NCBI RefSeq assembly: GCF_000018425.1
Contig: NC_010424.1
Location: 1,442,501 to 1,506,500 of the forward strand
Source: Candidatus Desulforudis audaxviator MP104C
GTDB lineage: Bacteria; Bacillota; Desulfotomaculia; Desulfotomaculales; Desulforudaceae
Direction of reading: 5' to 3'
DNA: 64,000 bases
Shown here piece after piece: positions 1-64,000 of this stretch (its first letter is position 1; every line of letters starts with the position of its first letter). Under the pieces are notes generated by a model that was not told the origin of the DNA, made no database searches, and saw only the letters and a program-made list of their open reading frames with translations. Position numbers and translations under genes: made by a program.

Positions 1-36
1 CCAAGGCATCCACCGTACGCCCTTAATAACTTGATC
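1..36 (-). rRNA. 23S rRNA, 5' end only (runs off the window)
   Basis: The reverse complement carries the conserved 23S start (GGGCGTACGGTGGATGCC). It follows tRNA-Ala in the usual 16S-Ile-Ala-23S order on the minus strand. A TTTGAAAACTGCACAG motif lies just upstream at about 53-70, resembling the spacer sequence that commonly precedes Firmicute rRNA genes. Confidence 0.95.
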
Positions 37-89
37 TTGTAGTACCACGCTGTGCAGTTTTCAAAGAACAGCGAGAAACCTTTTGAAAC

Positions 90-164
90 TGGTGGAGATG
101 AGCGGATTCGAACCGCCGACCCCCTGGTTGCAAACCAGGTGCTCTCCCGCTGAGCTACATCCCC
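90..164 (-). tRNA. tRNA-Ala (anticodon TGC)
   Basis: A 75-nt cloverleaf with a 7-bp acceptor stem (GGGGATG/CATCTCC) that contains the G3-U70 pair diagnostic of tRNA-Ala. It has anticodon TGC and an encoded CCA end, and lies in the rRNA operon spacer between tRNA-Ile and 23S. Confidence 0.97.
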
Positions 165-169
165 AAAAA

Positions 170-298
170 GGAGGTCTGATACCTGAAGTCGGATGTCAGA
201 GTGCATTGGAATGACTGAACTACTACATAGTTCGGAACTGGCCCCGCCAGTTCCCTCTTATTGTCTCCGACTTCTGACCTCCGGCCTCTGACTTCTAC
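170..298. repeat. Heptad repeat element in the tRNA-Ala/tRNA-Ile spacer
   Basis: The spacer between the two tRNAs is framed by heptads. The right arm at 264-298 reads on the minus strand as AGAAGTC, AGAGGCC, GGAGGTC, AGAAGTC, GGAGACA (consensus RGARGTN). The left arm at about 170-201 carries degenerate copies in the opposite sense, so the arms can fold back on each other. The same heptad occurs in 16S (512-652) and after mutM (48150-48198). Confidence 0.75.
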
Positions 299-301
299 TT
301 T

Positions 302-378
302 TGGTGGGCCCAGGTAGACTCGAACTACCGACCTCACGCTTATCAGGCGTGCGCTCTGACCACCTGAGCTATGGGCCC
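302..378 (-). tRNA. tRNA-Ile (anticodon GAT)
   Basis: A 77-nt cloverleaf with acceptor stem GGGCCCA/TGGGCCC, anticodon GAT and an encoded CCA end. It is the first spacer tRNA of the rRNA operon, directly after 16S on the minus strand. Confidence 0.97.
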
Positions 379-418
379 GGGGTCTCTCAAAACCGAACAG
401 TGGTGACAGGTACTCCTT

Positions 419-2116
<1,698 letters not shown>

Positions 2117-2205
2117 AAATAGCTCAAAACCTTACCTGATTCACCACTGTTCAGTTTTCAAAGACCGTTTTCCGTGCGCGCCGTCCCGACGGCGCAACAA
2201 GGTTC

Positions 2206-2234
2206 ATTGTATCACTCGGGAAGGGCTGAATCAA
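2206..2234 (-). promoter_or_regulatory. rRNA operon promoter P2 (proximal)
   Basis: On the minus strand, -35 TTGATT (2229-2234), a 17-nt spacer and -10 TACAAT (2206-2211), about 90 nt before the 16S 5' end. Confidence 0.7.
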
Positions 2235-2288
2235 CTACTGCTTTCTGGTACTCTGAGGAATTATTACCGTACCTCCCGAGCAAGTCTA

Positions 2289-2318
2289 AATATAGCATAT
2301 GCGCGAAGCCAGTGTCAA
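2289..2318 (-). promoter_or_regulatory. rRNA operon promoter P1 (distal)
   Basis: On the minus strand, consensus -35 TTGACA (2313-2318), an 18-nt spacer and -10 TATATT (2289-2294). With P2 this gives the tandem-promoter arrangement typical of rRNA operons. Confidence 0.75.
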
Positions 2319-2415
2319 CACTCCTCGAGGATGTTCTTCACCGTCCCCTTACTGTTCTCTTGCGTTTCTTACATCTTTTATTTTATTAATGCATGACGGC
2401 AAACGACTTTATGCA

Positions 2416-3087
2416 CTAGCGCGAGGCACTCTCGGCCATCTTGAACAGCCCGGTGCCCAAAAGACCTCCGTCCAGGGTAACGAAGGTGTCCGGTACCTCG
2501 CCGATGATGATGTTTTCGACCAGGGGCACCCGGGTGGCAATTTGTACCTCGGTCTGCTGCCACGGCACCGCAATCCGGACGTACGTGTCGAGATCCAGGT
2601 ATATACGGTGGCGCGTCTGGTTGATCCCCGCCGCCTCGAACCGGTCCACCATATTGACTTTTACGGCGCCGACCGGGATGATGCGCACCGGAATGCCCGG
2701 CCCATAGGTCGCCAAAAGTTGGCTGCCCAATACCTGGCCGACCGGAATCGCGAAACTCTGGCGTTCGAGCCCGACCATGGCGTTCTCCGAGGCCAGCGCG
2801 AACTCGGCAGCCAGTTCCGTGATCTTGAGCGTGTTGGCCTGCATCATCACGATGCGTCCGTTGTTGTCCAGGTGCAGCCGAACCAGATCCTGATAGTCGA
2901 TCCCGCTCCGGCTCAGGTATTCACGGACCGCGCCGTTCACCGTGGTCACCGCCGTCTGCACCGCCCGCGCCTTGGCAATGGCCAGGATGGTTGGGAAGAG
3001 GGTCCGCTCGGCGGCAAGCACCGTCACAATAAGGACGACCAACAAGAGCAGGCAGCGAACCGAACGGTTCCGGCGCTTTCGGAACAC
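2416..3087 (-). CDS. yunB: Sporulation protein YunB
   Basis: A 223-residue protein with a basic N-terminus and one membrane segment (about residues 11-30), followed by an extracytoplasmic region. The pattern, with VNGAVREYLSRSG after the membrane anchor and LYLDLDTYVRIAVPWQ-type strands near the C-terminus, fits YunB, a mother-cell sporulation protein of unknown biochemical role. The length is normal for the family. It stands alone between the rRNA operon and tyrS. I could not pick out a convincing sigma-E promoter upstream. Confidence 0.85.
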   Translation of the reverse strand: MFRKRRNRSVRCLLLLVVLIVTVLAAERTLFPTILAIAKARAVQTAVTTVNGAVREYLSRSGIDYQDLVRLHLDNNGRIVMMQANTLKITELAAEFALASENAMVGLERQSFAIPVGQVLGSQLLATYGPGIPVRIIPVGAVKVNMVDRFEAAGINQTRHRIYLDLDTYVRIAVPWQQTEVQIATRVPLVENIIIGEVPDTFVTLDGGLLGTGLFKMAESASR

Positions 3088-3183
3088 ATACCCCTCCCCC
3101 TTCGACTTACACTATAGTCAGCATATGCTTGAGAGGAGTTGAAAATGCGCTTTAGGCCAGTCGGCCCATCAGGGTCGGAGGGT

Positions 3184-3232
3184 GCAACAGGGAACGGTTC
3201 TCTGTTGCATAACCAAACAGTTACCTGTTTGG
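3184..3232. other. Two tandem hairpins in the yunB-tyrS gap
   Basis: 3184-3208 forms a 10-bp stem (GCAACAGGGA against TCTCTGTTGC, one wobble). 3213-3232 forms a perfect 8-bp stem (CCAAACAG/CTGTTTGG) with loop TTAC. Neither has a T tract. The 520-base gap (3088-3607) holds no convincing gene; these hairpins, the direct repeats at 3278-3373 and the tyrS terminator are all I see in it. Confidence 0.5.
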
Positions 3233-3277
3233 CCCCTAGGCTGGCTACCGGCGGTTGGCTAGACCTTACCGGGGTAG

Positions 3278-3373
3278 GGTTCACATCTAACTTTATAACA
3301 CGACTTTCAAATTCTACCACATCTGGCGCCTCTACCGCTGTACGGTTCACATCTAACTTTATAACACGACTTT
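3278..3373. repeat. Exact 30-bp direct repeat pair, 36-bp spacer
   Basis: 3278-3307 and 3344-3373 are identical over 30 bp (beginning GGTTCACATCTAAC, ending CACGACTTT) and are separated by 36 unrelated bases. The size and spacing resemble a minimal CRISPR unit, but there are only two copies and no cas gene in the window. Confidence 0.85.
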
Positions 3374-3536
3374 GCTCGGCCGCACTGTTTGATACCTTTT
3401 CCGGAACTCTCTTTACTCCTAGACCAGGTTAAAGGCCGGGTGACGCTGCGCCTGCGGCTCAAAGCATTGGGCCCCTTTCCCTAAGAAGACTTTCTTAGAT
3501 CAGGAGTCTTCCCCGCAATCCGCCACTCATCCACAA

Positions 3537-3564
3537 ACAAAAAAACGCCCGGTGTGGGCGTTTT
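3537..3564 (-). terminator. Rho-independent terminator of tyrS
   Basis: On the minus strand AAAACGCCC-ACACC-GGGCGTTTT forms a 9-bp stem running into a T tract, about 45 bases after the tyrS stop. Confidence 0.85.
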
Positions 3565-3607
3565 GCTGAACCTGATGGTTCGGCGCCGGTTTTGTTTCGC
3601 CTGAATC

Positions 3608-4822
3608 TCACAGGAGGCGGGTGAACTTTCGCCGTCCCACCCGGATGATCATTCCGGTGCGAGGCGTGATTTCATTCTCGTCAACCACCCGCTGCTCGTC
3701 TACCTTGACGGCACCCTGCCCGATCAGCCGGCGCGCCTCGCTCGTGCTTGAGCACAGCCCGGCCAGCACCAACAGCTTGGGCAGCCAAATCCGGCCGCCG
3801 GTGAGCGCGCCGGCCGGCACGGGGAAGTCGGGGATGTCGGTGGGCAGCTCCCGCTGCTGAAATACTTTGCGGAACTCGTCCTCCGCAACGGCGGCCGCTT
3901 TTTTACCGTGGTATGTTTCCACAACGGTACGCGCCAGGCGCATCTTTAAGTCCCGGGGATGAACCGTCCCGGTCTCAAGGCCGGTTTTCAAGGCCCGCAG
4001 TTCCTCCAGGGAAACGGGCGTGACCAGCTCGAAGTAGCGCACCATCAGGTCGTCGCTCAAGGACATCAATTTGCCGTACATCTCTTCCGGCGGTTCGGTG
4101 ATGCCGATGTAATTGCCTAGGCTCTTGCTCATCTTGTGAACCCCGTCCAGGCCCTCCAGGAGGGGTGTGGTGAGAGCGACCTGGGGTTCCTGGCCGTATT
4201 CCTTCTGAAGGGTGCGGCCCATGAGCAGGTTGAATTTCTGGTCGGTTCCGCCCAGCTCGACGTCGGCCTTCAGCGCCACCGAGTCGTAGCCTTGCATTAG
4301 AGGGTAGAAGAACTCGTGAATGCTGATCGGCAAGCCCCCGTGAAAACGCTTCGCGAAGTCGTCGCGCTCCAGCATTCGGGCCACCGTGTATTTGGAGGCC
4401 AGTTCAAGCACCGCGGCGAAGTCCAGAGGGGCCAGCCATTCGCTGTTGAAGCGGACCCGGGTGCGGTTAGGGTCGAGAATCTTGAAAACCTGGGCCTCAT
4501 AGGTGCGGGCGTTGGCCATTACCTCTTCCCCGGTCAGCGGCTTCCGGGTCTCGGTCTTGCCCGATGGGTCACCCACCCGGGCCGTGTAATCGCCGAGCAC
4601 CAGCGTCACCTGGTGGCCCAGATCCTGAAAGTGTCTCAGCTTGTGCAGCACCACGGTGTGACCCAGATGAATGTCCGGGGCCGTGGGGTCAAGCCCCAGC
4701 TTGACCTGCAGGGGGCGCCCGGTGGCCAGGGAACGGCGGAGCTTTTCCTTCAGTTCGTCCTCGGGGATGATCTCGACCGCGCCCCTTCTGATGATTTCCA
4801 GTTGCCTGTCCAGCTCCGACAT
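3608..4822 (-). CDS. tyrS: Tyrosyl-tRNA synthetase
   Basis: Charges tRNA-Tyr in the cytoplasm. It is a class I synthetase with the HIGH-type motif HLGH at residues 52-55, the tyrosine/tRNA-binding [11 protein letters not shown] segment and KMSKS at 230-234. A C-terminal S4 RNA-binding domain covers about 340-404 ([13 protein letters not shown]). I chose the ATG at 4822 (404 aa), which begins [10 protein letters not shown] as in relatives. The frame stays open to 4906, but that adds 28 residues not expected for the family. A terminator follows at 3537-3564. No T-box was seen upstream, unlike thrS and ileS here. The gene diverges from the penicillin-binding protein. Confidence 0.95.
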
Positions 4823-4960
4823 GCAGATGAAACCCCCAACGACAGAATGATAGGCATCTCCCACCAACAATAGCTTGTCCGGATGAACATCTTCTCCCCA
4901 CACCACCTTTTTCCCTGCCGAATGGTTTATTCAGGATGAGCCCAATAATCACGGACCTAG

Positions 4961-4990
4961 TGACAATGTGCAAATTGCTTGTGATATAAT
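4961..4990 (+). promoter_or_regulatory. Promoter of the penicillin-binding protein gene
   Basis: A perfect -10 TATAAT (4985-4990) with an extended TG element (4982-4983) and a weaker -35 TGACAA (4961-4966) at 18 nt. The start codon lies 50 bases downstream behind GAGGAGG. Confidence 0.65.
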
Positions 4991-5039
4991 GCAGAAAGCA
5001 AGTGCGGTCGGAGTTCAAAACCAGTCGAGGAGGACCACT

Positions 5040-7337
5040 ATGCCCCGCAAGAAACAAAGGGAACGGAGGCTGAACTGGTTTCGCCTTCTTATCGTGCTGG
5101 TGGCCGCGGGAATGCTCCTTGGCGGCTTGGCGGCCTTCGGCCTGGTGGTGGTCAGCCTGAAGGACCTCCCCACCTGGGATCCGGCAGCCCTGCAGCCCAA
5201 CAACGCCACCCTGATCTATGACGTTCACGGTAACCTGGTGACCGAGATCGGGCTGGAGAACCGGATTCCGGTGGACATCGGGGATATCCCGCCCCACGTG
5301 AAAAAGGCTTTCCTGGCTGCCGAGGACGTCCGTTTCTACCAGCACTACGGGGTGGACCCGCGCGCCATCGCCCGGGCGGTCTGGGCCAACGTGACCGGCA
5401 GCTTCGGTGAGCAGGGCGGAAGCACCATCACCCAGCAGTTGGTCAAGAACTGCTTTTTGAGCTTTGATAAAACCTTGAAACGCAAGATCCAGGAAGCCTT
5501 TCTGGCCATCCAGGTTGAACGGCATTACGCCAAGGATGAGATTCTCCAGATGTACCTCAACTGGGTCTACTTCGGCGAAGGGGCTTACGGAATAGAAGCG
5601 GCGGCCCGGACCTACTTCGGTAAGTCGGTGTCCGAACTCGACTTGTCTGAAGCGGCCACTCTGGCCGGACTGCTCAAAGGGCCCTCTATTTACTCGCCCT
5701 ACCGCGACCTGCAGGCGGCCACCAACCGGCGCAATACCATCCTGGACCTGATGTGGCGTTACGAGTTTGTCGGCCGGGCGGAAGCCGAGGAGGCCAAAGC
5801 CAAGCCGATTGAACTGGGAAAGCCGGTAGCGGCCGATAACCCCGGTCCAAGCTATCCTTACCCCCACTTCGTGGACCACGTCACCGACGTCCTGGTGGAC
5901 AAATACGGTGAGGCAAGGGTCTTTAAGGAAGGCCTGCGGGTTTACACCACGCTTGATCCGAAAATCCAGCGGGCGGCGGAGGAAGCACTGAACAACGAGA
6001 ACAATTACCCCGCAACCAAAAGAGACGAACACGGCGTTCTGCAACCCCAGGCCGCCATGGTGGTGCTTGACCCGACCAACGGTTATATCAAGGCCATCGT
6101 CGGCGGACGGGAGCACACCCAGTTGCGGCAGTGGAACCGCGCCACCCGTACCCAGCCTCAGCCCGGATCGGCCTTCAAGCCGATTATCGCCTACGGTCCG
6201 GCCATAGAATATCTGGGCATGTCGCCGGCCTCCGTACTGGATGATATCCCGATCAAATATCCCAACTGGACCCCCAGGAACTACGACGGCGGCTACCGGG
6301 GTCTGGTCACCATGCGCACGGCCCTGGCCTATTCGGTGAACATCCCGGCGGTGAAGACTCTGGAAGCGGTCACGCCGTCCCGCGCAGTGGACTTCGCCAG
6401 AAAACTCGGCATTACCACCCTGGAACCCGACCGGCACAACCTGGCAATCGCTTTGGGCGGGCTGACCAACGGGGTCACGCCGCTGCAAATGGCCGGCGCT
6501 TACGGCGCCTTTGCCAATCAGGGAGTGTACATTGAACCCACCGCGATCACCCGGGTCGAAGATATCCGGGGCCGACTCCTGGAGGAACACATCCCGGTAA
6601 AGACTCAGGCCATGAAGCCGACCACCGCCTACCTGATTACCGACATGCTACGTACCGCCGTCACCAGCGGCACCGGGCGGAACGCGCGGCTCGCCGACCG
6701 GCCGGTGGCCGGCAAGACCGGAACGACCGACCATGAAACCAGTATCTGGTTCTGCGGCTATACTCCCAATCTGGTCGGGGTGGTGTGGATGGGTCATGAC
6801 AACCATAAGGACCGCCTGCCACGCGGTTCGGTCGGCGGCGGTCACCCGGCCGCGATCTGGCGCCAGGTGATGGGCAAAGCGCTCGCGGGCACACCGGTCC
6901 GGGATTTCCCGCAGCCGCCCGGGATCGTTACCGCCACGGTGGACAGCAAATCGGGCCTGCTGCCCGGCCCGCTCACCCCGCCGGACCACCAGGTAACCGA
7001 TATCTTTGAACGCGGGACCGTGCCCACCGAGTACGACGACGTCCACGTCCTGGTTGAAATCTGCCCCTCCACCGGCTTGCTGGCCGGGCAGTACTGTCCG
7101 GACCGCATCACCAGGGTGATGGTCGATGTCGGCTATGACGTGCCCGAGATAGTCAAGGACTACAACATCCGGGTGCCCAGAAAGACGTGCGCTTTGCACG
7201 ACCGAGAAACCGTTTTCAACCCGCCGCTGGACTTCTGGCCGCCCAACGGCGGTCAGCAACCTGAAACCCCGGTGCCGACGATGATGAACTACGCCCGACC
7301 GCAATGTTTCTTCGGAAGCAACCGCGGCAGACACTGA
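5040..7337 (+). CDS. ponA: Class A penicillin-binding protein (transglycosylase/transpeptidase)
   Basis: Polymerises and cross-links peptidoglycan at the outer face of the membrane. From the ATG at 5040 (ribosome site GAGGAGG at 5028-5034) it is 765 aa. A basic N-terminus and one membrane segment (about 12-40) come first. The GT51 glycosyltransferase follows, with EDVRFYQHYG (catalytic Glu95) and GGSTITQQ (126-133). The transpeptidase has SAFK (Ser377), SVN (432) and KTGTT (559). The C-terminal tail carries a few Cys residues. All catalytic motifs are present. The frame extends upstream to 4968, but the promoter overlaps that stretch. A repeat element begins one base after the stop. Confidence 0.95.
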   Translation: MPRKKQRERRLNWFRLLIVLVAAGMLLGGLAAFGLVVVSLKDLPTWDPAALQPNNATLIYDVHGNLVTEIGLENRIPVDIGDIPPHVKKAFLAAEDVRFYQHYGVDPRAIARAVWANVTGSFGEQGGSTITQQLVKNCFLSFDKTLKRKIQEAFLAIQVERHYAKDEILQMYLNWVYFGEGAYGIEAAARTYFGKSVSELDLSEAATLAGLLKGPSIYSPYRDLQAATNRRNTILDLMWRYEFVGRAEAEEAKAKPIELGKPVAADNPGPSYPYPHFVDHVTDVLVDKYGEARVFKEGLRVYTTLDPKIQRAAEEALNNENNYPATKRDEHGVLQPQAAMVVLDPTNGYIKAIVGGREHTQLRQWNRATRTQPQPGSAFKPIIAYGPAIEYLGMSPASVLDDIPIKYPNWTPRNYDGGYRGLVTMRTALAYSVNIPAVKTLEAVTPSRAVDFARKLGITTLEPDRHNLAIALGGLTNGVTPLQMAGAYGAFANQGVYIEPTAITRVEDIRGRLLEEHIPVKTQAMKPTTAYLITDMLRTAVTSGTGRNARLADRPVAGKTGTTDHETSIWFCGYTPNLVGVVWMGHDNHKDRLPRGSVGGGHPAAIWRQVMGKALAGTPVRDFPQPPGIVTATVDSKSGLLPGPLTPPDHQVTDIFERGTVPTEYDDVHVLVEICPSTGLLAGQYCPDRITRVMVDVGYDVPEIVKDYNIRVPRKTCALHDRETVFNPPLDFWPPNGGQQPETPVPTMMNYARPQCFFGSNRGRH

Positions 7338-7338
7338 G

Positions 7339-7486
7339 GGGGTCAAACCTTTAGTTTCTTAGTTGCAGAGACTTATGACATAAGGTTGTAAAACAAGGTC
7401 CCGGCCCGGGGCCGCAACTTCAATTCGCCCTCAGAGCGGACTGTTTTCAGAATATTTCGCAACTGAGAAACTAAAGGTTTAACCCC
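7339..7486. repeat. 148-bp MITE-like element with 28-bp terminal inverted repeats
   Basis: The left end (7339-7366) and the reverse complement of the right end (7459-7486) match at 26 of 28 positions, both containing AACCTTTAGTTTCT. The interior has a small palindrome (CTTATGACATAAG) and a GC-rich core, and no open frame or transposase. It fills the whole gap between two convergent genes: it starts one base after the ponA stop and its last base is the first base of the sufB stop. Related copies lie at 36595-36647 and 50168-50185. Confidence 0.85.
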
Positions 7487-8670
7487 TACATGATGCTCTC
7501 CTGGCTCTGTCTGATCGCCTCGTCGATCCGGGCCTGAAGCTCTTCCGGCAGTCCGTCCATTTTCACGTTCAAGAAGCCGCGGACGATGGTCGCCCTGGCC
7601 TCGTCCTCGTCCAGTCCACGGGCCATGAGGTATTCAATCTCCTCCGGTGCGATCTTGCCGACGGCCGCTTCGTGGGACATCTCCGCGCCCTCCACCCGGG
7701 CTTCCAGCTCGGGAATAGCATGGATCAGACCCCGAGGGGTGAGCAACAGGCCATGACACTCCAAGTGGGCCTTCACTCCCGGCACTTCACCCACCAGGCG
7801 GCCCCGGTTGATTACGTCGCCGCCGGTGGTCACCGTGCGGGCGATCACTTCGGCCCGGGCCTCCGGTGCCTGCAAGAAGACCCGGGAGCCCACGTCCATA
7901 AAGCTTCCCGGCGTACCCACCAAAATGGTGTTTGAGCGGACCAGCGCCCCCCGTCCAGCCAGGTACAGCGCCGGGTTCATCTGCAGGTAAGCCACCGGCA
8001 CCAGACAGACATAGTTCTGCAGAAAAGTCCCGCCCTCTTCGATCCGGGCCGCACTACGGGGGAGAACGTGCATTCTCTCGGCCCAGTTATGGATCATGGT
8101 GAAGGTCAGCTTGGCGTTCTTTTTGACGTAGAACTCCGATATGCCGATGTGCATTCCGTGTTTGACTTCGCGGGAACTGACACAGCCGGTGATGATATTC
8201 AGTTCGGCGCCCTCTTCGACGATGATGATATTGTGCACCGCCTGGGCCAGACCCTCCTGGGCGATATAAAGACAGGCCTGAAGCGGATAGGTGGCTTTGG
8301 CACCGGCCAGGGCACGGATGAAATACCCGTGGCGGGAGCGCTCGTAGGCATGCCTGGTGTACTCGTCCGCATCCGGAGGCACCATTTTCCACCGGTATTC
8401 CTTGTCCACCCAGTCGTACCGCTGCCGGGCCTGGTCCGTGCTAAGCACCTCCAGACCTTCTTGGTTCACGGCGGCGTGCACCAGCGAGTGGTCCGCCTGC
8501 AAAAACGTGCCGGCCCGTTCAGCCTCGTCCCCCAGCACCACGCCGGTCTCCAGCAGGCGCCCGGCATCGATCAACCCCGCGAGGTCCGGCGCCCCCAGGA
8601 AGTCCGCATAAGCGTGTTCCCGCGCCTCATGCTTAAACTTGTCCGGCGTTAATCTTTCTGTTTTCGGCAT
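7486..8670 (-). CDS. sufB: SufB/SufD-family Fe-S scaffold protein of the minimal SUF (SMS) type
   Basis: Scaffold partner of the SufC ATPase in Fe-S cluster assembly, in the cytoplasm. At 394 aa it is shorter than classical SufB. It has a long beta-helix core and the family C-terminal block SHEAAVGKI followed by EIEYLMARGL. Cysteines occur in ITGCVS, YVCLV and LECHG. No sufD, sufS or sufU is nearby, so with the upstream sufC this forms a two-gene system like that of many archaea and Peptococcaceae. The start has GGGGAGAT upstream. The stop codon touches the end of the inverted-repeat element at 7339-7486. Confidence 0.9.
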   Translation of the reverse strand: MPKTERLTPDKFKHEAREHAYADFLGAPDLAGLIDAGRLLETGVVLGDEAERAGTFLQADHSLVHAAVNQEGLEVLSTDQARQRYDWVDKEYRWKMVPPDADEYTRHAYERSRHGYFIRALAGAKATYPLQACLYIAQEGLAQAVHNIIIVEEGAELNIITGCVSSREVKHGMHIGISEFYVKKNAKLTFTMIHNWAERMHVLPRSAARIEEGGTFLQNYVCLVPVAYLQMNPALYLAGRGALVRSNTILVGTPGSFMDVGSRVFLQAPEARAEVIARTVTTGGDVINRGRLVGEVPGVKAHLECHGLLLTPRGLIHAIPELEARVEGAEMSHEAAVGKIAPEEIEYLMARGLDEDEARATIVRGFLNVKMDGLPEELQARIDEAIRQSQESIM

Positions 8671-8686
8671 AGCTTATCTCCCCGTC

Positions 8687-8704
8687 CTAGTATTAGAATA
8701 CTAG
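8687..8704. other. Perfect 18-bp palindrome between sufC and sufB
   Basis: CTAGTATTAGAATACTAG is self-complementary. It includes the sufC stop codon and ends about 9 bases before the sufB ribosome-binding site. It could be an intercistronic hairpin or a dimer-binding site. It does not match the IscR consensus. Confidence 0.6.
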
Positions 8705-9456
8705 ACTACGCACCGTACACACTCGCCGTAGCCGACCTTCTGGATGCACTTGAAAAGCTCTAGCGGGTTACCCTCACAGGACAGCCGCCCCTGGTACAGC
8801 ACGTGACCCACGTCCGCGTTGACGTAATTCAGGATGTGGCCGGTGTGGGTAATCACCAGGCCCGCCTTGTGTCTCTGCTCACGCTTGACCTTACGCGGGC
8901 GGTGGTTTGTGTCCGGAATGTCGCGATCCAAGAGCTGGTTGATGGTGTTGCCCACCAAAGCCAAATTCTCCACGTCTACGCCGGACTCAGGCTCGTCCAG
9001 CAACAAGAATTCCGGATCCTGGGCCAAAAGTTGCAGTAGTTCCGACCGCTTCAGCTCCCCGCCGGAAAAACCATGGTTGACCTCCCGATCAAGAAAGCGG
9101 GAAAAATTCAGGCGCTCGGCCATTTCATCCGCGTCTGCTTCGCCATGGGAACAAATCCCCACCATATCCCGCATGGTCAGGCCCCTGATAGTGGGGGGGC
9201 GCTGGAAAGACAGACCGATCCCAAGCCTGGCCCGCTCGTACACCGGCAGATAGGTAATGTCATTCCCCTTGAAGATTATCCGTCCGTTGAGCACTTTGAA
9301 GCGCGCGAATCCCATGAGCGTGCCCAAAAGCGTGGACTTGCCCGACCCGTTGGGGCCGAACAGCACGTGGATCTCACCCGGATTGATGGTCAAATCTATC
9401 TGGTCCAGAATGATCTTCCCGTCTACGGCCACCGTAAGGTCTTGAACCTTAAGCAT
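8701..9456 (-). CDS. sufC: SufC-type ATPase of Fe-S cluster assembly
   Basis: An ABC-type ATPase that drives the SufB scaffold. Walker A is GPNGSGKS, the signature FSGGELKRSE, Walker B FLLLDEPES and the H-loop ITHTG. I set the start at the ATG at 9456 (MLKVQDLTV), which has AAAGGAGGT upstream; the longer frame to 9534 lies inside the upstream gene. A basic stretch (about DTNHRPRKVKREQRH) sits just before the H-loop, and the protein ends with ECVRC, a CxxC tail. It overlaps the DUF89 gene by 8 bp and is followed by sufB. Confidence 0.92.
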   Translation of the reverse strand: MLKVQDLTVAVDGKIILDQIDLTINPGEIHVLFGPNGSGKSTLLGTLMGFARFKVLNGRIIFKGNDITYLPVYERARLGIGLSFQRPPTIRGLTMRDMVGICSHGEADADEMAERLNFSRFLDREVNHGFSGGELKRSELLQLLAQDPEFLLLDEPESGVDVENLALVGNTINQLLDRDIPDTNHRPRKVKREQRHKAGLVITHTGHILNYVNADVGHVLYQGRLSCEGNPLELFKCIQKVGYGECVRCVV

Positions 9457-10315
9457 CGGGTCTACCTCCTTTGCCGCCGAAAGCGGCCACAAAACTGTCC
9501 CTGGGCACTCCCAGCGACCTGGCCACCGGATCACACTTGGCCATCAGCAGAAAGAACACCCGGTGACCGGCAGCCATTTCGGAGAGGGTTTCGTAGTTGC
9601 CCATCCCCTTGGCCAGGATAAGGTCGGCCTGGTCAAAAGCGTTCCGGAAACCCGGCGAAACAAGTTCCAGGTCCACTCCGGGGGTGTCCGTGCCCGTAGT
9701 TATAATATTCGGCATTTGCGGGGCAAAGCCTGCCCGCGAAATGTCGTCCGCGGTAAGATCGTTCTGCACCGGCCCGTCCTTAACCACGTAAGTGACCGAA
9801 GTCCGCCCGGCCAGATACCTGAAAAGCGGATAGTCAAAGTACAGTTCGCCGGCGTTGTCGGCCAGGTACAGCACCTGCCGCGCCCCGTCCAGCCTCTGTT
9901 CAAAAGCACTGACCTCGTCCCGGTACAATTTCGCTGGCCGGGCCAGTTCGGCCTCATCGAGCTCCCGGAAGAAATCGACCGCGTTTCCCAACACCGCCAG
10001 TCGCATCAAACCGGCCAGGTCACCGGCGAACCGGGCCTGCAAATCGGTGATAAGCCTTGCGGCCACAGCCATCTCCCGGTCCTTGACCGTCCGGAACGGG
10101 TCCGGGTTGCCGGTAATCTCCCTGACCACCCGTTGCGCTTCCCCCGCGATCTGTGTCGGCACCCGCCCACGGGCAAAGTCCCGGTCGAGAATCGCCAAAC
10201 CCTCCCGGACGGCGTGTGCGCGCCGCTCCGGGTCAGAAGTGGCCAATTCAGCCGTCTTCCGAATCAGGCCTATCAAACAATTATAACACTCCTGCGCCGG
10301 ACGCACAAACCTCAC
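9449..10315 (-). CDS. DUF89 (ARMT1-like) family protein, putative metal-dependent phosphatase
   Basis: A 288-residue protein of the DUF89 family, members of which have been characterised as metal-dependent phosphatases acting on damaged metabolites. Visible motifs are an N-terminal ECYNCL, a central DNAGE (metal site region), KGMGNYE and KCDPVA near the C-terminus. Its end overlaps the sufC start by 8 bp, so it is probably cotranscribed with sufCB. The true substrate is unknown, and a link to Fe-S assembly is only suggested by position. Confidence 0.85.
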   Translation of the reverse strand: MRFVRPAQECYNCLIGLIRKTAELATSDPERRAHAVREGLAILDRDFARGRVPTQIAGEAQRVVREITGNPDPFRTVKDREMAVAARLITDLQARFAGDLAGLMRLAVLGNAVDFFRELDEAELARPAKLYRDEVSAFEQRLDGARQVLYLADNAGELYFDYPLFRYLAGRTSVTYVVKDGPVQNDLTADDISRAGFAPQMPNIITTGTDTPGVDLELVSPGFRNAFDQADLILAKGMGNYETLSEMAAGHRVFFLLMAKCDPVARSLGVPRDSFVAAFGGKGGRPDA

Positions 10316-10328
10316 ACCCCGTATCGGC

Positions 10329-12683
10329 TTAAAACTCGACCACGGTCACTCCGAGACCGCCCTCACCCCTGTCACCCAGGCGGAACGACCGAATGCGGCC
10401 GTCCCCCTTCAGGTGGTTCTGAACCGCAGCCCGGAGCACTCCGGTGCCCAGCCCGTGGATAATGTAGGCGCGCTGGAGGCCGGCCAGGATCGCTGCGTCC
10501 AGGTACTTCTCCAGTTCGGACAGCGCCTCCTCGGCGTGCAGGCCGCGCAGGTCCAATTCGGTGCGCACATCGTCCCGAGTTTTTTGCACCACGACCGTCC
10601 CGGCGTTGGGAGCCGTGCTGTGGGGAGCAGGAATCATGCGGCGCACCTCGGCCAGCGGCAGGTTCACCTTGACGGAGCCCACCTGGACCTGCACCTCACC
10701 ATCCCGGGAAGGACCCAGGGTTACGCCCTGCTGGCTGAAACGCGGGATGAAAACCGCCTCCCCGCCATCCAGCCGCTCCGGCTCCCCTTCCACCGTCTCC
10801 GGCACTGCCGGATCAGGAAGGCCGGCGCCGAGCTCATCGATCCTCGCGCGGGCCTGCTGGATAGCCTGCTCCTTCTCCCGGTTCGTTCCGGCGTTGATCT
10901 GGCGACGCAGCTCCCGGACGATTTCCTCGCCCTCCCGGCGCACCTGCCGGATCAATTCCTGCGCCTCCCGGGCCGCCCGCTCCCGGAGCGCCGTTTTCTT
11001 ATCTAACAGGCTAGCCAGTTCCGCCTCGTAACGTTGCTTCAGTATGGACGCTTCGCGGGCCTCCTTCCGGGCCTCCTCCCGCTGGCGTTCGGCCTCCTGC
11101 CGGCTCTCTTCCAACTGCCGCAGCAGTTCGGCCGTCTGCCGCTGCTCCGGAGCCAGGAACTCGCGCGCCCGGGAGACGATCGATTCCGGCATCCCCAGGC
11201 GCAGGGCGATCTCGAAGGCGTAGCTCCGTCCTGGCCGGCCGGTGACTAGGCGGAAAGTGGGTTCGAGGGTGTCCAGATCGAACTCGACGCTGGCGTTTTC
11301 CACCCGGTCCCGCCCCGTGGCGAACTCCTTCAACTCCCCGTAGTGGGTGGTGACCACCCCCCGCGTCCCCCGGCGGTGGAGTTCATTCAAGATCGCCTGG
11401 GCGAGCGCTGCGCCCTCGGTCGGATCGGTACCGGTGCCTAACTCGTCGATCAGCACCAAGCTCTTCGCCCCAACCTGCCCGATGATGTCCACCAGGTTCG
11501 CCATGTGGGACGAAAAGGTGCTCAAGGAGTTCTCGATACTCTGCTCATCGCCGATATCGGCGAATACCCTGTCAAAGAGCCCCACCGCACAGGATGAAGC
11601 GGGCACGTGCAGGCCCGCCTGCGCCATCAACACTAAAAGACCGATGGTCTTCAAAGCCACCGTTTTGCCTCCCGTGTTCGGCCCGGTGAGCACCAGCAGG
11701 TCAAAATCCCGGCCCACGCGCCCGTCGATCGGCACCACGTTTCCGCGGATCAGGGGGTGCCGGGCCCGGCTGAACTCCAGGAAAGCCCCGTCTTCCAGCA
11801 GGGGCGGCACGGCCGCCATCTGCCGGCTCAAGCGGGCCTTCGCCAGTACAAAATCAAAGTGTCCGAGTTGATCCACCGCGGGCAGGATCTCGTCGGCGGC
11901 TTGGGCCACCGCCGTGGACAGTTCGGTCAGAATCTTCAGTATCTCCTGCTTCTCGGCCGCCTCGAGCCGGCGGAGTTCATTGTTCTTGTCGACCACGGCC
12001 ATCGGTTCGATGAACAGGGTGGCTCCACTGGCCGACTGGTCATGCACCAAACCGGGCACCTGGTTCCGGTATTCAATCTTCACCGGGACCACGTAACGGC
12101 CTTCCCGGATGGTGATAATCGGCTCCTGGAGGTACTTCTGCTGGGCAAGTGAGCGGACCAGGCGCTCCAGCTGCTCCCGCACCTGGAGGCGGCCCGCCTG
12201 GAGGCGGCGGCGCAGGTCGGCCAGACGAGCGGACGCGCCGTCGGCCACTTCTCCCCCGGGCAGGATGCTCTCCACCAGCCGCTTTTCGAGCTCGGGGAAC
12301 ACAGGCATCGTGCCGGCCAAGCCGGCCAGCAGCGGGTAGCGGTCCCGGCGGTCCATTAGAAACTTCTTCTGGGTTCGGATCGCGGCCAGCGTCTGCCCGA
12401 TCTGAAATAAGGGCCCCCCGTCCAGCACCTGACCCCGCGCCGCCCGGCGCACCGGTTCACGGACGTCGTGCCAGCCGCCGAAATCGGCATTAGGTTCCAG
12501 CCGCAGGATGTTGTACCCTTCGTCTGTTTCGGCCTGCAAACGGCGCACTTCATCAAGGCCCGCCGCGGGCCTCAAAGCCCGTGCCCGCTCCCGGCCCAGG
12601 GGTGAGAGGGTCTGTCCGGCCAACCGTTCCAGGACCTTGTCGAATTCGAGCCGGCCCAGTGTTTTCTCACTCGCCACCGTCAA
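10329..12683 (-). CDS. mutS2: Endonuclease MutS2
   Basis: A MutS-related ATPase with a C-terminal nuclease, associated with recombination control and, in Bacillus, collided-ribosome rescue. It has a MutS-like clamp region, Walker A GPNTGGKT, Walker B LVLIDELGTGTDP, a long Glu/Arg-rich coiled coil, and a C-terminal Smr domain (LDLRGLHAEEA then IIHGLGTGVLR). I prefer the TTG start at 12683, 8 nt after GGGGTG and just past the U32 stop, giving 784 aa, the usual length. A GTG at 12677 is the alternative. The longer frame runs into the U32 gene. Confidence 0.93.
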   Translation of the reverse strand: MTVASEKTLGRLEFDKVLERLAGQTLSPLGRERARALRPAAGLDEVRRLQAETDEGYNILRLEPNADFGGWHDVREPVRRAARGQVLDGGPLFQIGQTLAAIRTQKKFLMDRRDRYPLLAGLAGTMPVFPELEKRLVESILPGGEVADGASARLADLRRRLQAGRLQVREQLERLVRSLAQQKYLQEPIITIREGRYVVPVKIEYRNQVPGLVHDQSASGATLFIEPMAVVDKNNELRRLEAAEKQEILKILTELSTAVAQAADEILPAVDQLGHFDFVLAKARLSRQMAAVPPLLEDGAFLEFSRARHPLIRGNVVPIDGRVGRDFDLLVLTGPNTGGKTVALKTIGLLVLMAQAGLHVPASSCAVGLFDRVFADIGDEQSIENSLSTFSSHMANLVDIIGQVGAKSLVLIDELGTGTDPTEGAALAQAILNELHRRGTRGVVTTHYGELKEFATGRDRVENASVEFDLDTLEPTFRLVTGRPGRSYAFEIALRLGMPESIVSRAREFLAPEQRQTAELLRQLEESRQEAERQREEARKEAREASILKQRYEAELASLLDKKTALRERAAREAQELIRQVRREGEEIVRELRRQINAGTNREKEQAIQQARARIDELGAGLPDPAVPETVEGEPERLDGGEAVFIPRFSQQGVTLGPSRDGEVQVQVGSVKVNLPLAEVRRMIPAPHSTAPNAGTVVVQKTRDDVRTELDLRGLHAEEALSELEKYLDAAILAGLQRAYIIHGLGTGVLRAAVQNHLKGDGRIRSFRLGDRGEGGLGVTVVEF

Positions 12684-12685
12684 TT

Positions 12686-15202
12686 TCAGAGCACCCCGCG
12701 AAAATAGTGTCCGGTCGTCAGCCCCTGGGGGCTGAGTCTCTCCAGGCGTTCCCGGTAGTGGGAAGGCACCTGCCACTCCGGCCCCCGGATCCGGCTGTTG
12801 TCGATGACTTCCCGGTAGATCCCGACCACACCACCCACGTAATCGGCGTCACGGAGCCGGCCTTCCACCCGGAGCACTGCGACCCCGCACCGGATCAACT
12901 CGGGTACCTGGTCAACCACGCAAAGGTCCTTCACATTGAAAACGTGCATCCGGCAATCGTGGTCCACACCCACCGGAAACCGCAGGCCCAACCGGTCCTC
13001 GAGGGCGAAACGCCCGGCCCGGCACGGTACGGAACACCGGTTCCCATCCCCGGGGCCGAGCACCCCGCCCACCACGCAGTATTCGGAGACCAGTACCGGC
13101 AGGGCGCCGTGTACCAGGACCTCCACCGGAACCAGAGCCTTGCCCGTTATCTCCCGGATCTGATCCAGGGTCAGTTCGGGGGACAATGTCACCCCGGCGG
13201 CTCCCAGTCCAGCGAAAAGGGACACGGTCAAGCTGTTGAAAATGTTCAGCGGGAAGTCAGCCAGCAGCCGCCGCTGCGTGCCAGTCAGCCGGAAAACCCC
13301 CGGGTTTCCGGCCAGTACCCCGCACGGCCCGGCCGCCTCCAGCAGGCGCTCCCAGCGGGGACGTTCCCGGTCGTGCAGGATCCGGGGGAGCCACAGCACC
13401 AGGGTAGCGCCGTGCCGGCGGCACACCGCCGCCGCCTCGCTGACTTCTTCGGTTTCGGGAAACGTCGGCGATCCCAGGCCTTCCCCCGGAAAGTATACCA
13501 CATCCGCGCCAGCCCCGGCAGCAGCCCGGACTCCGTCCAGGTCCCCCACGGCCGCGGACAACAGGGTCCGCCTTGAATCGGCCCGGGCTTGACTGGCCGT
13601 CCGGGCCTGGAGATACGGTCCGACCCGGTCCGCCAGGTCAACGGTGACCGGCGTCGACGGCCTGCTCCGCGCCGCTTTCGCCGCGGCCAGCGTATCCACG
13701 GCTTCACGACGGGCTTCGTTGATGTCACTTAAGGGCAGCATGACCTCCCCCTCGATCCGGCATTCCAGCTCCCCCAGGACAAACGGAGTGTTCCCCAACC
13801 GGCTCAGTTGCTTTTCGAAAACCGCCGCGGTCAGCGGCCGTTTTTCGGCCCTGACGGCCGGCACCTTGCCTTGTGCCGAGGCCGAAAGGCCTCCGGGGCC
13901 GGTGACCGCAAGCTCAAGGGGCAAACCCTCCCGTACCCGGACCTCAAACCGCAGGGGGATGCTTTTTGTCTCCCGCCCCGAGGTAAAACTCTCCCGGGCC
14001 CGGCGCTCCAGCCGGGCGTCCACCGTCTTGAAAACGCGATCCCCGGGTCCCACCCGGCCGCCCACGGGCAAAGTGACCTCGGTCCCACCGGACGCCTCCT
14101 TCACCAGCCGGCCGTCCACCCTTATTTCCCGCACCGGCGTGGACACCCGGCCGCCCCTGGTAACCCACACTTCAATGGTGTCTCCCACCTGTAGCGGCTC
14201 CTCCAGCGCGATTACGGCCGACCCTGTGTCCGGCTCGTAGCGGAGGACCCGGCCCAGGGCCAGACCCCGGTGGTTCGGACGGGTGTAGGCCATCAGCGCC
14301 CGCCCGGGCCGGCCGGAGAGATAGCCGGTGGTGTAACCGCGGTTGAAGATCTGGAGCAACTCGCGCCGTTCCTCGGCGGTAATGTCGAAAGCCCCGACCG
14401 CCGCACGATCCAAAAGCGTCCGGTACACCCGGACCACGGTCGCCACGTATTCCGGACGGCGCATGCGTCCCTCGATCTTCAGCCCGTCCACCCCAGCCCG
14501 GATCAACTCGGGCAATCGCGTGGAGAGGTTCAGGTCCCGGGGGCTCAGGAGATACCGCCCCGGCGGGAGCGGGACAGCCGGTTCCCCGTCCCGGTGCAGC
14601 ACGTACGGCAGGCGGCAGGGCTGGGCACACCGGCCCCGGTTGCCGCTCCGGGCACCGACCAGGCTCGAGAAAAGACATTGCCCGGAATACGAGATGCAGA
14701 GCGCACCGTGGACGAAGACCTCGACCTCCATTCCGGTGTCCCGCTTAAGGCCAGCGATCTCGTCCAGGGACAGTTCCCTGGCCAGTACCACGCGCCGGAC
14801 ACCCAGTTCCTTGAATAGTTCGAGGGTGGGCCGGTTGTGCGCGGTGGTCTGGGTGCTGGCGTGCACGGTCAGGCCGGGCAGCAGATCCGCGATCAGCCGC
14901 ATCAACCCCAGGTCCTGGACAATAACGGCGTCAACCCCGATGTTGTAGAGGAAACCGAGCAACCGGGCGGCGTCCCCCAATTCCCGCTCCGACACCAGGG
15001 TGTTTACGGTCACGTATACTCTCACGTCCCGGACGTGGGCGTAGTCCACCGCCCGGGAGAGTTCCCGCGGTTCAAAGTCGGCTGCTGATTGGCGGGCGCT
15101 GAACGCGGTGGCGCCCAGGTAAACGGCGTCAGCCCCGTTCTGGACGGCCGCCGCCAGTGATTCCCAACTGCCGGCCGGGGCAAGCAGTTCCGGCCCGGGC
15201 AT
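12686..15202 (-). CDS. U32 family peptidase-like protein (RlhA/UbiU superfamily) with DUF3656
   Basis: An 838-residue long-form U32 protein. The N-terminal half has LLAPAGSWESL and a conserved cluster of four cysteines (about residues 169, 176, 192, 196; HGALCISYSGQC then RCAQPC). In the family these bind an Fe-S cluster. A middle beta-rich domain corresponds to DUF3656, and a second U32-like half carries HGALPVLVSEYC and CSVPCR. Relatives include enzymes that hydroxylate 23S rRNA or ubiquinone precursors, so RNA hydroxylation is a plausible role rather than proteolysis. It sits directly upstream of mutS2, 2 bp apart. Confidence 0.85.
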   Translation of the reverse strand: MPGPELLAPAGSWESLAAAVQNGADAVYLGATAFSARQSAADFEPRELSRAVDYAHVRDVRVYVTVNTLVSERELGDAARLLGFLYNIGVDAVIVQDLGLMRLIADLLPGLTVHASTQTTAHNRPTLELFKELGVRRVVLARELSLDEIAGLKRDTGMEVEVFVHGALCISYSGQCLFSSLVGARSGNRGRCAQPCRLPYVLHRDGEPAVPLPPGRYLLSPRDLNLSTRLPELIRAGVDGLKIEGRMRRPEYVATVVRVYRTLLDRAAVGAFDITAEERRELLQIFNRGYTTGYLSGRPGRALMAYTRPNHRGLALGRVLRYEPDTGSAVIALEEPLQVGDTIEVWVTRGGRVSTPVREIRVDGRLVKEASGGTEVTLPVGGRVGPGDRVFKTVDARLERRARESFTSGRETKSIPLRFEVRVREGLPLELAVTGPGGLSASAQGKVPAVRAEKRPLTAAVFEKQLSRLGNTPFVLGELECRIEGEVMLPLSDINEARREAVDTLAAAKAARSRPSTPVTVDLADRVGPYLQARTASQARADSRRTLLSAAVGDLDGVRAAAGAGADVVYFPGEGLGSPTFPETEEVSEAAAVCRRHGATLVLWLPRILHDRERPRWERLLEAAGPCGVLAGNPGVFRLTGTQRRLLADFPLNIFNSLTVSLFAGLGAAGVTLSPELTLDQIREITGKALVPVEVLVHGALPVLVSEYCVVGGVLGPGDGNRCSVPCRAGRFALEDRLGLRFPVGVDHDCRMHVFNVKDLCVVDQVPELIRCGVAVLRVEGRLRDADYVGGVVGIYREVIDNSRIRGPEWQVPSHYRERLERLSPQGLTTGHYFRGVL

Positions 15203-15228
15203 CTCTCATCCCCCGTGTGCAGGATATT

Positions 15229-16191
15229 CTACTGTTCCGCCGTGCGGTTCACCCGCAGGAGGCCGGCGCAGGGCACAATCTCAATGCCGCGCCGGACCAG
15301 TTCGTCCAGGAAAAGGTTCAGGCCCAGAGAGTCACTGGCCATGTGCCCGGCGACGACCACCTGGATGTGGTTGGCTTCCGCTTCCTTGCGGTGTTTCTCG
15401 CTGATGTGCATCACCACCAGGGTGCCCACCCCCGCGGTGGCCAACCGGGCGTAGGCGTCCTCCGAACCCCCGGTGCCGCCGGTCATGTCGACCACTATCT
15501 TGCCGGCGCGGCGCTCGGGGCTGCCGATCACAATCGTGGGCCCCGCATTCAAGCGTACGGCCTCCTTGTACTCGGGCACTTCCTTGAGGGTTTTCAGGAG
15601 GTCTTTCAAGGTCTCGGGCCGACGTTCGTCCAGGTACTTTTGAAGGAAATCGTTGACCAGATTGTCGGCAGTGGTGTGCAGGCACATAAACGGTATGTCC
15701 AGGATCCGAGCCACGTCCACGGCCCGGTTGTGGTTCAGCGGCAGTATACCCCGTTTCACCTCGCTGATCCGCGAGGCCAGGATTCCTTCCGCGACGTTAA
15801 TGGGTACCCCCAAGCGGGCCAGCACATCTTCCTGAAGGTGCATTACTTCGTGCAGGGAGGCCAGCGCTTTCCCTTCCGGGTGGTGTGTGATCACCAAGTC
15901 TATTGATCGGCCTCGTTCCCGCAGCCGGTCGGCCAACAAAAGTTCCCCGACTTCCATGTCCACCCCGGCCAGCACCCGGCGCACCGGCGTTTCGGGGTCG
16001 CCGTACAGGATCCGGGTATCGGAGTAGGGGTTCGTCAACCGTTCCTGGTCGAACTCGTCCCGCTCGTCCTCTTTGAGCCCCGCAAAGCGCTCCTTTTCCC
16101 GGGCCAGGACTTTTTCCACCCCTTCCAGACCCCGCGGGTCATGTTCCATGCCCCTCTGGACCGCCAACGCATATATCTCGCCGATGTTCAT
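15229..16191 (-). CDS. Nif3-like (DUF34) dinuclear-metal protein
   Basis: A 320-aa protein related to the NIF3/DUF34 family of toroidal metal-binding proteins. The metal-ligand pattern includes ITHHPEGKAL near residue 110 and VVMHISEKH and VAGHMASDS near the C-terminus. I start at the ATG at 16191, which has GGAGGGGC upstream; a longer frame to 16254 has no ribosome site. The substrate is not established for the family. It lies between zapA and the U32 gene in a minus-strand run and is probably cotranscribed. Confidence 0.75.
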   Translation of the reverse strand: MNIGEIYALAVQRGMEHDPRGLEGVEKVLAREKERFAGLKEDERDEFDQERLTNPYSDTRILYGDPETPVRRVLAGVDMEVGELLLADRLRERGRSIDLVITHHPEGKALASLHEVMHLQEDVLARLGVPINVAEGILASRISEVKRGILPLNHNRAVDVARILDIPFMCLHTTADNLVNDFLQKYLDERRPETLKDLLKTLKEVPEYKEAVRLNAGPTIVIGSPERRAGKIVVDMTGGTGGSEDAYARLATAGVGTLVVMHISEKHRKEAEANHIQVVVAGHMASDSLGLNLFLDELVRRGIEIVPCAGLLRVNRTAEQ

Positions 16192-16353
16192 TCCCGAAAG
16201 CCCCTCCGTTCCAGAATTTGGCATTTGAAAGAGAAGCCTATGTTTTCCAGGCACTTAAAGCTAGTTTACCCGAAAATACCGACCTTTTTGATAGCCTCAG
16301 CAAAAAAGGGGGACACCGCACGCCCCCCCCACTTAGAGTTTCTGAAAAGACTT

Positions 16354-16623
16354 CTACTTCTTCTTTTCCTTGTCTTCCCCCTCGATCATTTTCACTAGGC
16401 CGTCGTAGCTCTCCTGCAGGCGTTTTAACTCGTCCGCCAGGTTGACGGCGGCCAGGACCGCTGCCGTGGTCACCGGGATCCGGGAGTGGCGGTTGCAGAT
16501 GTCCCGTACCCTCCGGTCAACGTCCTGGGCAATAAAGCGGATGTAGTCCGGGGGCCTGTCCCCCCGAAGTACGTAACGTTCTCCAAAAATTTCAACCTCG
16601 ACTCTGTTCGTTTGCCCGGCCAT
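16354..16623 (-). CDS. zapA: Cell division protein ZapA
   Basis: An 89-aa protein that bundles FtsZ filaments at the division ring. It has the ZapA pattern: VEVEIFGERYVLRG at the N-terminus, then VDRRVRDI, an AAVLAAVNLADEL helix and a charged C-terminal coiled coil. The ATG at 16623 follows GGGGGAGGG. It lies just after pheT, as in many Firmicutes. Confidence 0.88.
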   Translation of the reverse strand: MAGQTNRVEVEIFGERYVLRGDRPPDYIRFIAQDVDRRVRDICNRHSRIPVTTAAVLAAVNLADELKRLQESYDGLVKMIEGEDKEKKK

Positions 16624-16651
16624 CGTATACCCTCCCCCGTTGGTCTCAGGA

Positions 16652-19054
16652 CTATGCTCGGAGCTGGGCGCCATACGTGTCTTCCAGAGTCCGGATTATT
16701 GCCTCCAGGTACCGGCCGACCTCTTCATCCGTCAAAGTACGGTCCTCCGCCCGGAAAACGAGGGAAAAGCCGAGGTTGCGGTAACCCTCCCGGATCTGAC
16801 GGCCTTCGTACACGTCAAAAAGACGCAGTTCCCGGAGCAACTCCCCTCCCGCCTTACGGATTAAGGCCATCACCTCGCGAGCCGGGATATCTTTTCTGAT
16901 CACCAGGGCCAGGTCTCGTTCCACGCTCGGGAAGCGCGGCAGCGGGACAAAGGTGGGTGTCTTTTTGTCCACGGCGAGCACCAGGTCCAAGTCAATCTCG
17001 GTGACTACCACACCCGGTGGCAAGTCGTACGCCTCAAGTACCTCCGGATGAAGTTCCCCGATGATGCCGAGGTTTGCCTCCCCAGCCCGGAGGCGCGCGG
17101 TCCGCCCCGGGTGAAACGAAGGTTCATCCTGCTCCGCCGTAAAGGTAAGCGTTTCAAGGCCGATTTCCCGGGCGACGCTTTCCAGAACTCCCTTCAGGAA
17201 GAAAAAGTCCAAAGGCTCATCCTTGCGGCGCCAGCCGGCCGGAGTGCGCCCCATCAGCGCTGCGGCCAGCCGCAGGCCTTCTTCGGGCAGGGGCGCGTTG
17301 TCGCGGGGATGGTAAACCCGGCCGATTTCGAACAGGGCGGCGTTGGTGTTCCGCCGCTGGTAGTTTCGGGCCAGTACGTCGAGCAGGCTGGGATAAAGCA
17401 GGGTGCGCATCTCTGTCTGGTCCTCGTTAAGCGGGTTCCGCAACGGTACCGTCCGGCGCAGCGGGGAGGTACCGGGCAGGCGCAGGCGGTCGAAAACCTT
17501 CCGGTTGGTGAAGGTGTACGTGATAACTTCGGTCAGCCCGCACGCCACCAGCAGTTCCCTGAGCCTGGACTCCAAGACCTGAGCCTTCGTCCGGACTCCC
17601 GGGACAGTCACGCCGAACGGCAGGGTGTCGGGTATCCGGTGGTAGCCGTGGATCCGGGCGACTTCTTCGATCAGGTCTATTTCCCGGAACACGTCGGTCC
17701 GGTGGGACGGAACACGCACCAGAAACCTCCCGCCGGTTTCCCGTGGGGCAAACTCGAGCCGTTCCAGGATGTCCCGGATGGTTTTAGCCGGCACAGCCAG
17801 ACCCAGTATCTCTTCCACGCGCTCAGGCCGCACAATGAGCGTTCGGGGCGTGTAGGGGTCCGGGTAGACGTCAACGGCACCCGCCGCGGCGTGGCCGGCA
17901 CCGATAATCTGCATGAGTTCCAGTGCCCGATCGGCCGCCTTCAGACACCCTTCCGGGTCGACCCCCTTTTCAAAGCGTATTGAGGCCTCCGAGCGCAAAC
18001 CGAGCGCTCGGGAAGTCCGCCGGATACTGACTGGATTGAAGCAGGCCGACTCCAGAAGGACCCGCCTGGTGTCCGCGGTCACCTCGGAGTCCAGGCCGCC
18101 CATAACGCCGGCGACGCCGATGACCGTCCGGGGGTCGGTGATCAGAAGCATGTCCGGAGCCAGACTCCGCTCGTTGCCGTCCAGGGTCACCAGAGTCTCC
18201 CCGGGCCGCGCCCGGCGCACGATGACGTGGGCGTTGTGTACCGCGTCGTAGTCAAAGGCGTGCTGGGGCTGTCCCAGTTCCAGCATCACGTAATTGGTGA
18301 CGTCGACAATATTGCTGATCGGTCTCACCCCGGCCGTGAACAGCCGGGTCTGCATCCACAGCGGCGAGGGCCCGACCCGGACGTCGACTAGCACCCGGGC
18401 CACGTAGCGGCTGCAGAGGCGGGGGTCCTCGATGTCCACCCGGACCATGCGCTGCGCCTGAAGGTCCAGTTCCGGAAAGGCCGGTTTTCTGCGTTTTAGG
18501 GGCTTGCCCAGCAGGGTGGCGACTTCCCGGGCCACACCCAGCACCGACAGGCAGTCACCCCGGTTGGGGGTCAAGTCCAGTTCCAGGATCTCGTCGTCCA
18601 GCCCCAGGATGGGGCCCGCGGCCACACCCACCGGGGTGTCCGAGGGGAGGATCAGAATGCCTTCGTGGTCGTCACCGATGCCCAGTTCGTCGGCCGCGCA
18701 CATCATCCCCCAGGATTCAACGCCGCGGAATTTAGCCCGCCTGATGGCCAAGTCACCGGCCAGGGTGGCCCCCACCGGGGCTACCGGAACCACATCGCCG
18801 ACCTTGAAGTTCGCGGCACCCGTGACGATCTGCAGGATTTCCCCGCCGATGTCCACCGCAGCGATCAAGAGCCGGTCGGCGTTGGGGTGCGGCCGCACCT
18901 CCACCACCCTGCCGGTGACCACGCCCGTAACGCCCGCACTCGGTTTGTCAATCCGGTCGACGGCCACTCCGGCCAGGGTCAGGCGGTCGGCCAGTTCCGC
19001 AGAGGTCACTGGGATATCCACGAATTCCTTCAGCCAATTGATCGAAACCCGCAC
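16652..19054 (-). CDS. pheT: Phenylalanyl-tRNA synthetase beta subunit
   Basis: The large subunit of the alpha2beta2 PheRS. It is 800 aa, full length. The domains in order are an N-terminal EMAP-like tRNA-binding domain (about 40-150, VVEVRPHPNADRLLIAAV), B3/B4 editing domain (about 210-370), B5 (about 400-470), catalytic-like core, and FDX-ACB anticodon-binding domain (about 705-800, FPSVERDLALVIRKDI). The start is GTG with AAGGAGG upstream at an 11-nt spacing. It follows pheS by 33 bp. Confidence 0.96.
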   Translation of the reverse strand: MRVSINWLKEFVDIPVTSAELADRLTLAGVAVDRIDKPSAGVTGVVTGRVVEVRPHPNADRLLIAAVDIGGEILQIVTGAANFKVGDVVPVAPVGATLAGDLAIRRAKFRGVESWGMMCAADELGIGDDHEGILILPSDTPVGVAAGPILGLDDEILELDLTPNRGDCLSVLGVAREVATLLGKPLKRRKPAFPELDLQAQRMVRVDIEDPRLCSRYVARVLVDVRVGPSPLWMQTRLFTAGVRPISNIVDVTNYVMLELGQPQHAFDYDAVHNAHVIVRRARPGETLVTLDGNERSLAPDMLLITDPRTVIGVAGVMGGLDSEVTADTRRVLLESACFNPVSIRRTSRALGLRSEASIRFEKGVDPEGCLKAADRALELMQIIGAGHAAAGAVDVYPDPYTPRTLIVRPERVEEILGLAVPAKTIRDILERLEFAPRETGGRFLVRVPSHRTDVFREIDLIEEVARIHGYHRIPDTLPFGVTVPGVRTKAQVLESRLRELLVACGLTEVITYTFTNRKVFDRLRLPGTSPLRRTVPLRNPLNEDQTEMRTLLYPSLLDVLARNYQRRNTNAALFEIGRVYHPRDNAPLPEEGLRLAAALMGRTPAGWRRKDEPLDFFFLKGVLESVAREIGLETLTFTAEQDEPSFHPGRTARLRAGEANLGIIGELHPEVLEAYDLPPGVVVTEIDLDLVLAVDKKTPTFVPLPRFPSVERDLALVIRKDIPAREVMALIRKAGGELLRELRLFDVYEGRQIREGYRNLGFSLVFRAEDRTLTDEEVGRYLEAIIRTLEDTYGAQLRA

Positions 19055-19087
19055 GCGGGCATGAGCCTCCTTGTTGGATACCGGAAA

Positions 19088-20107
19088 TTAGAATTGGTTC
19101 AGGAAACGAAGGTCGTTGTCAAAGAAAAGACGGATGTTATCGATGCCGTACTTCAGCATGGCCACCCGCTCAATGCCCATCCCAAACGCGAAGCCGCTCA
19201 CCTTCTCCGCGTCGTAGCCCGATACCTCGAGCACTCGGGGATGGATCATCCCCGCACCGAGAATCTCAAGCCAGCCGGTGTGGGAGCAGACACGGCACCC
19301 GCCGCCCCCGCAGATTACGCACGAAATGTCCACCTCGGCGCTCGGTTCGGTAAAGGGGAAAAAGCTGGGCCGGAAACGCATCCGGCGCTCGCCGAACATC
19401 TCCCGCACGAAGTAGACCAGCGTCCCCTTCAGATCGCCCAGGGTGATGCGTGTGTCCACCGCGAACCCCTCAACCTGGTTGAACATCGGGGAGTGGGTAG
19501 CGTCGTCGTCTTCCCGGTACACTTTGCCAGGTGCAATGATTCTCACCGGGACCCGGGGCGCCGTTTTCTCAAAGGTCCGAACCTGTACCGGTGACGTGTG
19601 GGTCCTGAGCAGCACCTCGTCGTTGATGAAAAAGGTGTCCTGCATATCGCGCGCCGGGTGGTCTTTGGGAAAGTTGAGCGCCTCAAAATTGTAATATTCA
19701 AGCTCAACCTCGGGCCCCTCTACGATCTGGAAGCCAAGGCCCAAGAAGATGTTTTCGATTTCGGTGCGCACCATGGTCAAGGGGTGCATACTGCCCAGGT
19801 GGGGAAGAACTCCGGGCAGGGTGACGTCGATCCGTTCCGCCGCCAGCCTGGCGGCCTTTTCCTCCTGTTTCAAAAGAGCGCTTCTTGAGGCCAGGGCCTG
19901 CTCAAGACGCACCTTCATTTCGTTGGCTAACTTGCCCACCACTGGGCGCTCGGCGGCCGGCAACGAACCCATGCTTCTCAAGACCTGGGTCAGGACGCCC
20001 TTTTTCCCGAGGTACCTGATGCGCACCTCTTCAACAACCTCAGCGGTGGAAGCACCTGCCAGCGCCTTCTCGGCTTCCTCGACAACCTGAGCCAACTTTT
20101 CGCGCAT
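19088..20107 (-). CDS. pheS: Phenylalanyl-tRNA synthetase alpha subunit
   Basis: Catalytic subunit of PheRS. It is 339 aa, with an N-terminal coiled coil (1-90) and a class II core: motif 1 around [14 protein letters not shown], motif 2 [19 protein letters not shown], and motif 3 [18 protein letters not shown] four-cysteine insertion ([12 protein letters not shown]) marks the usual bacterial zinc-like knuckle. Upstream, instead of a T-box, lie a promoter, a small Phe-containing frame and a terminator (20181-20409), suggesting leader-peptide attenuation of pheST. Confidence 0.96.
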
Positions 20108-20180
20108 CGCGCTGCTTCAATCCCCCTTTAAGTATTTTCTTTCTAGTTTAACCCTGAAAATTCCTTTTGCGCGCACGCCC

Positions 20181-20215
20181 AAAATAAAAAATCGTCCCCA
20201 AGAGGGACTTTTTAG
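20181..20215 (-). terminator. Terminator/attenuator just upstream of pheS
   Basis: On the minus strand GTCCC-TCTTG-GGGAC is followed by GATTTTTTATTTT. It lies between the leader frame and pheS, about 75 bases before the pheS start, so it must be read through for pheST expression from the promoter at 20381-20409. Confidence 0.75.
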
Positions 20216-20243
20216 TTTAGTTTAGAACAAGGAAAGTTTATGT

Positions 20244-20336
20244 CTACTGGAGGGCCAGTCTCCTATAAATCATATAGGCCCTTATCGATCCGGTGGTTTC
20301 AAAAAGCCTCCAAAAAAATTCGGCGGTCAAATGCAT
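20244..20336 (-). CDS. Candidate 30-aa leader peptide of pheST
   Basis: A short frame starting MHLTAEFFWRLFE, with Phe at positions 7, 8 and 12. The ATG at 20336 has AAGGTG 9 nt upstream and lies about 40 nt after the predicted transcription start. Inverted repeats (GGGCC...GGCCC around 20253-20283) overlap its end, and the pheS attenuator follows. The layout resembles pheM-type leaders of enteric bacteria; Firmicutes usually use a T-box here. There is no proof that it is translated. The Phe run is short. Confidence 0.4.
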   Translation of the reverse strand: MHLTAEFFWRLFETTGSIRAYMIYRRLALQ

Positions 20337-20380
20337 CCGATCCCACACCTTTCACAGTTCTTTGGAGACCTTTCGCCGTA

Positions 20381-20409
20381 AGTATACCACAAGCTCAAGG
20401 CAAAGACAA
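20381..20409 (-). promoter_or_regulatory. Promoter of the pheST leader
   Basis: On the minus strand, -35 TTGTCT (20404-20409), a 17-nt spacer and -10 TATACT (20381-20386) with an extended TG element. It overlaps the 3' end of the upstream methyltransferase gene and gives pheST its own transcript. Confidence 0.65.
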
Positions 20410-21213
20410 GGAAGATTTGAGCCTCTGCCGCACGGCTTCGTAGATGAAAAGCGAGGCGGCAACGCCGACATTTAAAGACTCGGCCTGACCGGGCATGGGT
20501 ATGGCTACCACCCGGTCGGCTGCGGCGTGGAGCATTTCCCCGCAACCCCGGGCCTCGTTGCCCATGAACAGCGCGGTCGGCCGGCTGAAGTCGCACTCGT
20601 ACAGGGAGTAATCGCCGCGGGGATCCGCCACGAACTTCTGAACGCCGGCGCCAGTGAAGAACTCCAGGACCGCCGGAGCAGGCAGGTCCCCAAAAGCCGG
20701 CAGGTGAAACAAAGCCCCGGCCGAGGCTCTTACGACCTTCGGGTGAAACAAGTCCACGGTGCCCTCGAGGGTAATGACGCCCTGGAGTTCACACGCGTCG
20801 GCCGTCCTGATGATGGTGCCCAGGTTGCCCGGATCCTGCAGGCCGTCCAGAACCACCACCAGCGGGGTACCCCGGCCCTGCAGCAGGACATCAAGTGAAT
20901 GTTCCGGCTTCGCGATCAGCGCCAATGCTCCCTGGGGGGTCTTGGTATCGGTCACCACGGCCAGCACCTGTTTTTCACATTCCCAGAGCTCGGTTCCGGT
21001 GGCGCGCGCCTTGTCCAGAAGTGCCACGCCACGCGGGTGGCGGAGCACATCCGAAGTATAGAGCAGCATTCGCACCTCCCAGCCGGCTTGCAGGGCTTCT
21101 TCAATCACCTTGAGGCCCTCGGCCAAAAAGCCGTTTTCCAGGTCCCGGTGCTTCTTTTCGTGAAACTTTTTCAGGTACTTGATGCGTTCGTTGGACCGTG
21201 AGGTAATCTTCAC
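20395..21213 (-). CDS. TrmH/SpoU-family RNA 2'-O-methyltransferase
   Basis: A 272-aa SPOUT methyltransferase, probably acting on rRNA. It has an N-terminal substrate-binding domain (LAEGLKVIEEAL, about 30-42) and a C-terminal knotted domain with the three SpoU motifs: LDGLQDPGNLGTIIRTADA, FMGNEARGC and IPMPGQAESLNVGVAAS. The GTG start immediately follows the trkA stop, with GGGAGGGG overlapping that stop. The target nucleotide is not predictable from sequence. Its 3' end carries the pheST promoter. Confidence 0.88.
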   Translation of the reverse strand: MKITSRSNERIKYLKKFHEKKHRDLENGFLAEGLKVIEEALQAGWEVRMLLYTSDVLRHPRGVALLDKARATGTELWECEKQVLAVVTDTKTPQGALALIAKPEHSLDVLLQGRGTPLVVVLDGLQDPGNLGTIIRTADACELQGVITLEGTVDLFHPKVVRASAGALFHLPAFGDLPAPAVLEFFTGAGVQKFVADPRGDYSLYECDFSRPTALFMGNEARGCGEMLHAAADRVVAIPMPGQAESLNVGVAASLFIYEAVRQRLKSSLSLP

Positions 21214-21861
21214 CTAGTCCCCTCCCAGTTTCTCCAGGCGCTCGTTCCGCCCGATGGCTACCAGCACGTCTCCCTCCCGGATCACTTCCTTGGCCCCGGG
21301 AGCGATCAGCACTTCGGTCCCCCGCCGGATCGCCAGGATATTCACGCCGTACCTTCCTCTAACTCCGGCCTCCAGAAGGCTCTTGCCCACAAAATCCTTC
21401 GGGGTCACCAGCTCGACAATACTGAAGTCGGGGGAAAGGTCGATATGGTCCAGCAGGTTTTTGGATACCAGGCTGCGGGCAACACGCACGCCCATGTCCC
21501 GTTCCGGAAACACCACTTTGTCGGCCCCTACCCGGGCCAGCACCCGTCCGTGAAGCTCGGTGTTGGCCTTTGCTACCACTGTCCTTACGCCCATCTCTTT
21601 GAGCATGACCGTGGTCAGAATACTGGCCTGCATGTCGTGCCCGATGGCGACGATCACCACGTCAAAGTTGCGCATTCCCAGGGCCTTCAGGGACTCATCA
21701 TCCAGAGCGTCGGCCTGCACGGCATGCGTCACCCGGTCCACAATCCGCTCCACTTTTTGCTCGTCCGTATCGACCGCCAGCACATCGTAGCCCATTCTCG
21801 CCAGCGTGGTGGCCACGCTCGATCCGAAACGTCCCAGGCCGATCACGGCGAATTGTTTCAT
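21214..21861 (-). CDS. ktrA: Potassium uptake regulatory subunit (TrkA/KtrA)
   Basis: A 215-aa cytoplasmic gating subunit of a K+ transporter. The N-terminal RCK_N Rossmann domain begins with GLGRFGSSVA and has the adenine-binding acidic residue in VLAVDTDEQKV. The C-terminal RCK_C domain (about 135-215) ends with VREGDVLVAIGRNE-like strands. No membrane subunit (ktrB/trkH) is adjacent. It is tightly linked to the downstream methyltransferase. Confidence 0.9.
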   Translation of the reverse strand: MKQFAVIGLGRFGSSVATTLARMGYDVLAVDTDEQKVERIVDRVTHAVQADALDDESLKALGMRNFDVVIVAIGHDMQASILTTVMLKEMGVRTVVAKANTELHGRVLARVGADKVVFPERDMGVRVARSLVSKNLLDHIDLSPDFSIVELVTPKDFVGKSLLEAGVRGRYGVNILAIRRGTEVLIAPGAKEVIREGDVLVAIGRNERLEKLGGD

Positions 21862-21889
21862 TTTCTACCCGCCCGCCTTTACTTACTAG

Positions 21890-21931
21890 AAAAAATAAGG
21901 CATGGTCGCCAGACTCCACCCGCGCCATGCC
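21890..21931 (-). terminator. Terminator of the infC-rpmI-rplT operon
   Basis: On the minus strand a GGCATGG...CCATGCC stem with a loop of about 19 nt leads into TTATTTTTTC, about 20 bases after the rplT stop. Confidence 0.75.
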
Positions 21932-21951
21932 GCTTGCGTTCACAATGCTTT

Positions 21952-22314
21952 CTACTTGCTTTCCAACTGGGCCTTGGCCACCTGAACCAACTGACCGAAG
22001 GCCGCCTGGTCCTTCACGGCCAACTCCGCCAGTACTTTACGGTTGATTTCCACTCCCGCCCGGCGGAGCCCCTCGATAAAACGGTTGTAGGACATTCCGT
22101 TCAAACGGGCCGCGGCGTTGATTCTGGTGATCCACAGCCGGCGGAAATCGCGTTTCTTGGCGCGCCGGTCCCGGTAGGCATACAACAGGGAGCGCATCAC
22201 CTGCTGGTTCGCCACCCGATACAGCTTGCTCTTCGCCCCCCAGTAACCCTTGGCGAGTTTTAAAACTTTCTTATGCCGTTTTCTGGCAACTACGGCGTTT
22301 TTTACACGTGGCAT
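21952..22314 (-). CDS. rplT: 50S ribosomal protein L20
   Basis: A 120-aa ribosomal protein that binds 23S rRNA early in 50S assembly and in Firmicutes represses its own operon. The basic N-terminal helix ([19 protein letters not shown]) and the [20 protein letters not shown] core are typical. It is the third gene of infC-rpmI-rplT and is followed by a terminator. Confidence 0.98.
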
Positions 22315-22339
22315 ATCTAACGGCCTCCTTCGCCAGTCT

Positions 22340-22534
22340 TTAGTAAGGAATCATTGCTCTTATTCTCCGGACGTCACCGGCGCTCAAGACGAACTTCTTA
22401 CGTAACCGGCGCTTTCTCTTGGCCGACTTTTTCTCAAGGATGTGACTCAAGAAAGCGTGCTTTGTCCGGAATTTACCCGTGCCGGTTTTCTTGAAACGCT
22501 TGGCAGCCCCGCGATGTGTCTTGATTTTCGGCAA
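22340..22534 (-). CDS. rpmI: 50S ribosomal protein L35
   Basis: A 64-aa basic ribosomal protein starting [20 protein letters not shown], as in all L35. The start codon is TTG, 8 nt after GGAGTG. It lies between infC and rplT. Confidence 0.98.
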
Positions 22535-22550
22535 GGTTGCTACACTCCTT

Positions 22551-23069
22551 TCACTGCTGATTCTGCCTCGGGGCCAAGATCATGATCATATTACGACCTT
22601 CAAGCTTCGGAGCCCTCTCAATGACGGCCAACTCCTCAACTTGTTCGGCCAACTTCTTCAGGAGCTGCTGTCCCAGGTGCGGGTGGACGATCTCCCTTCC
22701 CCGGAAGACGAGGGTGACTTTGACCTTGTCCCCATCTTTCAGGAACCGGACCGCGTTCCTGGCCTTGGTTTGGAAGTCGTGGTCCTCGATCCCCGGACGA
22801 AGCTTGACTTCCTTGATAGTGATAATCCGCTGTTTTTTGCGGGCTTCCTTGTCCCGCTTGCTCTGTTCATACTTGTACTTGCCGAAGTCCATTATCCGGC
22901 AAACGACCGGCCTGGCTTGTGAGGCGACCTCGACAAGATCCAAACCTTTCTCCTCGGCCAGACGTAGCGCGTCTCGCAGGGGCATAATCCCCAACTGGGC
23001 CCCGTCAGAATCGATGACCCTCACTTCACGGGCCCTGATTTCTTGATTCACGCGTTGGTCTTTGGAAAT
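22551..23069 (-). CDS. infC: Translation initiation factor IF-3, ATT start
   Basis: IF-3 binds 30S and proofreads the start codon. It is 172 aa from an ATT codon at 23069, placed 8 nt after a perfect AGGAGGTG. The resulting N-terminus ([13 protein letters not shown], with initiator Met) matches the family. The N domain ends near [20 protein letters not shown] and the C domain follows. A non-canonical start is the known device by which IF-3 limits its own synthesis. A longer ATG-initiated frame to 23114 would run through the leader terminator and is unlikely. Confidence 0.95.
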
Positions 23070-23085
23070 AACCTTTACACCTCCT

Positions 23086-23225
23086 GAAATTCCGAAAAAA
23101 GAGCGGGCTACCACCCGCTGAAAGAGCGCACCAATGCATCCGGCCCCGGAGAAACCTCAGGCGACTGACTGTCGTGAGGTGAGAAGCGGGTTGGCTTCTA
23201 CTTGCAACTTTTGTCATTAATTACA
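23086..23225 (-). promoter_or_regulatory. L20-type leader with terminator upstream of infC
   Basis: Between the promoter at 23232-23261 and infC lies a structured leader. It ends in a terminator hairpin (AGCGGG-TGGTAG-CCCGCT followed by CTTTTTT; 23095-23119). The upstream part contains AAGTAGAAGC and paired GC-rich segments resembling the Firmicute L20 leader, through which L20 causes premature termination of infC-rpmI-rplT. The assignment rests on position, the terminator and partial similarity. Confidence 0.7.
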
Positions 23226-23231
23226 GGAAGA

Positions 23232-23261
23232 ATCATAGCACAGGTAACAGGGCCCGGTCAA
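23232..23261 (-). promoter_or_regulatory. Promoter of infC-rpmI-rplT
   Basis: On the minus strand, -35 TTGACC (23256-23261), an 18-nt spacer with a TG element and -10 TATGAT (23232-23237). Confidence 0.7.
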
Positions 23262-23304
23262 GGGATTCCCGGCTAAACGGCCCACTTTTCCTCGCTCCTC
23301 AGGG

Positions 23305-25212
23305 CTATCGAGCTCTGGTTCCGATTTCCCGGACGAGCCGGCCGGTAAAATCGTTTAACTCCATCGACCCGAGGTCGCCTGCGGTGCGGTGACGGACGGC
23401 CACCGTCCGTGACTCGGCCTCGCGGTCGCCGATGACCAGCATGTACGGGACCTTCAGAACCTGGGCCTCACGGATCTTGTAGCCCACCTTTTCGTTCCGC
23501 CCGTCAAACTCGGCCCGCACCCCGGCGCGCAGTAAGGCTTCGGTCACCTCTTGGGCGTAGGCCGCATGCCGGTCGGTGATCGGCAAAATGCGGACTTGTA
23601 CCGGCGCCAGCCAGACCGGAAAAGCCCCGGCGAAATGCTCGGTCAGGATGGCGATGAACCGCTCCATACTCCCATAGATGACCCGGTGAATCATTACCGG
23701 GCGGTGACGCTGCCCGTCCTCGCCGACGTACTCGAGTTCAAACTTCTCCGGCATTTGAAAGTCCACCTGGATGGTGCCGCACTGCCAGGTGCGTCCCAGG
23801 CAGTCCCGCAGGTGAAAATCGACCTTCGGCCCGTAGAAGGCGCCGTCGCCTTCGTTCACCTTGTAGTTGACCGCCCTCTCTTCCAGCGCACGCCGCAGGG
23901 CCGCCGTGGCCGACTCCCAGATTTCGTCAGAACCCAAGGACTTCTCCGGTCTGGTCGACAACTCCACGTGGTAGTCAAACCCGAAGACCTGCCGGTAGAA
24001 GTACTCCGTCAGGTCCATTATGCGGACGATCTCCTCCTCCACCTGCTCCGGCCGGCAGAAGATGTGGGCGTCGTCCTGGGTGAAACAGCGCGCCCGCATC
24101 AGCCCGTGCAAAACGCCGGACAGTTCGTGGCGGTGAACCAGCCCCAATTCGCCGAGCCTGATCGGCAGTTCCCGGTAGCTGTGCAGTTTGCTCCGGTAAA
24201 CCAGGATCCCGCCCGGGCAGTTCATCGGTTTTACCGCGTATTTCTCGTCGTCGATGGTCGTGAAGTACATGTTCTCCCGGTAGTGGTCCCAGTGTCCGGA
24301 GCGCTCCCAGAGTTCCTGGCGCAGGATGATCGGGGTGCGGATCTCTAAATAACCGTTCTTGGTGTGCTCTTCCCGCCAGAAACGCTCCAGTTCGTTGCGC
24401 AGGACCATGCCCCGGGGATGGAAGAACGGAAAACCCGGGCCGGCCTCGTGGAAGCTGAAGAGGTCCAGTTCGAACCCCAGGCGGCGGTGGTCCCGCCGCT
24501 TGGCCTCTTCCAGCCGGAACAGGTGCTCTTTCAGGAGCGACGCTTTCGGGAACGAGGTGCCGTAGATGCGCTGCAGCATCTTGTTCCGCTCGTCTCCCCG
24601 CCAGTAAGCGCCGGCCACGCTGAGCAGTTTGACCGCCTTGATCCGCCCCGTTGACGGCACGTGCGGCCCGGCGCACAGGTCGGTGAACTCGCCCTGGCGG
24701 TAGAACGAAATCACCTCATCCGGGCCCAGGCCGGAGATCAACTCTACTTTGTAGTTCTCTCCGTCCCCCCCGACCAGTTCCAGGGCCTCGTCCCGCGAAA
24801 GTTCAAAACGTTCGATGGGCAGATCGGCGGCGATGATGTCTTCCATCTCGCTTTCGATGCGCTCAAGATCCTCGGGAGTGAAGGTCCGGGGCACGTCAAA
24901 GTCGTAGTAGAACCCATCGGTGACGGCCGGGCCGATAGCCAGCCGCGCTTCCGGGTAGAGCCGCTTGACCGCCTGGGCCAGAACGTGCGACGTGCTGTGG
25001 CGGTAGACCAAGCGCGCGTCTTCGTCTTCAAAAGTGAGAAACTCCAGCGTGGCGTCTTCCACCAGGGGCTGGTTGAGTCCCCACAGCCGCCCGTTCACCC
25101 GGGCCACCACGGCCTCTTTGGCCAGGCGGGGCGCTATGTCCCGGGCCACCTCCTCCGGAGTAACACCCTCCGGATACTCGACGACCTTTCCGTCTTTGAG
25201 CGTAATCTTCAT
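23305..25212 (-). CDS. thrS: Threonyl-tRNA synthetase
   Basis: Charges tRNA-Thr. It is 635 aa and full length. The domains are a TGS domain (1-60), the editing domain with HSTSHVLAQAVKRL (zinc-type HxxxH, about 72-76) and CAGPHVPSTG, then the class II catalytic core with MNCPGGILVYRS and HRHELSGVLHGLMRAR, and the anticodon-binding domain (about 535-635). The ATG follows GGGAGGATC. Expression is controlled by the T-box leader at 25236-25522. Confidence 0.97.
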   Translation of the reverse strand: MKITLKDGKVVEYPEGVTPEEVARDIAPRLAKEAVVARVNGRLWGLNQPLVEDATLEFLTFEDEDARLVYRHSTSHVLAQAVKRLYPEARLAIGPAVTDGFYYDFDVPRTFTPEDLERIESEMEDIIAADLPIERFELSRDEALELVGGDGENYKVELISGLGPDEVISFYRQGEFTDLCAGPHVPSTGRIKAVKLLSVAGAYWRGDERNKMLQRIYGTSFPKASLLKEHLFRLEEAKRRDHRRLGFELDLFSFHEAGPGFPFFHPRGMVLRNELERFWREEHTKNGYLEIRTPIILRQELWERSGHWDHYRENMYFTTIDDEKYAVKPMNCPGGILVYRSKLHSYRELPIRLGELGLVHRHELSGVLHGLMRARCFTQDDAHIFCRPEQVEEEIVRIMDLTEYFYRQVFGFDYHVELSTRPEKSLGSDEIWESATAALRRALEERAVNYKVNEGDGAFYGPKVDFHLRDCLGRTWQCGTIQVDFQMPEKFELEYVGEDGQRHRPVMIHRVIYGSMERFIAILTEHFAGAFPVWLAPVQVRILPITDRHAAYAQEVTEALLRAGVRAEFDGRNEKVGYKIREAQVLKVPYMLVIGDREAESRTVAVRHRTAGDLGSMELNDFTGRLVREIGTRAR

Positions 25213-25235
25213 TTGCCGATCCTCCCAAGTCTCTT

Positions 25236-25522
25236 AAGATGAATGCCACAACCACAACAGCTTAAACCGGGTTTCTTAACACACAAGCCCCCCGCCCCGG
25301 TCAGGGACGGGAGGCATTCCCGCGGTTCCACCCTGCTTGGAAGCTGTTTCACGCTTCCCGCTTCAGGCACAGGTAACGGCTGCGGCCGGCCCGGCTTCTC
25401 ACCAGGCGACTCCGGGGGTGGTCTTCAGCCGGCCGTCGCCTGGATGTGCTTGCAGCCCGGGGCACATCCTCTCTGCAAGGTCGGCGGGCCTACTCGCCCC
25501 TTCATTGCGTTTCGCTATTATG
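25236..25522 (-). promoter_or_regulatory. T-box riboswitch of thrS
   Basis: On the minus strand the T-box sequence AGGGTGGAACCGCG lies at 25321-25334. It is followed by a 12-bp GC-rich terminator stem (GCCTCCCGTCCC/GGGGCGGGGGGC). Upstream, a stem-I region contains AGAGAGGATG and GCTGCAAGCACATCC, typical of the T-box distal arm. Uncharged tRNA-Thr would favour the antiterminator. I did not settle the specifier codon. Confidence 0.9.
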
Positions 25523-25528
25523 GGCGGA

Positions 25529-25558
25529 ATTATATTGGATCGGCACGGCAAATGTCAA
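25529..25558 (-). promoter_or_regulatory. Promoter of the thrS leader
   Basis: Perfect hexamers on the minus strand: TTGACA (25553-25558), an 18-nt spacer and TATAAT (25529-25534). Confidence 0.85.
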
Positions 25559-25566
25559 CTGGCTCC

Positions 25567-26193
25567 TTAAATCACCGGCGTATCGGCCACCCGCGCCAGG
25601 TACAGGAAAAGCACCTGGACCAGCCCGATCAGGAAGCCCAAAACCCCGCCCAGTACCGTGATGTGCTTGATCTCCTTGGAAGCCACCCGGAAAATCACTT
25701 TCTCCAGGGTTTCCAGGGGAAACGAGTTCATTCGGTCCTCAATCATCCGGCCGATCTTGATCTCCTCTCGGGCCGCCTGGGCCACCTCGTCGGCCAGCCA
25801 GTCGATAATGCCCGGTACCCGGTCTTCCACCATATCGGCCAGAGTGTCGGCCAGCGCTTTCTTGATGGACCCCGGAATAATTCCGGGAGTGCGGACCATC
25901 ATCGCCTCGTGGACCGCGTCGCCGATCGCCTGAGACAGACGTTTGGTCATTTCCTCGGTATGGACCTGCTTCACGAGGTCGTCGAAGGTAAGTAGTTCGG
26001 ATTCCACTGTTTCCCCGATACTGCGGGCCAAATCCTGGCGTCTCTTGGGCAGGAGCCCCTGGATCACCAGGGGCAGAAAGGGGACTTTGTAAGGCCGGTA
26101 AGGACGGAACAACAACTTCACGGCAATGAGGTTGGTTCCCCACCCGATAAGCGCCCCAACCAGCGGTAGTGTCAGCGCGTATATGAAGAACAA
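25567..26193 (-). CDS. DUF445 family membrane protein
   Basis: A 208-aa protein of the DUF445 (YheB-type) family with a membrane segment at each end (about 2-20 and 180-200). The N-terminal GALIGWGTNLIAVKLLFRP is the family signature. The soluble middle is helical and charged. Function is unknown; relatives occur in spore formers and in many other bacteria. It ends 9 bp before the thrS promoter. Confidence 0.85.
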   Translation of the reverse strand: MFFIYALTLPLVGALIGWGTNLIAVKLLFRPYRPYKVPFLPLVIQGLLPKRRQDLARSIGETVESELLTFDDLVKQVHTEEMTKRLSQAIGDAVHEAMMVRTPGIIPGSIKKALADTLADMVEDRVPGIIDWLADEVAQAAREEIKIGRMIEDRMNSFPLETLEKVIFRVASKEIKHITVLGGVLGFLIGLVQVLFLYLARVADTPVI

Positions 26194-26270
26194 ATAGCAT
26201 ACACCCTTGCGGAAGCGACCTCAAGTGGCATCAATATACCAAATCTCGGTCATATACGCAAGGACGAGCG

Positions 26271-27104
26271 TCAAGCCTGGTTGCGGGCCGGGCAGTATCT
26301 GCACCCGGCACAACGGCGCAGGGCCCCGGGGAATACCTCGGTCAGCGTATTGTAGGTGGCCGGCATGCACTTGCCGTGCAAGGTGACCTGGCAAGGTGCC
26401 AGGGTCACCAGGGCCGAGATCAGAAGGTCTTCCTGCCGGACCTCGTCGTCTACCGCGCCCGGTGCCGCATCGACACTTTTCGTCACCACCTGCATGGACC
26501 GGTCGTAAATCTGAAAACGGTTTCCCGACATCATCACCACGTGAACCATGTCCAGGGGTTGTTCCTGTCGTTCCACGAACTGCCGGAGTACGCTGATGAA
26601 CTCGCGGTTTTCCTGTTCCAGCAAGAGATCATCCAGAATTCGGTCCGCAGCTTTCCCAACGTGGTCAATGAAATCCTGCATTCGGAAGTTCACGAAGCCG
26701 TCGACGTCCAACCGGATGTTTTCTTCCAAGTAGGACACGAGGCGGTCCACACACTCCTGCCGATAGCCGTCGAAAAGGAACTGGTCTACTTTCAGGCGCG
26801 CGCGGATCATCTCCCAGTCCCCGTTACTCGTCCAGCCGGTACCGGCCGGAAGCCGGCGACCCACGTAATAGTCCCACTCCTGAATCACGAAGACCGCCAC
26901 GGCGTTGGCGATCGCCTGCCGGAACCCCCTGCGGTCCCGACGACCGAAAAGACGGGGTTCATTCATCCGGCAGCGGAAAACACCGGGGGGCCGTTCCCTG
27001 AAAGCCACCCGCATCCCCTTGCCTCGCAGAATGCGCAGCTCCCGCTTCAGAAGACTATGCATAAGGGTGGCATGGTGCGCTTGAGTGGAGACGTAGACGT
27101 CCAA
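26271..27104 (-). CDS. ytxC: YtxC-like sporulation protein
   Basis: A 277-aa protein matching YtxC, a sporulation-associated protein of unknown biochemistry. Recognisable parts are the central FVNFRMQDFIDHV and YRQECVDRLVSYLEENI segments. Its place next to thrS is the same as in Bacillus. The C-terminus carries a CxxCxxC cluster (RCAGCRYCP), which suggests metal binding. There is no signal peptide. Confidence 0.8.
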   Translation of the reverse strand: MDVYVSTQAHHATLMHSLLKRELRILRGKGMRVAFRERPPGVFRCRMNEPRLFGRRDRRGFRQAIANAVAVFVIQEWDYYVGRRLPAGTGWTSNGDWEMIRARLKVDQFLFDGYRQECVDRLVSYLEENIRLDVDGFVNFRMQDFIDHVGKAADRILDDLLLEQENREFISVLRQFVERQEQPLDMVHVVMMSGNRFQIYDRSMQVVTKSVDAAPGAVDDEVRQEDLLISALVTLAPCQVTLHGKCMPATYNTLTEVFPGALRRCAGCRYCPARNQA

Positions 27105-27261
27105 CGGACTACCCCCTTTTTACGGTACTTCAGTAGAAAGTGTAGGCCGCAACACTATACAATATGCCCGGAAGGAAAAGGGGTTAAAAACAGGAACAAG
27201 GAAAACCGGTGCCGGGCGCGAATAGATGGTGTCAACCGAACCGAAAGCGGAGGACGTTTTT

Positions 27262-28026
27262 TTGCTGCACGGCGTTTATATTATTGATGCCGACAATACC
27301 CTTTGGGATACGAACGAGGTGTTTCTGGGCGCCCAGATCAGAATGATTGAAAACATGCGGGAAAACGGGTGCAGCCTGGAGACCGGGGCGGCCCTGGAGT
27401 TTTTGCGGGCGCTCGATTTTCGCCTCGCTGTAGCTTTGGACGACTTTGAGTACGATTATTCGCGGCTGGCCTGCGCCCTGTTCCTGGTCGACCGCGGCCG
27501 GCCGGAGAACGAAGCGGTCCGTCTGGCGACGGCCGCGGTACCGCCGGCTCCGGAATGGGATCGGGCACGGCTTGCGGGGAGAGTTTTCTACACCCACCTC
27601 CAGGCCCACTGTCCCCCGCTCTTTTTTGGAGTCGCCGAAACCCTGGCCGCGCTCCGGAGCGGGGGAAACACTCTGGTACTGCATTCCGAGGGCCGGCACG
27701 AACGAATTGCAGAAACTCTTTCGGCACATAATCTCGATCCGTTTTTTCACCACACCGCCCTGGAACGCAAGAGCCAGGATTCCTTCCGGCGAGCTAGGCT
27801 GGCCGGGGAGGCTTATTTCGCGCAAACCAAGGGCCGGAGTCCGGATCACTGCGTGGTGGTCGGTGACTCCCCCAAGCGCGACATTCGTTTCGGGAATATC
27901 ATCGGCGCCACTACCGTCTTCAAACCCGGCGGGTGGCTGGGAACCGAACTGCCGGACGATCCCCTACTCACCCCGGACTACACCATCAGCTGTTTCACTG
28001 AACTGCTGGAACTTGGGACCAAATAA
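27262..28026 (+). CDS. HAD-superfamily hydrolase
   Basis: A haloacid-dehalogenase-type phosphohydrolase. Motif I is DADNTLWDT (nucleophile Asp in DxDxT), a motif II-like Ser lies in LVLHSEG, and motif IV is GDSPKRDIRFG. The C-terminus has ATTVFKPGGW, typical of family members that act on small phosphorylated molecules. I prefer the TTG start at 27262, 8 nt after CGGAGG (254 aa); an ATG at 27226 has no ribosome site. The substrate is unknown. It converges on the liv operon with a shared hairpin. Confidence 0.8.
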   Translation: MLHGVYIIDADNTLWDTNEVFLGAQIRMIENMRENGCSLETGAALEFLRALDFRLAVALDDFEYDYSRLACALFLVDRGRPENEAVRLATAAVPPAPEWDRARLAGRVFYTHLQAHCPPLFFGVAETLAALRSGGNTLVLHSEGRHERIAETLSAHNLDPFFHHTALERKSQDSFRRARLAGEAYFAQTKGRSPDHCVVVGDSPKRDIRFGNIIGATTVFKPGGWLGTELPDDPLLTPDYTISCFTELLELGTK

Positions 28027-28027
28027 C

Positions 28028-28052
28028 AAGGTCTTCCGGTCCGGAAGCCCTT
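28028..28052. terminator. Bidirectional hairpin between the HAD gene and livF
   Basis: CTTCCGG-T-CCGGAAG forms a perfect 7-bp stem extended by AAGG/CCTT across one mismatch. It lies between two convergent genes. T tracts are short on both sides, so termination is likely but not certain. Confidence 0.55.
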
Positions 28053-28085
28053 TGGTGATCTGTCTTGCCTTAGGAACCTTCGAAG

Positions 28086-28796
28086 TCAGGCGATTTCACC
28101 CAGGTAGGCGGACCGGATCTTCGGGTCGTTCTGAAGGATCTGGCAGTCCCCGGACATTATCACCCGGCCGGTTTCAAGCACATAGGCCCGGTGGGCAATC
28201 TGAAACGCCATGTAGGCGTTCTGCTCCACCAGAAGGATCGTCGTGCCCTTCTGGTTGATGGTCCGGATAATCGAAAAGATTTCTTCCGTCAAAATCGGCG
28301 ACAGTCCCATCGACGGTTCATCCAACAGTAAGAGTCGGGGGTTCGCCATTAAACCGCGGCCGATGGCCAGCATCTGCTGTTCGCCGCCGGAAAGCGTCCC
28401 GCCCAATTGCTTCTCCCGCTCCTTCAGCCGGGGGAAGCGGGTGTACACCTCTTCCAGCGTGTCCGCGATACCGGAACGGTCCTTGCGCGCGTACGCCCCC
28501 ATCATGAGATTCTCACGCACTGTGAAATTGCCGATAATTTTCCGGCCCTCAGGGACGTGGATCAGGCCCTTGCTGACGATCACATGCGGCTTCAGGTCGG
28601 TGATTTTCTGGTCTTGAAACTCAATGTCGCCGCTTTTCGGCTTGATCAGACCCGAGATGGTACGCAGCGTCGTGCTCTTGCCGGCGCCGTTGGCCCCGAT
28701 CAGGGTAACGATCTCCCCTTCCTTTACTTCGAAGGAGATGTTTTGAATAGCGTAAATGGTACCGTAATAAACGTTTAAATTCCTTACCGTCAACAT
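28086..28796 (-). CDS. livF: Branched-chain amino acid ABC transporter ATPase LivF
   Basis: A 236-aa ABC ATPase of the LIV importer. Walker A GANGAGKST, signature LSGGEQQMLAIGRGL, Walker B LLLLDEPSMGLSP and the H-loop region LVEQN are all present. The LivF hallmark LNVYYGTIYAIQNISFEV is at the N-terminus. It is the last gene of livJ-livH-livM-livG-livF and overlaps livG by one base. Confidence 0.95.
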   Translation of the reverse strand: MLTVRNLNVYYGTIYAIQNISFEVKEGEIVTLIGANGAGKSTTLRTISGLIKPKSGDIEFQDQKITDLKPHVIVSKGLIHVPEGRKIIGNFTVRENLMMGAYARKDRSGIADTLEEVYTRFPRLKEREKQLGGTLSGGEQQMLAIGRGLMANPRLLLLDEPSMGLSPILTEEIFSIIRTINQKGTTILLVEQNAYMAFQIAHRAYVLETGRVIMSGDCQILQNDPKIRSAYLGEIA

Positions 28797-29566
28797 CAGG
28801 CCACCGCCCCCCTGCCGAGATAGGCGCTCAACACTTTGGGATTCTCGCGCACCTCGTGGGGTAAGCCTTCGGCGATGGTTACGCCGAAGTCCATGACCAC
28901 CAGCCGCTCACACAGGTTCATCACCAGGCCCATCTGGTGCTCGATGACCAGCACGGTCAGATCGAACCGTTCCTTAATGAACCTTACCAGTTTGACCAGT
29001 TCCCGCACCTCCGACGGGTTCATCCCCGCCGCGGGCTCGTCCAGCAGGAGAAGCTTTGGTTTGCAGGCCAGGGCCCTGGCGATTTCCAGGCGGCGCTGGG
29101 CGCCGTACGGCAGCGACCCGGCCCGGTCGCCTGCCCGGTGCAAGAGACCGAGCGTGTCCAGGATTTCTTGTGACTCCGACAGGATACGGGCTTCCTCAGC
29201 CAAAAAACGCGGTGTGCGCAGGAAGGCGTCGATAAGCCAGTAGCGGCTGTGGGGCTGAAAGGCGGCCCGGACATTGTCCAAGACGGTATTCTGTGAAAAC
29301 AGGCGGATGTTCTGAAAGGTCCGGGCGATACCCAATTGACAGATCTGGTAAGGCTTTTTCCCGGTGATCACTGTTCCTTCAAAAGTGATAGAACCGGTCG
29401 TGGGCGGGAAATAACCGGTGATCAGATTGAACACCGTGGTCTTGCCCGCGCCGTTCGGCCCGATGAGCCCCACGATCTCGCCCGTTTCCATTTCCAGGTT
29501 GAAGTTGCTCACCGCTTTCAGGCCACCGAAACTAATCTCCAGTTGATCAACCTTTAACAGTGGCAT
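28796..29566 (-). CDS. livG: Branched-chain amino acid ABC transporter ATPase LivG
   Basis: A 256-aa ABC ATPase, partner of LivF. Walker A is GPNGAGKTT, and the LivG-specific GIARTFQNIRLF segment follows. The signature region is LPYGAQRRLEIARAL, Walker B LLLLDEPAAGMNP and the H-loop VIEHQM. It overlaps the end of livM by 20 bp, a sign of translational coupling. Confidence 0.95.
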   Translation of the reverse strand: MPLLKVDQLEISFGGLKAVSNFNLEMETGEIVGLIGPNGAGKTTVFNLITGYFPPTTGSITFEGTVITGKKPYQICQLGIARTFQNIRLFSQNTVLDNVRAAFQPHSRYWLIDAFLRTPRFLAEEARILSESQEILDTLGLLHRAGDRAGSLPYGAQRRLEIARALACKPKLLLLDEPAAGMNPSEVRELVKLVRFIKERFDLTVLVIEHQMGLVMNLCERLVVMDFGVTIAEGLPHEVRENPKVLSAYLGRGAVA

Positions 29567-30551
29567 TTGGACCCTCCTTGGCCTTGAACACTAGCGGAGC
29601 CAGGAAACCGTACTCTTTGTTCCCGAAGATGCCCTGACGCCGCACCAGAATCGTGACCACCAGGATTAGGGCGTAGATCACGCCCCGCCAATCCATGAAC
29701 GCCATCCCCAGTACCGCACGCAGTGCTTCGAGCAAAAACACCCAGCCGACGGCGGTAACGATGGTACCGGTCAAGCTGCCCATCCCGCCAAGCACAACGA
29801 TGATCAGGAAGTCCACCGACGGCAGAAAGTCGAAGTTCGAAGGATGAAGGAACGGATACCGGTGGGCGTACAGCGCGCCGGCCAACCCGGCCAGGCCGCA
29901 TCCGAACACGAACGCCATCATTTTAAATTTAAAAATGTTTATTCCGATCACGTTGGCGGCGACCTCGTCCTCCCTCAAAGCCATGCACGACCGGCCTTGA
30001 GCGGACTGCACGAAGTTGCGGGCTAGAATGATGCTCAGGATGAAAAATAGGAAGATCCAGTCGAAATTAGCCACCTGGGGAATGCCGGTCATACCGGTTG
30101 CCCCGCCCATGGCCGGGATGACTTTGTTTGCATTGTCAAAACCAACCTTACAGATGATTCCGAAACCGAGCGTGGCAATCCCCAGGTAGTCCGAGGTCAA
30201 ACGCAGCACGGGCAGACCGATCAGGAACGCCACCAGCGCGGCCATAAACGCTCCAGCCACCAGGGCAGCCAAGAACGCCGCGACATCCCCGCCAAGTGAC
30301 TTGGTCACCAAACCGGCCGTGTAAGCGCCGATTCCGTAAAACGCGGCATGCCCGATGGAGAACTGACCGGATATCCCGAAGATCACGCTCAGGCCCAGGG
30401 CACCGATGGTGATGATCATGGCCTGGTCGAGAACCCGTTGCCAGTAGGGATTGATGAATCCGCTCACCACCAGCAACTTGATCACCGCATAGACCGCCAC
30501 GGTCCCCACTGCGTAAAGGGCAAGTCTCTTTAGGTTGCTGTTCACTCCCAT
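29547..30551 (-). CDS. livM: Branched-chain amino acid ABC transporter permease LivM
   Basis: A 334-aa integral membrane permease with about 8-10 hydrophobic segments. The family motifs GHAAFYGIGAYTAG (about 65-80) and GSLTGTIVTAVGWVFL near the C-terminus are present. It pairs with LivH to form the membrane channel. It follows livH after 19 bp. Confidence 0.93.
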   Translation of the reverse strand: MGVNSNLKRLALYAVGTVAVYAVIKLLVVSGFINPYWQRVLDQAMIITIGALGLSVIFGISGQFSIGHAAFYGIGAYTAGLVTKSLGGDVAAFLAALVAGAFMAALVAFLIGLPVLRLTSDYLGIATLGFGIICKVGFDNANKVIPAMGGATGMTGIPQVANFDWIFLFFILSIILARNFVQSAQGRSCMALREDEVAANVIGINIFKFKMMAFVFGCGLAGLAGALYAHRYPFLHPSNFDFLPSVDFLIIVVLGGMGSLTGTIVTAVGWVFLLEALRAVLGMAFMDWRGVIYALILVVTILVRRQGIFGNKEYGFLAPLVFKAKEGPNATVKG

Positions 30552-30570
30552 TAGCGAAATCCTTCCTCAC

Positions 30571-31455
30571 TTAAACCTTTTCCGGCTGGGTCTTGCCCAG
30601 AATGCCGGTGGGTTTAATCAGTAGCACCAAAATCAGGATCGAAAAGGCGATCATGTCGCGCAACTGGGAGGAGATGAATGCCGCGGTCATTACCTCCGCC
30701 TGGCCCATAATCAGAGCCCCCAGCATCGCCCCGGGAATGAGGCCGATACCTCCCAAGACCGCGGCGGTGAAGGCCTTAAGACCGGGCATGATTCCCATGA
30801 ACGTGAAAATCTGCGGGTAGGCGATGGCGTAAAGCACGCCGCCCACAGCCGCCAGCGCCGCGCCGATCCCGAAGGTTAAAGAGATGGTACGATCCACGTT
30901 CACTCCCATCAACCGGGCGGTATCGTGATCGTAGGACAACGTACGCATGGCGGCGCCGAGCCTGGTCCGGTACACGAGGTATTGAAGGCCGAGCAGCATT
31001 ATCACGACGGTGACGAAAATCAAGAGCTGAATGTTGGAGATCGTGACCCCGCCGATGCTCCAGTAAACCTCTTCAAACGGACGCTGGACCACCCGGTAGT
31101 TCGGACCGAACATGAACTTCAAACTGCAAAAGTGCGCAATGAAAAACGACACACCGATGGCGGCAATGAGAGCCATAATCCGGGGCGCGTAACGCAGAGG
31201 GCGGTAGGCGAGCCGCTCGATGGTCATACCCAGGCAGGCGCAGATTATCATTGCCACCAAGATGGCCAGCGGCCAGGGCATGTTCCAGTTGGTGAACCCG
31301 AAATAACCGACAAAGGCCCCTACCATAAAAACCTCGCCGTGGGCGAAGTTGATCAGTCTCACTATTCCGTAAACCATTGTGTAGCCCAGGGCGATCAGCG
31401 CGTAAACCAAGCCGAGCTGAAGCCCGTTGATCACCTGTTCCAGAAAATACTCCAA
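30571..31455 (-). CDS. livH: Branched-chain amino acid ABC transporter permease LivH
   Basis: A 294-aa integral membrane permease. It begins with LEQVINGLQLGLVYALIALG, a LivH hallmark, then YGIVRLINFAHGEVFMVGAF. The EAA-like loop is around LGGIGLIPGAMLGALIMG. It is separated from livJ by a stable hairpin (31487-31517). Confidence 0.94.
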   Translation of the reverse strand: MEYFLEQVINGLQLGLVYALIALGYTMVYGIVRLINFAHGEVFMVGAFVGYFGFTNWNMPWPLAILVAMIICACLGMTIERLAYRPLRYAPRIMALIAAIGVSFFIAHFCSLKFMFGPNYRVVQRPFEEVYWSIGGVTISNIQLLIFVTVVIMLLGLQYLVYRTRLGAAMRTLSYDHDTARLMGVNVDRTISLTFGIGAALAAVGGVLYAIAYPQIFTFMGIMPGLKAFTAAVLGGIGLIPGAMLGALIMGQAEVMTAAFISSQLRDMIAFSILILVLLIKPTGILGKTQPEKV

Positions 31456-31486
31456 CCCACTTTACCCCCCAACTGAAAACGGGCAG

Positions 31487-31517
31487 CGGGGGAAAGAGGC
31501 TCCGGCTCTTTCCCCCG
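31487..31517. other. Stable intercistronic hairpin between livJ and livH
   Basis: A perfect 12-bp stem (CGGGGGAAAGAG/CTCTTTCCCCCG) with a 7-nt loop and no strong T tract. In this position such stems commonly stabilise the upstream binding-protein mRNA, or partly terminate, so that more LivJ than permease is made. Confidence 0.65.
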
Positions 31518-31531
31518 TACCCTGCGCAACT

Positions 31532-32692
31532 CTAAGGATTGACAATGGTTACGAACTTCTGGGCGCCGTCTTTGATCTGCAAGATCACAGCGGACTTGAT
31601 GGGGTTGCCGTTCTCATCGAAGCTGATGCTGCCGCTCACGGCCTGGAAGCCCTCGATGGAGGCCATCGCGTCACGGATCGCCGCCGGGTCCTTCGAGCCG
31701 GCCTTCTCAATGGCCGCCAGCAGGAGCTTGGTGGCGTCGTACGCCAGGGTGGCCAAGGCGTCCGGGGTCTGGCCGTACTTGGCAGTGTACTTATCTACCC
31801 ACTCCTTAACCTCAGGGCGCGGGTCTTCAGGCGAGTAGTGGTTGGTAAAGTAGCCGCCGTCCATGGCCGTCCAGTCGATTTCGGGGCTGTCCCAGCCGTC
31901 ACCGCCGAGGAAAGTGGCGGTGATGCCCTTGTCCCGGGCCTGTTTGCCGATCAGGCTGACCTTCTGGTAGTAGTCGGGCAGGAACAAAACGTCGGGTTTC
32001 AGCTGCGCGATACGGGTGAGCACGGCCGAGAAGTCGGTGTCGGTCTTGGCGTAGGCCTCTTCAGCTACCACTTGGCCGCCGCCGGCGACGAAAGCTTCCT
32101 TGAAGTAGTCCTTCAGACCGATGGTATAGTCGTTCCCCTGGTCGAACAGAACCGCCGCCGTCTTGGCGCCGAGTTCATCCAGCGCGAAGCGGGCCGCCAC
32201 GGTGCCCTGGAACGGGTCGATGAAACAGGCCCGGAAGATGTAGTCCTTGCGCTTCCCACCATCAACGGTGACCTTCGGGTTGGTCGCAGTCGGGCTGATC
32301 ACGACCACGCCCGCAGCCTGGGCTACTTCCGAAATCGGGATGGTGCAGGACGAAGTGACCGAGCCCACAATCGCCGATACCTTGTCCTGGGTGATGAGCT
32401 TGTCGGCTACGTTCACGGCCTCGGTGGCCACGTTCCGGTCGTCGGCGATAACATACTTGATATTAAAGTCACCGACTTTGTGACCCGACTCCTCAATAGC
32501 CAGCTCGAAAGCGTTTTTCACGGACTCACCAAAAGTCTTGACGTCGCCCGTCAGCGGGGCGATCAGGCCGATCTTGATTTCCTCAACCGGCGCGGTCGGA
32601 GCCGGAGTTCCGCCACCACCGCACCCGGCGATAATGGACAGTGAAAAGAGGATCACCGTCAAAAGAGCTACCCATTTGGACACTCTCACCAA
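31532..32692 (-). CDS. livJ: Branched-chain amino acid binding lipoprotein LivJ
   Basis: A 386-aa extracellular solute-binding protein of the LIV type. A signal peptide with lipobox IAGC (Cys about 24) anchors it to the membrane, followed by a Gly/Pro-Thr linker. The mature part begins IKIGLIAPLTGDVKTFGES, the type I periplasmic fold, with the ligand region AIVGSVTSSCTIP. The TTG at 32692 or the GTG three bases later is the start; AGGAGGGG lies just upstream. It is the first gene of the liv operon. Confidence 0.94.
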   Translation of the reverse strand: MVRVSKWVALLTVILFSLSIIAGCGGGGTPAPTAPVEEIKIGLIAPLTGDVKTFGESVKNAFELAIEESGHKVGDFNIKYVIADDRNVATEAVNVADKLITQDKVSAIVGSVTSSCTIPISEVAQAAGVVVISPTATNPKVTVDGGKRKDYIFRACFIDPFQGTVAARFALDELGAKTAAVLFDQGNDYTIGLKDYFKEAFVAGGGQVVAEEAYAKTDTDFSAVLTRIAQLKPDVLFLPDYYQKVSLIGKQARDKGITATFLGGDGWDSPEIDWTAMDGGYFTNHYSPEDPRPEVKEWVDKYTAKYGQTPDALATLAYDATKLLLAAIEKAGSKDPAAIRDAMASIEGFQAVSGSISFDENGNPIKSAVILQIKDGAQKFVTIVNP

Positions 32693-33131
32693 TATCCCCT
32701 CCTAAAAAAAATAAGAGAATTGATCTTAGTGGTTTTTGCCTGGTTTGCACCCGAACAATTGCTCTCCCGGAACCACCCCCCCCGCTTCAAGCTCAGCACT
32801 GCGGTAAAAACACCGCCGTGTTCCTACCCGGTTAATCGCCTGTCGAACCACTAAAGAGATATTCATCTTATGTAAAACCTTTCCTGCACAAAAAAGATTT
32901 TTCGAGTAAACTTGGCGGCGGTCCGTACATCGTGCCCGCCGGAATGGGGATCGGCGCTGATTGCCGGGTGAACATTATGTGATTCTGCAAATTGCTCCGA
33001 ATTCCTGCTTCAAGTCTCCTTCCCGGAAAAAATTATGCCCCCGGCCATCGGGTGGGAGCGCCACTTCCGCCTGGGGACGGAATCTGCGGTTCGGATTCCC
33101 AGCTCGCACCAACGCAGTGGCGCAACGGGTT
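32693..33131. other. 439-base gap upstream of livJ
   Basis: Between recD2 and livJ. It contains a 7-bp palindromic stem near the recD2 end (AACGGGTAAAACCCGTT at about 33126-33142) and AT-rich stretches near 32860-32910 that may hold the liv promoter. I found no well-matched hexamer pair, no T-box motif and no convincing gene. Confidence 0.4.
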
Positions 33132-35291
33132 TTACCCGTTACCCAGGTCATAATATGCAAGCCTCTCCCGCAACCTGGTGTAGCGCCGGCGCGGCTCGTC
33201 GTTGCGGATGGCGATGGCCAATGCCTTTTTGGTGCCGACCAGCACCACCAGGTTCCGGCCGCGGGTCACCCCGGTGTAAACCAGGTTCCGCTGCAGGAGA
33301 ACGTAGTGCTGAGTCATCACCGGCATGATCACCACCGGGTATTCACTCCCCTGGGCCTTGTGCACGGACACCGCATAGGCCAGGACCAGTTCGTCCAGCT
33401 CCGAAAACTCGTAGCTGACGGCGCGGCCGTCGAAGTCCACCTTCAGTTGTTGTTGCTCCAAGTGCACGGCCGTGATCCGGCCGATGTCCCCGTTGAACAC
33501 TTCCTTCTGGTAGTTGTTCACCACCTGCATCACCTTGTCCCCGGTCCGAAACATCCGGTGGCCCCGGACCACCCCGTCTTTTCCCGGGTTCAGCAGGTTT
33601 TGCAGCTCGGCGTTCAGGTTCGCGGCGCCGACCAGGCCCCTGTACATGGGCGTCAGTACCTGGATGTCCCGGATCGGGTGGTATCCGAAACGTCTGGGAA
33701 TGCGTACCTTGCACAGCTTGAGGATGGTCTGGACCGCCGTTTCCGGATCCTCCTCTTGGATGAAATAGAAGTCAGACGGCCGGCCGGAGCCCAGCGGGCT
33801 CAAATCGGGGAACTCGCCCCGGTTTATGCGGTGGGCGTTCACCACGATCCGGCTTTCCCGGGACTGCCGGAAGATCTCGGTCAGTGTCACCACGCCGAAC
33901 CGGCCCGAGTCGATGATGTCCCGCAAGACGTTTCCCGGACCGACCGGGGGCAGTTGGTTGGTGTCCCCGACCAGGATAAGGGCGGCGGACAGCGGGACGG
34001 CCCTGACCAAGCTGTTCATCAGGAGAGTATCAATCATGGAGGCCTCGTCCACAATGACGGCGTCGGCGTCCAGGGGGAAGTCCTGATTGCGCTGAAAACC
34101 GCCTTTCCCGGGGCTGAACTCCAGCAGGCGGTGGATGGTCCGGGCCTCGTGCCCTGAGGCCTCCTGCATGCGTTTCGCCGCCCGCCCGGTAGGGGCAGCC
34201 AGAAGGACCCGCGCCCCCAGGGCCTGAAAAATACTGATGATCGCCCTGATGATGGTGGTTTTGCCGGTACCCGGCCCGCCGGTGATCACCAGGATCTTGT
34301 TCGAAACCGCCAGGGACACCGCCTCGGCTTGCTTTTCGGCCAGCCGGAGCCCGAGTCTCTTTTCCACCCAGGGTATCACCTGGGCAGTATCCACCCGCCG
34401 CACGGCGGCTCCGGCGTCCCGGAGGGCGTTAAGGCGCTCGGCGAGTTTGGTTTCGGCGACGTAAAAGGGAGTAAGATACACCGCCTCGTCTTCCCGCACT
34501 ACGCGCCGGTCCGCAGCCAGCCGCTCCACGGCCTCGACCACGAGATCCCGGCTGACCTCGAGCATTTCCGCCGCCCGGCTCACGAGCGTTTCGTAGGGGA
34601 GGTAGACGTGACCTTCGGAAGTGCTCTCGTTCAGAACGTAAAGGGTTCCCTCCTCGGCCCGCGTGACGGAATTCGGGTCGATACCCACCTGCCTCGCGAT
34701 CCGGTCGGCGGTGACAAAGCCGATCCCGTGCACGTCGGCGGCAAGGCGGTAGGGATTTGTTCTGACAATCTCGACCGACGCGTTCCCGTACTGCCTGTAT
34801 ATTTTGGCGGCGTAGGCGGCACTGATCCCGTGGTCCTGGAGGAAAATCATGATTCCCCGGATTTCCTTCTGGTCCGCCCAGGCCCTGGTGATGAGTTCCA
34901 CTCGCTTCGGGCCGATGCCGTCCACCTCGGTAAGCCGGCCGGGAGAGCGGTCGATTACGTCCAGTGTCTGCAACCCGAAAACCTTGACGATTCGTTTGGC
35001 CATCACCGGACCGATGCCCCTGATCAGTCCGGAACCCAGGTACTTCCGAATGCCGTTGACTGTGGCCGGAACCACCGTCTCGAATCTCTCGACCCGGAAC
35101 TGTGGTCCGAACCTGGGGTCTTGCACCCACTTCCCGGTCAGTTTCAGAGACTCCCCGGGGGTGATCCCGGCCAGGTTACCCACGATCGTGGTCAGTTCCC
35201 TTTTCCCGGTTTCCTGGAGCCGGGCGACCGTGAAGTGGTTTTCTTCGTTGTAATAAGTAATTCGTTCCAGATAACCGTGGATTACTTCCAC
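33132..35291 (-). CDS. recD2: RecD2-type ATP-dependent DNA helicase
   Basis: A 719-aa superfamily 1B 5'-3' helicase of the RecD2 (YrrC) type, which works without RecBC. An N-terminal OB-like domain is followed by helix-hairpin-helix repeats (IRGIGPVMAKRIVKVFG, EVDGIGPKRVELI). The helicase core has Walker A GGPGTGKTT (about residue 345), Walker B VDEASMID, motif III GDTNQLPPVGPG and the C-terminal SVHKAQGSEYP and YTGVTRGR. It is complete. Pseudogene fragments lie directly upstream. Confidence 0.94.
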   Translation of the reverse strand: MEVIHGYLERITYYNEENHFTVARLQETGKRELTTIVGNLAGITPGESLKLTGKWVQDPRFGPQFRVERFETVVPATVNGIRKYLGSGLIRGIGPVMAKRIVKVFGLQTLDVIDRSPGRLTEVDGIGPKRVELITRAWADQKEIRGIMIFLQDHGISAAYAAKIYRQYGNASVEIVRTNPYRLAADVHGIGFVTADRIARQVGIDPNSVTRAEEGTLYVLNESTSEGHVYLPYETLVSRAAEMLEVSRDLVVEAVERLAADRRVVREDEAVYLTPFYVAETKLAERLNALRDAGAAVRRVDTAQVIPWVEKRLGLRLAEKQAEAVSLAVSNKILVITGGPGTGKTTIIRAIISIFQALGARVLLAAPTGRAAKRMQEASGHEARTIHRLLEFSPGKGGFQRNQDFPLDADAVIVDEASMIDTLLMNSLVRAVPLSAALILVGDTNQLPPVGPGNVLRDIIDSGRFGVVTLTEIFRQSRESRIVVNAHRINRGEFPDLSPLGSGRPSDFYFIQEEDPETAVQTILKLCKVRIPRRFGYHPIRDIQVLTPMYRGLVGAANLNAELQNLLNPGKDGVVRGHRMFRTGDKVMQVVNNYQKEVFNGDIGRITAVHLEQQQLKVDFDGRAVSYEFSELDELVLAYAVSVHKAQGSEYPVVIMPVMTQHYVLLQRNLVYTGVTRGRNLVVLVGTKKALAIAIRNDEPRRRYTRLRERLAYYDLGNG

Positions 35292-35317
35292 CGGAAATCC
35301 TCCCGGGGGCTGACCCC

Positions 35318-35541
35318 TTAGAATTCCGGCGCCCAGGTCACGAGGGGCACCTCGAACGGGAACAGGAAATCGGTGCCCACCGGCCGCACCCGCACGGTCA
35401 ACCCCAGGACGCCCTGCCTCAGCGGTATCGTCACCGCGTACCTGTTAAACGCCTGGTTCCGGGGAGCCCGCAACCTGCATCGTGATGGTCTCCGGTCCGA
35501 GAAGCTGGGCCATACGGTCAAGCGACGGAAGTGCGGCATTG
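35318..35541 (-). pseudogene. C-terminal remnant, probably alpha-glucan phosphorylase
   Basis: Reading to the TAA at 35318 gives AVTIPLRQGVLGLTVRVRP then PFEVPLVTWA, which resembles the end of bacterial alpha-glucan phosphorylases (GFTVRVLP...PFELGLVRWA). Just upstream, the neighbouring frame reads LLGPETITMQVAGSPE and then stops, matching the preceding strand of the same domain, so a frameshift splits the remnant. Some 800 residues of such an enzyme are missing. The similarity is from memory of the family, so the identity is moderate. Confidence 0.5.
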
Positions 35542-35552
35542 GGCCTCCTCTT

Positions 35553-35657
35553 TCACATATCTGGTAGTCCCTCAGTGAACAGTTCGCCGCCGCCGTTCAG
35601 CAAGCAGAAGTCGGTGAACGTGCCGCCGGTATCGACGGCCAGTTTGTATCTGGTCAT
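35553..35657 (-). pseudogene. N-terminal remnant of a hydantoinase A/oxoprolinase-like gene
   Basis: The frame starts MTRYKLAVDTGGTFTDFCLL and ends at a TGA after 34 codons. VDTGGTFTDF is the ATP-binding signature at the N-terminus of HyuA-type hydantoinases, which normally run to 650-700 residues. The ATG is 3 bases after the DUF1847 stop, so it was once the next gene of that operon. The rest is gone, and downstream DNA belongs to another fragment. Confidence 0.75.
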
Positions 35658-35660
35658 AGG

Positions 35661-36260
35661 CTATTCCTCGAGGCCGAATCGTCTGCGCAGGTAGCTGGCC
35701 TGGAACACGCCCAGCGGGTTGTGTATCAGCACCCGGTCCTTCACCGCGAACACGGTGACCGGCGCCCTGGCGTACTTGTGAAACAATATGTCGTGACCCA
35801 CGCACAAGCCCAACTCGATATTCAGCTCGGTCTTCGCCCGGTTCAGAATCTTGGCCTGAGCCACCGGGTTGCACAGGATCTCGCATTTATCCCGGTCGAC
35901 TTTTTCAAGGCCGAAGTCATCCTTTTTCAAACCGACCACTTTGCAGCAAACCGATTCGACTCGAAAACCCCTGCTTTCCAGCACCGTGGCCAGGTCGCCG
36001 GCCTCGCGGGCTAGGCCCACGCAAAAAGCCAGGCCCAATTTGCGGTAACTCATCGCCTCACAAAACTTGATCAGTTCCTCCAGTCGGGTGAGCGTGTTGC
36101 TGAACTGACACTGAAACACACTGCTCAGCACGTGAAAAGGCCGGTTTTCCGGGAGGGCGTACTCGGGCAACTCCAGTTTGCCTCCGGTGCAGTCAAAGCC
36201 GGTCTTGTCACACGCGTTCCGGGGATTCTGCTTACAGTGGGCACATTTCAACCGGATCAT
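35661..36260 (-). CDS. DUF1847 cysteine-rich metal-binding protein
   Basis: A 199-aa protein with a Cys-rich N-terminus (CAHCKQNPRNAC then FDCTGG) and further Cys in FCVGLAREA, ESVCCKVVG and KCEILCNP. This is the DUF1847 pattern, presumed to bind metal. The function is unknown. A TTG at codon 4 (MKCAHC) has a better-spaced ribosome site than the ATG at 36260. The hydantoinase fragment downstream suggests it belonged to a larger operon. Confidence 0.8.
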   Translation of the reverse strand: MIRLKCAHCKQNPRNACDKTGFDCTGGKLELPEYALPENRPFHVLSSVFQCQFSNTLTRLEELIKFCEAMSYRKLGLAFCVGLAREAGDLATVLESRGFRVESVCCKVVGLKKDDFGLEKVDRDKCEILCNPVAQAKILNRAKTELNIELGLCVGHDILFHKYARAPVTVFAVKDRVLIHNPLGVFQASYLRRRFGLEE

Positions 36261-36486
36261 CCCTTTCCCCGGCCGGGACCCCTCGCGCAGAGATTCGACG
36301 ACCCTTAGAGGGATTCCTGCGTGGCACCGGCCCCCGGCAATAACCTCCGGAATCGGTTTAGAAACGGTATGCTATTTTGTCAAAACACGTCGCAACAGAG
36401 CGGAAAGTTGTGCTATCATAGCATTGGTCCAATTCATTTAAAAGATTGATGATCATAATACTTTCCTTTGGAAGGGGAGGCGCATA

Positions 36487-36618
36487 ATGCAGGAAAGCCC
36501 CAGACTGGTCATCATCGGCGGCGTTGCCGCCGGCCCGAAGGCCGCCGCCCGCGCCCGCCGGCTTCTGCCCAAGGCCCACATCCGGAATGCTGTAGGGGCC
36601 AGACCTTTAGTTTCTTAG
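36487..36618 (+). pseudogene. Truncated CoA-disulfide reductase/NADH oxidase-like gene
   Basis: A good ribosome site (AGGGGAGG, 6 nt) and ATG lead into MQESPRLVIIGGVAAGPKAA followed by ARARRLLPKAHI. This is the FAD-binding Rossmann start of the CoA-disulfide reductase family (usually 450-550 aa). After about 33 codons the homology ends, and the frame runs into the inverted-repeat element at 36595-36647, whose TTAG supplies the stop. Only the N-terminus remains. Confidence 0.8.
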
Positions 36619-36647
36619 TTACCGAATATTCAGTAACTAAAGGTGGG
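36595..36647. repeat. Short copy of the inverted-repeat element
   Basis: The left end (36595-36622) matches the end of the 7339-7486 element at about 25 of 28 positions. The right side keeps only GTAACTAAAGGT in inverse orientation, separated by CGAATATTCA. The internal part is lost. It sits exactly at the truncation point of the reductase fragment. Confidence 0.75.
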
Positions 36648-36697
36648 TGCTTTGGTTTTTGGTTGCGCCGCGACGTTCATTGTGCCGGCGCCGCCTG

Positions 36698-37123
36698 TTA
36701 TTCTTCTTCCACCGTCACCCTAGTCATCCGGTCTCCCTGCTTGATCCGGTCCACCATGTCCTGCCCCTCGATCACCTGACCGAACACGGTATGGACCCCG
36801 TCCAGGTGCGGAAAAGCGTCGTGGCAAATGAAGAACTGGCTGCCGCCCGTGTTCCGCCCCGCATGGGCCATGGAGAGAGCGCCCCGGACGTGTTTCTTCG
36901 GGTTGATCTCGCACTTGATGGTGTAACCGGGCCCACCGGTGCCGTTGCCCTTGGGGCAACCACCCTGGATGACAAAGCCCGGGATTACCCGGTGAAAAGT
37001 GAGTCCGTCGTAGAAACCCTGTTTGATCAGCTTGGTGAAGTTAGCCACGGTATTGGGGGCTTCCTTTTCGAACAGCTCCACTACGATCTTGCCCTTTTCG
37101 GTTTGGATGACGGCTTTGCCCAA
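36698..37123 (-). CDS. ppiB: Cyclophilin-type peptidyl-prolyl cis-trans isomerase
   Basis: A 141-aa cytoplasmic foldase with no signal peptide. Active-site segments [22 protein letters not shown] and [17 protein letters not shown] are intact, and [15 protein letters not shown] ends the fold. Its own promoter is at 37156-37185. It diverges from the DEAD-box gene. Confidence 0.95.
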
Positions 37124-37155
37124 TCGAGCCCCTCCTGTCAGTACGTTTTCCCCTC

Positions 37156-37185
37156 ATTATAACCGTCATCCTCACCGTTGACCAA
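37156..37185 (-). promoter_or_regulatory. Promoter of the cyclophilin gene
   Basis: On the minus strand, -35 TTGGTC (37180-37185), an 18-nt spacer and perfect -10 TATAAT (37156-37161), about 30 bases before the start codon. Confidence 0.7.
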
Positions 37186-37291
37186 CGGCTGGCTTATTTT
37201 TAATCGGGCTTCGTGCGGGTGCAGGGAATACTCTTCCAGACGTGGAAGAAAGGCGATGCAATACACTAGTTGAATCCGGGAGGTTATAAAT

Positions 37292-38893
37292 GTGGGTAAG
37301 AAAAGTGCTTCGGCAAGCTTTGCCGACCTGGGCGTAAGCCCTGAAATCTTGAGGGCCGTAGACGACATGGGTTTCGAGGAACCCTCGCCGATCCAACTCC
37401 AGACTATTCCCCAGCTTTTGGACGGCCGGGACCTGGTCGGTCAGGCCCAGACCGGCACGGGGAAAACGGCGGCCTTCGCTATTCCCCTGTTGATGCGCCT
37501 GCAGGCCAGGCGGGGCTGGCCGCAGGTCCTGGTAATGACACCGACCCGCGAACTGGCCATCCAGGTGGCGGAGGAGTTCGCGCGTGTCGGCCGGTACACG
37601 AACACCCGGGTACTGCCCGTCTACGGGGGCCAGAGCATCGGCCGGCAGATCAAAACCCTGCAGCGCGGCGTGGACGTGGTGGTGGGCACCCCGGGCCGGG
37701 TGCTGGACCACCTGAACCGGAAGACGCTCCGGCTGGAACAGCTGCAGGCGGTGGTGCTGGACGAGGCCGACGAAATGCTGGACATGGGGTTCATCGACGA
37801 CATTGAGAGCATCCTCAACGCCACTCCGCCCAGCCGCCAAACGCTCCTATTCTCGGCCACCATTCCGGGGCCCATCGCCCGGCTGGCCGAAAAGTACATG
37901 CGCACGCCCGTCCACGTGAGTATCAACCCCGAGTACGTGGCCGCGCCGGACATCTGGCAGGTTTACTACGAACTCAGGAACATCGACCATCTGGAAGCGT
38001 TGTGCCGGATTTTGGACGCCGAGGCCGTGGAAAGGGCCATCATCTTCTGCCGGACTAAGCGCCGGGTGGATGAACTCGCCGAGGCCCTACGTTCCCGTGG
38101 CTACTCGGCCGACCATATCCATGGGGACCTCGAGCAAAACCAGCGCAACCGGGTGATGGGCGCCTTCCGCGAGGGGGAGATCGACCTTCTGGTGGCCACC
38201 GACGTGGCCGCCCGCGGAATTGACGTGCAGAACATCTCGCACGTGATCAACTACGACTGCCCGCAGGACCCGGAATCGTACGTGCACCGCATCGGCCGGA
38301 CCGGACGCGCCGGTCGGACCGGTACGGCCATCACCCTGGTTTACCCCAAAGAACTTCCCCTGCTCCGCACAATCCAGCGCCTGGTTAAGGTGCGGATCGA
38401 ACGGCACCCGATCCCCTCACTCGCCGATGTGGTGGACCGCCGGATGGAGATCTGGCGGCAACGCTTGCTGGAAGCGCTGGGCACCGGCAACCTGACCCCC
38501 TATCGGACTCTGGTTCAGGAACTCAGCGGGGAATACGACCCGATGGAGGTGGCCGCCGCCGCTCTGAAGCTGCTGGCCAGGGACCAGGGGACCGCGGGCC
38601 CGGACGTGCGCCCGCCGCGCGCCGAAAAGTTCGGGGGCACCGGGGCCGAGGAAGGCATGGTGCGGTTTTTCATGAATATCGGTCGGAACCAGGGTGTCAC
38701 CCCGGCCGATATTGTGCGCGGTGTCGCCGAACAGGCACGTATCCCGGGCGGCGTGATCGGGGCAATCGACATCTACGACAACTTCACCTTCCTGGAGGTG
38801 CCCGAGGAGGTGGCCCACCAGGTCGCCGCCGCGATGCGGAACGCCGCCATCAAGGGCTGGAACGTGAACCTGGAACCGGCGCGCCCACGGTGA
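37292..38893 (+). CDS. DEAD-box RNA helicase with DbpA-type RNA-binding domain
   Basis: A 533-aa ATP-dependent RNA helicase. The Q motif region is GFEEPSPIQLQTIP, motif I AQTGTGKT, motif II DEAD, motif III SAT, motif V RGIDV and motif VI HRIGRTGRAG. A linker (about 380-460) leads to a C-terminal DbpA-like RNA-binding domain (MVRFFMNIGRNQGVTPADIV to about residue 530), as in CsdA/CshA-type proteins for rRNA remodelling or mRNA decay. The GTG start at 37292 follows GGGAGGT. Confidence 0.95.
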   Translation: MGKKSASASFADLGVSPEILRAVDDMGFEEPSPIQLQTIPQLLDGRDLVGQAQTGTGKTAAFAIPLLMRLQARRGWPQVLVMTPTRELAIQVAEEFARVGRYTNTRVLPVYGGQSIGRQIKTLQRGVDVVVGTPGRVLDHLNRKTLRLEQLQAVVLDEADEMLDMGFIDDIESILNATPPSRQTLLFSATIPGPIARLAEKYMRTPVHVSINPEYVAAPDIWQVYYELRNIDHLEALCRILDAEAVERAIIFCRTKRRVDELAEALRSRGYSADHIHGDLEQNQRNRVMGAFREGEIDLLVATDVAARGIDVQNISHVINYDCPQDPESYVHRIGRTGRAGRTGTAITLVYPKELPLLRTIQRLVKVRIERHPIPSLADVVDRRMEIWRQRLLEALGTGNLTPYRTLVQELSGEYDPMEVAAAALKLLARDQGTAGPDVRPPRAEKFGGTGAEEGMVRFFMNIGRNQGVTPADIVRGVAEQARIPGGVIGAIDIYDNFTFLEVPEEVAHQVAAAMRNAAIKGWNVNLEPARPR

Positions 38894-39030
38894 TTCACGG
38901 CCTCCAATAGTTCACTCTTCTGCTCTCCCGCCGTGGCAAACACGACATACCCCAGGGGATCGATCAGCACCAGCGTGGGCCAGGCCCGGGCGCCTGCCGT
39001 ATACGACCGGCCTCCTGAGGACCACACGCT
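38894..39030 (-). pseudogene. Fragment of a thioredoxin-like protein gene
   Basis: The minus strand reads RAWPTLVLIDPLGYVVFATA then GEQKSELLEAV, a typical thioredoxin-fold stretch with the cis-Pro strand (WPTLVLIDP) as in NHL-repeat/thiol-disulfide proteins. The residues expected just before it (QEAGRIRQA) are in the next frame, indicating a frameshift. The active-site CxxC half and the rest of the gene are absent. It abuts the helicase stop codon. Confidence 0.6.
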
Positions 39031-39475
39031 GCATTCGCCCACCAGTCCACTGCGTTCTTCCAAACGTCGAGTTTTTCCCCTCGGGGAGGCAGTGGGTTGC
39101 CGCAAACCATGGGTATCATCAAGCGCGGCCCGGCGACAGCGCCGTAGAGAACCCCGAAATGGCTATATAATCCTGCTGCACGACGGGCGCCTTGACCGCC
39201 AGGCCACAGGCCATCCCCCTCATCATCCGGGGCTTGAAAGAGCGGGGCTTCGGGTTCGCAAAAACGGCTACAAGCCTTGCGTACGCCGAAACGGTCTTCG
39301 TTTTTCTGCACCCTTTTTTCTCTTGGAAGACGCCTTTGCAATGATCAGCAAAATCGTGGATTTGCCCCCGGCGAATGCTCAACCAAGTCTGTGACCGTAT
39401 GACCTGATCCCGTTCCGGATGAGGAACAGGAAAGCAATGTGGCAAGCATAAGGCGGCTAGGTCATTTGGAGAAAC
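39031..39475. other. 445-base stretch with no recognisable gene
   Basis: Frames are open in places on both strands, but none has a ribosome site together with a recognisable family pattern. Given the fragment beside it, this is probably decayed coding DNA. Confidence 0.4.
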
Positions 39476-39506
39476 AGAATCCCAGGCTCAAAAGCCTTGG
39501 GATTCT
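39476..39506 (-). terminator. Terminator of tRNA-Val
   Basis: On the minus strand AGAATCCC-AA-GGCT-TTTG-AGCC-T-GGGATTCT forms a long nearly perfect stem followed by GTTTC. The plus strand ends in TTCTTTGT, so it may work both ways. Confidence 0.75.
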
Positions 39507-39516
39507 TTGTCTGAAG

Positions 39517-39591
39517 TGGTGGGCGGGGTAGGAATTGAACCTACGACCTTCTGCGCGTCAAGCAGACGTTCTCCCACTGAACTACCCGCCC
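39517..39591 (-). tRNA. tRNA-Val (anticodon GAC)
   Basis: A 75-nt cloverleaf with acceptor GGGCGGG/CCCGCCC, anticodon loop TTGACGC (GAC) and encoded CCA. It is a single-gene unit with its own promoter and terminator. Confidence 0.96.
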
Positions 39592-39603
39592 GTTGTACAC
39601 CCC

Positions 39604-39632
39604 ATTATGCCTGAGTTCGACCCTTTTGTCAA
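39604..39632 (-). promoter_or_regulatory. Promoter of tRNA-Val
   Basis: On the minus strand TTGACA (39627-39632), a 17-nt spacer and CATAAT (39604-39609). The predicted start is within a few bases of the tRNA 5' end. Confidence 0.8.
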
Positions 39633-39684
39633 GCCGGGCTTCACCCGGGGCAGGTTCACCCGGGTTGCGGTTTACCCGGGCGGA

Positions 39685-40815
39685 TCACCGGAGGCGCGTG
39701 TACCAGGGCTTGCGGGCCACCCTGTAACCGGCCGTGAGGTCGACCTGTCCCAGCAGGCGCCCGTTGATCCGGAAGGCCATTTCGCCCAGCTTTTCACCGG
39801 GGGCGATCGGGGCCTCGAGTGTCTTTTTCAACCGGACTTCTTTCTCCAGCGCGGGGAGTTGTGCCTCGGGAATGTAAAGCCTCACGGTCTCAGCCGGCAC
39901 CACGATCACGTCGGGCCGGACACCCTCGCGGACCAACAACCGGGTGATCTGGTCTCCCCGGGTGGCCACCTCGACCGGTTCGAGCGCAAAACCGTAGGTC
40001 AGCAGCCGGCGGGCGTCCAGGTACCGGCCGTCGCTGTGCAGCACCACGGCCAGAACCCGGCGGCCGTCCCTGGTGGCCGAGGCGATCAGGCAGTGGCCGG
40101 CGGCCGATGTCGTGCCAGTTTTCACCCCGTCGATCCCCTCAAAATCCGAGCGGAGCAGCCGGTTGGTGTTCCGGATGGTCCGCTTCCGGTCTGAGTCGCG
40201 CCAGTAGACGGTGATTTCCCTGGTCCGGACCAGGGCGGCAAACTGCGGAATGCGCAAGGCGTACCGGGTGATCTCAGCCAGGTCTGCGGCCGTGGAATAG
40301 TGGTTCGGGTGGGTGAAGCCGTGGGTATTCATAAACCGGGTGTCGTGGGCTCCCAACTGCCGCGCTTTCAGGTTCATCCACCGGACAAAAAGGTCGTAGT
40401 CCCCGGCGACATGCTCGGCAATGGCGATGGTGCTGTCGTTGGCCGACATTATCAGGGCCGCCTTCAACAAGTTCTCCAGGGTGATTTTCTCCCCGGCCCG
40501 GAGGTCGATGACGCTCCCCCGCCCGAACCGGGCCGCCCTTTCGCTCACGGTAACCACGTCCCCGGGCCGACCCGCTTCCAGCGCGACAATAGCGGTCATC
40601 ACCTTGGTCAGGCTCGCGGGGTCCTTCCGCTGTCTTTCGTTTTTTGCGAAAAGCACGTGCCCGGTCTCAACGTCGACCAGGACGGCGGCGTCGGCGGTGA
40701 CTCTTGGCGGCTTCATGGTTGAATCTGCTGATGGTTCTGCAGAAGCTGACTGCGGCCCTAGTAAGGCAAATACTACGATTAGCAAGGTCAGACTCGTCCT
40801 TGCCAATAATTTCAT
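39685..40815 (-). CDS. dacF: D-alanyl-D-alanine carboxypeptidase (S11 family, DacF/DacA type)
   Basis: Trims pentapeptide side chains of peptidoglycan outside the membrane. It is 376 aa. The signal peptide ends near QSASAEP (about 27). The penicillin-binding triads are SLTK, SAND (SxN) and KTGTT. A C-terminal beta-rich domain and a short amphipathic end (KPWYTRLR) follow. The sporulation form (DacF) and the vegetative form cannot be told apart from sequence alone. Confidence 0.9.
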   Translation of the reverse strand: MKLLARTSLTLLIVVFALLGPQSASAEPSADSTMKPPRVTADAAVLVDVETGHVLFAKNERQRKDPASLTKVMTAIVALEAGRPGDVVTVSERAARFGRGSVIDLRAGEKITLENLLKAALIMSANDSTIAIAEHVAGDYDLFVRWMNLKARQLGAHDTRFMNTHGFTHPNHYSTAADLAEITRYALRIPQFAALVRTREITVYWRDSDRKRTIRNTNRLLRSDFEGIDGVKTGTTSAAGHCLIASATRDGRRVLAVVLHSDGRYLDARRLLTYGFALEPVEVATRGDQITRLLVREGVRPDVIVVPAETVRLYIPEAQLPALEKEVRLKKTLEAPIAPGEKLGEMAFRINGRLLGQVDLTAGYRVARKPWYTRLR

Positions 40816-40940
40816 TTGTTATCACCCCCTTGCACTATTCTCTCGCCGCGATAACATTTTCTTGCGCGCGCAGTGTGGACATATCTGTCTGAGGTGGGAA
40901 ATATAACTTACAATAATGTTCGAAAAGGCGGTGGTTCCCC

Positions 40941-41696
40941 GTGCGTATTTACGTCGTCAGTTCCCGCAACTTGAAGCGGAACCTGATTGTGGCCGCCGTG
41001 CTGGTGCTTGCGGCCGCAGCTTTCACCTCGGTCATGGTGCGCCAACCTATGGCTGTCGTGCCCACGCTCACCGAGCACTCCGGTATCGTTTACAAGGTCA
41101 AAACCGGGGACCCGGTAGTGGCGCTCACCTTCGATATCAGTTGGGGCGAGAAGGTGCCGCAGCAGGTGCTGGACATCTTGAAACAGGAGGACGTCAAGTG
41201 TACTTTTTTCCTGTCCGGCCCCTGGGCCGTTAAACACCCCGAAATCGCCAGGCGGATTGCGGACGACGGGCACGAGGTCGGCAGCCATGGCTGGCGGCAC
41301 GTAAATTACAGCACTTTTTCGGATGAGGTGATTAAGGAGGAGATCGCCAAGGCCCACAAGGCGCTCGAGGAAACGACCGGGCGCACGCCCGCCCTCATCC
41401 GGACCCCGAACGGCGACTGGAACGAGCGGGTGGTCAAGGCCGTCTCCGAAGCCGGCTACCGGGCAATCCAGTGGAGTGTTGATTCGCTGGACTGGAAGGA
41501 CATCGGAGCGCAGGCGAGCACCAAACGGGTGCTGGACCGGGTTGAACCGGGGGCGGTCATTCTGATGCACGCCAGCGACAGCGCCGAACAGACTCCCGAC
41601 TCGCTCCCGGGCATTATCAAGGGTTTGAAGGAAAAGGGCTACACGCTGGTCACCGTTTCGGAATTACTGAAACACGGCCGCGGCGTGGCCGAATAG
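40941..41696 (+). CDS. pdaB: Polysaccharide deacetylase, PdaB-like sporulation type
   Basis: A 251-aa NodB-type deacetylase with an N-terminal membrane anchor (about 13-32). Motif 1 is LTFDISWG (the usual second Asp of FDDG is replaced by Ser), motif 2 is SHGWRHVNYS (HxxxxH metal ligands), then RTPNGDWN (motif 3) and ILMHASD (motif 5). The Ile-Ser replacement in motif 1 is typical of the PdaB group, needed for spore stability, whose deacetylase activity is unclear. GTG start; ribosome site AAGGCGGTGG. Confidence 0.88.
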   Translation: MRIYVVSSRNLKRNLIVAAVLVLAAAAFTSVMVRQPMAVVPTLTEHSGIVYKVKTGDPVVALTFDISWGEKVPQQVLDILKQEDVKCTFFLSGPWAVKHPEIARRIADDGHEVGSHGWRHVNYSTFSDEVIKEEIAKAHKALEETTGRTPALIRTPNGDWNERVVKAVSEAGYRAIQWSVDSLDWKDIGAQASTKRVLDRVEPGAVILMHASDSAEQTPDSLPGIIKGLKEKGYTLVTVSELLKHGRGVAE

Positions 41697-41720
41697 CCGC
41701 ACGCCGCGGCCCGGAAAACT

Positions 41721-41758
41721 CGAAGCCGCAGTACTTTTACTGCGGCTTCGCCGTTGTT
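41721..41758. terminator. Terminator between pdaB and the YhcN/YlaJ gene
   Basis: CGAAGCCGCAGTA-CTTT-TACTGCGGCTTCG is a perfect 13-bp stem followed by CCGTTGTT on the plus strand. It sits between convergent genes. Confidence 0.75.
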
Positions 41759-42251
41759 ACCGGGTTATCGGGGTGGAGCGTCGGTTGATTTCCGCGAACT
41801 CCCTCTGAAAAGCGCTGACCGGTTCCCCCCTGCGGACCCCGGCCGCGATCCTTTCCAGGCGGGCAAACGTATCCATATCGGTGGTCACCATCACCCGTTC
41901 GATGCGCGGTTCGGCCTGCCGAACCCTTTTTGCCGCTTTCCGCTTGACCTCATTGGTGCGTTTACCCTCCATCCCTTCCTCGAGGTTCAGGCCGACGTAG
42001 GCCGTGGTGCCGGCCAGTACCACGGTGGCCCTGTTCACACCGGGTGTATCGGCGGCGGTTTTGGCCAGCCTGTCGGCCAGTCGGCCCGCCTCACGCGGGT
42101 CATTGGGCAACGCCTGCCGGGCTTCCGGAGGAGCTTGTTCCGGCGGCCCCGGGCGTCGCGCGATGTCGCAGCCGGCCAGAGCACCCACCAGCAGAATCAC
42201 CCCCAACAGGGCGGCGACCAACACCAGGAGTCTATTCCTTCTATGGTCCAT
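41757..42251 (-). CDS. YhcN/YlaJ family sporulation lipoprotein
   Basis: A 164-aa secreted lipoprotein: signal peptide with lipobox LAGC (Cys about 28), then a spacer and the YhcN/YlaJ domain (VNRATVVLAGTTAYVGLNLE, about 70-90; IERVMVTTDMDTFARLERIA, about 116-136). Relatives are spore coat or inner spore membrane lipoproteins involved in germination or outgrowth. The stop touches the shared terminator. Confidence 0.82.
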   Translation of the reverse strand: MDHRRNRLLVLVAALLGVILLVGALAGCDIARRPGPPEQAPPEARQALPNDPREAGRLADRLAKTAADTPGVNRATVVLAGTTAYVGLNLEEGMEGKRTNEVKRKAAKRVRQAEPRIERVMVTTDMDTFARLERIAAGVRRGEPVSAFQREFAEINRRSTPITR

Positions 42252-42458
42252 TATCTCCCTCCTTCCTGTTTGAACCTAGTATTCGCCCGCGCCGGGCAGC
42301 CATACCCTTGTTCCGAAGGTAATTAATCCCCGGCCTGCCAGTCGGAACCCGCCCGCCTGAGCCAGGACTGCTCCAGGTGTCCAATAAATGTTCACTCCCT
42401 GTGATTTGGAATATCCGTTTTAGTGTGGACCGTCCGCGACAAGTTAAACTGACAAAAC

Positions 42459-43067
42459 CTACCGGCGGGACCGCCACCACCAGAACAGCCCGGCAGCGAT
42501 GAGGAAAAAGATCACCAGCACGTCCAGGCGGTGGAACCACGGTTTCAGCTGGTGCCAGTTTTCCCCGAGCACCACACCCACGTACGTCAGGGCGATGCTC
42601 CAGAGCAATGACCCGGCAAATGTGTAGGCCACGAAGCGTTTGAAGTTCATCCGGGAAATGCCCGCCGGGAGCGAGATGAACGTCCGCACCACCGGCAGGA
42701 GACGGGTGAAGAATATGGCGGCCTCACCGTAACGGTCAAACCAACGGTCGGCCATATCCAGCTTATCTGGCCCTATCCCAACATACCGGCCGTAGCGGAG
42801 CACCAGCGGGCGTCCCCCCACCGAACCGATGAGATAGGAAACCGACGAACCGGCCGTCCCGCCGAGGGTTCCGGCGAGCACCACGCCCCAGAAACTCAGG
42901 TGGCCCTGGCTGACCAGAAACCCGCCGAACGGCAGGATGATTTCGCTCGGCAGGGGTATATTGGCGCTTTCCACGGCCATCCCGACCGCCACTCCCCAGT
43001 AGCCCAGGGCGGCGATGGCATCCGTCAACTGGAGAAAAAACCGGTCCAACCACGCCGTCATAGCCAT
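42459..43067 (-). CDS. DedA family membrane protein
   Basis: A 202-aa integral membrane protein of the DedA/SNARE-associated family, now regarded as lipid (undecaprenyl-phosphate or phospholipid) transporters. Re-entrant motif ESANIPLPSEIILPFGG (about 33-49) and the FTRLLPVVRTFISLPAG segment with conserved Arg residues are intact. Four to five hydrophobic segments are visible. Confidence 0.9.
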   Translation of the reverse strand: MAMTAWLDRFFLQLTDAIAALGYWGVAVGMAVESANIPLPSEIILPFGGFLVSQGHLSFWGVVLAGTLGGTAGSSVSYLIGSVGGRPLVLRYGRYVGIGPDKLDMADRWFDRYGEAAIFFTRLLPVVRTFISLPAGISRMNFKRFVAYTFAGSLLWSIALTYVGVVLGENWHQLKPWFHRLDVLVIFFLIAAGLFWWWRSRR

Positions 43068-43099
43068 ACCCCCTGTGGCAATCCTATGCGACTCCGAAA

Positions 43100-43124
43100 G
43101 AAAAAAACCCCTCGAAGAGGGGGT
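43100..43124 (-). terminator. Terminator after the SEC-C gene
   Basis: On the minus strand ACCCCCTC-TTC-GAGGGGT runs into TTTTTTT, 10 bases after the stop of the SEC-C/helix-turn-helix gene. Confidence 0.85.
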
Positions 43125-43134
43125 GTGAACTGAG

Positions 43135-44499
43135 CTAGGGTTTGAGTTCGTGTAGTATCCGATAAATCAGGGGTTCGATTTTCATCAGTTCGGTGCTGGG
43201 CATGGAAACACCCCGCTGCGGTGGCAGCGCCTGGCAGAGTTTGCGGAAGTTATTCGAAACGGATGAGGCTGAAACCCCGAATAGCCGGGCCAGCCGGTGC
43301 TGGCTGATCATCTTCCGGCCCTCCCTGCGGATGACCGCGTAAATCACGGCCGCCGTCCAGGCCGGGGGTTTGCGCAAGTGGGGGCGTTCCTGGCAACAGA
43401 AGTCGTGCCACAAGCGCAGGGCGGTGCTTTTCGTGTCCTCCCGGCTGTACCCCAGGTGTTCAAGGCCGGATGTGATCTGGGAAGCCACCTCGGCGTAGGT
43501 TTCCTCAGGCCAGGCGAAACCGTCGAAGCCCCGGTCACACTGCGGTGCCCCCGACGCGGATCGTGAACGGCCCACGCCCAAGAACCGGCGGACCTTGCGG
43601 ATTTCTTCGGCGCTCTGGATCAGCCGGAGCAATTCCTCCACCTGCTCCCGCCCTTCACTGGTGGCGCAGACCTGTCTTAAGGTGTCTCCCTGGAGAAAAG
43701 ATAGCAATGAAGGCACCGTGGTCGACCCGTCCTCACGTCCCCAAAAAGGCGCCGGGGCGCTCAAGCCCAGCCCCAGGCGGACGATGTGCCCGTTTAGCCG
43801 GTGTGCCTGGAGACGCAGGTAGCTGTTCCAGGTGCGGTCTTCAACCGGGCGGCGGTCCCGCTTCCACTTCCGGAAGTCCTTTTTCAGCCAGTCGGCCAAC
43901 TCCGCCTTGAACGCGGCTGCAACGCCGATGGCACTGGTGGAAAACTCGTACTCTTCTCCCACCTTGAGCAACCGCACGTAAAGCACGCTGCCGGGTACGA
44001 TGTCATCCCGGACCCCTCGTTCCCGGACGTACACAGTCTCTCGGGAAATCAGGTTTTCCAAGGTGACTCCCTTGCCGGGAAAGACGGTTTTCACCTCGAA
44101 TAAACTGCTGCGCGCCTCTTGCCAAAGCACCAACAGCACCGCTTGCGCGAACGGGAGCTTCGGTCCGCAGACCTCTCCGAACAACTCGATCAACGACTGC
44201 CCGCTGGAAAGGGGGTAGTCGAAAATAAACCACTCAAAGCAACGCTCGATGATCAGGTCATCATCCAGAGCCCGGAGGTCTTCGTCCAGTTGCGCAAAGT
44301 AGACCTCCTGGGCTGAGGCCGCCTCCCTCAAAAACACTACTTCTTCGGCAAACTCTCCCAGCTTTCTCCGGAGCTCGGCACTGGCCCGGCGCCACTTGAC
44401 CTGAGCCAGAGAAACGACTTTCTCCGGTTTCCCACAGCACTCGCGGTAATTACGGTCACAACCACAGGGACATTGCCGGTCTGGGCTTTTGATGGTCAA
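43135..44499 (-). CDS. SEC-C zinc-motif protein with C-terminal helix-turn-helix (DUF6398-like)
   Basis: Begins with a SEC-C zinc motif (CPCGCDRNYRECCG, residues about 10-23). A long helical middle follows, then a C-terminal cyclin-like/HTH segment: PAWTAAVIYAVIRREGRK then ISQHRLARLFGVSASSVSNN, resembling DUF6398 and the TFIIB-type cyclin repeat. It is a likely nucleic-acid-binding regulator; the target is unknown. A -10 TATAAT at 44518-44523 puts the transcript start near 44511, and GAGGAGG at 44501-44507 fixes translation to TTG at 44499 or, better spaced, ATC at 44493. The open frame to 44910 is therefore untranslated upstream. It is monocistronic with a terminator. Confidence 0.7.
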   Translation of the reverse strand: MTIKSPDRQCPCGCDRNYRECCGKPEKVVSLAQVKWRRASAELRRKLGEFAEEVVFLREAASAQEVYFAQLDEDLRALDDDLIIERCFEWFIFDYPLSSGQSLIELFGEVCGPKLPFAQAVLLVLWQEARSSLFEVKTVFPGKGVTLENLISRETVYVRERGVRDDIVPGSVLYVRLLKVGEEYEFSTSAIGVAAAFKAELADWLKKDFRKWKRDRRPVEDRTWNSYLRLQAHRLNGHIVRLGLGLSAPAPFWGREDGSTTVPSLLSFLQGDTLRQVCATSEGREQVEELLRLIQSAEEIRKVRRFLGVGRSRSASGAPQCDRGFDGFAWPEETYAEVASQITSGLEHLGYSREDTKSTALRLWHDFCCQERPHLRKPPAWTAAVIYAVIRREGRKMISQHRLARLFGVSASSVSNNFRKLCQALPPQRGVSMPSTELMKIEPLIYRILHELKP

Positions 44500-44712
44500 A
44501 CCTCCTCTGCGCCTTGAATTATAACGAAACCCTGGTTCCTCAAGAGTGTATTCGACTCCCGGGACAAGTCTCCTGCCCTGGACGCCCGTTAAAATTCCCT
44601 TTGAAAACCAGGATATTCTCGGGTGGGCGAAGCTTCTCGGCCCGGCAAAAGCGGCAGGTATCGGTACCAGGGCCGGTGAAATAATACACCAAACCAGAGA
44701 GAAGGTGTTCCG

Positions 44713-47349
44713 ATGGCCAAGTTTCTTGTTATTGATGGGAATAGCCTTTTGCACCGGGCCTACCACGCTATTCCACCGCTTACTACCTCCGGCGGCCTGC
44801 CCACCAACGCCGTGTATGGTTTCACCAACATGCTTTTGCGGGTCATCACCGAGGAGCAGCCGGATATGATCGCGGTGGCCTTCGATAAGGGCCGGATCAC
44901 TTTTCGCCACGACACCTTCCAGGAATACAAGGCGCAGCGTCCCCCGATGCCGGACGATTTGCGCCCCCAGTTACCCATACTCAAGGACGTGCTCGGGGCC
45001 TTGCGGATCTCGATCCACGAAGCCGAGGGTTACGAGGCCGACGACATCATCGGCACCCTGGTCCGAGTGGCCAGCGAGAACGGGCACGACTCCCTGATCC
45101 TGACCGGGGACAAAGACATCCTGCAGCTGGTCGGACCCCACACCCAGGCCCTGCTTACCCGCAAGGGCATCACGGAGCTGGAACGGTACGATATGGCCAA
45201 GACGCGGGAACGCTTCGGGATCACTCCGGCACAGTTGGCCGATCTGAAGGGCTTGGTCGGCGACCCTTCCGACAATATCCCCGGTGTGCCGGGCATCGGC
45301 CCAAAGATAGCCGCGAGACTGCTCGCTGACCACGGCCGGCTGGAGTCGGTGTTGGAAAACCTGGACGGGCTCCCCCCCCGCGTCCGGCAGCAACTGGAGA
45401 ACTTCGGCGACCAGGCCCGGATGTCCAAAAAGCTGGCGACTATTGACACCGGGGTCCCCGGACTGGGAAAAGAAGACCTCAAGGTCTGGCCGGGCCCGGA
45501 CAAGCCGGCCTTGCTGGAGATTTTCAACAAGCTGGAGTTCCGGAGCCTGGTGCGCCGAATCACCGAGGCCCCCGTCACCGGCGGTGTTCCCGCCGGGAAG
45601 CCGGTGGAGGCGTTCAGCCCCGACTATCGGCTCCTGGACGGACCCGACCACCTGGAGACCCTGCTCGATCAGGCCCGCCGGGCCGGCGCGGTGGCTGTCG
45701 CCTACGCACGCGGCCGAAGCGGCATCGAGGCACTGGGCTTCAGCGTGGAAGCAGGAAACTACCTTTTGCCTTTGGGCGCAGCCGACCTGGAGATCCTGGC
45801 GGGCGTGCGCAGGCTCTTCGCCGACGCGGCGGTGGCCAAGCACATGCACAACGCCAAGGACTTCTTGCGCTGGGCCCCGGATTTTGATCTCGCAAATATC
45901 TGCTTTGACAGTATGGTGGCCGCTTACCTGGTAAACCCTCTGGCGGCCAACCAACAACTGGAGGATGTGGTCCACCAGTATCTGAACCTGGTGTTGGTCC
46001 CTGACGGTCCCGCCGCCCCGGCGACCGCCGCGGACTGCATCCGGAGGCTTTATCCGGTTCTGCGGGCCGAGTTGCGCGGGTATGAACTCGATTACCTCTT
46101 TGACCGGGTCGAACTGCCGCTGACCCGGGTGCTGGCGGACATGGAACTGGCCGGTGTGGCCGTGGACCGGGACCAGCTCGAGGCGCTGTCGGAGGAGTTC
46201 GGTACCCGGGCCGGGGAACTCGCCGCCCGGATTTGCACCCTGGCCGGGGAGGACTTCAATCTCAATTCCCCCCGCCAGTTGGGCTACATCCTGTTTGAAA
46301 AGTTGGGGCTTCCGGCCGGCAAGAAAACCAAGACCGGCTACTCCACCGACGCCGGAGTGCTGCTGGACCTGGCTGAAAAGCATGAAATCGCCGCCCTGCT
46401 CTTGGAGTACCGCCAGCTGATCAAGCTTAAAACCACCTACGCCGACGGACTGGCCGCCCTGGTGGACCCCGCGACTGGGCGGCTGCATACCACCCTACAC
46501 CAGACGGTGACCAACACGGGAAGATTGTCGTCGGCCGAGCCGAACCTTCAGAACATCCCAATCCGGATGGAGGAGGGCCGGCGGATCCGCAAGGTGTTCA
46601 TCCCGCGCGACCCGGCCCGCGTGCTCCTGACCGCGGACTATTCCCAGATCGAGCTGCGCATTCTGGCTCACCTTTCGGGGGACCCGGCACTGATCACCGC
46701 TTTCCGGGATGAACAGGACATCCACGCCCGGACGGCCGCCGAGGTCTTCGGCGTGCCGCTGGAGATGGTCACCCCGGAGATGCGAAGCCGGGCCAAAGCG
46801 GTCAATTTCGGCATCATCTACGGGATCAGCGATTTCGGGCTGGCCCGGGATCTAAAGGTGACCCGGGCGGAAGCCAGGGAGTACATCCAGAGGTATTTCG
46901 CCCGCCTGCCCGGGGTAAAGGAATACATAGACACCGCAATCCGTTCGGCCCGGGAGCGCGGCTACGTGACCACGGCCTTGAACCGCCGCCGGCCTCTTCC
47001 CGAGTTGTTCAGCGCCAACCACACCGTGCGGAGCTTCGGAGAACGGGCCGCGGTCAACACGCCGATTCAGGGCACCGCGGCCGACATCATCAAGCTGGCC
47101 ATGGTGAAGATCCACGCCCGAATGCGGGAGCGGAACCTGAAAACGCTGATGATTTTGCAGGTACACGACGAACTGCTTTTCGACGTGCCGGCGGAGGAAG
47201 TGTGTACGGTGGCCCCGCTCGTCAAAGCCGAAATGGAAACCGTGCTGCCGCTGAACGTGCCCCTGACTGTTGATCTGAAAATCGGACACAACTGGTATGA
47301 AGTACGGAAAATGGACGAGGTGACCCAATGCCTGAACTTCCTGAAGTAG
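44713..47349 (+). CDS. polA: DNA polymerase I
   Basis: An 878-aa repair and Okazaki-fragment polymerase. The N-terminal 5' nuclease (1-290) has DGNSLLHRA, AFDKG, YEADDIIGTL and LTGDKDILQLV. The 3'-5' exonuclease-like domain (about 300-460) has lost its acidic residues: motif I reads AVAYARGRSG instead of FDTET, so proofreading is probably absent, as in Bacillus Pol I. The polymerase domain is complete: motif A DYSQIELRILAHLSGD, motif B RSRAKAVNFGIIYG, motif C VHDELLFD. It overlaps mutM by 22 bp. Confidence 0.96.
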   Translation: MAKFLVIDGNSLLHRAYHAIPPLTTSGGLPTNAVYGFTNMLLRVITEEQPDMIAVAFDKGRITFRHDTFQEYKAQRPPMPDDLRPQLPILKDVLGALRISIHEAEGYEADDIIGTLVRVASENGHDSLILTGDKDILQLVGPHTQALLTRKGITELERYDMAKTRERFGITPAQLADLKGLVGDPSDNIPGVPGIGPKIAARLLADHGRLESVLENLDGLPPRVRQQLENFGDQARMSKKLATIDTGVPGLGKEDLKVWPGPDKPALLEIFNKLEFRSLVRRITEAPVTGGVPAGKPVEAFSPDYRLLDGPDHLETLLDQARRAGAVAVAYARGRSGIEALGFSVEAGNYLLPLGAADLEILAGVRRLFADAAVAKHMHNAKDFLRWAPDFDLANICFDSMVAAYLVNPLAANQQLEDVVHQYLNLVLVPDGPAAPATAADCIRRLYPVLRAELRGYELDYLFDRVELPLTRVLADMELAGVAVDRDQLEALSEEFGTRAGELAARICTLAGEDFNLNSPRQLGYILFEKLGLPAGKKTKTGYSTDAGVLLDLAEKHEIAALLLEYRQLIKLKTTYADGLAALVDPATGRLHTTLHQTVTNTGRLSSAEPNLQNIPIRMEEGRRIRKVFIPRDPARVLLTADYSQIELRILAHLSGDPALITAFRDEQDIHARTAAEVFGVPLEMVTPEMRSRAKAVNFGIIYGISDFGLARDLKVTRAEAREYIQRYFARLPGVKEYIDTAIRSARERGYVTTALNRRRPLPELFSANHTVRSFGERAAVNTPIQGTAADIIKLAMVKIHARMRERNLKTLMILQVHDELLFDVPAEEVCTVAPLVKAEMETVLPLNVPLTVDLKIGHNWYEVRKMDEVTQCLNFLK

Positions 47350-48158
47350 AAACCATCGTGCGCGATCTGGGGGCCCGGCTGACCGGACTGATGGTGGAAC
47401 GGGCCGAGGTGCTGCTGCCCAAGGTGGTGGCCGCTCCGGCACCGGAAGAATTCGCGCGCCTGATTGCGGGGCGGAAAATCCTGGGCTTGAGCCGGCGTGG
47501 GAAGTACATCCTGATCGAGTTGTCGAGGGGCTGGGTGCTGATCCTACACCTGCGCATGACCGGACAACTGGTGTACACCACTGTTTTGGAGCCTTTCCCC
47601 AAACATACTCATCTGGTCCTTCACCTGGATCAGGGGGTGCTGCGGTTCACCGACCTGCGCCAGTTCGGCCGGGCCAGCCTCGTGCCCGCGCGGGAGGTGC
47701 GGCGCGTGCCCGGGCTTCGGGAATTGGGGGTGGAACCGCTCGGTGCCGAATTCGTGAAGGAAGATTTCATCCGCAAGCTGGCCCGGTCACGGCGGATGAT
47801 CAAGCCCCTGCTCCTCGACCAGACCTTCCTGACCGGATTGGGAAACATCTACACCGACGAGGCGCTGCACCGTGCCGGGATTCACCCCGAACGGCGCGCC
47901 GCCGACCTGGACACCCGTGAGGCGGGGACCCTGTACCGGGCGATCCGGGAAGTGCTGGCGGAGGGAGTGGCCTTTAGAGGCACCAGTGTCCAGCACTACG
48001 TCGACGGTTCCGGGCAGCGGGGCCGGTTTCAGGAGATCCTGCGGGTCTACGGCAAAAAGGGGGTCCCCTGCCCGGTCTGCGGCGTGCCGATTGAGCGCAT
48101 CCGGTGCGGGGGGCGCGGCACCCACTACTGCCCGGAGTGCCAACCTTTTGAGAGGTGA
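47328..48158 (+). CDS. mutM: Formamidopyrimidine-DNA glycosylase
   Basis: A 276-aa repair enzyme that removes 8-oxoguanine and nicks the strand. The N-terminal MPELPEVETI provides the catalytic Pro2 and Glu3, RRGKYILIEL holds the beta-lyase Lys, and QTFLTGLGNIYTDEAL the H2TH domain. The C-terminal zinc finger is CPVC...HYCPEC. The last two codons and the stop (GAG AGG TGA) lie within the heptad repeat tract at 48150-48198, so that tract shaped the extreme C-terminus. Confidence 0.96.
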   Translation: MPELPEVETIVRDLGARLTGLMVERAEVLLPKVVAAPAPEEFARLIAGRKILGLSRRGKYILIELSRGWVLILHLRMTGQLVYTTVLEPFPKHTHLVLHLDQGVLRFTDLRQFGRASLVPAREVRRVPGLRELGVEPLGAEFVKEDFIRKLARSRRMIKPLLLDQTFLTGLGNIYTDEALHRAGIHPERRAADLDTREAGTLYRAIREVLAEGVAFRGTSVQHYVDGSGQRGRFQEILRVYGKKGVPCPVCGVPIERIRCGGRGTHYCPECQPFER

Positions 48159-48198
48159 GAGGTGGGAAGTGAGAAGTGAGAGGTTGGAGGTAAGATAG
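48150..48198. repeat. Heptad tandem repeat over the mutM stop codon
   Basis: Seven-base units GAGAGGT, GAGAGGT, GGGAAGT, GAGAAGT, GAGAGGT, TGGAGGT, AAGATAG follow without gaps. Shifted by one base the consensus is RGARGTN, the same as in the 16S insertion and the tRNA spacer. Here only one arm is present. Confidence 0.8.
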
Positions 48199-48312
48199 AA
48201 AGCTAAAACCATTCAGTCTCCGACGTTCGGCCCGGGAGAGTTACCCAAGCACCAAAGCTTTACCCCTCCCATAGTCTAGAAAGTGAAAAGTGGCCCGTGG
48301 AGGGTGTAAGGC

Positions 48313-48924
48313 TTGGAATTAGTGGCTTTGTTGGTTTTTGGGTTCGCATTGAGCCTGGACGGCTTTGGTGCCGGCCTAGCTTACGGGTTGCGTCAAATCA
48401 GGGTCCCCATAGTGTCGATGGTTATTATCAGCCTGACCTCGGGACTGGCGATCAGTGTTTCCCTGCTCTTGGGGCATTTGGCGGCTCAGGGAATCCCCCC
48501 GGATCCGGCCCGGCACCTAGGGGGGGCGCTTTTGATTTTGCTGGGGTTCTGGATTTTGCTCCAGGCCCTGCGCAGTTCCACCCGGAAGACGCTGAGCATT
48601 CGGATTCCTCAGTTGGGGATGGTCATTCAGGTGCTTCTGGAGCCGCTGGATGCCGACATGGACGGTTCCGGGTGCATTTCCGCCCGGGAGGCGGCGGTGT
48701 TGGGAGTAGCCTTGGCGCTGGACGCCTTCGCCGCCGGGTTCGCCATCGCGCTGTCGGGCCTGTTTTCCGTGTTCGTGCCCTTGTTCGTGGTGGTCGGGTT
48801 GTTTGTGCTGCTGCACCTGGGCATGGTGATGGGGGAGCGTTCCGCCCACCTCCTGAGCGACAAGTTCAGCCTCCTACCCGGCTGCCTGCTCATCGTCCTG
48901 GGTGTGTTGCGCACAATCGCGTAG
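48313..48924 (+). CDS. ytaF: Sporulation membrane protein YtaF (MntP-like)
   Basis: A 203-aa polytopic membrane protein with six hydrophobic segments, related to the MntP manganese exporter. FALSLDGFGAGLAYGLR and GVALALDAFAAGFAIALSG are the two halves of the internal repeat, each with an acidic residue in the membrane. Between them is a DADMDGSGCIS loop, EF-hand-like in spacing. TTG start with GGAGGG upstream. Its place between mutM and coaE matches Bacillus. Confidence 0.88.
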   Translation: MELVALLVFGFALSLDGFGAGLAYGLRQIRVPIVSMVIISLTSGLAISVSLLLGHLAAQGIPPDPARHLGGALLILLGFWILLQALRSSTRKTLSIRIPQLGMVIQVLLEPLDADMDGSGCISAREAAVLGVALALDAFAAGFAIALSGLFSVFVPLFVVVGLFVLLHLGMVMGERSAHLLSDKFSLLPGCLLIVLGVLRTIA

Positions 48925-49022
48925 GTTTGGCCGTCCTCGGCTTTCAATGATAGAATCGGGATAGAGGCGGCCCGCAGAAGGCATAGTTTACAGTTGCCTC
49001 GATAGAACGGGATGGGTGCTTT

Positions 49023-49616
49023 GTGAAGATTATTGGACTTACCGGTGACGCCGGTAGCGGTAAGAGTGCGGTAGCCCGGATCCTCGCGGAATTGGGCGCC
49101 ACCGTGCTGGACGCCGACCGTGTCGCCCGCCGGTTGACTGAACCGGGGACGCCCGTGCTCGCCGAAATCGCCCGGGTGTTCGGCCAGGGGATTCTCAAAC
49201 CTGACGGTGCCTTGGACAGGCCCCGCCTGGCGGCTCGCGTTTTTACCGATCCCGAGGAACGCGATATTTTGAACCGGATCATCCATCCCCCGGTCCAGGC
49301 GATTCTGGAGCAGGAGATCGCCGCGGCCCGCGACGGCGGCCTCGGGGTGCTGGTGGTCGAAGTGCCCCTGCTTTTGGAAACCGGGCTGGACAAGCTGGTG
49401 GATGAGGTCTGGCTGACCGTGGCCGATCCAGAGGTGAAGCTTGAGCGCCTCAAGGCGCGGGGCCTTACTCCCGAGGTGGCCGCCGGGATTCTCGCCGCCC
49501 AGATGCCCCAGGAGCTGAAGGCAGAACACGCGCACCGGATAATCGACACTAATGGGTCCTTGACAAGGACCAGGCAGCAGGTTATAAAGTATTGGACCGA
49601 AATCAAGCCGGAGTGA
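49023..49616 (+). CDS. coaE: Dephospho-CoA kinase
   Basis: Last step of coenzyme A synthesis: phosphorylates the ribose 3'-OH. It is 197 aa. The P-loop GDAGSGKS follows IIGLT, ATVLDADRVAR is the dephospho-CoA site, and HPPVQAILEQEI and VVEVPLLLETGLD complete the family pattern. GTG start. It is followed after 6 bp by the lytic transglycosylase. Confidence 0.94.
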   Translation: MKIIGLTGDAGSGKSAVARILAELGATVLDADRVARRLTEPGTPVLAEIARVFGQGILKPDGALDRPRLAARVFTDPEERDILNRIIHPPVQAILEQEIAAARDGGLGVLVVEVPLLLETGLDKLVDEVWLTVADPEVKLERLKARGLTPEVAAGILAAQMPQELKAEHAHRIIDTNGSLTRTRQQVIKYWTEIKPE

Positions 49617-49622
49617 TCGGTA

Positions 49623-50162
49623 TTGAAGAAACTTGGGATCTTGCTCCTCATCCTGCTGGTGATCCTGGCCGTCAATGTTGAACGCATCGGGCGTCACTAT
49701 TATCCCTTCCCCCACCAGGAACTGGTTTTCCACTACGCCCAACTGCAGCAGCTCGACCCCTATTTTGTAGCCGCCGTGATCAAAACCGAGAGCAACTTCC
49801 GGCCCGGGGTGGAATCCCCCAAGGGGGCCCTGGGCTTGATGCAGATCATGCCTGAAACGGGCCGCTGGATCAGCGAACAGATTGGGGTGGATGAGTTCGA
49901 GCCCGAGGTCTTGAACGACGTCGAGACCAACCTGATGTTCGGCACCTGGTACCTAGCGCACCTGTATGAAGAGTTCGGCCAAGACCCCATCCTGGTCCTG
50001 GCCGCATACAACGCCGGGCGCGGCAACGTCCAGGCCTGGCTCCGCGAGGATCGCTGGACCGGAGAAGCCCGGAACCTGGAGCAGATTCCCTTCCCCGAAA
50101 CCCGGCAGTTCGTGAGAAAGGTCCTGTTCCACTACCGCATCTACAATTTCCTCTACCGCTAG
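49623..50162 (+). CDS. Soluble-lytic-transglycosylase-like protein
   Basis: A 179-aa membrane-anchored peptidoglycan lyase (GH23). After an N-terminal membrane segment (about 4-18), the Slt domain carries the catalytic Glu in IKTESNFRP, then GALGLMQIMPETGRW and VLAAYNAGRGNVQ. The usual position is after coaE in Firmicutes, where a role in sporulation or wall turnover is assumed. The stop is five bases before a half copy of the inverted repeat. Confidence 0.92.
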   Translation: MKKLGILLLILLVILAVNVERIGRHYYPFPHQELVFHYAQLQQLDPYFVAAVIKTESNFRPGVESPKGALGLMQIMPETGRWISEQIGVDEFEPEVLNDVETNLMFGTWYLAHLYEEFGQDPILVLAAYNAGRGNVQAWLREDRWTGEARNLEQIPFPETRQFVRKVLFHYRIYNFLYR

Positions 50163-50167
50163 GAGTC

Positions 50168-50185
50168 AAACTAAAGGTTTAACCC
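50168..50185. repeat. Half copy of the inverted repeat at the slt-ileS junction
   Basis: The 18-mer AAACTAAAGGTTTAACCC is identical to 7468-7485, the right end of the 148-bp element. On the minus strand it encodes the last residues (GLNL) and the TAG stop of ileS. Confidence 0.8.
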
Positions 50186-52963
50186 TGATAGGACGGTGGC
50201 ACAACGGGGGCAGATTTCGGGGTGTTCCGGGTCGACACCGGTTTCGCCGTAGGTCCAGCAGCGCACGCACTTGGTGCCGGGAGCACGACGCACGGCCACC
50301 TTAAGACCTGCCACGGTCCCGGAAACGGCCTCTTCTCCTCCCGCCTCCGCCGCCGGCAGTACTCTTACCGACGAGGTGACAAAGATCACCGGGAGCTGGA
50401 CAGTGTTCTCCCGGAGAAACTCCAGGAGTTCGGGCTCGGCGTAGAGCACCGCTTCCGCCTCCAGCGCGTCCCGGATGAGCTTTTCCTGCCGGGCGGCCTC
50501 CAGCGCCCGGAGCACGTCCTGGCGCACGGCCAGGAGTCGTTCCCAGCGCCGTTCCAGTTCGTCGTCCAGGTATTCCGGGTTTGGTTCCGGCATCTCCAGG
50601 AGCTGCACGCTCGGCGGTTTTTTCCCGTTGGCCGGGAAATGACCCCAGACCTCCTCCGTCGTGTAGGCCAGCACCGGCACCAGCAGCCGGACCAGGGAGT
50701 CCAGCACGGCGTAGAGCACAGTCTGCGCCCCCCGGCGGTTGACCGATCGGGCCGGTTCACAGTACAGCCGGTCCTTGATCACGTTTAGGTAGAAGGCGCT
50801 CAAGTCGGTGACGCAGTAATTGTAGAGCGTGTGGTAAACCTGGTGGAACTCGTACTCCCGGTAGGCCCGCAGCACCCGGTCCGTGACCCGGTGCAGTTTC
50901 AGCAGGGCGTACCGGTCGAGTTCGGTCAGTTCCGTGTAGGCCACCGTGTCCCGGTCGGGATCGAAGTCCTGCAGGTTGCCCAGCAGAAAACGGAAGGTGT
51001 TCCGAATCTTCCGGTAGGCCTCGGACATTTGTTTCAGGATACCCGGGGACACCGCGAGATCTCCCCGGTAATCCGCCGAGCACACCCACAGCCGCAGAAT
51101 GTCGGCACCCAACTCCTTGAGGACTTCCATCGGCTCGATCACGTTGCCCAGCGACTTGGACATCTTCCGTCCCTGTTCATCGACCACGAAGCCGTGGGTG
51201 AGTACCGCCCGGTACGGCGGCTCGCCGGTGACGGCCACCGCGGTGGTGAGCGAGGAATTGAACCAGCCCCGATGCTGGTCGCTCCCCTCCAGGTACATGT
51301 CCGCCGGCCACTGCAGATCCGGCCAGTAGTCGGGCTGAGTAAGCACCGCCCAGTGGCTGGACCCCGAGTCGAACCACACATCCATGGTATCCAATTCCTT
51401 CGTAAAATCCCCCCGCCCCCGGCAGTGTGGGCACACCAGACCGGGCGGCACCAATTCCGCAGCTTCCCAGGCGTACCAGACGTCGGAACCGTGTTCGGCG
51501 AAAAGCCCTTTCAGATGACTGATGGTTTCGTCTGTGATGACGGCCCGGCCGCAGTCACCGCAGTAAAAAATGGGGATGGGGACGCCCCAGACACGCTGCC
51601 GCGAAATGCACCAGTCGCCGCGGCCGGCGACCATCCCGCGGATCCGGTCCCGCCCCCAGCCCGGAATCCACTGCACCCGGTCGATAGCTTCCAGGAGGTG
51701 CCTGCGGAACCCGTCAATGGAAGCAAACCACTGCTCGGTGGCCCGGTAAAACACTGGGTGCTTGCACCGCCAGCAGTGCGGGTACTGGTGCCGCATCCGC
51801 GAATACCCCACCAGCGCCCCGCGCGCCTCCAGTTCCCGCACCACCACCGGGTTGGCGTCAAGGTAGAAGATGCCGTCCAGGTTTCCGGCCTCGGCGGTGA
51901 AGTAACCCTTCCCGTTGATCGGCGAGATGACCGGCAGGTTGTAGCGTTGGCCCAGCGCGAAGTCCTCCTCGCCATGACCAGGCGCGATGTGCACGCAGCC
52001 GGTGCCCTGCTCCAGGGTCACGTAGTCGGCCAGCACCACCACCGAATCCCGCTCGACGAAGGGGTGACGGCAGACCACCCCCTCCAGTTCTTCCCCGCGG
52101 TACTCCCGTTCGACCCCGGCCCCGGGGTCTCCCAGCAACTCCCGGAAGTTCCCGGCCAGATCCCTGGCCACCAGGTAGGCCCGGCCTCCGCTCCTCAGGA
52201 GCACATAGGCGTATTCCGGATGCACGCAGATGGCGACGTTGGACGGAATCGTCCAGGGCGTCGTGGTCCAGATGACGATGGCCGCGTCTTGGTCCGGTAA
52301 CAGCCCGCGGCCGTTAACCACCGGAAAGGCGACGTGGATGGACGGGGACTCCTTTTCCGCATATTCCACTTCGGCCTCGGCCAGCGCGGTCTCGCAGTCC
52401 GCGCACCAGTACACCGATTTCAGGCCCTTGTATATGTAGCCCCGTTTGGCCATCTCACCAAAGACCTCGATCTGGCGGGTTTCAAAGTGGGGCTGCAGGG
52501 TTAGGTAGGGGTTGTGCCATTCACCACGCACCCCCAGCCGCTTGAACTCCGCACGCTGGATATCCACGAATTTTAGGGCGTACTCCCGGCACATCCGCCG
52601 GAACTCGACCGGACTCAGCGCGCTCCTTTTGATTTTCAGCTGCTTGATGGCCTGCTGTTCGATGGGCAGTCCGTGGGTGTCCCAGCCTGGGACATACGGC
52701 GCGTTGTAGCCGTCCATGGATTTGAACTTGACCACTATGTCCTTCAGGATTTTGTTGAGCGAAGTGCCCAGATGGATGTGGCCGTTGGCATACGGCGGGC
52801 CGTCGTGCAGGATGAACTTGGGCCGCCCGGCATTCTTGGCCTGCACCAACTGGTAGACTTCGATTTCGTCCCAGAACCGCCCGATTTCCGGTTCCCGTTG
52901 CGGCAGATTGGCGCGCATCGGAAATTCAGTGGTCGGAAGGTTGAGGGTTTTGCTGTAATCCAT
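50171..52963 (-). CDS. ileS: Isoleucyl-tRNA synthetase
   Basis: Charges tRNA-Ile. It is 930 aa, bacterial type. The HIGH motif is in PPYANGHIHLGTSLNKI (about 56-72), the CP1 editing domain spans about 190-390, and KMSKSLGN is near residue 600. The C-terminal zinc site is CVRC...CPRC. The final residues and the stop are encoded by a half copy of the inverted repeat; the zinc site lies before it, so function should be kept. A T-box leader controls it. The residues that separate mupirocin-sensitive from resistant types were not assessed. Confidence 0.96.
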   Translation of the reverse strand: MDYSKTLNLPTTEFPMRANLPQREPEIGRFWDEIEVYQLVQAKNAGRPKFILHDGPPYANGHIHLGTSLNKILKDIVVKFKSMDGYNAPYVPGWDTHGLPIEQQAIKQLKIKRSALSPVEFRRMCREYALKFVDIQRAEFKRLGVRGEWHNPYLTLQPHFETRQIEVFGEMAKRGYIYKGLKSVYWCADCETALAEAEVEYAEKESPSIHVAFPVVNGRGLLPDQDAAIVIWTTTPWTIPSNVAICVHPEYAYVLLRSGGRAYLVARDLAGNFRELLGDPGAGVEREYRGEELEGVVCRHPFVERDSVVVLADYVTLEQGTGCVHIAPGHGEEDFALGQRYNLPVISPINGKGYFTAEAGNLDGIFYLDANPVVVRELEARGALVGYSRMRHQYPHCWRCKHPVFYRATEQWFASIDGFRRHLLEAIDRVQWIPGWGRDRIRGMVAGRGDWCISRQRVWGVPIPIFYCGDCGRAVITDETISHLKGLFAEHGSDVWYAWEAAELVPPGLVCPHCRGRGDFTKELDTMDVWFDSGSSHWAVLTQPDYWPDLQWPADMYLEGSDQHRGWFNSSLTTAVAVTGEPPYRAVLTHGFVVDEQGRKMSKSLGNVIEPMEVLKELGADILRLWVCSADYRGDLAVSPGILKQMSEAYRKIRNTFRFLLGNLQDFDPDRDTVAYTELTELDRYALLKLHRVTDRVLRAYREYEFHQVYHTLYNYCVTDLSAFYLNVIKDRLYCEPARSVNRRGAQTVLYAVLDSLVRLLVPVLAYTTEEVWGHFPANGKKPPSVQLLEMPEPNPEYLDDELERRWERLLAVRQDVLRALEAARQEKLIRDALEAEAVLYAEPELLEFLRENTVQLPVIFVTSSVRVLPAAEAGGEEAVSGTVAGLKVAVRRAPGTKCVRCWTYGETGVDPEHPEICPRCATVLSGLNL

Positions 52964-52989
52964 TTGCTGGTTTCCTCCTTAAAAACTCG

Positions 52990-53292
52990 GGACTGTCCTA
53001 AAAAAACAAACCCCCACACCCTAAGGGGCGAGAGGTCTTCCCGCGGTACCACCCTAATGCGCCGGCCGATCCCCCGGACCGGGCGGCCTCACGTTTGCCG
53101 TTATCGGCGGCCAACCGGCAGAACTTACTGAAAACGGTCCTTTTTCAAGATCCGCTTTCGCGTTCAGTCCTGCGCCTCACGGGTGATTTTCCGCCAGAAT
53201 CCGGTACCCGGCTCTCACCATCCCAGGTTCGCTGAAACCGGTGCCTTACTGGGTACTCTTCCCGGTCATCGGTCATCTTTCACGTTTTCTAG
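52990..53292 (-). promoter_or_regulatory. T-box riboswitch of ileS
   Basis: On the minus strand AGGGTGGTACCGCGG lies at 53041-53055. It is followed by a GC-rich stem around CGCCCC...GTGGGG and a T tract (TTTGTTTTTTT, about 53000-53010). The upstream stem-I region reaches the predicted start near 53292. Uncharged tRNA-Ile would allow read-through. Confidence 0.9.
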
Positions 53293-53298
53293 ACGCCT

Positions 53299-53327
53299 AT
53301 TATATTCGAACTTCACTCCGGCGTCAA
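53299..53327 (-). promoter_or_regulatory. Promoter of the ileS leader
   Basis: On the minus strand TTGACG (53322-53327), a 17-nt spacer and TATAAT (53299-53304). It overlaps the end of the decayed yggU. Confidence 0.8.
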
Positions 53328-53612
53328 CGCCAGCCGCAAGCAGGCCGGACCGCATCGGCGCTCAGCCCTTCCACCAACACCGCCCTTGCGCCGGCCGGGA
53401 CGCCCGAAGAGCATTCGAACCGCGATCGGCGCCACCTCCAGCAAATCAGCCAGAAAGCAACAAAGGGCCTCATTTACCCTGCCTTCCACCGGAGGCAAGG
53501 TGATCCGGATCCGCAAGGCCTCCTGGTGCACGCCCGCAATCCCATTTCTGGACGCGCGGGACTATAGCCAGACGGACAGGACACACCCCTGCGGATCATT
53601 CCGTATCACCAT
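53317..53612 (-). pseudogene. yggU: DUF167 (YggU) gene broken by a nonsense codon and a frameshift
   Basis: From the ATG at 53612 the frame reads MVIRNDPQGCVLSVWL, then TAG where the family has Gln (LQPRASRN), and continues SRASRNGIAGVHQEALRIRI then PPVEGRVNEAL, a clear DUF167 core. After FGRPGRRK the frame slips: the family C-terminus (RAVLVEGLSADAVR) continues in the next frame. Two independent lesions mean it is a pseudogene. The location beside yggT and divIVA is conventional for yggU. Confidence 0.85.
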
Positions 53613-53681
53613 AAATACCGGCCCGGCCTTTCCACTACCGTTTGCACGAGTCGGATGAATACCGCCGGTGATGCTCCATAA

Positions 53682-54347
53682 CTAGGACTTACCGCCGGAT
53701 ATTGGCTTCAATTGCCGGGTTTCGGGCTGCGGCTCGGTTCTCCCGGCTTCGGGCTCGGCTACCTCTATATCATTCGCAGTCACTACCTGCCCGTTCCAGG
53801 TCACCCCAAGTTCCTGATTATCCAGCAACTCTAGCTGGGCCTCCAGAAAAGCACGGAACTTGTCCCGAAAAGCCTTAATGTGCCATTTCAACCGCCGGTA
53901 CTCCTGAAGAAGCTCGTCAACCTGACGGTGGGCCGTTTCTAGAGACTGCTCAGCCTGTCGGTGTGCCTGCAGGTTAATATCTTCGGCCTTTCGACGGGAT
54001 TCTTCAAGGAGCAACTCAGCCTTTTGCATCGCCTCGTGGCGAATTGCCTCGGCCGCAGCACGGGCCTCTTGGCGGATCATGTCCGCTTCCTTCTGCACGT
54101 TTTCCTTCAATTCCTGAGCGGTCTTCTGGGCGAATACCAGGGTCTGCTGTAAGGCGTTTTCTATCTCCCGGTAGTTGGAAACGTTCTGTTCCGCCCGTTC
54201 CACGGCACTTTTCAGTTCATCGTTTTCCTTGATCAGCGTTTCAATCGCCGCCGCAACCTGGTCCAGGAAGGTGTCCACTTCCTGGTCATCATAGCCCCGG
54301 AAGCAGCGCCTGAATTCCTTTTTCTTAATTTCCAACGGTGTGACCAT
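53682..54347 (-). CDS. divIVA: DivIVA family septum/pole protein
   Basis: A coiled-coil protein that binds curved membrane at the septum and poles and organises division-site proteins. The N-terminal membrane-binding domain is VTPLEIKKKEFRRCFRGYD then VDTFLDQV. A long coiled coil spans about 30-165. The C-terminal tail is acidic and Pro-rich. I chose the ATG at 54347 (221 aa), 6 nt after AGGTGGGG. It lies downstream of yggT. Confidence 0.92.
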   Translation of the reverse strand: MVTPLEIKKKEFRRCFRGYDDQEVDTFLDQVAAAIETLIKENDELKSAVERAEQNVSNYREIENALQQTLVFAQKTAQELKENVQKEADMIRQEARAAAEAIRHEAMQKAELLLEESRRKAEDINLQAHRQAEQSLETAHRQVDELLQEYRRLKWHIKAFRDKFRAFLEAQLELLDNQELGVTWNGQVVTANDIEVAEPEAGRTEPQPETRQLKPISGGKS

Positions 54348-54359
54348 CATATACCCCAC

Positions 54360-54614
54360 CTAAATCAGGAGTGTTATGATTACCAAGCGGATCAGGCTCA
54401 AGACCAGTATGGCCACAATGGGGGAAATATCGATCATTCCGAGCGGAGGGATGACGCGCCGGAAGATGTTCAGGTAGGGATCCGTAAGGTCGTATATGAA
54501 CCGGACCACCGGGTTGTATGGGTTGTGCGGAATCCAGGAAAGCAGAATCCGGCTGATGATCAGTAAGGTGTAGACGCTGAACGCCGTATTGATTACGTCG
54601 ACTAAGAAGTTCAT
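54360..54614 (-). CDS. yggT: YggT family membrane protein
   Basis: An 84-aa protein with two membrane segments (about 5-27 and 62-84) separated by the family motif SRILLSWIPHNPYNPVVRFI then DLTDPYLNIFRRVIPP. It is associated with the division cluster; the exact role is unresolved. It overlaps proC by 4 bp. Confidence 0.92.
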   Translation of the reverse strand: MNFLVDVINTAFSVYTLLIISRILLSWIPHNPYNPVVRFIYDLTDPYLNIFRRVIPPLGMIDISPIVAILVLSLIRLVIITLLI

Positions 54615-55438
54615 GATCCACCCCGCTCATCGATCTCCCGGGCCCGTGCGGTCGCTTCTTCCACCGCTCGCTGTAACGCGGCCCGCACGGCCCCCTCCTC
54701 CAGGGCAAACAGACCGGCCGCCGTTGTTCCGCCCGGGGTGGTAACCATATCTTTCAACCGTCCCGTGTGTTCACCCGTCTCCAGCACCATCTTTGCCGCC
54801 CCGTACATAGTCTGGGCGGCCAGCATGACGCTGATATCGCGTGGCAGGCCCATCCTCACGGCCCCGTCGGCCAGGGCTTCGAGAACCAGGAACATGTAAG
54901 CCGGGCCGCTGCCGCTCAAACCCGTCACGACGTCCAGTAGCCGCTCCTCGACCTGGACCGTCCGGCCCACCGCCTCCAGCACGGTCCGGGCCCGGGCCCC
55001 GTCGCGGGGACCGGCGTAACGCCCGAGGCAGTATGCGCTCGCCGCCGCGCCCACCAGGGCCGGCGTGTTGGGCATCACCCGGATCACCGGGAAGCCTTCC
55101 CCCAAACTTTTTTCAATGTATTCCAGGCTCACCCCGGCCGCGATACTGATCACCGTCTGAGACGGCCGCAGGCCGGGCCTGATCTCGGCGGCCACGTCGC
55201 CCACCACATGCGGCTTGACGGCCAGGATCAGCACGTCGCCAAATTCCACCAGCCGCCCGTTCTCCGCCACGGTCCGGATCCCGGTTTCCCGTTCCAGATA
55301 CTCCCGCCGCGGCCCGTGCACCTCGCTAACCATCAGTTCGGCCGGGGAAAGCGTGCCGGCCGCGAGCAAGCCCCGCACCAAGGCCTCCCCCATGGCCCCG
55401 CCGCCGACGATACCGACTTTGAAACGCTCTTCGGTCAA
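54611..55438 (-). CDS. proC: Pyrroline-5-carboxylate reductase
   Basis: Last step of proline synthesis, reducing P5C with NAD(P)H. It is 275 aa. The Rossmann start is VGIVGGGAMGEALVRGL, then VLAVKPHVV-type and RVMPNTPALVG segments, and the C-terminal signature LKDMVTTPGGTTAAGL. It is embedded in the yggS-sepF-proC-yggT-divIVA cluster, as in many Gram-positives. Confidence 0.95.
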   Translation of the reverse strand: MTEERFKVGIVGGGAMGEALVRGLLAAGTLSPAELMVSEVHGPRREYLERETGIRTVAENGRLVEFGDVLILAVKPHVVGDVAAEIRPGLRPSQTVISIAAGVSLEYIEKSLGEGFPVIRVMPNTPALVGAAASAYCLGRYAGPRDGARARTVLEAVGRTVQVEERLLDVVTGLSGSGPAYMFLVLEALADGAVRMGLPRDISVMLAAQTMYGAAKMVLETGEHTGRLKDMVTTPGGTTAAGLFALEEGAVRAALQRAVEEATARAREIDERGGS

Positions 55439-55453
55439 GCTATAACACCCCTG

Positions 55454-55876
55454 CTACTTAATCCAGGGGAATATCCCCCGTTCCAGCGCCTGTGTTTTGC
55501 CTTCGATGTCCACGTTGTTGGGCACGAACAGGAAGATTCCCCCGCCCACCTTTTGCTGGGCTCCGTTCAACGCCAGGGTAGCGCCGCTCACAAAATCAAC
55601 GATCCGCCGGGCGATTTCGGTGTCCACGTGTTCCAGGTTTACGATTACGGGACGCCGGTTCTTCAGATGCTCGGCGATTTCCTGGGCCTCGTCGAACGAC
55701 CTGGGTTCCGCTACCACCACCCGCGTCTGCCGCTGCGCGTGGAGATTCACCACGGTAGCCTTCTTTCTGGGGTCCGGATTTTCCCGCGGCATCCGCTCCT
55801 CCGGCGCCTGCTCCGGTCCCTCCTCTTCAAAACCCATGAAATTCAGCACCCGGTCCACCAGTTTTCTCTTTTCCAC
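55454..55876 (-). CDS. sepF: Cell division protein SepF
   Basis: FtsZ-membrane linker. The GTG at 55876, 6 nt after GAGGGAGGG and right after the yggS stop, gives 140 aa beginning MEKRKLVDRVLNFMG, the membrane-binding amphipathic helix. The C-terminal SepF core has RVVVAEPRSFDEAQEIAEHL, RPVIVNLEHVD and RIVDFVSGATLALNG. The longer frame to 55900 overlaps yggS. Confidence 0.93.
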   Translation of the reverse strand: MEKRKLVDRVLNFMGFEEEGPEQAPEERMPRENPDPRKKATVVNLHAQRQTRVVVAEPRSFDEAQEIAEHLKNRRPVIVNLEHVDTEIARRIVDFVSGATLALNGAQQKVGGGIFLFVPNNVDIEGKTQALERGIFPWIK

Positions 55877-55878
55877 CG

Positions 55879-56583
55879 TCAACCCTCCCTCAAAGTGCAT
55901 TTTCGGGGGCCGAAAATGGCCGTGCCCACGCGGACTAGATTGGCTCCCTCCTCCACAGCGACCTCGTAGTCGCTGCTCATTCCCATCGAAAGATAGCGCC
56001 TCTCGAAGCCGGGTACCCCGGCCAACCCGTCAAAGAGCCGCTTCACTTCCCGGAAATAGGGGCGGGCCTGTTCCGGATCGTCGCAAAACGGTGCCATAGC
56101 CATTAATCCTTCAACCCGCAGACCCCTAAGTCCTGCCACCCGGTTGACAAAATCGCCCACCTTGACAGCTTCAACACCGAATTTGCCCTCTTCCGCCCCC
56201 ACTTTCACCTGGACCAGCACCCGGAAGGGCTGTCCTTGTTCCCGGGCCCGACGGTCAAGTTCTTCCGCCAGCGACCAGCGGTCCAGGCTGTGGATTAGTT
56301 CCACCCGGCCCACCAGGTATTTTACCTTATTGCGCTGCAGGTGACCGATAAAGTGCCACCGCGGCCCCGGCACGTCCGGGTGTTTCCTTACCAATTCCTG
56401 CACCCGGCTTTCCCCGAAAATCTGTACGCCGGCCTCCATGGCCTTTCGGATCTGTTCCGGGCCGATGCTCTTGGAGACGGCCACCAGCCCGACGGTCTCC
56501 GGGTCACGCCCGGCACGCCGGGCTGCCGCGGCGATCCGCCGGCGGACCTGCTCCAGGTTGTGAACCACATCCACGATTTGCAC
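55879..56583 (-). CDS. yggS: YggS family PLP-homeostasis protein
   Basis: A 234-aa alanine-racemase-fold protein that binds pyridoxal phosphate without known enzymatic activity. LVAVSKSIGPEQIRKAME holds the PLP Lys, RWHFIGHLQRNKVKYL the next core strand, and LSMGMSSDYEVAVEEGANLV then RVGTAIFG the phosphate-binding end. GTG start. It is the first gene of the division cluster. Confidence 0.93.
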   Translation of the reverse strand: MQIVDVVHNLEQVRRRIAAAARRAGRDPETVGLVAVSKSIGPEQIRKAMEAGVQIFGESRVQELVRKHPDVPGPRWHFIGHLQRNKVKYLVGRVELIHSLDRWSLAEELDRRAREQGQPFRVLVQVKVGAEEGKFGVEAVKVGDFVNRVAGLRGLRVEGLMAMAPFCDDPEQARPYFREVKRLFDGLAGVPGFERRYLSMGMSSDYEVAVEEGANLVRVGTAIFGPRKCTLREG

Positions 56584-56614
56584 GCCTGTCTTGCCCCCGA
56601 TCGTGTCGGCCCTT

Positions 56615-56889
56615 CTAATAACGGATCAGCCACGGGTTGGTCACAAACCGGACCCCGTCTGTTAATCCCGTGCCTGACACTAGTGTTTCCCTTCCGATCT
56701 GACCTTCAGCCACCACTGGAACCCAACAGAGACTGCCCAGCGGCTTCCGGCCGTGATCGTGTCGGTTTGGACCAAAAGCCGGGCATCGAACGGCCACAAC
56801 CAAGCCCAGGTCGCCCAACCGGTAAGCACCAGCACGCAAACCAGCCTTAGCACACGCCGGGCCGCTGACTTTAAGACTACTATAGACAT
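56615..56889 (-). pseudogene. Small membrane ORF, possibly a collapsed secretion-adaptor gene
   Basis: From an ATG at 56889 the frame gives 69 aa: a basic start, one membrane segment (LVCVLVLTGWATWAWLW) and ARLLVQTDTITAGSRW, then stops at 56680. The next frame continues GVRFVTNPWLIRY to a stop at 56615. The two pieces resemble the start and end of an HlyD-like protein often found upstream of yggS, with the middle deleted. There is no good ribosome site. The identity is uncertain; it could be an unrelated small protein. Confidence 0.35.
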
Positions 56890-56972
56890 AAGATAATTAC
56901 CAGTAATTGTTTATGGCCTATTATTCTATGCCCTGGTGGTAAGTCCTGCGAAAAAACCCTTTCTAGGCTTTT

Positions 56973-57629
56973 TTAGTTCAGCTCTTTCCATTCTCCGGTG
57001 ACCAGGTAGATTACTTCCTCACCAATGTTCGTCGCCCGATCCGCCAGGCGTTCCAGGTGGCGGGCGACCATGAGAAGGTACACCACGCAGGGGATGGTGT
57101 GGGGATTTTCTTCCATGTAGGTAATCAGATCCTGAAAGGTCAGGTTGTAGATTTCGTCCACGTCGTCGTCCATGAGGCACATCTGCCGGGCCTTCTCCAC
57201 ATCGCCATGCACGTAGGCATCCATGCCGTCCTTGACCATATGCTGGACGAGCCGCGCCATCCGGGGAATTTTCTCCAATGGCTTGGCGGGCATCCGCCCG
57301 CAAACGCACATCGCCGCCCGGGCGATATCCACGGCGTGATCGCCCATCCGTTCCAGGTTGATCAGGATTTTGATGCCGGTGACAATCACCCTGAGGTCCC
57401 GGGCCATCGGCTGCTGGGTCGCGATCAGCCGGATGCACCGGTTTTCGGTTTCGTACCGCATCCGGTCGATGGCGTCGTCCCCGGTGATAACGTCCCTGGC
57501 GATCAGTGGATCCTGTTTCAAGAGCGCCTCGAGGGCGTTGAAAATGCTCTGCTCGACCAGGCTGGCCATGCGCAGGATGTCGCGTTTAAGATCACTCAAT
57601 TCAGCGTCAAAAGCGCGCCGATGGGACAA
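56973..57629 (-). CDS. phoU: Phosphate signalling protein PhoU
   Basis: Couples the Pst transporter to the PhoR kinase. It consists of two PhoU three-helix repeats with the metal-binding ERMGDHAVDIA (about 90-100) and HLERLADRATNIGEEV (about 192-207) motifs. I prefer the TTG at 57629, 6 nt after GGGGTG, giving 218 aa beginning MSHRRAFDAEL; the open frame extends to 57656. It is kept here although the pst permease genes are lost upstream. Confidence 0.92.
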   Translation of the reverse strand: MSHRRAFDAELSDLKRDILRMASLVEQSIFNALEALLKQDPLIARDVITGDDAIDRMRYETENRCIRLIATQQPMARDLRVIVTGIKILINLERMGDHAVDIARAAMCVCGRMPAKPLEKIPRMARLVQHMVKDGMDAYVHGDVEKARQMCLMDDDVDEIYNLTFQDLITYMEENPHTIPCVVYLLMVARHLERLADRATNIGEEVIYLVTGEWKELN

Positions 57630-57736
57630 CGGGATCACCCCAAGCTCAATTAACAAAGTAATTGGTCAAGTATAATAAGCATTGTATTAATGTATCATAT
57701 GAATACTGAAAGGGCAAGAACTACTTGCTCAGCGGC

Positions 57737-58492
57737 TCAGCCGAAACGCCCGGTGACGTAGTCTTCCGTCCGTTTGTCTTTGGGTTTGGTGAACAGCTTA
57801 TCGGTGACCCCGCATTCCACTACTTCTCCGTTCAGGAAGAAAGCGGTAATATCTGACACCCGAGCCGCCTGCTGCATGTTGTGGGTGACGATGATAATCG
57901 TGTAATTCTTCTTCAGTTCCTGAAGCAACTCCTCGATCTTCAGCGTCGAAATCGGGTCCAGAGCCGAGCTGGGCTCGTCCATCAACAGCACCTCCGGCTC
58001 CACCGCCAGCAGCCGGGCGATGCACAGCCGCTGTTGCTGCCCGCCCGAAAGCCCCAGCGCAGAGCGGAACAGGCGGTCACGGACCTCGTCCCAGAGGGCC
58101 GCGTCCCGTAGGCTGCGTTCCACGATCTCGTCGAGCCGCTGCTTGTTTTTCAAACCGTGAATCCGCGGTCCGTAGGCAACGTTGTCGTATACTGACATCG
58201 GGAAGGGGTTAGGCCGCTGGAACACCATCCCGACCCGCTTGCGGAGCTGCACCACGTCAACCTCCGGTCCAATGATATTCTGACCGTCAAGTAGCACTTC
58301 TCCCGACACCCGCACCCCTTCAATGAGGTCGTTCATCCGGTTCAAGACCCGCAGGAAAGTGCTCTTGCCACAGCCGGACGGCCCGATGAGCGCGGTGATC
58401 CGCCGCTCCGGAACGTCCATGCTGATGTCGGTCAGGGCTTGAAAATCTCCGTAGTGCAGGTTCAGGTTCCGGATCACGATCTTGTTCTCCAT
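57737..58492 (-). CDS. pstB: Phosphate ABC transporter ATPase PstB
   Basis: A 251-aa ABC ATPase with Walker [31 protein letters not shown] (PstB hallmark), signature [15 protein letters not shown], Walker [14 protein letters not shown] and H-loop [11 protein letters not shown]. It appears intact, yet the permease upstream is a pseudogene. Unless a second pst set exists elsewhere, it has no local partner. Confidence 0.94.
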
Positions 58493-58507
58493 CCGTCTTT
58501 CGTCCTC

Positions 58508-58819
58508 CTAAGTTCTTGCCGAAAAGGCGCTTCTGGTAGATGCGCGCCGGAACCCGGTCATCAGGTTGAAAGCCGGCACCATGAACACCGGGAGGGCCGC
58601 GGTCCCGGCCGCGATTTCATTGGCATCGGGCCGGAGTCCTTCGGCCCGGACGTACTAGAGGTGAACCGCGAGTGTCTCTCCGGCCAAGAAGGGAAAGTGC
58701 CGCGACATGCTGACCCCGGCGGTGTAGACTAAAGGCAGTATCGCGGTTGAACCAACGGCGGTCACCGGACACGGAAAGCAGGAAAACAATGATCAAACCA
58801 GCAGCTTCTTAATCGGCAC
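58508..58819 (-). pseudogene. pstA: Collapsed pst operon: pstA C-terminal remnant (possibly with a pstS start)
   Basis: From 58762 to the TAG at 58508 the frame reads TAILPLVYTAGVSMSRHFPF then LAGETLAVHL, a TAG at 58655-58657, then YVRAEGLRPDANEIAAGTAA, the recognisable end of PstA. Directly upstream, a GTG at 58819 starts MPIKKLLV, and one frame over LIIVFLLSVSG follows, looking like a PstS signal peptide. So pstS, pstC and most of pstA appear to be deleted, with later point lesions. It lies between the PHO box and pstB. Confidence 0.82.
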
Positions 58820-58860
58820 CGCCTTCAGACAATCTCCCCCAGCATAGTCTAGCACGTCTG

Positions 58861-58899
58861 TGTTAGTTAAATGTTAAGCTAGTATTAAGGCAATGTTAA
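58861..58899 (-). promoter_or_regulatory. PHO box (four PhoP-type direct repeats)
   Basis: On the minus strand TTAACA (58894-58899), TTAATA (58883-58888), TTAACA (58872-58877) and CTAACA (58861-58866) recur every 11 bp exactly, the spacing of Gram-positive PhoP boxes (TTWACA). A possible -10 (TATGCT or TAGACT) follows about 15 bp on. It would drive the remnant, pstB and phoU. Confidence 0.85.
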
Positions 58900-58915
58900 A
58901 GCGAGTACCGGCCCT

Positions 58916-60250
58916 CTAGGCCGGCAGAAACATAGAAAAGGTTGTGCCCTTGCCGGGCTTGCTCATCACCCGTATTCTGCCGCCGTGACCCTCGACGATG
59001 TGTTTGACGATCGCCAGCCCCAGACCGGTGCCGCCCTGGGTACGGGCCTTGTCTCCCCGGAAGAAACGCTCGAAGATCCGGGGCAGGTGTTCCGGCGCGA
59101 TCCCGGCGCCGGTATCCAACACTTCCACTTCCACCCCGCCCTCGGCCGCCGCGGCCCGGATGGTGATCTCGCCTTTTTCGGTGAATTTCACGGCGTTATC
59201 CAGCAGGTTGATGAACATCTGGGTCAAAAGCTTCTGGTCCCCGATGACCGGAGGTAGCCCGTCAGCGAGTTCCACCCGAAGCGCCACGCCTTTTTGCCGG
59301 GCGCGGGAGGCAAACGTGTCCACCGCCCGCTGCACGACCCCCGGCAATTCCACCGGCAACCGGCCGAACATGTTCCGCCGTTCCTCGATGGTGGCCAGTT
59401 TCAGCAGGTCGTCGACCAGTTCGGTCAGCCGGTCGGTTTCCTCCTCAATGATGCCCAGAAAACGGCGCGCCGTTTCCGGCTCGTTTATTGCGCCGTCCCT
59501 CAGCGCCTCAATGAACCCCCGAATGGAAGTCAGGGGCGTGCGCAGCTCGTGCGAGGCGTTGGCCACGAATTCGGTGCGCATCTGCTCCAGCTGACGGCGT
59601 TCGGTGATGTCCCGGAACAGAGCCACCACGCCGCCCTGGGGTCCGCGGAGCGGGGTCAGGTGCACCCGGAAAATGCGCGGCTCCGGTGTCAGGATCCGCA
59701 ACTCCTGCTTCAGGGGCCGGCCGGAATCGAGAGCCTGGCGGAAGAGCCGGTCCAGTTCGTAGTCCCGGACCACCTCCAGCACCGTTCGGCCGAGGCTCGC
59801 TTCCTCGTTCAGGCCGAAAGCTTCTTCCACCACCGGGTTGATCAGGATCACCCGGGTCTCACGGTCGACGGCGATCACCCCGTCCGCCATGCTGTCCAGA
59901 ATGGCCTGCATCCGGTTTTTCTCGTCGGTCACCAGGCTCAGCGTGCCCCGCAGGCGCTGGGCCATCTGGTTGAAGCTCTGGGCCAGCTTGCCGACTTCGT
60001 CGCCCTCGTACACCCGGATGGTTTTGTTCAGATCACCCTCCGCGATCTTCTCGGCCGTTTCGGCCACCTTGGAAAGCGGCAGACTGATGAACCGGGGAGC
60101 GAGGACGGCCATCGCCGCGGCGATCAGGATCCCTAGGGCCATCGCCGCTCCCGTGATGAGGAGGCCGGCGGCGGAAAGCGCCCACAGGAACATTATGGCG
60201 GCCGCCAGCAGCAGCAGGCTGAAAACCACCTGGTTCTGCATCCGTCTCAT
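58916..60250 (-). CDS. phoR: PhoR-type sensor histidine kinase
   Basis: A 444-aa kinase with two adjacent membrane segments (about 8-50) and no large outer domain. They are followed by a HAMP domain (about 52-105), a PAS domain (about 110-215, ILDSMADGVIAVDRE), HisKA with NASHELRTPLTS (phospho-His) and HATPase_c with INLLDNAVKFTEKG, DTGAGIAPEH and GTGLGLAIVKHIVEGHGG. The lack of a sensor loop fits control through PhoU/Pst. It overlaps the regulator gene by ATGA. Confidence 0.92.
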   Translation of the reverse strand: MRRMQNQVVFSLLLLAAAIMFLWALSAAGLLITGAAMALGILIAAAMAVLAPRFISLPLSKVAETAEKIAEGDLNKTIRVYEGDEVGKLAQSFNQMAQRLRGTLSLVTDEKNRMQAILDSMADGVIAVDRETRVILINPVVEEAFGLNEEASLGRTVLEVVRDYELDRLFRQALDSGRPLKQELRILTPEPRIFRVHLTPLRGPQGGVVALFRDITERRQLEQMRTEFVANASHELRTPLTSIRGFIEALRDGAINEPETARRFLGIIEEETDRLTELVDDLLKLATIEERRNMFGRLPVELPGVVQRAVDTFASRARQKGVALRVELADGLPPVIGDQKLLTQMFINLLDNAVKFTEKGEITIRAAAAEGGVEVEVLDTGAGIAPEHLPRIFERFFRGDKARTQGGTGLGLAIVKHIVEGHGGRIRVMSKPGKGTTFSMFLPA

Positions 60251-60942
60251 TCGCTCAACTCCCGGAAACGGTAGCCGACTCCGCGCACCGTTTCAATGTA
60301 CTGGGGGCTTCCGGGCAGCCGCTGCAGCTTTTGCCGCACGTGACGGATATGCACGTCTACAGTGCGGGAATCCCCCGTATAATCATAGCCCCAGACCTTC
60401 TGGAGCAGCAATTCGCGGGAGAAAACCCGGCCGGGGCTCCCGGCCAATACCCACAATAACTCGAATTCGGTGGGCGTCAGTTGCTCCCGCTTTCCCGCCG
60501 CCTCCACCGCCAGGCGCTCCGGATCGACCACCAGGTCGCCGAACCGGGCCGTCTTCCGCGCCTCCTGTACCGGGACGTGACGGCGCAGCCGCGCTTTGAC
60601 CCGCGCGACCAATTCCCGGACGCTGAACGGCTTGGTAATATAGTCGTCCGCGCCCAGTTCCAGGCCGAGCACGCGGTCCAGCTCCTGACCCCGGGCGCTG
60701 AGGATGATTACCGGGATATCCCGGGTGCGCTCGTTCTGGCGCAACAGGCGGCAGACGGTCAGGCCGTCCAGCCCGGGCAGCATAATGTCCAGGACCACCA
60801 GGTCGATCCGCCCGGTGTGGACCATTTCCAACGCCCGGTCGCCGTCGTTGGCCTCCACTACTTGAAAGCCCTCTTTCTCGAGGCCGTACCGCATCAGCTC
60901 GACAATGTGTTTTTCGTCCTCAACCACCAGAATCCTTGCCAT
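60247..60942 (-). CDS. phoP: PhoP/PhoB-type response regulator
   Basis: A 231-aa OmpR-family regulator. The receiver has acidic VVEDEKH, phospho-acceptor Asp in LVVLDIMLPGLDG, and Lys in YITKPFSVRELVARV. The C-terminal winged helix ends in WGYDYTGDSRTVDVHIRHVR. It is expected to bind the PHO box at 58861-58899. It precedes phoR with a 4-bp overlap. Confidence 0.93.
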   Translation of the reverse strand: MARILVVEDEKHIVELMRYGLEKEGFQVVEANDGDRALEMVHTGRIDLVVLDIMLPGLDGLTVCRLLRQNERTRDIPVIILSARGQELDRVLGLELGADDYITKPFSVRELVARVKARLRRHVPVQEARKTARFGDLVVDPERLAVEAAGKREQLTPTEFELLWVLAGSPGRVFSRELLLQKVWGYDYTGDSRTVDVHIRHVRQKLQRLPGSPQYIETVRGVGYRFRELSE

Positions 60943-60949
60943 TACCTTT

Positions 60950-61783
60950 TCACTCCAGGGCCATTATTGCAGCCATCCGACCGGTCGTTCCCCGGGAAGC
61001 CCGGTGGGAAAAAAACTCTTCGGGGTGGCACGAAGTACACCACGGGGCCGTATGGATATGTTCGCCCCTGACGCCCGCCGCCTCCAGAATCCGCCTGTTG
61101 AGCAACGCGAGGTTGAGTCGCCCGCCCGCTCCGGGGTGGTGGCGGATGTCCGTCGAGGTACCGAATTCCCGGGCGAACATACCCGCCACCTCCGGACCCA
61201 CCGTGTAGCAGCACGCCCCGATGGACGGGCCGATTCCGACCAGCAATCTTTCGGGAGAAGCGCCGAAACGTTCCCGCATCAGGCTGACGGCTCGGGCTGC
61301 GATCCGGCCCAGGGTCCCCCGCCAGCCGGCGTGCACCAAGGCGATCGCGGGCCGCACCGGATCGTAAAAGAAGAGCGGCACACAGTCACCGTAGAAAGTG
61401 ACGAGCGGCACCCCCGGAATATCGGTGGCTAGGCCGTCGGCCCCGGGCACCGCCCCGTTCGGGTCAAGAGCCCCCCGGCCTCGGTCGGCCGCCCCCACCA
61501 CCGCGATCTCCGTCCCGTGCACCTGGGCGCAGGCCACCAGGTCCCGGTGGTTCAACCCGAGCGCGTCACAGAAAAAGGCACGGTTTTTGAGCACTGTTTC
61601 CGGGTCGTCACCCACGTGGAGTCCCAGGTTCAACGTACTGTAGGGACCCCGGCTCCAGCCACCCCGGCGGCTGCTGAAGGCGGCCCGAACACCGCCCTCC
61701 CGCGCGAATCCGGGAACGGCATAGTAGACCAGCTCGCCGGCCCTTTGCGCCCGAAAACCCGAACTAGCTTTCGCTTCGTCCAT
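60950..61783 (-). CDS. pgeF: Peptidoglycan editing factor / purine nucleoside phosphorylase-like (YfiH, LACC1 family)
   Basis: A 277-aa copper/zinc-type multi-activity protein of the YfiH family. AQVHGTEIAVV gives the first His, DGLATDIPGVPLVTFYGDCV the Asp and Cys, ALVHAGWRGTLGRI the second His, and GPSIGACCYTVGPEV the C-terminal strand. It starts at the ATG 61783 after GGGGGACGA; the frame to 61825 lies inside the upstream gene. It overlaps that gene by 20 bp. Confidence 0.92.
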   Translation of the reverse strand: MDEAKASSGFRAQRAGELVYYAVPGFAREGGVRAAFSSRRGGWSRGPYSTLNLGLHVGDDPETVLKNRAFFCDALGLNHRDLVACAQVHGTEIAVVGAADRGRGALDPNGAVPGADGLATDIPGVPLVTFYGDCVPLFFYDPVRPAIALVHAGWRGTLGRIAARAVSLMRERFGASPERLLVGIGPSIGACCYTVGPEVAGMFAREFGTSTDIRHHPGAGGRLNLALLNRRILEAAGVRGEHIHTAPWCTSCHPEEFFSHRASRGTTGRMAAIMALE

Positions 61784-63338
61784 TTTCGTCCCCCGCACCG
61801 CCGGCCAGATCGGCATCCAGGGCAACCAGTTTCTGTAACACGCGGTTGTATGCCTCCGGTTCGGGATGCATCTTCAGATACGCTTCCGTCCGGGTGCGCA
61901 AGCCGGAAAACACCTGCCACAGCCTTTCCTCCACCGTCCGCCCCGGACCCAGAATGACCGTCTCCTGCCATCCGGGCCGGTAAGCCTCAAACCCGGCCAT
62001 CCCCAACAATTCCTGCAACGCCGCGACGGCGTTGGCTTCCCCGTGCACCAGGAAGATCCGGCGCGGGCGCACTTGGAATTTGGCCACCCACTCCAAAAGC
62101 ATTTTCTGGTCGGCGTGGGCCGAGAACCCGTTCACGTTCACGATGTCGGCCTTGACCATGATGTCCTCACCAAAGAGCCTTACCCTCTGCGCCCCTTCCA
62201 CCAGGTACCGGCCCAGGGTGCCCTCGGCCTGATATCCTACAAACAAAACGGTGGATTCCGGACGCCAGAGGTTGTGTTTCAAGTGGTGCCTGATCCGGCC
62301 GCCGTCACACATGCCGCTGCCAGCGATGATGATGTTCGGACCGGGCGACTCGTTCAGGGCCCGGGACTCTTCCACCGTCCGGGCTAACTTCAGGTGCGGC
62401 GCGCCCAGGGGATCGATCCCGCTGGCTACGAGATTACTCGTTTCCTCGTCGAAGCATTGCGGATACCGGCCGAAAACCCGGGTAATGGCCACGGCCAGGG
62501 GACTGTCCAGCCAGACGTCCACCGGCGGCAGTTCCCCGTTCCGGTCCAAGGTAAAAATATAGTAGATAAGGTCTTGGGTGCGCTCCACGGCGAAGGCGGG
62601 AATCAACAGGTTGCCGCCCTTGTTGTACGTATTCCAGATCGCCCTCTTCAGGGCTTCCCGGCCCGCCTCCTCGCTGGGCAGGTGCATCCGGTCCCCGTAG
62701 GTCGATTCCATGACCAGGTAATCGGCATCCAACACGCTGGTTGGATTGCGAACAAACGGCTTGCCCTGATTCCCCAGATCACCGGAGAAAACAAGCTTGG
62801 TTTCCCCCGCTGGTCCGGCGACCCGGACCTGGATCAGGGCACTGCCCAGGATGTGGCCGGCATCGCGGAAACAGCAGTCCACACCGTCGGCCAGAGTGAT
62901 CGTCCGGTCGTAGTCGACCGGCGCGAAGTACTCGAGGCACCTGTAGGCGTCGTCCTCGGTGTAAATCGGTGAGAGCTGGGGCTGCCCCGACCGTTTGGCC
63001 TTTCGGTTTTTGAAGGCCACCTCTGATTCCTGGATAGAGCCGCTGTCCGGCAACAGCACGCGGCACAGTTCCACGGTACACCTGGTGGCCAGGATGCGGC
63101 CGCGGAACCCGTGCTTGACGAGTTTCGGCAAAAGTCCGCTGTGGTCGATGTGGGCGTGGGTCAACAGTACCAGATTGATACTGTCCGGGGCGAAGGGGAA
63201 CGGTTCGTAGTTTCTTTTTCGAATTTCCTTGCGGCCCTGGAACAAGCCGCAGTCCACCAGGAGCCGCAGCTTGCCCGTGTCCAGCAGGAAACAGGACCCG
63301 GTAACCGTGTCGGTGGCACCGTAGAAAGTCAGACGCAA
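61764..63338 (-). CDS. Metallo-beta-lactamase/beta-CASP RNA-processing-type exonuclease
   Basis: A 524-aa member of the beta-CASP group (YsiA/CPSF73-like). Metal motifs are LTHAHIDHSG (HxHxDH), AGHILGSA and the SGDLG Asp. Beta-CASP motifs include ESTYGDR, IIAGSGMCDGGRI and VNVNGFSAHADQ, followed by VHGEANA and the RMK-like end. It is probably an RNase. I prefer the TTG at 63338, about 10 nt after GGGAGG; the frame opens at 63356. The promoter lies upstream at 63379-63408. Confidence 0.9.
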   Translation of the reverse strand: MRLTFYGATDTVTGSCFLLDTGKLRLLVDCGLFQGRKEIRKRNYEPFPFAPDSINLVLLTHAHIDHSGLLPKLVKHGFRGRILATRCTVELCRVLLPDSGSIQESEVAFKNRKAKRSGQPQLSPIYTEDDAYRCLEYFAPVDYDRTITLADGVDCCFRDAGHILGSALIQVRVAGPAGETKLVFSGDLGNQGKPFVRNPTSVLDADYLVMESTYGDRMHLPSEEAGREALKRAIWNTYNKGGNLLIPAFAVERTQDLIYYIFTLDRNGELPPVDVWLDSPLAVAITRVFGRYPQCFDEETSNLVASGIDPLGAPHLKLARTVEESRALNESPGPNIIIAGSGMCDGGRIRHHLKHNLWRPESTVLFVGYQAEGTLGRYLVEGAQRVRLFGEDIMVKADIVNVNGFSAHADQKMLLEWVAKFQVRPRRIFLVHGEANAVAALQELLGMAGFEAYRPGWQETVILGPGRTVEERLWQVFSGLRTRTEAYLKMHPEPEAYNRVLQKLVALDADLAGGAGDENGRSES

Positions 63339-63378
63339 CGCCGACGCGCCTCCCAACTGGTCTTCGACAACTGACTAG

Positions 63379-63408
63379 ATTATAGCCGTTTATCCCGTTA
63401 GACAGCAA
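63379..63408 (-). promoter_or_regulatory. Promoter of the beta-CASP gene and pgeF
   Basis: On the minus strand TTGCTG (63403-63408), an 18-nt spacer and perfect TATAAT (63379-63384). Confidence 0.65.
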
Positions 63409-63599
63409 CCGGATTCAGGGGGACATCACGACAGGGATAGTGGTGTCTTCAAACGGGCGTAAAAGAAGCCGGCCGCCGCTGTTTTCTGGACGACCCTTTA
63501 CCCGCCGCGACCGGGGGACTTGCTCCTTTTTCCGGCCGCTACCTTGTCGCTTGCAGACACAGCTGACTTCCGGAAAAAGGTGCCTGTCTCCTTTGGACC

Positions 63600-63628
63600 T
63601 TGACAGCCGCAGGGCGGTAGGCTTAAGC
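63600..63628 (+). promoter_or_regulatory. Promoter of the FmdB gene
   Basis: Consensus -35 TTGACA (63600-63605), 17-nt spacer and a weak -10 TTAAGC (63623-63628). The rest of the 290-base gap (63365-63654) shows no gene. Confidence 0.55.
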
Positions 63629-63654
63629 TTAGGAACGAAAGGAGCGGTCTTATT

Positions 63655-63867
63655 GTGCCGGTATATGAATTTAGATGCCCCTGGTGTCAGAAGAAATTTG
63701 AGAAACTGTGCCGCCTCGGTGAAACCGGAGAGCACCTCGCCTGCCCGGAATGCGAGATTCCCGGCGCGGTCCGGATCGTTTCCGGGTTCAGTTCACCGGG
63801 CACGGAGGGCGGGAAGGGAGACGCCTGCGGGCCCTGCACCAAGTCCAGCTGTGCCGGGTGCCGTTGA
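63655..63867 (+). CDS. FmdB family zinc-ribbon protein
   Basis: A 70-aa protein starting MPVYEFRCPWCQKKFE, the FmdB/CxxC_CxxC_SSSS zinc ribbon (CPWC...CPEC). It is followed by a Gly-rich tail with further Cys (CGPCTKSSCAGC) that could bind a second metal. Regulatory roles have been proposed for the family; none can be assigned here. GTG start 7 nt after AAAGGAGCGG. Confidence 0.88.
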   Translation: MPVYEFRCPWCQKKFEKLCRLGETGEHLACPECEIPGAVRIVSGFSSPGTEGGKGDACGPCTKSSCAGCR

Positions 63868-64000
63868 CGGGCGTCGTTTTGGGGGCATGGAGGGCAAAGG
63901 CAACGCCTGGTTGATCGGGGATTCGCTTTCCTATCCGCCGCCTGCTATCTGCGCGCCGGGAAGCGTTCGGTGTAATCGGGCACTTCTACCAGGATTACGT
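63868..64000. other. Window end, no gene assigned
   Basis: Short frames are open to the edge (for example one giving AACYLRAGKRS), which might be another coding fragment. Too little is visible to name anything. Confidence 0.3.

Follow-up and report, generated by a model that had tools for sequence, protein, structure and literature searches.

The closest described relative of the phosphate genes of Candidatus Desulforudis audaxviator MP104C is the PstSCAB-PhoU system of the E. coli / B. subtilis type, with which they share all subunits and PhoU, in family-typical form, and PHO-box control. They differ from it in lying at two loci, pstB-phoU with phoPR and pstCA-S elsewhere, and in keeping a relic of another pstSCA before pstB. 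Mycobacterium tuberculosis has an orphan ATPase gene, phoT, and a pstS3-pstC2-pstA1 operon; the review describing them, in the part available, calls the combining of the parts unclear (PMC7761784). The arrangement resembles ours in that a permease operon lacks an ATPase gene and the ATPase gene is found elsewhere, and it is a precedent for split Pst genes. However, M. tuberculosis also has a full pstS1C1A2B operon, whereas the D. audaxviator pstB is the only one and lies beside phoPR-phoU. Streptococcus pneumoniae is described, in the sections available, as having two distinct Pst transporters, Pst1 and Pst2, in two operons (PMC4913102); by contrast, two relatives of D. audaxviator (G003 and G005) combine two permease sets with a single PstB, and in D. 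audaxviator itself the one permease set is separated from PstB. The titles and abstract openings of the matches listed for pstB/Desulfotomaculum, D. audaxviator/phosphate and orphan or unlinked pstB do not describe this arrangement, and neither phosphate nor pst occurs in the available main text of the MP104C paper (PMC5385130).

The window (the 64,000-nucleotide stretch of the MP104C genome analysed here, to whose positions coordinates refer unless stated otherwise) carries on its minus strand, in order, phoP, phoR, a PHO box, the relic, pstB and phoU (together locus A). The response regulator gene phoP (60247–60942) and the phoR/pnpS-type sensor kinase gene (58916–60250) are syntenic in family members; their best or near-best profile matches are of the phosphate type, yet fall below the NCBIfam equivalog cut-offs [best match of PhoP: TIGR02154 PhoB, 258.9 bits, cut-off 296.2; sensor kinase: NF046044 PnpS, 396.5 bits, cut-off 400]. 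The PHO box (58861–58899, minus strand; TTAACA-TTGCC-TTAATA-CTAGC-TTAACA-TTTAA-CTAACA) has four TTAACA-like repeats with an exact 11-bp period and matches four copies of TTAACA at 22 of 24 positions; shuffling the 426-bp gap 300 times never reached this score. Tandem repeats of ~6–7 bp with an 11-bp period, as in the Pho regulon, thus lie upstream of pstB. The box is followed by a putative −10 element, TAGACT (58846–58851, minus strand); by eye, TAnnnT occurs at the equivalent position after the box in G001, G002, G003, G005 and G007. No known RNA element is assigned to the leader, 58400–59000 having no Rfam match at E ≤ 0.1. Downstream are the pstB ribosome-binding site AGGAGG (58504–58509), pstB (57737–58492; TIGR00972, 419.8 bits, cut-off 343.2), whose Walker A, LSGGQ and DEP motifs are intact, and phoU (56973–57656; TIGR02135, 218.5 bits, cut-off 130.25), all on the minus strand.

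Between box and pstB lies what is left of a pstSCA cluster, compared here with the intact syntenic orthologues of the family member G007 (G003 PstS was also used as a tblastn query). The pstS 5′ relic (58718–58825, minus strand) comprises the signal peptide region and the first residues of the mature protein (44% identity to G007 over 43 aa, E = 1e-7). The pstA 3′ relic (58512–58759, minus strand) matches the end of PstA with 68% identity over 73 aa (58553–58759, E = 1e-29) and, in a second frame, with 79% over 14 aa (58512–58553, E = 2e-5); its overlap with the pstS relic is produced by BLAST extension, and the joint lies near 58727. An in-frame amber codon (58655–58657) and a frameshift near 58553, close to the PstA C-terminus, disable the reading frame, ~2.2 kb is missing relative to G007, and nothing of PstC is left between phoR and pstB. 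Homology to intact syntenic orthologues in G007 and G003 together with the lesions identifies a pstSCA pseudogene. The original pstSCA between phoR and pstB would have been deleted and have decayed to a leader, with the promoter and PHO box retained and now presumably driving pstB-phoU directly. The original prediction, made from the window alone, had described the four phased PhoP repeats, a fused remnant of PstS start and PstA end interrupted by an amber codon and a frameshift, intact pstB and phoU behind it and phoR/phoP upstream of the box, and all of this is borne out.

It had further taken the high-affinity permease to be gone, allowing that the organism might use another phosphate system, and had proposed a genome search for a second pstSCA or a pit gene. 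In the genome (2,349,476 bases, a single contig) there is an intact pstC-pstA-phosphodiesterase-pstS cluster at genome positions 2,062,281–2,065,812, minus strand (locus B; stretch L004, 7281–10812). Its pstC lies ~564 kb from pstB, and no pstB adjoins the cluster. PstS (TIGR02136, 264.2 bits, cut-off 206.6; a lipobox-like LAGC in the N-terminus), PstC (TIGR02138, 299.8 bits, cut-off 196.45) and PstA (TIGR00974, 288.9 bits, cut-off 193.45) all exceed their NCBIfam cut-offs. All PstSCAB-PhoU components are therefore present above cut-offs; the arrangement in one operon, usual though not essential to the biochemical definition, is absent, and the permease locus lacks an ATPase gene that is found elsewhere. 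Since pstC, pstA and pstS are intact, loss of the permease is not supported: the local collapse of pstSCA stands, and the hedge about another phosphate system proves right in a specific form. Two other PBP_like_2 matches were rejected as PstS, one being TupA-like and the other, by eye, lying inside a LysR-type regulator. The phosphodiesterase between pstA and pstS is YfcE-type (L004, 8327–9049); such a gene occupies this place in D. audaxviator (G000) and in G003–G006 and was undetected there in G001 and G002. A 578-aa transposase-like ORF, which we take to be IS1634-like (L004, 5346–7082, plus strand), ends ~200 bp from the pstS stop.

The two loci are linked by their upstream sequences. A strict scan of the whole 2.35 Mb for four TTAAC repeats with an 11-bp period and at most three mismatches returns four matches at three places only: before pstC (no mismatch, plus an overlapping register), before the relic and pstB (two mismatches) and before pstS (two mismatches). 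The reversed pattern, used as control, has no match in the genome. No locus other than the two Pst halves has a strict four-repeat box, which argues that Pst persists in split form under joint regulation. We consider that locus A supplies the ATPase and the signalling part of a split, jointly regulated Pst importer, with PstB working in trans with the distant permease (probability roughly 0.85), and the phosphate importer is most likely still whole. Locus B encodes a permease of a different Pst type, lacks a pstB and has one PHO box ahead of pstC and another ahead of pstS. When phosphate is limiting, PhoP would turn on both loci, PstB would join PstC-PstA in trans and power import, and PhoU would report the state of the transporter to PhoR, the last step being one described for E. 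coli-type systems.

The distant permease might instead be powered by another, shared ATPase, with PstB serving mainly PhoU-PhoR signalling. Other ABC ATPases exist in the genome, where 26 places, the window pstB included, match PstB at E ≤ 0.001, and some Gram-positive sugar importers are known to share an ATPase. We nevertheless judge this highly unlikely. In the search of the organism's own genome the next PstB-like ATPases after the window pstB have 39% and 36% identity; the closest (39%), the one scored against the PstB cut-off, adjoins a TupA-like tungstate protein and reaches 203.5 bits, well below 343.2, and only pstB has a PHO box in common with pstCAS. The window pstB is the one true PstB gene of this genome, and as the sole one available to the distant permease it argues against the original suggestion that PstB was kept for signalling alone. 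The two permease types agree more closely in their EAA (ATPase-docking) loops than over their full length (PstC, 59% vs 48%; PstA, 68% vs 41%), which is what one shared ATPase would require. True loss of the high-affinity permease, leaving PstB and PhoU as a signalling pair only and phosphate to NptA-type Na/Pi transporters, has very little probability. Two such genes (Na_Pi_cotrans; ORFs of 572 and 304 aa) are present; Pit is absent from the genome and was rejected as the replacement importer. Against loss stand the intact pstC, pstA and pstS with PHO boxes of their own and the recurrence of the arrangement in relatives. That an intact pstSCA at locus A was collapsed by faulty assembly or sequencing is barely credible, for although the evidence on the MP104C junction comes from the MP104C assembly and from congeners, the relic has diverged from the intact copies and shows several lesions, and the congeners G001 and G002, assembled independently, also lack pstSCA between phoR and pstB (gaps of 204 and 169 bp).

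Within the family, phoP-phoR-pstSCAB-phoU is intact in three members (G003, G005 and G007). pstSCA is missing at locus A from D. audaxviator, G001 and G002, which form one genus, and from G004 and G006 of a second, sister genus that also contains G007. In a tree built from the four retained proteins the three congeners cluster together (support 1.000), as do G004 and G006 (0.991), which implies at least two separate losses of pstSCA. Because the loss is shared with the congeners, the recent, strain-level decay entertained in the original prediction is rejected. All five genomes with a pstSCA loss have the second permease type. G003 and G005 have both types and a single PstB at E ≤ 1e-60, so that this ATPase must serve both permeases or one of them is idle; G007 (89% complete) has only the first type among the matches listed.

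The two halves may have had different histories. Within the genus of D. audaxviator the locus B proteins are less conserved (PstC 79–81%, PstA 70–72%, PstS 69–74% identity) than PstB (94–95%), and trees of PstC and of joined PstC-PstA-PstS place G001 and G002 with G006, not with D. audaxviator (support 0.93–0.96). Given this greater divergence and the conflict with the locus A tree, simple co-evolution of the halves does not hold; exchange of locus B, or its uneven evolution, is probable. Locus B lies beside the same kor-like genes in D. audaxviator, G001 and G002 (L004, 7281–10812; L080; L081) despite the conflict between trees, and this suggests in-place replacement of the permease or its exchange between genera. 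G002 has a further pstS-C-A-B set on contig C19 (L047, 5445–8502); the match to its pstC is in two pieces, and the contig stops close to the end of pstB. A PhoP-like response regulator (50–55%) is found near locus B in G005, G006 and G008 (L084, 4937–5635; L085, 4314–5000; L086, 8564–9259) and is absent there from D. audaxviator.

PHO-box-like sites occur upstream of both halves in most genomes scanned. Box scans covered 20 regions at locus A and 24 at locus B in relatives, those whose gap or upstream region is bounded by matches. The best site is unreached by 300 shuffles in 17 of the locus A regions, the exceptions being G004 (2/300), G030 (3/300) and G018 (26/300), and in 22 of the locus B regions, the exceptions being G035 (1/300) and G016 (38/300). 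No convincing box is seen at G018 (15/24 matches) or at the G016 pstS site. In G004 the locus A box is mostly eroded (14/24 matches), which shows that this box is not always fully kept.

An automated census of 60 relatives, approximate and made among the matches listed, finds pstB and pstC split only in 31, contiguous only in 12 and mixed in 17; the 12 contiguous genomes speak against a simple split-Pst reading. These counts rest on PstC matches listed to ~E = 6e-28, with adjoining PstA rows omitted, and contig breaks can mimic splitting; the second, broken operon of G002 was not scored as linked, and G049, with PstC and no PstB at the threshold, was scored as mixed. Among the same matches in these relatives, pstB lies within 3 kb of a locus-B-type permease at none of 23 loci. 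Outside the family, all 14 locus A stretches examined have pstB behind phoP and/or phoR with no intervening permease gene. One stretch of G011 (L099) has two different pst permease sets in tandem, the first type 1-like and the second type 2, and no pstB. As a wide control, composed mainly of distant relatives, 80 PstC loci from many phyla were considered; 73 have PstB within 1.5 kb of PstC/PstA among the matches listed. The other seven comprise L115, a permuted locus with pstB-phoU just upstream, five stretches of short length or with an end close to the permease genes (L120, L162, L180, L181 and L186), and L133, with no PstB in the stretch examined.

The split importer of D. audaxviator may be one case of a wider arrangement. 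In much of the order PstB-PhoU beside phoPR could be a shared ATPase-and-sensor hub that powers permeases encoded elsewhere, the hub staying in place as permeases are gained, swapped or lost; we regard this as an even bet. The D. audaxviator family, with members that have type 1 only, both types, or type 2 only with relics, would then display such a swap in progress. For a well-known deep-subsurface bacterium, the finding corrects a natural misreading of the genome, that its phosphate permease has been lost. It is also a natural test case for the interchangeability of the Pst ATPase between permeases and for what keeps the ATPase together with PhoU and PhoPR; these may form a sensing unit, leaving the transport genes free to move.
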